IMG/VR virus record: IMGVR_UViG_3300021425_000209
Coordinates: 1 to 22,652 of that record
DNA: 22,652 nt
Reading direction: 5' to 3' (one strand)
Source: a virus
The stretch's first letter is position 1. The number at the start of each line of letters is the position of its first letter. The notes under the pieces are model-generated. The model ran no database searches and had not been told where the DNA came from. It worked only from the letters and a program-made list of their open reading frames with translations. Made by a program: the position numbers and the translations under genes. Positions 1 to 22,652 of this stretch are shown here, in pieces.

Positions 1-1
1 A

Positions 2-820
2 GGTGGTGACCCAAGCTCACTCATCAAACGTACAGGTTCACGTACAGTACTAGACACATCGTACCGACTACCGCAACCTATACTTGAGTACGCAGAAAAA
101 ATTGCCGAGCAGATTACAGAGAAACAACCTTACAGCATCCAAAGCAAGAAAGAACAAGGTACTGTACAAAAGATTCACAGCTTACTTGACGTAGACATGA
201 GCCAAGGAACTTGGTTCTTACTAGCACGGAACAAAGTAATGCTCAACATCTTTGAGAACGTACTAATGCAAAAAGGTCAATTGTTTGTCTCCAGTGGTAG
301 CCACTCATTGTTCAACGAGAAGCAACTCAAGTACATTAAGATGTGGGAACAACTACGCAGAGGTTACAAGTTTAAAGCTTCTGAACTCAAAGTGCTGTAC
401 AGGGAGTTCCTGCCGAGTGGCACTGTCATAGCCAGAGGAGCCAAGAACCTTCTGGATACTATGCCCGATGCAGAAATGTATTCCAAAGATGATCTTGTAG
501 AAAACTTTGGACTTAAGACTCTGACCAAATGGGACGCAGTCTTTAAACTACCAGAGTTTACCAAGGAAGTATTACTTAAGGCAGAGAAAGAAGGTAAGCT
601 TGACAAAAGCACAGACATAGAAGTTACTACCATCCACGCAACAAAAGGTAGAGAGGCTGACAATGTTGTTATTCTACCTGACATGACACACAAGACTTAC
701 CAAGGTATGCTTAAAGATATGGACAATGAACACCGTGTGTTCTACGTCGCTGCTACACGAGCTAAACAAAACCTGTACATCCACCCACCAGTAACAAAAT
801 TCTTCTACCAACTACCATGA
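2..820 (+). CDS. UvrD/Rep-type SF1 DNA helicase, C-terminal part (5' end outside window)
   Basis: The frame is open from the left edge (first full codon at position 2), so this is the C-terminal 272 residues of a longer gene. An ATG at 197 lies inside the domain and is not the real start. Three late motifs of superfamily 1 helicases are visible: a motif IV-like 'LDTSYRLPQPIL' (about 50-85), motif V 'TTIHATKGREADNVVIL' (about 628-678), and motif VI 'VFYVAATRAKQNLYI' (about 739-783), whose Arg would be the arginine finger. By family knowledge it is an ATP-driven 3'-5' DNA unwinding enzyme for phage replication or recombination; the substrate is inferred. The TGA stop overlaps the ATG of the next gene (ATGA, 817-820), and the SNF2 helicase lies two genes on. 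The Walker A half is outside the window, so the subfamily (UvrD, Rep, AddA-like) cannot be settled. Confidence 0.85.
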   Translation, partial: GGDPSSLIKRTGSRTVLDTSYRLPQPILEYAEKIAEQITEKQPYSIQSKKEQGTVQKIHSLLDVDMSQGTWFLLARNKVMLNIFENVLMQKGQLFVSSGSHSLFNEKQLKYIKMWEQLRRGYKFKASELKVLYREFLPSGTVIARGAKNLLDTMPDAEMYSKDDLVENFGLKTLTKWDAVFKLPEFTKEVLLKAEKEGKLDKSTDIEVTTIHATKGREADNVVILPDMTHKTYQGMLKDMDNEHRVFYVAATRAKQNLYIHPPVTKFFYQLP

Positions 821-1044
821 AAATAACTATACAACATTACGAAGAAACAGCATCACTTGAAGTGCCAGACGGAGCACCTTTGGATGATTTCAGAGATGCC
901 TTAATTAGAATCCTGCACATTATGTGGCTACCAGAACAAGTTGCCGACATTATGCGAGTCAAGGACTGGGAAGAAGGCTACGCTGCTGGCCTTGCAAAAG
1001 CATTAGAAGAAAAGAACGATGATATACAAAACACAACCACTTAA
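817..1044 (+). CDS. small conserved-type phage protein of unknown function (75 aa)
   Basis: A 75-residue acidic protein. Its N-terminus is a predicted beta strand pair (MKITIQHYEETASLEV) followed by an amphipathic helical region (LDDFRDALIRILHIMWLPEQVADIM) and a charged C-terminal tail. Small proteins with this 'MKIxIxxYxExxxxEVP ... L..FRxxLxxxG' layout are common in phage replication regions, but I know of no function for them. It starts in an ATGA overlap with the helicase stop, and its last 26 nt overlap the start of the SNF2 helicase (1019). It is therefore probably translated by coupling within one operon. No enzymatic motif is visible. Confidence is for it being a real gene, based on its tight fit between two clear genes. 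Confidence 0.7.
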   Translation: MKITIQHYEETASLEVPDGAPLDDFRDALIRILHIMWLPEQVADIMRVKDWEEGYAAGLAKALEEKNDDIQNTTT

Positions 1045-2434
1045 ACACCAAGACGAAGCAGTTAAACGTTTCAAAGACCAACATTACGGTGCTCTGCTCT
1101 GTGAGATGGGTACTGGTAAGACCAAGATTGTCTTGGATATTATCAAGAACTCTATGAAACGCTTCGACGTTATCGTAGTAGCACCCAACGGACTGCACCA
1201 CAACTGGGGAATCAATGAGATACCCAAGCACATGGACGATGTTCTTACTTATACTTGGAAGGGGCCAATCAAATCCAAGAAAGGCAAGCAAGAGTTCGTC
1301 AGATTCTGCGTAGCCCAAGACCAATCTAGAATCTTTCTAATCAACGTTGAAGCCCTACGCACAGCAGACGGCTTCAAGACAGCCACAGAGTTCTTAGCAT
1401 CATCACCTTATACTGCCGAACGGCACATGGTAGTTGATGAATCCACTTGCATCAAAAATCCCAAAGCTTTGCAGACAAAGCGTGTGCTTGATCTAGCTGG
1501 TATGGTTGCACGTAGGTGGGTACTCAACGGCACACCCATTACTCAGAGTCCACTAGACCTGTTCAGTCAGTGTAAGTTTCTAAATAAAGACGCTCTACCA
1601 TACAAAACTTACACAGCGTTTAAACACGCCTTTGCTGTCGAGACTACGATGACTATGGGACACCGTAGCTTCCGTAAGATTGTAGGCTACCAGCATCTGG
1701 ACGAGCTAACCAAGTTACTGGAGCCATTCAGTCTTCACATAAAGAAGAAAGATTGCTTGGATTTGCCAGACAAAGTCTTTACTAAGCTTGCAGTATCGCT
1801 GACTCCAGAGCAGGAAAAAGTCTACCGATCAATGAAAGAAGACTGTCTGGCTATGTTAGAGAGTGGTGAACTTGTTACAAGTACTCTAGCTCTGACACGC
1901 ATTACAAAGCTACACCAGATACTTACAGGATTCGTTGTAACCGATGAAGGCACAGAGGTTGACCTACCAAACAATCGTATCCCTGCACTTATGCAAATTG
2001 CAGAGACCACGCAACCACTAGTGATCTTCTGTGCATACAGACACAACGTTTCCCAGATTGTAGAAGCCCTGTCCAAGAAGTTTCCAAAAGAACGTATCGT
2101 TCGCTTCACTGGGGATGAGACAGGAAATACTCGCAATGAGGCTGTCAGAGCATTCCAAGATGGTGACGCTGACTTCTTTGTAGCCACATCTGCTGCTGCC
2201 AAAGGTTTGACATTACACCGTGCATCTACCATGATCTATTACTCCAACAACTACAGCCTTGAAACAAGATTACAAAGTCAGGATCGTATCCATCGTATTG
2301 GACAAAGTGACAAGTGTACTTACATTGATCTTGTTGTGCCTAGCACTGTTGACGAAACCATCCTTAAAAGGTTGGAAGAAAAGAAAGAACTCTCAAACAT
2401 GGTCTTAGACGACCTTATCGAAATAATCAAATGA
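1019..2434 (+). CDS. SNF2-family (SF2) DNA helicase/ATPase
   Basis: A full-length 471-residue SNF2-type ATPase. Motifs in order: a Q-like start 'KTQPLKHQDEAV' (residues 4-15), Walker A 'EMGTGKT' (29-35, Lys34 binding ATP), motif II 'VVDEST.IKNP' (138-148, Asp140/Glu141), motif III 'LNGTPI' (169-174), motif V 'AAAKGLTL' (392-399), and motif VI 'QSQDRIHRIGQ' (419-429, Arg fingers). This is the minimal two-lobe core with no accessory domain. SNF2 proteins translocate on double-stranded DNA using ATP; in phages they usually sit among replication and recombination genes, as here. The ATG at 1019 places the Q-like motif at the very N-terminus. Only a weak purine run (AGAAGAAAAGAA) precedes it and it overlaps the previous gene by 26 nt. 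The TGA overlaps the next ATG (ATGA, 2431-2434). Its exact role in the phage is inferred. Confidence 0.93.
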   Translation: MIYKTQPLKHQDEAVKRFKDQHYGALLCEMGTGKTKIVLDIIKNSMKRFDVIVVAPNGLHHNWGINEIPKHMDDVLTYTWKGPIKSKKGKQEFVRFCVAQDQSRIFLINVEALRTADGFKTATEFLASSPYTAERHMVVDESTCIKNPKALQTKRVLDLAGMVARRWVLNGTPITQSPLDLFSQCKFLNKDALPYKTYTAFKHAFAVETTMTMGHRSFRKIVGYQHLDELTKLLEPFSLHIKKKDCLDLPDKVFTKLAVSLTPEQEKVYRSMKEDCLAMLESGELVTSTLALTRITKLHQILTGFVVTDEGTEVDLPNNRIPALMQIAETTQPLVIFCAYRHNVSQIVEALSKKFPKERIVRFTGDETGNTRNEAVRAFQDGDADFFVATSAAAKGLTLHRASTMIYYSNNYSLETRLQSQDRIHRIGQSDKCTYIDLVVPSTVDETILKRLEEKKELSNMVLDDLIEIIK

Positions 2435-2622
2435 GCATACCAGCAACCAACCGACCCTTATTCACACAATCCGACAGCCAAATCCTTGAACGAGGACTGC
2501 GCACCATGACCATAGCTTGTGAGGCACTAACAGAGCAGAATGAAGCTTTGAAAGAGGACAACAAAAAACTTCTAGCAAACCTTAACAACCTCGAAGAAAG
2601 AGTACTAGTTGATCAGGCATGA
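2431..2622 (+). CDS. small coiled-coil protein, unknown function (63 aa)
   Basis: A 63-residue protein that I do not recognise. From about residue 30 to the end it has a heptad-like, charge-rich helix (EALTEQNEALKEDNKKLLAN) with Leu/Ala at core spacing, which suggests a short coiled coil for self-association or docking to a neighbour. It is bounded by ATGA overlaps on both sides (2431-2434 with the SNF2 helicase, 2619-2622 with the phosphoesterase). That packing is the main evidence that it is translated. No Shine-Dalgarno sequence precedes it, so translation is probably coupled to the helicase. An accessory subunit of the helicase or phosphoesterase is possible but only inferred from position. 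Confidence 0.65.
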   Translation: MSIPATNRPLFTQSDSQILERGLRTMTIACEALTEQNEALKEDNKKLLANLNNLEERVLVDQA

Positions 2623-3590
2623 AAAAAATAGACATAACAAGACAATACATAGAGAAGTTCCCCAACCACGGAAACAGAACTATTGCACAAATAATCTACA
2701 AAGAACATCCAAACCTGTACTCGTCGCTAGAAGCTGCTCGTAACGCGGTTCGTTACGCTCGTGGCAACTGCGGGTTACAACACAAAACTAGAGCAAAAGA
2801 TGAACATCGTAAACCAAATGGAAAAGCTGGGGAGTATAAGATTCCTAAGTCGCTTACTTCTAAGCGTCGCACTATACGCATCCCTGACGGCACTACTCTT
2901 CTACTGTCTGATATCCATCTACCTTATCACGACGTTGAGTCACTAGAGTGTGCACTAGCACATAACGAGAACCCAACCAACATAGTACTAAACGGTGATA
3001 CTGTAGACTTCTACGCCACCAGCCGTTGGGAAACCGACCCAAATGCCAGAGACTTGGCTGGTGAGTTGCAAGCAAGCCGACAGTTTCTCATGCACCTTCG
3101 TGAGCGATTCCCAGAAGCCAACATCTTCTTTAAGATTGGCAACCACGAAGAACGTTGGGAAAAGTTCCTGTGGCGTAAGGCTCCAGAACTGTGTGGCGTA
3201 CCAGACTTCAAGCTTGAGAAACTGCTACGCTTCGAGGATCTTGACATTATCGAAGTCGGTGGACGACAAATGATGAAGGCTGGTGGGCTATGGATACTCC
3301 ACGGTCATGAATTTTTTAATACCTTTGACCCAGTAAACTTCGCTCGAACCCTGCAAGTTAAGACTGGTGTCTGTGCTATTGCTGGGCATAAGCATAAAAC
3401 CAGTCAGCACTCCGTTAAGAACATGGACGGAGACACTATCGCTTGCTGGTCGGTCGGTTGTCTCTGCGACCTTGAGCCTGACTATATGCCCGTCAACCAA
3501 TGGAATCTAGGCTTTGCTGAGATTACGCACAAGGGCAAAAAGTTCGAGGTCAATAACTACCGTATCATTGACGGAGTCGCACACCGCTAG
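2619..3590 (+). CDS. calcineurin-like metallophosphoesterase with N-terminal helical (HTH-like) extension
   Basis: A 323-residue protein. Residues 1-50 (ITRQYIEKFPN...TIAQIIYKEHP...AARNAVRYARG) look like a small helix-turn-helix-type segment, followed by a basic linker (about 51-90). The calcineurin-like phosphoesterase core carries all the metal-binding motifs: D98-x-H100 (SDIH), G-D127-x-x-D130 (NGDTVD), G-N-H176-E (GNHE), the His of 'LHGHE' (228-230) and G-H257-x-H259 (GHKH). By family it hydrolyses phosphodiester or phosphomonoester bonds with a two-metal centre; the phage substrate (DNA, nucleotide or other) is unknown. The N-terminal extension suggests nucleic-acid binding, an inference. 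It is the last gene of the + operon. Its TAG stop (3588-3590) overlaps the stop of the opposing fibre-tip gene on the - strand. SbcD/Mre11-like nuclease activity is possible, but the capping domain is not seen. Confidence 0.9.
   Translation: MKKIDITRQYIEKFPNHGNRTIAQIIYKEHPNLYSSLEAARNAVRYARGNCGLQHKTRAKDEHRKPNGKAGEYKIPKSLTSKRRTIRIPDGTTLLLSDIHLPYHDVESLECALAHNENPTNIVLNGDTVDFYATSRWETDPNARDLAGELQASRQFLMHLRERFPEANIFFKIGNHEERWEKFLWRKAPELCGVPDFKLEKLLRFEDLDIIEVGGRQMMKAGGLWILHGHEFFNTFDPVNFARTLQVKTGVCAIAGHKHKTSQHSVKNMDGDTIACWSVGCLCDLEPDYMPVNQWNLGFAEITHKGKKFEVNNYRIIDGVAHR
3587..3590. other. shared CTAG carrying both stop codons of converging operons
   Basis: The palindrome CTAG gives TAG on the + strand (3588-3590, phosphoesterase) and TAG on the - strand (3589-3587, fibre-tip B). 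The two operons therefore meet with a 4-nt overlap and no space between them. No hairpin terminator is visible here. Confidence 0.9.
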
Positions 3591-4093
3591 GAAAGAGATA
3601 TAAATCTTGCTGTACCACCACTAACAGACCACGACATTCCAGATGCAACAGGTAGAGTCATAGTAAAAGTCTTAGTGCCGCTTGTAAAATCATATGCCTG
3701 TGTAAAGGTCTCTCCGTCTACGATTGCTGTCAAGGTAATACCAGCAGAACTACTACCCGATACAACAAGAAACCCGTCCGAAGCTGCTGTACCTGATGTA
3801 CCTACAGAGGAATACGTCCCCAAACTAGCTTTAGAATTATCTGAATAATCCTTTACAGCAGCACAAGTTGGGATTTGTGTATCTGTGTCGTTACTAGCAA
3901 TACCTTCAGCCTCAGTGACCAAAAACCCAGAGTCTAGGTTACTTTCATCCAAGGTAGTTATCTCTTGATGGATTGTACCAGCAGTTACAAGCTCGTTGCT
4001 GCCAGATGTAATGCTGTTATTAGGAGCATCAACAACTGCCTGAATAGCGTCGTCTACCTCCTGTGCAGTGTTTGTTAGTGGAAATTCAGCCAT
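3587..4093 (-). CDS. putative fibre-tip protein B (paralogue, 168 aa)
   Basis: The last gene of the late operon, 168 residues. Residues 1 to about 82 (MAEFPLTNTA..., GFLVTEAE.IASNDTDTQIP, TCAAV) are nearly the same as in the upstream gene at 4093-4746. This 'T-S-G...VT.G..., DTDTQIPTCAAV' layout is typical of trimerising attachment segments of phage fibres. The C-terminal half differs: a Ser/Gly/Thr-rich, beta-strand-like region (GFLVVSGSSSAGITLTAIVD ... FTMTLPVASG) that could form a small beta domain. By inference it is a receptor-binding or decoration protein on the tail. Its ATG overlaps the stop of its paralogue (TAATG at 4091-4095) with no Shine-Dalgarno sequence. Its TAG shares the CTAG at 3587-3590 with the converging phosphoesterase gene. 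The fibre role is suggested by composition and position rather than by a named family. Confidence 0.7.
   Translation of the reverse strand: MAEFPLTNTAQEVDDAIQAVVDAPNNSITSGSNELVTAGTIHQEITTLDESNLDSGFLVTEAEGIASNDTDTQIPTCAAVKDYSDNSKASLGTYSSVGTSGTAASDGFLVVSGSSSAGITLTAIVDGETFTQAYDFTSGTKTFTMTLPVASGMSWSVSGGTARFISLS
3848..4093 (-). repeat. duplicated fibre-tip N-terminal module, copy 2
   Basis: Codes for residues 1-82 of fibre-tip B and is a diverged copy of the start of fibre-tip A (4507-4746). Conserved blocks include MAEFPLTNTA and IASNDTDTQIPTCAAV. DNA around 3860-3930 and 4510-4590 is clearly alike by eye, with many of the differences at third codon positions, which points to gene duplication rather than chance. 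Confidence 0.85.
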
Positions 4094-4746
4094 TATGCAA
4101 ATTTAAGTATGCTTATTGAAACGTGATCGTAGTACAACGTAGCACCAACATTACTGTGATCTATTTGCACAGTTTGGGGACTTGCGCTAGTTATGATTCT
4201 GGTAGTTGATCCTGTAGCATTACGTGCAGTAGAACCAGTCTCGTTAAAAGCTGGATTACCTACGACATTACCATCGTGTTTAAAATTCACAGTAGCGTAG
4301 TCAGAACCGTCATTATCATCTTCTGCAAACGAACCACTCCACGTAACTAAATAAGTTCCTGCATTTAGCGTGACCACCCCGCCACTTACCGAACCTATGT
4401 TATCTGGGTCTAAAGTCTCTGTTACATCTATAGTACCGCTACTATTAGCATTGCCAGAGGTCTTTTCGTAGAAAGCATACTTGATCGTAGTACCGCCTAC
4501 TGCCGCGTTTACAGCAGCACACGTTGGAATCTGTGTGTCCGTGTCGTTACTAGCGATAGTTTCAGCCTCAGTAACCAAGAACCCAGCATCCATGTTGGTG
4601 TGGTTCAAAGACTGTAAGGCAGCGTGTACACCACCACTGGTAACAGTATTAATATTACCAGCAGTAGGCGTAGTTGTTATACCAACAACTTTTTGAATAG
4701 CAGTATCTATATCAGACGCTGTATTAGTTAGTGGGAACTCAGCCAT
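4093..4746 (-). CDS. putative fibre-tip protein A with C1q-like C-terminal head (217 aa)
   Basis: A 217-residue protein. Residues 1 to about 80 are the shared module (MAEFPLTNTASDIDTAIQKV ... PTAGNINTVTSGGVHAAL ... SNDTDTQIPTCAAV), of a type often seen at the start of phage tail-fibre tip proteins. The remaining ~135 residues resemble a C1q/TNF-type jelly roll: 'TLNAGTYLVTWSGSFAEDD', then 'YATVNFKHDGNVV', and a final strand 'YYDHVSISILKFA'. Such heads are usually trimeric and bind receptors. By inference it recognises the host surface or decorates the virion. It starts directly after the stop of the DUF6321-like gene (TAA at 4747-4749, ATG at 4744-4746) with a weak 'GGAA' upstream. It is paralogous to the next gene; the two have swapped or diverged in their heads. 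Confidence 0.75.
   Translation of the reverse strand: MAEFPLTNTASDIDTAIQKVVGITTTPTAGNINTVTSGGVHAALQSLNHTNMDAGFLVTEAETIASNDTDTQIPTCAAVNAAVGGTTIKYAFYEKTSGNANSSGTIDVTETLDPDNIGSVSGGVVTLNAGTYLVTWSGSFAEDDNDGSDYATVNFKHDGNVVGNPAFNETGSTARNATGSTTRIITSASPQTVQIDHSNVGATLYYDHVSISILKFA
4507..4746 (-). repeat. duplicated fibre-tip N-terminal module, copy 1
   Basis: Codes for residues 1-80 of fibre-tip A; partner of the copy at 3848-4093. Beyond this module the two proteins are unrelated, so the duplication was followed by replacement or rapid divergence of the C-terminal heads. Confidence 0.85.
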
Positions 4747-4986
4747 TTAACATTTCCATTTACGAAGAGCAAGAGCCTTACGAGTAGGACGACCTTTGCT
4801 GTCCTTCATTGGCCCCTTAACACCGCTCATGCGAGCACAAAAAGACTTACGTCGTTTCGCAGCCTTGGAGCCACGCTTCACCTTGCCAGTTACAGGAGCC
4901 TTTAAGTTGGCTCCTTCCTTGGCTTTAAAGTAACGACGACCAGCAGCCGTTAGGCCACCAGTCTTACTCTTGTGTTCTTTACGCAT
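4747..4986 (-). CDS. small basic DUF6321-like protein (79 aa)
   Basis: A 79-residue, very basic protein: 27 of 79 residues are Lys or Arg. The signature 'KTGGLTAAGRRYFKAKEGAN' near the N-terminus and 'RRKSFCARMSGVKGPMKD' in the middle match my recollection of the DUF6321 family, common in marine phages and of unknown function. Two cysteines are present, one in 'SFCARM' and one as the last residue (KWKC). The charge suggests nucleic-acid binding or neutralisation of packaged DNA, which is inference. The ATG overlaps the end of the 38-residue gene upstream by 8 nt (4979-4986). The stop is directly followed by the fibre-tip A start codon. It belongs to a run of four tiny basic genes. Confidence 0.82.
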   Translation of the reverse strand: MRKEHKSKTGGLTAAGRRYFKAKEGANLKAPVTGKVKRGSKAAKRRKSFCARMSGVKGPMKDSKGRPTRKALALRKWKC

Positions 4987-5095
4987 CTTTTTTAAAGCGA
5001 GCTTTTAGTGTCTTGCCTTTCTTTTTAGCAGCTTCTTTAGCTTTGGCAATTCCTTTTGGCGTATATGAGTATTTCTTTCCGTTTACATTTGGCAT
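4979..5095 (-). CDS. tiny basic protein (38 aa), unknown function
   Basis: A 38-residue gene found by direct translation of the gap between the two basic-DUF genes. It begins MPNVNGKKYSYTPKG and ends in KARFKKDA; 13 of 38 residues are Lys or Arg. Small phage proteins with the layout 'MP.V.GKKY.YT.KGxAxAKxxAKKxGK' recur in marine phage genomes, with no function known to me. Support for expression is good. The ATG overlaps the previous stop (TAATG, 5093-5097), a real Shine-Dalgarno sequence AAGGAG (- strand, 5105-5110) lies 9 nt upstream, and the end overlaps the next gene by 8 nt. The central AKAKEAAKKKGK segment should be helical. Binding to DNA or RNA is inferred from charge only. Confidence 0.75.
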   Translation of the reverse strand: MPNVNGKKYSYTPKGIAKAKEAAKKKGKTLKARFKKDA

Positions 5096-5370
5096 TATTT
5101 TTTTCTCCTTATTGCTTTTACACGTTTTGGTTTACCCGATGGTTGACCCATCTTCTTCTTCTGTGAAATTCGTGATCTCTTTTGTCCTTCGGACATCTCG
5201 GATGCAGTGACAGGGGTTTTTGAGCTTACACGCTTTGATGGTCTGCAATAAGGCGTTCCTCTTTTTTCGCCCCCTTGTCGTCCACAGGGCTTCCCCGATC
5301 GGACATCGACCCATTTTTCCGCAAACCATCTTTTCAGGGACGCTCCCTTCTCTGTCTTCCGTACAGCCAT
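5095..5370 (-). CDS. small basic DUF5872-like protein (91 aa)
   Basis: A 91-residue basic protein (29 Lys/Arg). The signature 'LKRWFAEKWVDVRSGKPCGR' (residues 12-31) followed by 'KRGTPYCRPSKRVSSKTP' matches what I remember of DUF5872, a family of unknown function found in phages and some large DNA viruses. The two cysteines in 'KPCGR' and 'PYCRP' are spaced as in a possible metal-binding or disulfide pair. The lysine-rich tail (KPKRVKAIRRKK) is likely disordered. It has one of the few strong ribosome binding sites in the window, AGGAGG at 5377-5382 (- strand), and its ATG directly follows the TGA of the previous gene. A role in DNA condensation or packaging is inferred from charge. Confidence 0.82.
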   Translation of the reverse strand: MAVRKTEKGASLKRWFAEKWVDVRSGKPCGRQGGEKRGTPYCRPSKRVSSKTPVTASEMSEGQKRSRISQKKKMGQPSGKPKRVKAIRRKK

Positions 5371-5502
5371 TCACTTCCTCCTTGCTTTCATTTTTTTCTT
5401 ACCCTTGCCTTTACGACACTTGGCAATCGCACCAGATGCGTAGGCAGACGGAAACACTTTGTACTGTGCTTTTACTTTGTAGTAACATGCGTCCTTTGGC
5501 AT
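5371..5502 (-). CDS. tiny basic 'KDACYYKV' protein (43 aa)
   Basis: A 43-residue gene found by direct translation. The sequence MPKDACYYKVKAQYKVFPSA, then YASGAIAKCRKGKGKKK, closely matches a small protein type I recall from marine phages (pattern KDACYxKVKxRYKVxPSAYASGxxxxCRK). No function is known. 15 of 43 residues are Lys/Arg, with two cysteines (residues 6 and 29). Its ATG overlaps the preceding stop (TAATG, 5500-5504) with a weak AGGAC upstream, and its TGA is immediately followed by the next ATG. The C-terminal codons themselves contain the AGGAGG that serves the DUF5872-like gene downstream. It lies in the run of tiny basic proteins between the lysis-type genes and the fibre tips. Confidence 0.8.
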   Translation of the reverse strand: MPKDACYYKVKAQYKVFPSAYASGAIAKCRKGKGKKKMKARRK

Positions 5503-5660
5503 TACTTGTCCTGTCGTTTGTTATGAAAGTCAAAGAGTACCTTGACCTTTTCTGTAAGTGTTTCGATGTTATAGTGCATCTTAGCCAGCACAATCACTAG
5601 ACCGATGAAGCCGACAAAAACTGGCCATAACGCTGATATAATTTGTAAAATCTCATTCAT
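5502..5660 (-). CDS. small single-pass membrane protein (52 aa)
   Basis: A 52-residue gene found by direct translation. After a short N-terminus (MNEIL) there is one long hydrophobic segment, about residues 6-26 (QIISALWPVFVGFIGLVIVL). It is followed by a charged helical tail (KMHYNIETLTEKVKVLFDFH, then NKRQDK) that is probably cytoplasmic. The layout, one transmembrane segment plus a heptad-like tail, resembles small Rz-, spanin- or holin-accessory-type membrane proteins, but I recognise no family. Its ATG sits in an ATGA overlap with the gene upstream (5657-5660) and its stop overlaps the next ATG (TAATG). It therefore forms a translationally coupled block with the two membrane proteins upstream. 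A lysis role is inferred from neighbours. Confidence 0.7.
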   Translation of the reverse strand: MNEILQIISALWPVFVGFIGLVIVLAKMHYNIETLTEKVKVLFDFHNKRQDK

Positions 5661-6055
5661 TTAACTTGTGAACTACCAAAGTAAAATCCGACAATAGCCA
5701 GAGCAGTTTGTCGTACTTCAGGTAGTATAACGTACCCGCTCACCTGCTCCCAGCGAACGCCCTTGAATAAACCAAAGAACTTGCTGGTTTCCTGCTGGAC
5801 GGATATGTCCACGCTGGTAAAGGCGACAATAAAGGGTGCAGCTATTACTGCGAACATTGTACAGACGACAATAAACCTACGAATCCAAGTACCGCCTACT
5901 CTGGCAGCAGCACGGTCAGCGGAGTCATCTACTAGGTTCTGCCTACGCTCAAGTGCATTAATGGAACGGGCTTGGTTTTCAGCCTGTGCTGCAATAAGCC
6001 TCATCACAAAGCCAGTTACGCCACCGCCCAACATTGCTAGTATTTCTGGTGTCAT
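5657..6055 (-). CDS. membrane protein, holin-like candidate (132 aa)
   Basis: A 132-residue protein with about three hydrophobic segments: roughly residues 5-23 (ILAMLGGGVTGFVMRLIAA), 61-80 (FIVVCTMFAVIAAPFIVAFT) and 107-127 (GYVILPEVRQTALAIVGFYF). Between the first two is a charged helix (QAENQARSINALERRQNLVD). This three-segment arrangement recalls the holins of the gene-transfer-agent 3TM type, but the match is structural, not a confident family call. It follows a 51-residue holin-like protein through an ATGA overlap (6052-6055) and precedes a single-pass membrane protein. The three together look like a lysis cassette without a visible endolysin. An alternative is a membrane component for superinfection or entry. 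Confidence 0.65.
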   Translation of the reverse strand: MTPEILAMLGGGVTGFVMRLIAAQAENQARSINALERRQNLVDDSADRAAARVGGTWIRRFIVVCTMFAVIAAPFIVAFTSVDISVQQETSKFFGLFKGVRWEQVSGYVILPEVRQTALAIVGFYFGSSQVK

Positions 6056-6207
6056 TTCTTCTTGAGAATCTTGTATATCGAGAGACCCATATAAATAAGC
6101 GTAAATATCCCTACAAGGAGGGATACGACTGAGTTAATGCCCTGCAACCCAACGGTTGCCAAAAAGCCTCCTGTGCCTACTGAGAGCCTTGAGATGATGT
6201 CTTCCAT
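6052..6207 (-). CDS. small holin-like membrane protein (51 aa)
   Basis: A 51-residue gene found by direct translation. It reads MEDIISRLSVGTGGFLATVG, then a second hydrophobic stretch LVGIFTLIYMGLSIYKIL ending in KKK. Two short hydrophobic helices with a positively charged C-terminus fit a class II-type holin, and very similar small proteins occur in marine podoviruses beside lysis genes. A holin would accumulate in the inner membrane and time its opening at the end of infection. It begins in a TAATG overlap with the 101-residue gene (6205-6209), preceded by a weak AGAAG. It ends in an ATGA overlap with the 132-residue membrane protein. The function is inferred; the gene itself is well supported by context. 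Confidence 0.72.
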   Translation of the reverse strand: MEDIISRLSVGTGGFLATVGLQGINSVVSLLVGIFTLIYMGLSIYKILKKK

Positions 6208-6512
6208 TATTCTTCTGGCACAGATGTGTCTACCTCAACAAACGAAAGTCCTTGCAGAATGCTAAGTGCATTTGCGTATGTAACTTCATCTGTTAGTAGT
6301 GCGACAGGAAGCAACAACCCAGAACCACCGTCCAATCGACGGTCACTCTCAAAACCCGACACTGCCACGCCTTGAGGAAGAACCGCGTTAATGCTGTCCA
6401 CTTGTTCCTGTGTAACAGAAAGGGCCCAACGATGCAAAAAAGCTGCTTGTTCTTCGCTAAAAGGAGTTTGTTGAATACAACTGTTAAGGTAATTTCTATC
6501 TTCTTGGTTCAT
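6207..6512 (-). CDS. unknown protein (101 aa)
   Basis: A 101-residue acidic protein that I do not recognise. The first half is helical and charged (NYLNSCIQQTPFSEEQAAFL, HRWALSVTQEQVDSINAVLP). The second half has more strand-like stretches (GSGLLLPVALLTDEVTYANA) and an acidic tail (VEVDTSVPEE). There is no signal peptide or membrane segment. It lies between the 312-residue fibre protein and the holin-like gene. It starts after a very AT-rich leader (AATTAATTTATTTATT on the - strand) without a Shine-Dalgarno sequence, and its TAA overlaps the next ATG. A fibre chaperone or tail accessory protein would fit the position, but nothing in the sequence shows it. Confidence 0.65.
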   Translation of the reverse strand: MNQEDRNYLNSCIQQTPFSEEQAAFLHRWALSVTQEQVDSINAVLPQGVAVSGFESDRRLDGGSGLLLPVALLTDEVTYANALSILQGLSFVEVDTSVPEE

Positions 6513-6526
6513 AATAAATAAATTAA

Positions 6527-7465
6527 TTAAACGTCTAGTCCAGTGCCAGGTACACCAAGTGCGGTAACAAACTTCTTAAGAGGAGTCTTAAAAGATGCTG
6601 AACCTGAAAGAGCAAAGTCAGTTAAGAAACCACCAAATGCTATTTGCATATCTGATACAATGCTTTCATAGCTACCAAGACGGAAATAAGTGTTATCTTC
6701 TGCACCAATATTAGACCAACTGGCAGGAAGTGTACCCGATGAGCTTACTGTAGCGTCGCTATCTAGGTTTATGGCATAACCTGAAGCTGTTGGATAATAA
6801 CCTGCTGCAACATAATATTTAATATCGTAGTTGTTACCAATCACAACTCTGGTTGTGCCGTCAACATTATGCCGTATACCGTCATAATCATTAGTAAGAT
6901 CGAAGGTAGTCGGAGTAGTTAAATTAAAATAATCTGCTAGAAGCGACTGATATGTTCCTTTAGTGGTGTAACCAAATGCAGCATAACCATCAGCGGAAAG
7001 CATATTCGTTGGGTTTACGATAGCAAAATCGTTCTCGCATGCCATGCGTGACCCTTCACCTAATAGTACTCCTATGTTACCAGCACCGTTCCTAACAGGA
7101 GCATAATATCCAGCAACAACGTTAGTCTTTCCATAGTCGGGGCCAACAGCAGCAACGCCAAGACCCTCAAAACTTGTGCCACAAAACAACGCCAAGGATT
7201 GAATACTTCCGTCGTTAATGTAAGAAGCTAGTCCACGAAACAACTCGTCGTGTGCGTTACGTATAGTAAATTCTTCAACGCCAATACTTGTCCCCACATT
7301 AAAACCACCACCTGCTGCTTCTACTCTATCAAAGTAGTCTTGGCAGAGGGGGTGATACTTTCTAAAGTGTCGTGGATACTCAGAAGTAGTGGTCTTGGAT
7401 GTTTGAGCGTTACCGATAGGGTAGTTCTCGGTAGTCTGGTTAGTGCTTTCTAGTTTGTTTGCCAT
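6527..7465 (-). CDS. putative tail fibre / virion surface protein (312 aa)
   Basis: A 312-residue protein. Residues 1-32 form a Thr/Gln/Tyr-rich module (QTTENY at 10-15, QTSKTTTSEY at 21-30) that lines up without gaps with the start of the next gene upstream. After that comes 'DYFDRVEAAGGGFNVGTS', a short helical segment that recalls a family of marine phage structural proteins with 'DxxxYxxRVxAAGG'. The long C-terminal part is Gly/Ser/Tyr/Asp-rich, strand-forming and low in Lys (GYYAPVRNGAGNIGVLLGEG, YYVAAGYYPTASGYAINLDS), as expected of a surface-exposed beta domain. By inference it binds the host surface or decorates the tail. The AGGAGG nearest its ATG lies about 17 nt upstream inside the previous gene's end, further than usual. 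No T7 gp17-type fibre domain was seen. Confidence 0.7.
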   Translation of the reverse strand: MANKLESTNQTTENYPIGNAQTSKTTTSEYPRHFRKYHPLCQDYFDRVEAAGGGFNVGTSIGVEEFTIRNAHDELFRGLASYINDGSIQSLALFCGTSFEGLGVAAVGPDYGKTNVVAGYYAPVRNGAGNIGVLLGEGSRMACENDFAIVNPTNMLSADGYAAFGYTTKGTYQSLLADYFNLTTPTTFDLTNDYDGIRHNVDGTTRVVIGNNYDIKYYVAAGYYPTASGYAINLDSDATVSSSGTLPASWSNIGAEDNTYFRLGSYESIVSDMQIAFGGFLTDFALSGSASFKTPLKKFVTALGVPGTGLDV

Positions 7466-7472
7466 GATATAA

Positions 7473-7844
7473 TTAAGGTGCTCCTCCTATAAAATCAGAA
7501 AATTCAAAAGGCCAATCTGTAACGTCCCAAGGATAAAACGTATTTTGTTGCGATGTGTAAATAGTGTCATCATCATATCTTATTCTCCAAGAGGATGAAA
7601 CAAAAGATATCCTTGAGTCACCACTGTTGCCACCATCAAAGCGAACTCTTCCATTAATGTCTGCACCTTTGGTGTAAGTTCCATTTACATCAGTGTTCCC
7701 CGCTCCGCTGATTGTAAAGCCTGTAATATCTTCAGGATTACCCTTTGCTGATGTGTACTCCGCAATCGTATCCTTATCAGTTTGATCAGTTTCAAGCGTG
7801 TATTCCTTGGAAGTCTGTAAATCAGTTTGGGATGTGTTTTCCAT
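7473..7844 (-). CDS. small virion/fibre-type protein with shared N-terminal module (123 aa)
   Basis: A 123-residue protein. Residues 1-31 (QTSKEY at 10-15, QTDKDTIAEY at 21-30) match the start of the following 312-residue protein position for position. Residues about 41-110 (FTISGAGNTDVNGTYTKGAD ... SSWRIRYDDDTIYTSQQNTF) resemble a small beta domain seen in phage structural and some extracellular proteins (pattern 'VSGAGxxxANGxYxx...W.I....Y.S'). That suggests a compact binding head on a shared attachment peptide. The gene follows a 36-nt gap after the giant internal virion protein, the longest gap between these late genes downstream of the terminators, which has a weak promoter-like sequence and no Shine-Dalgarno sequence. 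The role as fibre or decoration is inferred. Confidence 0.68.
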   Translation of the reverse strand: MENTSQTDLQTSKEYTLETDQTDKDTIAEYTSAKGNPEDITGFTISGAGNTDVNGTYTKGADINGRVRFDGGNSGDSRISFVSSSWRIRYDDDTIYTSQQNTFYPWDVTDWPFEFSDFIGGAP

Positions 7845-7880
7845 AACGTGTATCTATATTTAATTAGGTTAGTAGTCAAG
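7845..7880 (-). promoter_or_regulatory. possible sigma70-like promoter before the fibre cassette (weak)
   Basis: On the - strand the gap reads TTGACT (7879-7874), then either TATAGA after 15 nt (7858-7853) or TAGATA after 17 nt (7856-7851). The -35 box matches the consensus at 5 of 6 positions; the -10 boxes match at 3-4. Transcription from it would start close to the ATG at 7844, giving a nearly leaderless message. No terminator is seen just before it, so it would only boost expression of the fibre and lysis genes. The call is tentative. Confidence 0.25.
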
Positions 7881-10800
7881 TTATCTCGAAGCCTTTTCGC
7901 TTCTTTCAGCTAAGTCGTTTTGAATTTCTTGAGTAGTTTCCCCCATCACAAAGCCGATAGCTTTTTGGATGACGGGGCCGATGATTGGGTACTGCTGTCC
8001 AGTCAGTGGTTCCGCTAGCTCACTAGCATCTCCATCATATACAAGTTCAGCAACAGCCCCACCCATCGGTGAAAGGGTCGCAGTACCACCAAACTGTACT
8101 GCGTTGAGTCCGAGTTCCGTAATACCTAAAATACCAGACTGGCGTAAGATACGTGTGAACTCAAAAGTGGTCATGTCAGCGGGATTGATTGGTTCCTTAA
8201 ACTTAGCCAAGTCTTTCAACACCGTGGTCATGTAAGCAAAGGCTAGCGCAGTACCAACATATGTGACTAAGTGAGCCATCTTCATAGCGTTGTGCTGACC
8301 CTCTCCACGGTAGCCGTGCATAAATCTGCGGTACACAACACGAGACATACCGAGCATGAAGCTAGAGTACTGGAGAGCTACACGAGCAGTCTCACCTGTA
8401 ATCGTACCAGACTCCAGACCCAGACGAGTAATAGCCTGTGCTCCTGCATCTGGTTCCATCACAGCCTCCTTCATATAGGTTAAGTAGAACCCACTGAGTT
8501 TTTGCTGTAATGGAGCGTTAGGGATAGTAGATGTACCCAAACGAAGCTTACCGTCTGGAGCCTTCTCCACATACTTAGCCAGTTGCTGGATCTCCTTATC
8601 GGTAAACCCAAACTCCAACATTCTGCTCTTCAAAGTAGAGTTGATGTTACCAGAACTTAGCTGCTCACCCAGACTGTTGGTTACAAGGTCCATGAACAAC
8701 TGCTGGTGAGTAGCGGTAATCCTGTTCAAGCCGTTAACCTCAAACATGACGTCATTAGCTTTAGTCAGTCTTCCTCCTGTCTGTGAGTCGCCAGTAATAA
8801 CACGTTGAGCAACTGTGCGAGTCAGTAGATCGAATCCAGCACCCTGTGACCGATACCAAGCAGCCATCTCTTGGTTGTTACCTTTGAATTGAGTCGAAAC
8901 TGCCTCTTTGTAGGACTGGACAAACTGCTTAAAGTTTACCTCACCGTTAATATACTGTAGCGTTGCGAAAGTCAGAGGTATATCCGACAGTGCAGACACA
9001 CCAGAACCCGCCAACCAGAAGATGTTGGATACTTGACGAACCTTTTGGAATTGAGCAGCCAACACAGCATCTACAGGATTATCAAGTTTACCTGTAACTT
9101 GCTTGGCTGTTGCATCGAATATCTTGTAACCCTTAGCTCGCTCCAATCCATTGGTTTTGGCTATAGCGATAAGGTTACCGTATGGATCATGCCCAAGATT
9201 CTTAACAAGTGCGATTTTCTCAGAGCGTCCACGGATCTGGTCAAGGAGTAGGCGACCAAGGTTTTCAAAGTTACTGAACTTTACCAAGGCTTCTGTTCTG
9301 AACTCGTCCTTGAACGCAAACTTGGCAGACTTACGCAGACCGCCAACAATGGAGACGTTCCCTGTGGGGTCAACTTCCTCGAACCTACCAGACACTACCT
9401 CTTCGTACATCTGTTCTAGGAGTCCTCTAAGGTTGAACTTTTGGTAGGTGCTTGCGGTCTTGCCAGCTTCCATCTCCCTCGTAGTGGGACGACCTTCCAT
9501 CACACCACCGTGCAACTTTCTGGTCTCATCTTCGTCAAGGTACTTAGTCATGTACGCAACAAACTCTTCTTTGCTCATGCTGGCTATAACCTCTCTGTCG
9601 TACTTCATACTGTAACCGCCGAAGCGTTTACGTTGACGCATGTTCACACCGACATGGTTAATCTCTGCCATCTGTCCCTTGTTGATCGTCTGTATGATTT
9701 CAACAAGTTCTTCAAATTCTTTTACGCCTTTCCACTTGAGCGGTGTGGCTCCAGTGGTCATAGCCTCCATCAGATCCAAGTGTAGCTGGAGCGAGCCTTC
9801 CTTGAGGTTCTCTCCGTATATCTTTGCTATACGTGGGTTCTGTAAGGTAGCTTTGCGATACGAAGACATGTACTTCGTTGGGTCTTCACCAAAGAACAAC
9901 TCAAGCATGTCGTTCTTTACAAGGAACTCAATGAGCGGTGATTGATCCTTGATAATCTGGGAATCCACTTTGCGTTGAATGGAGGTGTCACGCTCAACAC
10001 CTTTACGAAGACTACCGTCCAGCAACGTCTTTAGCTGTGCCATTTTAGCAGTAGGTGTCTTCTTTCCCTTGAGGATCTGTGTTACGTTGTTCTTAATCGC
10101 TGCGTCGTGGACAGTGCGAAGGATAACAGCCAGACGCTCCTCTTCAAAGTACTGGTTGATACGTCCAAGTTTGTCACCTATTGACAAGTCATCATCCAGA
10201 AGAATAAATCCAATACGTTGTACGTCTTCTAAAGGTACACCGTTTCTCTTCATAGCTGAGAGTTCTTCAACTAAGCCTTTCTCATCCAGACGTTTGCGGA
10301 TAAGCCTTAGCGCATCTTTTCTGCGGAAGGAGGCTGCGTTAAGAGTGTCTATCAACTCTCTGGCGTATGGTTGGAGGAATGCGATACTCTGGTCGTCTTT
10401 AAGTATCGTCTCTACTAGCTCATCTGCAAGTTCCTGCCTGTCCTTTGCGGAGGGTGGTATGTTTCCATACTCAAGTCTAGCAGTAAGAGCAGAGTCTCCG
10501 AGAATGTCTTCAATCGCTTCCTCCAGATACTTCTGAGTGTCAGCGTTAAACTTGTCTAGCTCAGCAGCACGAGACTTAAAGTTCGGGTTCTCATACGCAG
10601 CCTTCTTTGCCACAGTAGGAGCCTGAGCACCAGTCTCTTCGGTCATATAGATTCCTCGTAGCTGCTGGTCTATCCTTGACTTCATCCGCAACTCGTTAAT
10701 TGACTCAGCAACCTTAGCAGCTACTGCTTCTGGTTTTTTTATACCAGAAAATAGCTTTTCATAACCTGTTACTTTTAAGACAGAGGATGCGTATTCAAGA

Positions 10801-12743
10801 TGCCTTTCAATGAGATTCTTGTACTTCGCATACAGTTTTGGATCGTCTTTTTGTAAGCCCACCCAAAACTCACTTCTTGCTAATGAGAACTCAAGTAGGT
10901 GGCTTGGGGATTCAATTATCCGTGATTGCAAATCCTTGCCATAGCCTTTCTCAACTAGAGTCTTCTTCATTGCGTTCTTTACGCCTCTTGATTCGGCTAT
11001 TTCCAACAGATTGGTGTAGGAGTCTATATCAAACTTGGCTAAGTTGTGCAACGACTCATGGAACAAGGTAGACAAAACGGTTGGGAACACCCCCTCATTA
11101 GCAGGAACCATCCTAATGGATGGGTCATCGGTTAGCGCAGTCGCAACAGCGATGCGATCTGCTTGAGAGAACATTATGTGGACTTCGCCTATGTAATTAA
11201 TTAAAGCATCTTCATCCAAGCGAACAAACCCCGCTGCTGCCGACGTCCCCTTATTATTTCGAGGCCCCTGAACGTCTAACTGTTCTTCTATACGAACACC
11301 TATTACGTCCTCTTTGCCAAACATAATCTCATTGACCATCTTGTTGGCATCTTCAACTATCTTGGAGTACGTCTCACCAAAAAGGTCTTGAACCTTTTGA
11401 ACAGCAGCATCTCGCTGCTCCCGTAACTCTTTTAAGCGACTAGGATTAGCACCCGCTATTTTAGCTGCCCTATACTCGTTTTCAACTCTTTCCGCTTCTC
11501 TTGATAAACTGTAGATGTCGTTGGTGTAGCTCGCATCCGCTAGAGTCACTATACCATAGTCTTTGGTTATTGCATACTTAGCTTGTATAGCTCCACCGTC
11601 TCCAGCTTCACGAATTATAATGTCGTTTGCTTCAAAGAATTTAAGGTCTGCATCTGTAAGCTTATCGGTCTTACCGAACAAAATAGCATCGGAGACTCGC
11701 TTCATCTGAGAAGCGTGGTTCTTCTTGAGTGTGCGTATGCGTTCCTTGCCTTCCGCAGACTGACGTAAGAAGTTGTTAGCAAGCTCAGACGAGAGTCTAG
11801 ACATAACCAAATTCTTCTCGTGCATGGTCACAATAGCAGACATGTTTATAAAGTCTTCTGTTGTGATTTCTTCTTGCTTAACTCGGCCTTCTGCGATGTC
11901 CACAAGGCGAGAGTTCTGCTTGATGAACCGTCTGATAGGTCTTGCACCAACCTCGGCAGCATCTACAAAAGCTGGCAGAGTTGGCGAGTCACCTTCCATG
12001 AAGCTTTCGTATCGTTGATAATCGGCCTTAGCCTTCTGGACTTTACTGGCTCGTCTGCTTGCCATGTAACCAGAAGCTCCACCCAGAACGCTAGCAAATC
12101 CTACGTTCATCATAGCAGACATCTTCAAGTGTTCAAAGGTGTACTCCTCTACGCCCAGATCGTTGGACATGTAGGCATAAGGAATCTCAAAGCCAGCACC
12201 GTAAGCTAAAACGTTTTTAAACGTACCAGCAGCAGAATGGTAGGCAGCAGCAACACGTTGGCCAGCGGCAGCGTACAAAGCCCCCTTAACAGCCTGAGCA
12301 CCTGCTCCGAAACCTATCGCATTGGTTGGGTCGGTGAGCAGTCCAGTTGCAATCGCAGTAGCAGTATTCGCCACCATTCGATCTTGCCCCTGTATGATCT
12401 CGTCGAAATACTTAAGACGAGCCTTTTTGTTGACTCGCCTTTGAAAGCTTCGTGGGTTCTCGTTGGGTCGAAACTCTAATCCAAGTCTTGCTGCTGGAGA
12501 TTCGTCGTATTCCTCCTGTGTTACAGGAGCAACCTTACCTAATCGAACATCTCTTTCTTCAATCTCCTTCTTAGTCCAATCGTGCAGGTACGTTCCAAAG
12601 TTACGCTCCATAGTAGCCATTGAAGTTGCCTTCATGCTATCTACTAAGCCGTAGTCTGTGGTGCTATAATTCTCGCCAGCAATCTCTGCTAGAGTTTTTG
12701 TGCGGAGTGTGCTGTCAGGTGCTCTTGGAGGAGATGGTAACAT
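7881..12743 (-). CDS. giant internal (ejection) virion protein with HExxH motif (T7 gp16 position, 1620 aa)
   Basis: At 1620 residues this is the largest protein here and the third of three internal proteins, the place of T7 gp16, which is ejected into the cell to form the trans-envelope channel. Residues about 120-230 are Ala/Gly-rich and hydrophobic. Long charged helical stretches follow (about 410-470, 630-1000). Residues about 1230-1360 (FWLAGSGVSALSDIPLTFAT ... NGLNRITATHQQLF) resemble the conserved C-terminal part of large phage internal proteins, and a hydrophobic stretch lies near 1505-1530. Residues 562-566 are HESLH in 'VLSTLFHESLHNLAKFD', a zinc-metallopeptidase-type motif. No lytic transglycosylase domain, present in T7 gp16, was recognised. 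The ATG overlaps the upstream stop (TAATG at 12741-12745). The internal-protein role is well supported by order and size; the peptidase is inferred. Confidence 0.85.
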   Translation of the reverse strand: MLPSPPRAPDSTLRTKTLAEIAGENYSTTDYGLVDSMKATSMATMERNFGTYLHDWTKKEIEERDVRLGKVAPVTQEEYDESPAARLGLEFRPNENPRSFQRRVNKKARLKYFDEIIQGQDRMVANTATAIATGLLTDPTNAIGFGAGAQAVKGALYAAAGQRVAAAYHSAAGTFKNVLAYGAGFEIPYAYMSNDLGVEEYTFEHLKMSAMMNVGFASVLGGASGYMASRRASKVQKAKADYQRYESFMEGDSPTLPAFVDAAEVGARPIRRFIKQNSRLVDIAEGRVKQEEITTEDFINMSAIVTMHEKNLVMSRLSSELANNFLRQSAEGKERIRTLKKNHASQMKRVSDAILFGKTDKLTDADLKFFEANDIIIREAGDGGAIQAKYAITKDYGIVTLADASYTNDIYSLSREAERVENEYRAAKIAGANPSRLKELREQRDAAVQKVQDLFGETYSKIVEDANKMVNEIMFGKEDVIGVRIEEQLDVQGPRNNKGTSAAAGFVRLDEDALINYIGEVHIMFSQADRIAVATALTDDPSIRMVPANEGVFPTVLSTLFHESLHNLAKFDIDSYTNLLEIAESRGVKNAMKKTLVEKGYGKDLQSRIIESPSHLLEFSLARSEFWVGLQKDDPKLYAKYKNLIERHLEYASSVLKVTGYEKLFSGIKKPEAVAAKVAESINELRMKSRIDQQLRGIYMTEETGAQAPTVAKKAAYENPNFKSRAAELDKFNADTQKYLEEAIEDILGDSALTARLEYGNIPPSAKDRQELADELVETILKDDQSIAFLQPYARELIDTLNAASFRRKDALRLIRKRLDEKGLVEELSAMKRNGVPLEDVQRIGFILLDDDLSIGDKLGRINQYFEEERLAVILRTVHDAAIKNNVTQILKGKKTPTAKMAQLKTLLDGSLRKGVERDTSIQRKVDSQIIKDQSPLIEFLVKNDMLELFFGEDPTKYMSSYRKATLQNPRIAKIYGENLKEGSLQLHLDLMEAMTTGATPLKWKGVKEFEELVEIIQTINKGQMAEINHVGVNMRQRKRFGGYSMKYDREVIASMSKEEFVAYMTKYLDEDETRKLHGGVMEGRPTTREMEAGKTASTYQKFNLRGLLEQMYEEVVSGRFEEVDPTGNVSIVGGLRKSAKFAFKDEFRTEALVKFSNFENLGRLLLDQIRGRSEKIALVKNLGHDPYGNLIAIAKTNGLERAKGYKIFDATAKQVTGKLDNPVDAVLAAQFQKVRQVSNIFWLAGSGVSALSDIPLTFATLQYINGEVNFKQFVQSYKEAVSTQFKGNNQEMAAWYRSQGAGFDLLTRTVAQRVITGDSQTGGRLTKANDVMFEVNGLNRITATHQQLFMDLVTNSLGEQLSSGNINSTLKSRMLEFGFTDKEIQQLAKYVEKAPDGKLRLGTSTIPNAPLQQKLSGFYLTYMKEAVMEPDAGAQAITRLGLESGTITGETARVALQYSSFMLGMSRVVYRRFMHGYRGEGQHNAMKMAHLVTYVGTALAFAYMTTVLKDLAKFKEPINPADMTTFEFTRILRQSGILGITELGLNAVQFGGTATLSPMGGAVAELVYDGDASELAEPLTGQQYPIIGPVIQKAIGFVMGETTQEIQNDLAERSEKASR

Positions 12744-15502
12744 TATTCAGTAGGTTCTTCGTCTTCGCGGATGATGGTAGCCACTCTGTTGTAGTGATTA
12801 CCAAGTTCAGTCCATGCAAGGTTTTGTCGGAAGATGTTTATATCACGTTTAGTTGCTTCCGCAACATCGCCAGCAACCTCGTCAACCGAAACAAGAGCAG
12901 GTGTCCCATCTAGGTATGCTGCTCTTACATACCGTTTTTCCGAGGCATCCCAAAACTCACCAGTGTAGTATTTCTTACTGACAGCAGCACCAGCTTCATT
13001 TATCTCAGTTTTAAAGATAGGTGAACCTAGCCTAAAAATCTCAATATCAGAGTCACCGTAGGTGTTGTCCATCAATCCAAAGTACAAAGCCTTGTAGAAC
13101 TCGTCTCCTTGCTTGGCTGTGAACACAACGTCTCCAGTGGTTTCGCCGAACTTTCGTGTGTAACCACCAAACGGAGTGAACTCATACTTAGGCGAAGAAA
13201 GTGCCGCGTTTGAAAGTCCCCGAAGTCCATAATTTGCAGCATCTGCAAGCTGAGCACCCATGTTTAGATCACCGTTTTTAGCCATTCGGATGATGACGGA
13301 GGCAGCAGTGTAGGTTGCAACCGACTGTCCGTCAATTTTGGGCTTACCCATAACACCAGCAATCTTTTCTCGCCCATAGCCGACCAGCTCGAAACCACGA
13401 GCAACAGCTCTATCTGAGATAATGTCAATGTTCTCTCTTGCAATGTCAGCATCTACAAACACAGGGACACCCCTATGAGCTTTATAAACTCGGCCAATGT
13501 ATGGTGTGATGTACTGATCCTCGAAATCTTGAATGGACTTGATCCACTTAGATCTCCCACCGAGTGTTTCACCTTTGATGTCCTTACCTTGATCTACTAG
13601 ACCAGCAAGTATGGATTCAAAAGTTTGTGCTGCTACTGAGTTGCCTGTGTCTTTCTGGATCTGTATGTACTGTGCAAGCTGAGAAGCGTTCAGATCTCCC
13701 ATAGCGTTAGACCTGTCGTGATCCAGAAGCATGTCTACTCTGTCTGTAACATCGTTATCGTCTCTGGAATCCTCACCTAGCTTGATCAGGTTTATCAGAG
13801 AACTGGCAAAAGTTTGTGGGTCGGCTCCTTCAAGGGTTGCTGCTGCCGTTAGAGCAATAATCGTATTGCTGCGGGTTGTTGTCGGATCTTGATTAGCTGC
13901 AAAAAATGAAGCGTTGTTATGAAGTCCTGCTAGTGTGCCAAGAGCCTGATTATCACTAATAACTTTTACTACGTTGCTTGCTGCGGAGTCTACATCGGTA
14001 ATTACTTGAGGGACTTCCTTACCAGTTCCGTTGATAGAGAACTCTGGGAATGAAACTAAATTGCCTCCAACGTTAGTACCAAAGGCATCTAGTATTCTTT
14101 TGTCTTCAGTGATGCCCGTAATCTGTCCAGACATCTGAGGCTTGATGACCTTCTCATAGTACGACATTGCTGATGACTCTCCAGTGAAGTTACCACTGTC
14201 CATCAACTGTGCAAACTCTGGATACAGGTACTTGAACCCAGCTATGTCTCCTGCGTTGATTAGCTGTTCAGCGGTCTGAACACGGCTGTCTACCATGTTG
14301 GAGAAGAACGCTCTATGCGTTGGACCGAGACTTCCATCTGGGTCGATGGCGTTGTAGTAGTCCTCTTGAGTAGGTCTCTTATCCTTTGGGTACAGGATTG
14401 ATATGCGAGCTTGCTCGTCAAGGCGTGAAGTTGTACCTGCGTAATTCCCATCCTCATCAATAGGTGGGAGAAGCATACCCAGAAACTCTACGGTTGAGTT
14501 GTATTTTTTTCTATCAGTGTCACTTAAATACTCTGGTTTGATTGTTGATAACAATATGTTGTTTATTCTTTCGGCTTCGGCAAACTGTCCCTCTGTCATC
14601 TTGGACAGAGAGCTAACCATCGTCTCAACCTTGCCGTACTCATTTTTGAAGTAATCTTGGAGAGCTTTGGGGTTGTCGATGTCTTTCTTTCGGTCGTTGT
14701 ACGCATCTAGAAAAACAGTAGCGTCAAAGCCGTAACCCTTGCCTTCACCAGTAACAAACTCGTCTATGACCAGTTTGCGTTCATCAAGTTCCTCTGGAGT
14801 CTTGGCTGTCTCCAAGTTGTGAGTCATGTAGCCTTGCAAAACTGCCGCCTCTGTCGAAATAAACTTACTGGCTAATTCGGTAGTTGGCTGACCCTCAAGC
14901 ATAGTCTGAAAGTCTTCTGCTTCAAAAGAGTTAGAGCGGAGGTATGCACCAATCTCTGATGCGCTTTGGCCGTCTGGATACCTGTTTATGAGTAGGTTAG
15001 CTGAGTTGTTGCTTTCGGTAACGAACTGTATGCTCTGCCTAGATATAATCGAGTTGCTTTCTTTTCTCGCAAAAGAGTTAGAAAGCTTATCCCACTTATC
15101 GTTAGCTCGGATATTGTAGGCCTCAAGTACTTCTGTGTTCGTAATAGTACCGCCCTCATCTCCAGACAGGAATGAGTTAAAATCGGGTGTCTTAAGGCTG
15201 TTGAAACTGTCACGAGCCTCGTTTATCCTGTCGGTCTGTCCAGAAGCTACTGCTGCATCGTACTCCCCAGACAACCTGTCTAGTTCTACATCGTAAGCAC
15301 TATAGGCTTTGCTGGCTAGCAGTTTCTGAGATTGCAGGTCACGTCGTTTCTGGGCTGCTCCAATCTGTGCAGCAGCCTGACCTACTTGGCTTAAAGCTCT
15401 GCCAATAGCCTCCCCTCCACTTCGGAACTGGGACGTTGTATCAAAAGCAGCAAACGGAGCTTGCCGTTGCTGCTGAGCTTGTGGGTTGAGTTGAATAGCC
15501 AT
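12743..15502 (-). CDS. internal (ejection) virion protein, T7 gp15-like position (919 aa)
   Basis: A 919-residue protein in the place of T7 gp15. The N-terminus is Gln/Ala-rich (MAIQLNPQAQQQRQAPFAAF) followed by a helix-prone stretch (ALSQVGQAAAQIGAAQKRRD). The body is largely helical and charged without a membrane segment, typical of internal virion proteins that form the periplasmic tunnel on ejection. No enzymatic motif was recognised. It is linked to its neighbours by TAATG overlaps at both ends (15500-15504 and 12741-12745) and has no Shine-Dalgarno sequence, so it should be made in step with the 200- and 1620-residue proteins. The call rests on gene order, size and composition, since these proteins diverge quickly. 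Confidence 0.82.
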   Translation of the reverse strand: MAIQLNPQAQQQRQAPFAAFDTTSQFRSGGEAIGRALSQVGQAAAQIGAAQKRRDLQSQKLLASKAYSAYDVELDRLSGEYDAAVASGQTDRINEARDSFNSLKTPDFNSFLSGDEGGTITNTEVLEAYNIRANDKWDKLSNSFARKESNSIISRQSIQFVTESNNSANLLINRYPDGQSASEIGAYLRSNSFEAEDFQTMLEGQPTTELASKFISTEAAVLQGYMTHNLETAKTPEELDERKLVIDEFVTGEGKGYGFDATVFLDAYNDRKKDIDNPKALQDYFKNEYGKVETMVSSLSKMTEGQFAEAERINNILLSTIKPEYLSDTDRKKYNSTVEFLGMLLPPIDEDGNYAGTTSRLDEQARISILYPKDKRPTQEDYYNAIDPDGSLGPTHRAFFSNMVDSRVQTAEQLINAGDIAGFKYLYPEFAQLMDSGNFTGESSAMSYYEKVIKPQMSGQITGITEDKRILDAFGTNVGGNLVSFPEFSINGTGKEVPQVITDVDSAASNVVKVISDNQALGTLAGLHNNASFFAANQDPTTTRSNTIIALTAAATLEGADPQTFASSLINLIKLGEDSRDDNDVTDRVDMLLDHDRSNAMGDLNASQLAQYIQIQKDTGNSVAAQTFESILAGLVDQGKDIKGETLGGRSKWIKSIQDFEDQYITPYIGRVYKAHRGVPVFVDADIARENIDIISDRAVARGFELVGYGREKIAGVMGKPKIDGQSVATYTAASVIIRMAKNGDLNMGAQLADAANYGLRGLSNAALSSPKYEFTPFGGYTRKFGETTGDVVFTAKQGDEFYKALYFGLMDNTYGDSDIEIFRLGSPIFKTEINEAGAAVSKKYYTGEFWDASEKRYVRAAYLDGTPALVSVDEVAGDVAEATKRDINIFRQNLAWTELGNHYNRVATIIREDEEPTE

Positions 15503-16104
15503 TAGTCTTGATTCTGAGCTGAGATAGAGGCTGCTTGTGCTGCTGATCCTAGTAGAGCACCAAAACCAGCGAGTCTGGAAGCAGAAGCTTGGTTCCTAAA
15601 TTGAGTAGCTTGGTTGGCAGCAGTAGCCAATGTGAGGTCTCGTTCAGCCAAGCCCGAAGACCATGCTAGGTTTACTTGTCTACCCGCTTCACCTGCTTGT
15701 AGGTTATATTGATAAGAAGATTCAGCAGCGTCAAAGTCAAAGCTGGCGAGTTCGTTGAAAGCGGCTGCTTCTTCGGCTTTGAATACGTCAATAAAGTTAC
15801 CGCCAAGCGATGGCATGCTAACACGTTTCTTGGCTAGGTCGGCTTCTAGTTTATCCTGTAGGATGCCGCGTTTAACCTGAGCAACCTGCATAGCTCGGTA
15901 CTTGTTCGCCTCTGCAAGTCCTTGCTGGAAGCGAGCTTGATCGGCTCTGGCGGTTGCGTTGTTAATTGCGACCTGTGCGTTGTACTGACCTTGAGCCTCA
16001 GCAGCATCTGCTGCGTACTCTTGAGCACGTGCTTGGTTCTGGGCAGACCGATACTGGACAAGCCCACTGGCTGCTGTCGCTGCTATTGCTACTGCTGTTG
16101 CCAT
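15502..16104 (-). CDS. internal virion protein, T7 gp14-like position (200 aa)
   Basis: A 200-residue protein, the length of T7 gp14. It starts with a small hydrophobic segment (MATAVAIAATAASGLVQYRS), continues as an Ala/Gln-rich long helix (NQARAQEYAADAAEAQGQYN), and ends with another apolar Ala/Gly stretch (LAGFGALLGSAAQAASISAQ). The middle 'KRGILQDKLEADLAKKRVSM...GNFIDVF' resembles the conserved core of gp14-like proteins. In T7-type phages gp14 enters the outer membrane at infection to form a pore for the other ejected proteins. It begins in a TAATG overlap with tail tube B (16102-16106) and ends in one with the 919-residue protein. Confidence 0.85.
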   Translation of the reverse strand: MATAVAIAATAASGLVQYRSAQNQARAQEYAADAAEAQGQYNAQVAINNATARADQARFQQGLAEANKYRAMQVAQVKRGILQDKLEADLAKKRVSMPSLGGNFIDVFKAEEAAAFNELASFDFDAAESSYQYNLQAGEAGRQVNLAWSSGLAERDLTLATAANQATQFRNQASASRLAGFGALLGSAAQAASISAQNQD

Positions 16105-19100
16105 TAGTTTAGATCCGTTTTAGTGGTTATAGATGCGATAGTCAAGGGGTAAGGCTCTGAATGCTTGATTGTTGGTACGTTGTCCACACCAAAAGTAGAT
16201 CCAGAGACAGGTCTTTCTTTATCGAAACCTGTAAACCCATTACCGATGCCGTAGCTTGGAGAAAGTTCGTTCTTTGTGATGTCGCTCTTAACTCCAACGG
16301 AGTAGCTGAACGAGTTGATGAAAAATGGTTTGATCGAAATAACACGTGCGTTGTCCGATCCGTAAGCTGGCTTGTTCTGGCCGTCCCATGTGGGGAACAT
16401 CATCTTTAGCTCACCTTCGTAAGCGAGACCTACAAGGACTTGCTGTGCGGTGTCTGGATTGTTTATGGTGATCAAGCCACTAGCAGGTACAGTCTGCGTA
16501 CCTTCTGACTCCCCATCTACGACCACGGTGACAACGTCGTTTTCGCTGAACCTAGAGCTAACATCCAAGCTTAGTGCACCAGCGTCTCTCTTTAGCTCAA
16601 GGAAGCTATCCAGATGGTAATAATTGATAGATTGAGCAGACTCGTCGTCTGCCAACGCCTCGTAGTAAACCTGAGTACCGCTTCCTGCGTCAGTTCTCTT
16701 TACAGTTATCCAAAGCTTATCTAGGTCGGACGAGGTGTTTCCGTGCGTTACGTTTACATCCAGCACTGTAGCGTTACTGCCGAGGTCATGCTCAGACCAA
16801 GCGTAGAACTCTTCCTGTCTGTGGTAGGATAGCGAGTACAGCTTACCAGAAACAGTCCTAGTCCATATACGTGGTTGGGGGCTGTGCTGGTATGCGATCT
16901 GAGCTATAGCGTCGTTTACAAAGGTTGGGTAAATTAGCTTCGATACGTCGTTAGACGAACCTCTGGTCAAGTTAGTGTCGTACTTGTACTCAAGAAGTCT
17001 AGTACCAGAACGGTCAGGGTAGAACACGGAAGAACCGATTGTTTCGGCCTGAGCAGCGCAAGGTTCCTCTTCTGAAAGCTCTATTCGTACTGTCTTGGGG
17101 CTGATACCAAACTGGTACTGGTTAGGTACTACGCGGTAGATACCCCCAGAAGTGCCTATGACAAGTTCATTGGCTGCGTTGAGCCAGCGTACACCAGCAG
17201 TTCTGTTAGACAGTTCATAGGTAATTGCGTCTGTGTCCAGTACATCCCCATCATCCTGCGTTAGCTGGAAGCTGAATGTGTCATCTGTTCGGCTAAAGAA
17301 TAAGAAATTAGGCTCTGCGAAAGTACCTCCGTAGATACGACGCTGCTCGAACTTCGTTACAGTTCTTGGATAATTACCAGCGTACCAAGCACCTTTCCTA
17401 AAGCTCTGGAACTCACCGTCATTCTCGAAGTCAAGTGTTCGCTTGTCTCTGGGTACTGCGTTTATCAGTTCTACTTTAAGATCTTTTGCATTGATCCGTC
17501 TGTAGCCCCTCATGTACACATTCCCAGAAGGAAGTGTTCCCATAAAACATCTGCCAACATCAGCATCAGTGAACTCGTTGTTGGTGCTTCGCAGGGTAGC
17601 ATCGTTGGCAATAGTGGTAACAGTCAGTACGCTTGAGGAAGGTGGTACGATAAGCTTACCATCTGCGTTGCTGGATACGTTGTATTCCTCAACAAGTGGT
17701 ACTCCGTCAGCGACACTGTAGCAATCAACTACGTCAAAATTCTTCTGGGTGGACAGGTTGCCTATAACATCCGCAGCGTTACCTGTGTAGGGTGTAAAGT
17801 GGGCACTGTTTCCATGTAACCTAGTTGTACTCCATCCTTGATTGAACGTAGCTGATCTGTTCCCTGTTTGGTTTACGTATCCTGTGGTAACCTTGACCTC
17901 ACCGACTGAGTCTACCCCAGCCATCCAGAGTTCAGTGGGATTCATAATGTAGAACCGATATACACTACCAAAAGTGTAATCGTCGTTCGTTTTAGCACCT
18001 CTAAAGAAATCAACAGGGTGGTCTTCTGTACCACGGTGCTCTTTGATTTGTAACCAGCGAGTAAGGCTGCGTGTGTGGCCGACAACAACGTTGTTGTTGC
18101 GTCTGTCGCTACCCACTCTAATCCACGAGCCTTCGTAACCTTGATTGAATACGGTAGTGTCACAACGAACATGTATATCGTTGTCGGGGACACCATCATA
18201 ACCAAGAGCAGCTATCTCATCTGTATCTGCTGTTTCTTCTGCGTCCAACAGGAATAGCTGGGCAGCAGGGTCTTGGATGTCTACAACAGACTCAACAGGT
18301 TCGATATACACTGTGTCGTTCGTTGGGTCTTCCAAGGTGTAGTTCGCAGAAGTAGCTGCATCTACTACCTTACCTAAGAGTTTCTCACCCTCTAGCTCAT
18401 ACTCAACGTAGAAGTTCTCCCAGTTACCGTCTCCAGCAGCTACAATAGTTGAGAAGTCGTTAGCACTACTCTCAATTTTAAGATAACGCTCGTTCTGCGA
18501 GATGGAGTATTTTGAGTTGCTCTCTTCGGTGTTTGAGATTGGATCAACCGTAAACTCCAGATCTGTTAGGCTCCAGCTAGTATCGCCAAAAACTTCAGCA
18601 CTAGCTGTAAGGGTTCTGGTAACTCCGTTGACATCGAGGGCAGTTAGATTCTTGAGTACACCTCCGTCATCTGCAACAAGCTCTTTAGACTCAGTCGTGA
18701 TGTCAGCCTTGAGCAGCTTAGGCTTGTGTAGCGGGTGTGCGATGTACAATCCATCGGACTCAGCACTAAAGCGAAGCTCATCTAGTTGGGAGGAATTGTA
18801 GGGAGAGTTTACGGTAGAACCTAGTTGGTTCCCATTGGCATCGTAGACCTTGATAACGTTACTGGTGAACTCAGCCCGATACGTAGAATCAGTAGCTAGT
18901 ACCAGATCTACGGTAACTACCTTGTCCTGATCTGCTGTAGTAGATCCGTACCACTTTGTACCAGATCGAAAAACGGCTGGCCCCTGTAGGGATGGGAAAA
19001 AGTTTTTAAAGACACGAGCAGAGTTAGCTACGCGCTTAATATCTAAGCGTCCAAGAATGTAGTCGCTGATAAGACCACCAGAGAAGTCGGACTGAACATT

Positions 19101-19115
19101 GCTATACCTTGCCAT
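16104..19115 (-). CDS. tail tubular protein B (T7 gp12-like nozzle, 1003 aa)
   Basis: A 1003-residue protein. The N-terminus 'FSGGLISDYILGRLDIKR' followed by 'FKNFFPSLQGPAVFRSGTKW' is the hallmark of podovirus tail nozzle proteins (T7 gp12 family), where FSGGxxS..L.GR.D and 'PxxQGP..RRPGT' are conserved. The rest is beta-rich, with later family-like segments such as 'RRIYGGTFAEPNFLFFSRTD' and 'VIGTSGGIYRV'. By family it forms the hexameric end of the short tail, below the gp11-like adaptor. It is somewhat longer than T7 gp12 (about 790 residues), as is usual in marine relatives. Its ATG lies 14 nt inside the end of the tail tube A gene, without a Shine-Dalgarno sequence. Confidence 0.93.
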   Translation of the reverse strand: MARYSNVQSDFSGGLISDYILGRLDIKRVANSARVFKNFFPSLQGPAVFRSGTKWYGSTTADQDKVVTVDLVLATDSTYRAEFTSNVIKVYDANGNQLGSTVNSPYNSSQLDELRFSAESDGLYIAHPLHKPKLLKADITTESKELVADDGGVLKNLTALDVNGVTRTLTASAEVFGDTSWSLTDLEFTVDPISNTEESNSKYSISQNERYLKIESSANDFSTIVAAGDGNWENFYVEYELEGEKLLGKVVDAATSANYTLEDPTNDTVYIEPVESVVDIQDPAAQLFLLDAEETADTDEIAALGYDGVPDNDIHVRCDTTVFNQGYEGSWIRVGSDRRNNNVVVGHTRSLTRWLQIKEHRGTEDHPVDFFRGAKTNDDYTFGSVYRFYIMNPTELWMAGVDSVGEVKVTTGYVNQTGNRSATFNQGWSTTRLHGNSAHFTPYTGNAADVIGNLSTQKNFDVVDCYSVADGVPLVEEYNVSSNADGKLIVPPSSSVLTVTTIANDATLRSTNNEFTDADVGRCFMGTLPSGNVYMRGYRRINAKDLKVELINAVPRDKRTLDFENDGEFQSFRKGAWYAGNYPRTVTKFEQRRIYGGTFAEPNFLFFSRTDDTFSFQLTQDDGDVLDTDAITYELSNRTAGVRWLNAANELVIGTSGGIYRVVPNQYQFGISPKTVRIELSEEEPCAAQAETIGSSVFYPDRSGTRLLEYKYDTNLTRGSSNDVSKLIYPTFVNDAIAQIAYQHSPQPRIWTRTVSGKLYSLSYHRQEEFYAWSEHDLGSNATVLDVNVTHGNTSSDLDKLWITVKRTDAGSGTQVYYEALADDESAQSINYYHLDSFLELKRDAGALSLDVSSRFSENDVVTVVVDGESEGTQTVPASGLITINNPDTAQQVLVGLAYEGELKMMFPTWDGQNKPAYGSDNARVISIKPFFINSFSYSVGVKSDITKNELSPSYGIGNGFTGFDKERPVSGSTFGVDNVPTIKHSEPYPLTIASITTKTDLN

Positions 19116-19713
19116 ATTGACTGTGTGCGTTCAAGAACTGAGAGTTGTCGGCATTGATGTAAGTTTGTGCTGGGCTGCTACGGCCTTCTAGTACACGTGC
19201 TCGTCTAAGAGCCTTGACGTACTGTACATGCAAAATCTCATGTCGGTTCTCAGAGCCTGATAATTCTATACACATGTTCTGGGCCATGTGCAGGCTCAGC
19301 AGTCTAGACAAGAATGGGGGCAGGGTAGAGGCGTTTGTATCTAGGTCAGGGACGTAACTGTAGGAAAATTTAAGTGTTTGCTCTGTGCAATAGAACTTGC
19401 CGTTAGCAAAGCGATAGTCTGTGTAGGCGTAGTCATCTGCATCTTCTACGCCAATAAATAAATTGTAGTCACTCGGAAGAGTAAACTCGTACTTGTGTTG
19501 CTTGAACGTCGTAGACTCAACGCCTGTTAGGGTAATTCTTTTACTGTTGAACTCGAAGATGTTCTCTCCGAACAACTCGTCCACAGCTTGAGCGTAAGCT
19601 CGTGAAGTAATCTCGTAAGTTGTGCTAGTTGTATCACTAGCGTCAAGGTGGTAACTGCCCACCATGCGAAGGGCAGAGTTGATGATTGCTAACTTATTTG
19701 CTTCGGTAGACAT
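19102..19713 (-). CDS. tail tubular protein A (T7 gp11-like adaptor, 203 aa)
   Basis: A 203-residue protein, close to T7 gp11 (196). The N-terminal 'NKLAIINSALRMVGS' helix, the Tyr/Phe-rich middle with 'YEFTLPSDYNLFIGVED' and the late helix 'LPPFLSRLLSLHMAQNMCIE' match the gp11/gp4-type head-tail adaptor fold ('LPP.f..alaa.LA..la..ltg'). By family it forms the dodecameric ring between portal and nozzle. It follows the subtilisin-like gene through a TAATG overlap (19711-19715) and overlaps tail tube B by 14 nt. The order adaptor then nozzle is conserved in T7-like phages and supports the call. Confidence 0.9.
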   Translation of the reverse strand: MSTEANKLAIINSALRMVGSYHLDASDTTSTTYEITSRAYAQAVDELFGENIFEFNSKRITLTGVESTTFKQHKYEFTLPSDYNLFIGVEDADDYAYTDYRFANGKFYCTEQTLKFSYSYVPDLDTNASTLPPFLSRLLSLHMAQNMCIELSGSENRHEILHVQYVKALRRARVLEGRSSPAQTYINADNSQFLNAHSQYGKV

Positions 19714-21158
19714 TAGCTTTCGTACTCAGGGGTTGTCTGACTCTCTGTGTCTTTGGTTGATAAAACTGTAGGAGAACCTAGCGGCTGTAACGTTTCTGTA
19801 CGGTAAGTGATTGTAGTGTCAGTTATACCAGACGGATCAAAAGGAAGACTAGGGTCGATATAAGTAATTTTAAGATTAGAGTTTTGTGATGTGCGCAGCC
19901 TATTATACGCTAGATCCCCTTTATCTCCATCACTTACTGTGGGAGCTACATCGGGGTTACCCATAGTAGCTGAAGACACAGCTATCTCTCTTAAATACTT
20001 ACGCATTTGTGCTGGAGTCGTGGTTGGGTATTTAGACAAAACCATTGCAGCTAAACCAGCAAGTGTGGGACAAGAAAAAGATGTACCGTCAAGTAATGAG
20101 TTATTGTTGGTGAGATGGTTGGAAGTATTTGGAACTGTAACAGGGATGTTTGTACCAGCGACATAGCAATCAACAACTGGCCCTGCATTAGAAGTATCAC
20201 TGAAAAACTCACCACTTAAAAGACAAATTTCTTTTAAGTCTCCAGTGTCTGTTACCTCTGTATTGCCGTCGTTAAACCACGAGTCTAAGTTGCCAACTGT
20301 TATTGTATCTTCATTAGCAAAAGTTGGTCTGTTGTAATAGTGGTTATCAGCGTAAATATACTTTAAAAACGAATTGTTGTAATCAACGCCATTAGGAACA
20401 TCTAGCTTGTTGTATTCATTACCAGCACTAGCAAAGTGTATAACACCAGCATTAGTCATTTCTTCTAATAAAACATCGTCAGTAGGTCTTGGTACTCTGT
20501 GTCTATGAAATTTGGCGAAACCGTTAGGATAGCCAAAGTCTCCTGCTGGCATGTTTTGACCGTCTATAGTGCTGTATGTAGTCCCTCTGAAAGTAAGATT
20601 CTTTACATACTGTAAATTTGATGTTTGACCAAAAGAGTTGACAACTATGGTTGGATTTGAGTTACCCTTTTGTTGGTGAAATAATTTAGGAAGAACCCAG
20701 TAGTGTGAAGAGGATGATATCTGATTTTTTGGGATTATGTAGATGTTAGCTTTAGTAGCTGCACCGTAATCATTGTGACATGCACAAGCTAACACAGATT
20801 CTGAATGAGAAGATCTTGCTGCACTTGTACTGTAATCTACATTAACAGAAGTAGGTGAGTCTGTTAATGATCTCCAATCAAATTGATTTATTCTACTAAC
20901 GCCGCTAGTTTTGTACCCAGCATTATCAGTATATACCATCCCAGCTAGAATAAAAATTATATCTACATTCTCACCTTGACCGTTTGTGCTGTCATAGGTG
21001 TAAGTGTAGTTTTCAGTACCCCCGTAGGATAAGGAAGTAAATGGGTTATTATCACTAGTGTGTCGTATTAAACCCCAGTTTTTGTTGTTGAAGTCTGCGT
21101 GAACTGCTGCGTTTCGTGTACGTGCTAATCGAGTACAAGTTATAGTTTTAGTGGCCAT
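19713..21158 (-). CDS. subtilisin-like (S8) serine-protease-fold protein, catalytic Asp motif degenerate (481 aa)
   Basis: A 481-residue protein with the S8 fold signature. The His motif is 'SSHSESVLACACHND' (His118, in the place of HGTHVA). The oxyanion motif is 'HFASAGNEY' (Asn247). The Ser motif is 'DGTSFSCPTLAGLAAMV' (Ser360). The first motif, normally V-x-V-x-D-[ST]-G, reads 'VDIIFILAGMV': residues 71-73 are LAG, so the usual Asp is missing. There is no propeptide; the fold starts at once with 'NNKNWGLIRHT', as in mature subtilisins, while a separate I9-like gene sits just upstream. Residues about 445-481 form a Thr/Ser-rich tail ending 'TTPEYES'. Its place between capsid and tail genes suggests a virion component or maturation factor. 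It could be an inactive scaffold or could use another acidic residue (Asp66 or Asp78). Confidence 0.88.
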   Translation of the reverse strand: MATKTITCTRLARTRNAAVHADFNNKNWGLIRHTSDNNPFTSLSYGGTENYTYTYDSTNGQGENVDIIFILAGMVYTDNAGYKTSGVSRINQFDWRSLTDSPTSVNVDYSTSAARSSHSESVLACACHNDYGAATKANIYIIPKNQISSSSHYWVLPKLFHQQKGNSNPTIVVNSFGQTSNLQYVKNLTFRGTTYSTIDGQNMPAGDFGYPNGFAKFHRHRVPRPTDDVLLEEMTNAGVIHFASAGNEYNKLDVPNGVDYNNSFLKYIYADNHYYNRPTFANEDTITVGNLDSWFNDGNTEVTDTGDLKEICLLSGEFFSDTSNAGPVVDCYVAGTNIPVTVPNTSNHLTNNNSLLDGTSFSCPTLAGLAAMVLSKYPTTTPAQMRKYLREIAVSSATMGNPDVAPTVSDGDKGDLAYNRLRTSQNSNLKITYIDPSLPFDPSGITDTTITYRTETLQPLGSPTVLSTKDTESQTTPEYES

Positions 21159-21358
21159 TAATCGTCAGTAGTTTCGTTGTTAACAGCCTCAATAAAAGAA
21201 ATACTTCCGTTAGCCATATAAGACTCTATATCTTCGTCATCTACCTCAACAGTGAATACTCTGCTACTGGCAGCTAAGGGATCAGTGACATTATCAAACA
21301 ACTCCAGAACAGTTTGCTTGTCCACACCCTTTGCTACAACTATACGATATTCAGGCAT
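21158..21358 (-). CDS. stand-alone subtilisin-propeptide-like (inhibitor I9-like) protein (66 aa)
   Basis: A 66-residue protein. 'EYRIVVAKGVDKQTVLELFD' at the N-terminus and 'RVFTVEVDDEDIESYMANG' followed by 'SISFIEAVNNE' reproduce the pattern of the subtilisin propeptide/I9 fold: a first strand 'YIVxFKxG', a helix, a strand 'FxVxLDEexxxxL', then 'dPsVxyVEeD'. In that family the propeptide folds the protease and then inhibits it through its C-terminal tail. Here it is encoded separately, directly before the S8-like gene, with a TAATG overlap (21156-21160), so the two are likely made in equal amounts and bind each other. It follows the capsid terminator hairpin; a weak AAAGA is the only ribosome-binding signal. 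The family call is from pattern recall and needs a profile search. Confidence 0.7.
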   Translation of the reverse strand: MPEYRIVVAKGVDKQTVLELFDNVTDPLAASSRVFTVEVDDEDIESYMANGSISFIEAVNNETTDD

Positions 21359-21360
21359 TC

Positions 21361-21405
21361 TTTAGTAAAAGGGAGTAGCCTCCCCCGATACTCAGGGGAG
21401 GCTAC
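21361..21405 (-). terminator. intrinsic terminator after the capsid gene
   Basis: A perfect 11-bp inverted repeat, GTAGCCTCCCC (21375-21385) and GGGGAGGCTAC (21395-21405), with a 9-nt loop. On the - strand it is followed by TCCCTTTTACTAAA, a modest T-run. It begins 8 nt after the capsid stop codon. It probably attenuates transcription so that capsid message exceeds downstream messages, as the terminator after gene 10 does in T7; read-through must feed the tail genes. Confidence 0.8.
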
Positions 21406-21413
21406 GGTTAAGA

Positions 21414-22466
21414 TTAGGATTCGTTACAACGGATCTCACCAGCGACTTCACCCCACATACGAGATGCTTCAGCGCAAAGCTTGAAGTACAAGTAAGGGAT
21501 GTTCTTCTTGGAAGGATCACGCCACATGTCACCCTTAAGTCCAGAACCGATAGACAGTTTCAGAGCTTTAGGAGTTGCAATGATGCAACGACGCTCGTCA
21601 CCACCACCGCCAGTGGAGAGTGGGAGACGCTCAGTGTGGATGAAACGGAAGCCCATGAATGTAGTCACGCTACCTTCAGCAAGGGACTTGCGAACTGCGA
21701 AGTCAGAGCTAACAACTTCAGTGATTCCCAGAAGGTCATCAAGCTGTTTCGCAGAAACGAAGCAGTTAACGATCTCATCTTGGTCAATCGCTTGAAGCTT
21801 AAGCATTGTCCGACGAGCAGCACGAAGCTTTGCGAGGGTAAGACCAGAAGCGGAACCACCGAAGTTAGCACCAACAGAGAAACCTTCGGTTTCACCGCCA
21901 GCAACAACGTAGTCACCTGCTGCTGTGATAGCAGCCGCTCCGTGTCCTTTGGACTTGTCGCCAACAACAATGTTAGTACGATCTTCATCGCCAACACCTT
22001 CACAGAAGGTACGAGTAGTTCCACCAGATTTGCCAACGTAGGCTTCACCGAAGAACTTGTCGATGATGATGTCGTCGATCTTACGCTTACCAGAAGAAAG
22101 CAGAGCTTGTGTGTAAGCGTTCATTGGGTCAGTCAGAACGCGCTTAAGATCCTTCTCATCGACATACTTGCCGAGTTCGTAGTCCTTAAGACCGATCCGA
22201 CGACGACCGTGGTCGATCAGAGAGTTAGGGTTGTCACCATAACGAGTAGCATCCTCTGCCATGTCAGCAGCTACGCCGATACGGTCAAAGTATTGGAACT
22301 CCTCGTTCTGTGATTCTTGCTCGAAAAACGGCTGCAACTTAGACTCGCTTTGCTGGAATGCTTGCTCGAAACCAGCGCGGTAAGCCTGTACGTATGCATC
22401 GTTGATGTCGGTTCCACCCGCAGGTGAACCAGTCTGTGCCATATAGGCAGGATCTGCGTATGCCAT
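21414..22466 (-). CDS. major capsid protein (350 aa)
   Basis: A 350-residue protein with the features of the podovirus capsid family I know as Phage_capsid_2. The N-terminal helix is 'VQAYRAGFEQAFQQSESKLQ'. The core has 'FFEQESQNEEFQYFDRIG', then 'DEKDLKRVLTDPMNAYTQAL' and 'KRKIDDIIIDKFFGEA'. Later come 'LTLAKLRAARRTMLKLQAID', 'CFVSAKQLDDLLG' and 'TTFMGFRFIHTERLP'. These are the places where N-arm, E-loop, P-domain and A-domain of an HK97-type shell are expected. It would form the icosahedral head. It is first in the late virion block seen here, between two terminators, so it should be the most abundant transcript. Its ATG has no Shine-Dalgarno sequence and follows an AT-rich leader. The stop lies just before a terminator hairpin, leaving no room for a T7-like frameshifted long form. 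Confidence 0.9.
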   Translation of the reverse strand: MAYADPAYMAQTGSPAGGTDINDAYVQAYRAGFEQAFQQSESKLQPFFEQESQNEEFQYFDRIGVAADMAEDATRYGDNPNSLIDHGRRRIGLKDYELGKYVDEKDLKRVLTDPMNAYTQALLSSGKRKIDDIIIDKFFGEAYVGKSGGTTRTFCEGVGDEDRTNIVVGDKSKGHGAAAITAAGDYVVAGGETEGFSVGANFGGSASGLTLAKLRAARRTMLKLQAIDQDEIVNCFVSAKQLDDLLGITEVVSSDFAVRKSLAEGSVTTFMGFRFIHTERLPLSTGGGGDERRCIIATPKALKLSIGSGLKGDMWRDPSKKNIPYLYFKLCAEASRMWGEVAGEIRCNES

Positions 22467-22576
22467 AATATTATAAAATAGAAGTTAGAATGAATAGTTT
22501 GCTTTCGATGAGCTACCCTTTCGGACTCTTCTAGTTATAACGTAACCAACGGCCTTCTAAAGCTGCTTTGAGACCC
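22467..22576 (-). promoter_or_regulatory. leader of the capsid gene, possible promoter and small hairpin
   Basis: This 110-nt gap between the upstream terminator and the capsid ATG must contain the capsid promoter or 5' leader. On the - strand a small hairpin is visible at 22528-22510 (GAGTCC, GAAA tetraloop, GGG, 3-nt bulge, CTC), followed by an A/T-rich stretch ending TTTTATAATATT just before the ATG. No Shine-Dalgarno sequence is present. I see AT-rich -10-like words (TTATAAC near 22540-22534) but no convincing -35, and no recognisable single-subunit RNA polymerase promoter. The promoter type is unknown. Confidence 0.35.
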
Positions 22577-22613
22577 AAAAAAGGGCTACCTCAATAATAC
22601 GAGATAGCCCTTT
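22577..22613 (-). terminator. intrinsic terminator upstream of the capsid gene
   Basis: On the - strand the arms AAAGGGCTATCTC (22613-22601) and GAGGTAGCCCTTT (22592-22580) form a 13-bp stem with one G-U pair and an 8-nt loop, followed by a T-run (six T at 22582-22577, three of them in the stem). The G-U wobble forms only in the - strand RNA; the + strand copy would have an A-C mismatch, so the terminator acts on leftward transcription. It closes the gene to the right, whose coding end lies at or beyond the window edge. Confidence 0.85.
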
Positions 22614-22652
22614 AAGATTAGTTTGTCAAGCCAGTTTATGTGCTTGGGAACA
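22614..22652. other. right edge, probable 3' end of an upstream gene (undecided)
   Basis: These 39 nt precede the terminator in the leftward direction. On the - strand one frame ends in TGA at 22628-22626 (last residues ...AHKLA), which would put the end of an upstream gene 13 nt before the hairpin. Other frames stay open or close at once, so the frame cannot be chosen from so little sequence. A scaffolding or portal gene would be expected here from T7-like order. Confidence 0.3.

Follow-up and report, generated by a model that had tools for sequence, protein, structure and literature searches.

The window, by which we mean the whole 22,652-nucleotide stretch of marine phage DNA analysed here, carries on its minus strand a gene for a 66-residue protein (ORF66) followed by the gene of a 481-residue subtilase-fold (peptidase S8) protein. 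The pair sits between the gene of the major capsid protein and those of tail tubular proteins A and B, in the following arrangement:

21414..22466, minus strand: major capsid protein (Phage_capsid_2, 1.4e-47)
21375..21405, minus strand: terminator-like hairpin of 14 pairs between the capsid gene and ORF66
21158..21358, minus strand: ORF66, 66 aa, ATG start; candidate stand-alone I9-like propeptide domain (orthologues, AF2 model matches)
21156..21160, minus strand: TAATG stop/start overlap of ORF66 with the S8 gene, read from the sequence
19713..21158, minus strand: 481-aa subtilase-fold protein without a prodomain, predicted pseudoprotease (PF00082, PHROG 9158, catalytic columns)
19102..19713, minus strand: gene resembling that of tail tubular protein A, immediately following the S8 gene (PHROG 394, 1.5e-21; PHROG 9239, tail tubular protein, 8.7e-7)
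16104..19115, minus strand: tail tubular protein B-like gene (PHROG 376, tail protein, 3.6e-85; place after the tail tubular protein A-like gene)

The capsid proteins most similar to that of the window, at about 31-34%, come from pelagiphages and from an uncultured Caudoviricetes phage. The TAA stop codon of ORF66 shares one base with the ATG of the 481-aa protein (TTAATGG), and the latter opens directly at a mature-type N-terminus. The original prediction, made from the sequence of the window, was thus right about the coordinates of the 66-residue protein, its TAATG overlap and the absence of a propeptide from its S8-fold partner. ORF66 orthologues of 65-71 residues occupy the same place in L001, L012, L095/L096 and L099. 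Comparison of three orthologues showed ORF66 to be under purifying selection, with a dN/dS of about 0.2-0.4 (NG86 dN of 0.27-0.30 and dS of 0.89-1.34). Together, these values and the conserved place rule out a chance open reading frame and argue that ORF66 is a real gene.

ORF66 and the S8 gene are adjacent in five distinct genomes, namely the window, L001, L012, L095/L096 (near-identical to each other and counted as one) and L099. The two genes overlap by TAATG in the window, L001 and L012 and by TGATG in L095/L096; in L099 a single base lies between them. The pair follows three types of major capsid protein gene, Phage_capsid_2 in the window, SU10_MCP in L096 and Gp10A-like in L099, and comes after tail-fibre-like genes in L001. 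The surrounding gene order varies among these genomes, and ORF66 and S8 are never separated in them, which indicates that the two genes move together. As a cassette would, the pair also differs in composition, with a G+C content of 39% (30-33% at third positions) against 46% for the remainder of the window; third-position values are 43-51% for most other genes of the window and 31% for one fibre-like gene. A search of bacterial and archaeal genomes found no split-type arrangement, and tblastn searches of phage records with ORF66 and its L096 orthologue returned no convincing relative. Three phages that carry the pair also encode a conserved basic 79-aa protein (RKEHKSKTGGLTxxGRRYF...), at positions 4747-4986 of the window (minus strand), L001:758-997 and L099:3711-3950.

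The 481-aa protein matches Pfam Peptidase_S8 (PF00082) with an E-value of 3.4e-14 and 53 bits, passing the curated cut-off of 21.8. Its match to PHROG 9158 (1.8e-27) starts only at model position 97, a first sign that its relatives possess an extra N-terminal stretch. Alignment revealed that the Asp-His-Ser triad and oxyanion Asn of peptidases S8 are incomplete in this protein, in which only His and Ser are left:

20946..20948, minus strand: Leu71 in the catalytic Asp column (VDIIFIL versus VDVVIVD)
20805..20807, minus strand: His118, catalytic His retained (HSES in place of HGTH)
20640..20642, minus strand: Val173 in the oxyanion-hole Asn column (TIVVNSFG versus TIVNNSWG)
20079..20081, minus strand: Ser360, catalytic Ser retained (GTSF)

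Ser360 lies in a GTS motif, where it had been predicted; the absence of the catalytic Asp and of the oxyanion Asn had been overlooked. In the split partners of the window, L001, L096 and L099, Asp is replaced by L or T and Asn by V or I, and His and Ser are invariant (the L012 and L095 sequences stop short of some or all of these columns). We rejected the possibility that a shifted alignment masks the Asp, given that two MAFFT alignments, with or without a one-column gap, gave L, A, T or S at this position and no Asp. L100, a fused relative, likewise has A in the Asp column and F in the oxyanion Asn column and keeps His and Ser. The main comparison covered 56 fused relatives, 49 of them environmental and 7 isolated, and all 56 have the complete set of Asp, His, Ser and oxyanion Asn. 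The fused protein of S-CAM1 has E in the Asp column and I in the oxyanion Asn column, and that of S-SCSM2R has S in the latter, indicating that degeneration is not limited to the split clade. A subtilisin devoid of its catalytic Asp and oxyanion Asn is expected to lose nearly all activity, as established by mutagenesis. The split S8 partner, which lacks both, is predicted to be a pseudoprotease; its S8 fold, its degenerate residues in the alignment and the retention of a putative prodomain as a separate gene fit the profile of Csp-like subtilase pseudoproteases. Annotations such as "phage S8 peptidase" can therefore mislead about activity.

These observations bear directly on the function originally predicted for the pair, in which an active phage protease would be accompanied by a separate chaperone and inhibitor, the release of which would set the timing of head maturation or of host entry. 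The I9-like partner, the conserved Ser and His and the coupling of the two genes are all compatible with such a function. However, Asp is replaced by L, T or A and Asn by V, I or F in the readable split proteins and L100, both residues persist in all 56 fused proteins, and the HGTH motif around the His is also gone. With Leu for Asp and Val for Asn in the partner there would be nothing to inhibit or to time, so inhibition and timed release are unlikely to be the purpose of ORF66. We rejected them as the main reading and regard an active protease held by an inhibitor as very improbable. Catalysis by another route, through a Ser-His dyad or a relocated acid and with ORF66 as a propeptide in trans, agrees with the invariance of Ser360 and His118 in the readable split proteins. 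It is nevertheless very unlikely, as the loss of the oxyanion Asn argues against ordinary acyl-enzyme chemistry and no conserved replacement acid was identified.

Relatives of the 481-aa protein are encoded by more than 400 stretches of environmental viral contigs. In the cyanophage S8 proteins, about 70 residues precede the point at which the window protein starts, within the same chain. Of the environmental relatives, 49 display a motif of the type HYMLTxEEA..vrnDPRVlAxEL within their first 85 residues, and I9 is the Pfam family that matches most of these N-domains (13 of 49, best 0.003, always below the curated cut-off). An AF2 model of the fused L014 protein exhibits the order b-a-b-b-a-b in this domain (bab-bab, four strands; pLDDT above 80). 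Foldseek alignments spanning both domains of the fused relative's model have an rmsd of 21-23 Å, suggesting either that the N-domain is placed differently than in solved pro-subtilisins or that the model leaves its placement unfixed. Two fused proteins bridge the split and fused forms. In L100, the S8 part shares 41% identity with the window protein, and the N-domain gives an ungapped alignment of 59 residues with the ORF66 family; this alignment is outscored by one of 2000 shuffles, and the match ranks second outside the ORF66 family among the 5094 open frames of the loci. In S-CAM1, the fused protein begins, after nine residues, with VDVILVEGTDKQAFVDSFDE, close to YRIVVAKGVDKQTVLELFDN (VEGTDKQAFVDSFDE versus AKGVDKQTVLELFDN; one of 5000 shuffles scores higher). 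The scores for L100 and S-CAM1 are modest, but they fall exactly where a gene fission hypothesis predicts them. The S-CAM1 gene (L103:1987-4242) is annotated as a "putative proximal tail fiber protein", likely a misannotation given that it codes for an S8-domain protein with an I9-like start. In L100, the gene immediately ahead of that of the fused, degenerate S8 protein (L100:2051-4462) encodes Ig-like domains together with a domain of glycosyl hydrolase family 10 (4.2e-49).

In a phylogenetic tree, the split forms constitute one clade (99/99) with L100 as its sister (100/100), and the active-type fused proteins fall outside. Since L100 is fused and already degenerate, the simplest reading of this topology, given by this single fused relative, is that the catalytic residues were lost first and that the gene was split afterwards. 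A subtilase unable to cut itself cannot free its prodomain, so that the split would have restored a free chain.

Neither ORF66 nor two of its orthologues matched Inhibitor_I9 (PF05922 / MEROPS I9) in a Pfam profile search. Comparison of ORF66 with Pfam, PHROGs, the PDB by profile search, and by profile-profile alignment (P of 0.016) yielded nothing significant, and the profile search against I9 families that had been put forward as a check of the 66-residue protein thus returned no significant sequence match. The AF2 model of ORF66, folded using only two orthologues, reached medium confidence (pLDDT 74) and has the order b-a-(a)-b-a-b, with strands at residues 3-8, 34-38 and 53-59 and helices at 14-20, 27-32 and 41-48. 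This corresponds to three strands and two main helices, compared with the four-stranded bab-bab fold of I9, and a gap of 12 residues in the alignment agrees with the missing strand. The strand-helix-strand pattern recognized earlier is therefore seen in the model, with three strands where textbook I9 has four. When the model was compared with 350,542 PDB chains, the top 50 matches included 21 S8 propeptides or stand-alone I9 proteins as well as 7 MORF proteins, the matches being singly not significant (E-values of 0.2-2; 0.37 for the best S8 propeptide or I9 match). Foldseek E-values for the model as I9 are 0.03 and above. In viral structures (BFVD), the S8 protein of S-CAM1 ranks first and an S8/S53 protein of ACG-2014e ranks fourth. 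The plant MORF/DAG-like proteins found among these matches show similarity to the I9 inhibitor domain but do not act as protease inhibitors (PMC5515838). Unlike ORF66, they have no subtilase partner and are organelle RNA editing factors.

ORF66 might instead be an unrelated small alpha/beta protein, of the virion or of its assembly, whose fold is ferredoxin-like and whose place before the S8 gene is due to chance. Such folds are common, the ORF66 model is one strand short and no significant sequence link ties ORF66 to I9. This explanation is nonetheless unlikely in view of a pair that stays intact behind three capsid types and in different gene orders, of fused relatives that carry a domain of similar size at exactly the same place, and of an S8 protein as the best viral structure match together with the ungapped match to the N-domain of L100. 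The fused relatives, the structure matches and the conserved linkage make it most likely that ORF66 is a propeptide domain of the I9 type now encoded by a gene of its own. The split propeptide is well supported, though no single sequence score is significant. The original claim that the phage divides a propeptide and its enzyme into two chains hence holds for the propeptide, and its second half has to be amended, the partner being predicted dead and not a working enzyme.

The I9-type fold also exists as a separate small gene in POIA1, the yeast peptidase B inhibitor, Arabidopsis SPI-1, TgMIC5 and SUB1-ProM, the gene of the last adjoining subtilisin genes (PMC6993865). Unlike ORF66, these stand-alone proteins regulate active eukaryotic subtilases, their genes show no start/stop overlap and their partners are not dead (PMC6993865). 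The existence of such free inhibitors (POIA1, the yeast inhibitor, SPI-1 and SUB1-ProM; PMC6993865) lends some credit to a scenario in which ORF66 would inhibit another subtilisin, for example a host protease, with the S8 pseudoprotease as decoy or carrier. We consider it extremely unlikely, because a late structural operon strictly couples ORF66 to S8, and the fusion seen in L100 and S-CAM1 speaks for a partner in cis.

The gene context is that of a virion structural protein. In addition to the position of the window pair between the capsid and tail tubular protein A genes, L099 encodes a degenerate S8 domain whose C-terminus continues into tail tubular protein A (PF17212, 1.4e-42), the two making up a single chain of 811 aa (L099:4290-6725); a gene for a tail tubular B-type tail protein comes after it. 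The fused cyanophage genes are found among baseplate wedge and tail-fibre genes. The fused relative SSCSM1_228 carries a virion protein annotation, given by authors whose work included mass spectrometry of virions (PMC9602691). Our best inference places the S8 module in the neck or tail. In the S8 protein of L096 (L096:4824-6878), the C-terminal part (residues 495-684) is 47% identical to CDS0038 of phage C75C1, a protein of unknown function, perhaps a neck protein, whose gene stands shortly after the capsid gene.

The hairpin between the capsid gene and ORF66 has a predicted energy of -28.8 kcal/mol (z of -4.9), and none of 200 shuffles is as stable. In T7, a terminator follows the capsid gene, a layout that the window resembles, and the hairpin may lower the expression of downstream genes relative to capsid. 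No Shine-Dalgarno-like motif was detected before the S8 start in the window (20 nt checked), L012 or L099, and purine-rich stretches occupy this position in L001 and L095/L096. S8 could plausibly be translated by reinitiation, which would link the two doses, as originally suggested.

We propose, with a probability of roughly 0.6 for the explanation as a whole, that ORF66 and S8 form a two-chain, non-proteolytic subtilase module of the neck or tail. An I9-type prodomain would have been split off a phage subtilase homologue by gene fission at the domain linker. The homologue would already have lost its catalytic Asp and oxyanion Asn, and thus could not cut off its own prodomain. The two chains would be made in series from one message via the overlapping stop and start codons. 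Subtilisin prodomains are textbook intramolecular chaperones, and it is plausible that ORF66 chaperones its S8 partner in trans. It would bind the pseudo-subtilase domain non-covalently, help it fold and probably stay as a subunit. The complex would then serve the virion neck or tail, at the level of the adaptor, for instance in decoration, stability or surface binding. More tentatively, and as a possibility that we would not yet favour, gene fission may have replaced self-cleavage, restoring a free prodomain that is now a permanent subunit of a tail or neck pseudo-enzyme and giving rise to a two-gene cassette that travels between podoviruses with different capsid types.

We found no description of a phage split prodomain with a dead subtilase in the open-licence literature. 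CspC and CspA of Clostridioides difficile are the closest conceptual match to the window pair: they share with it a subtilisin fold, a degenerate triad, a prodomain that is kept bound and a non-proteolytic role (PMC6636752). They differ in that their prodomain is in the same chain, uncleaved, and that they act in spore germination and not in a virion (PMC6636752). In CspC the Asp (D105) is present, and T170 and G485 replace His and Ser, which is the opposite of the situation in the window protein (PMC6636752). In phages, the cyanophage S8 proteins (PHROG 9158; T4-GC 292 of P-SSM2, S-CREM1, S-H38, ACG-2014e and S-CAM1) resemble the pair in that a homologous S8 domain is preceded by an I9-like domain and in their location among baseplate and tail-fibre genes. 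In contrast with the window, the I9-like domain is in the same chain, and the genes belong to myoviruses. The main groups sampled keep Asp, His, Asn and Ser, except for S-CAM1, and S-SCSM2R is without the Asn. The window pair is apparently a natural split-gene experiment in a protein that has ceased to function as a protease, and in it the prodomain's part in folding is set apart from inhibition. The subtilase-fold module, which looks active in cyanophages and inactive in these podoviruses, emerges as a portable component of phage tails.
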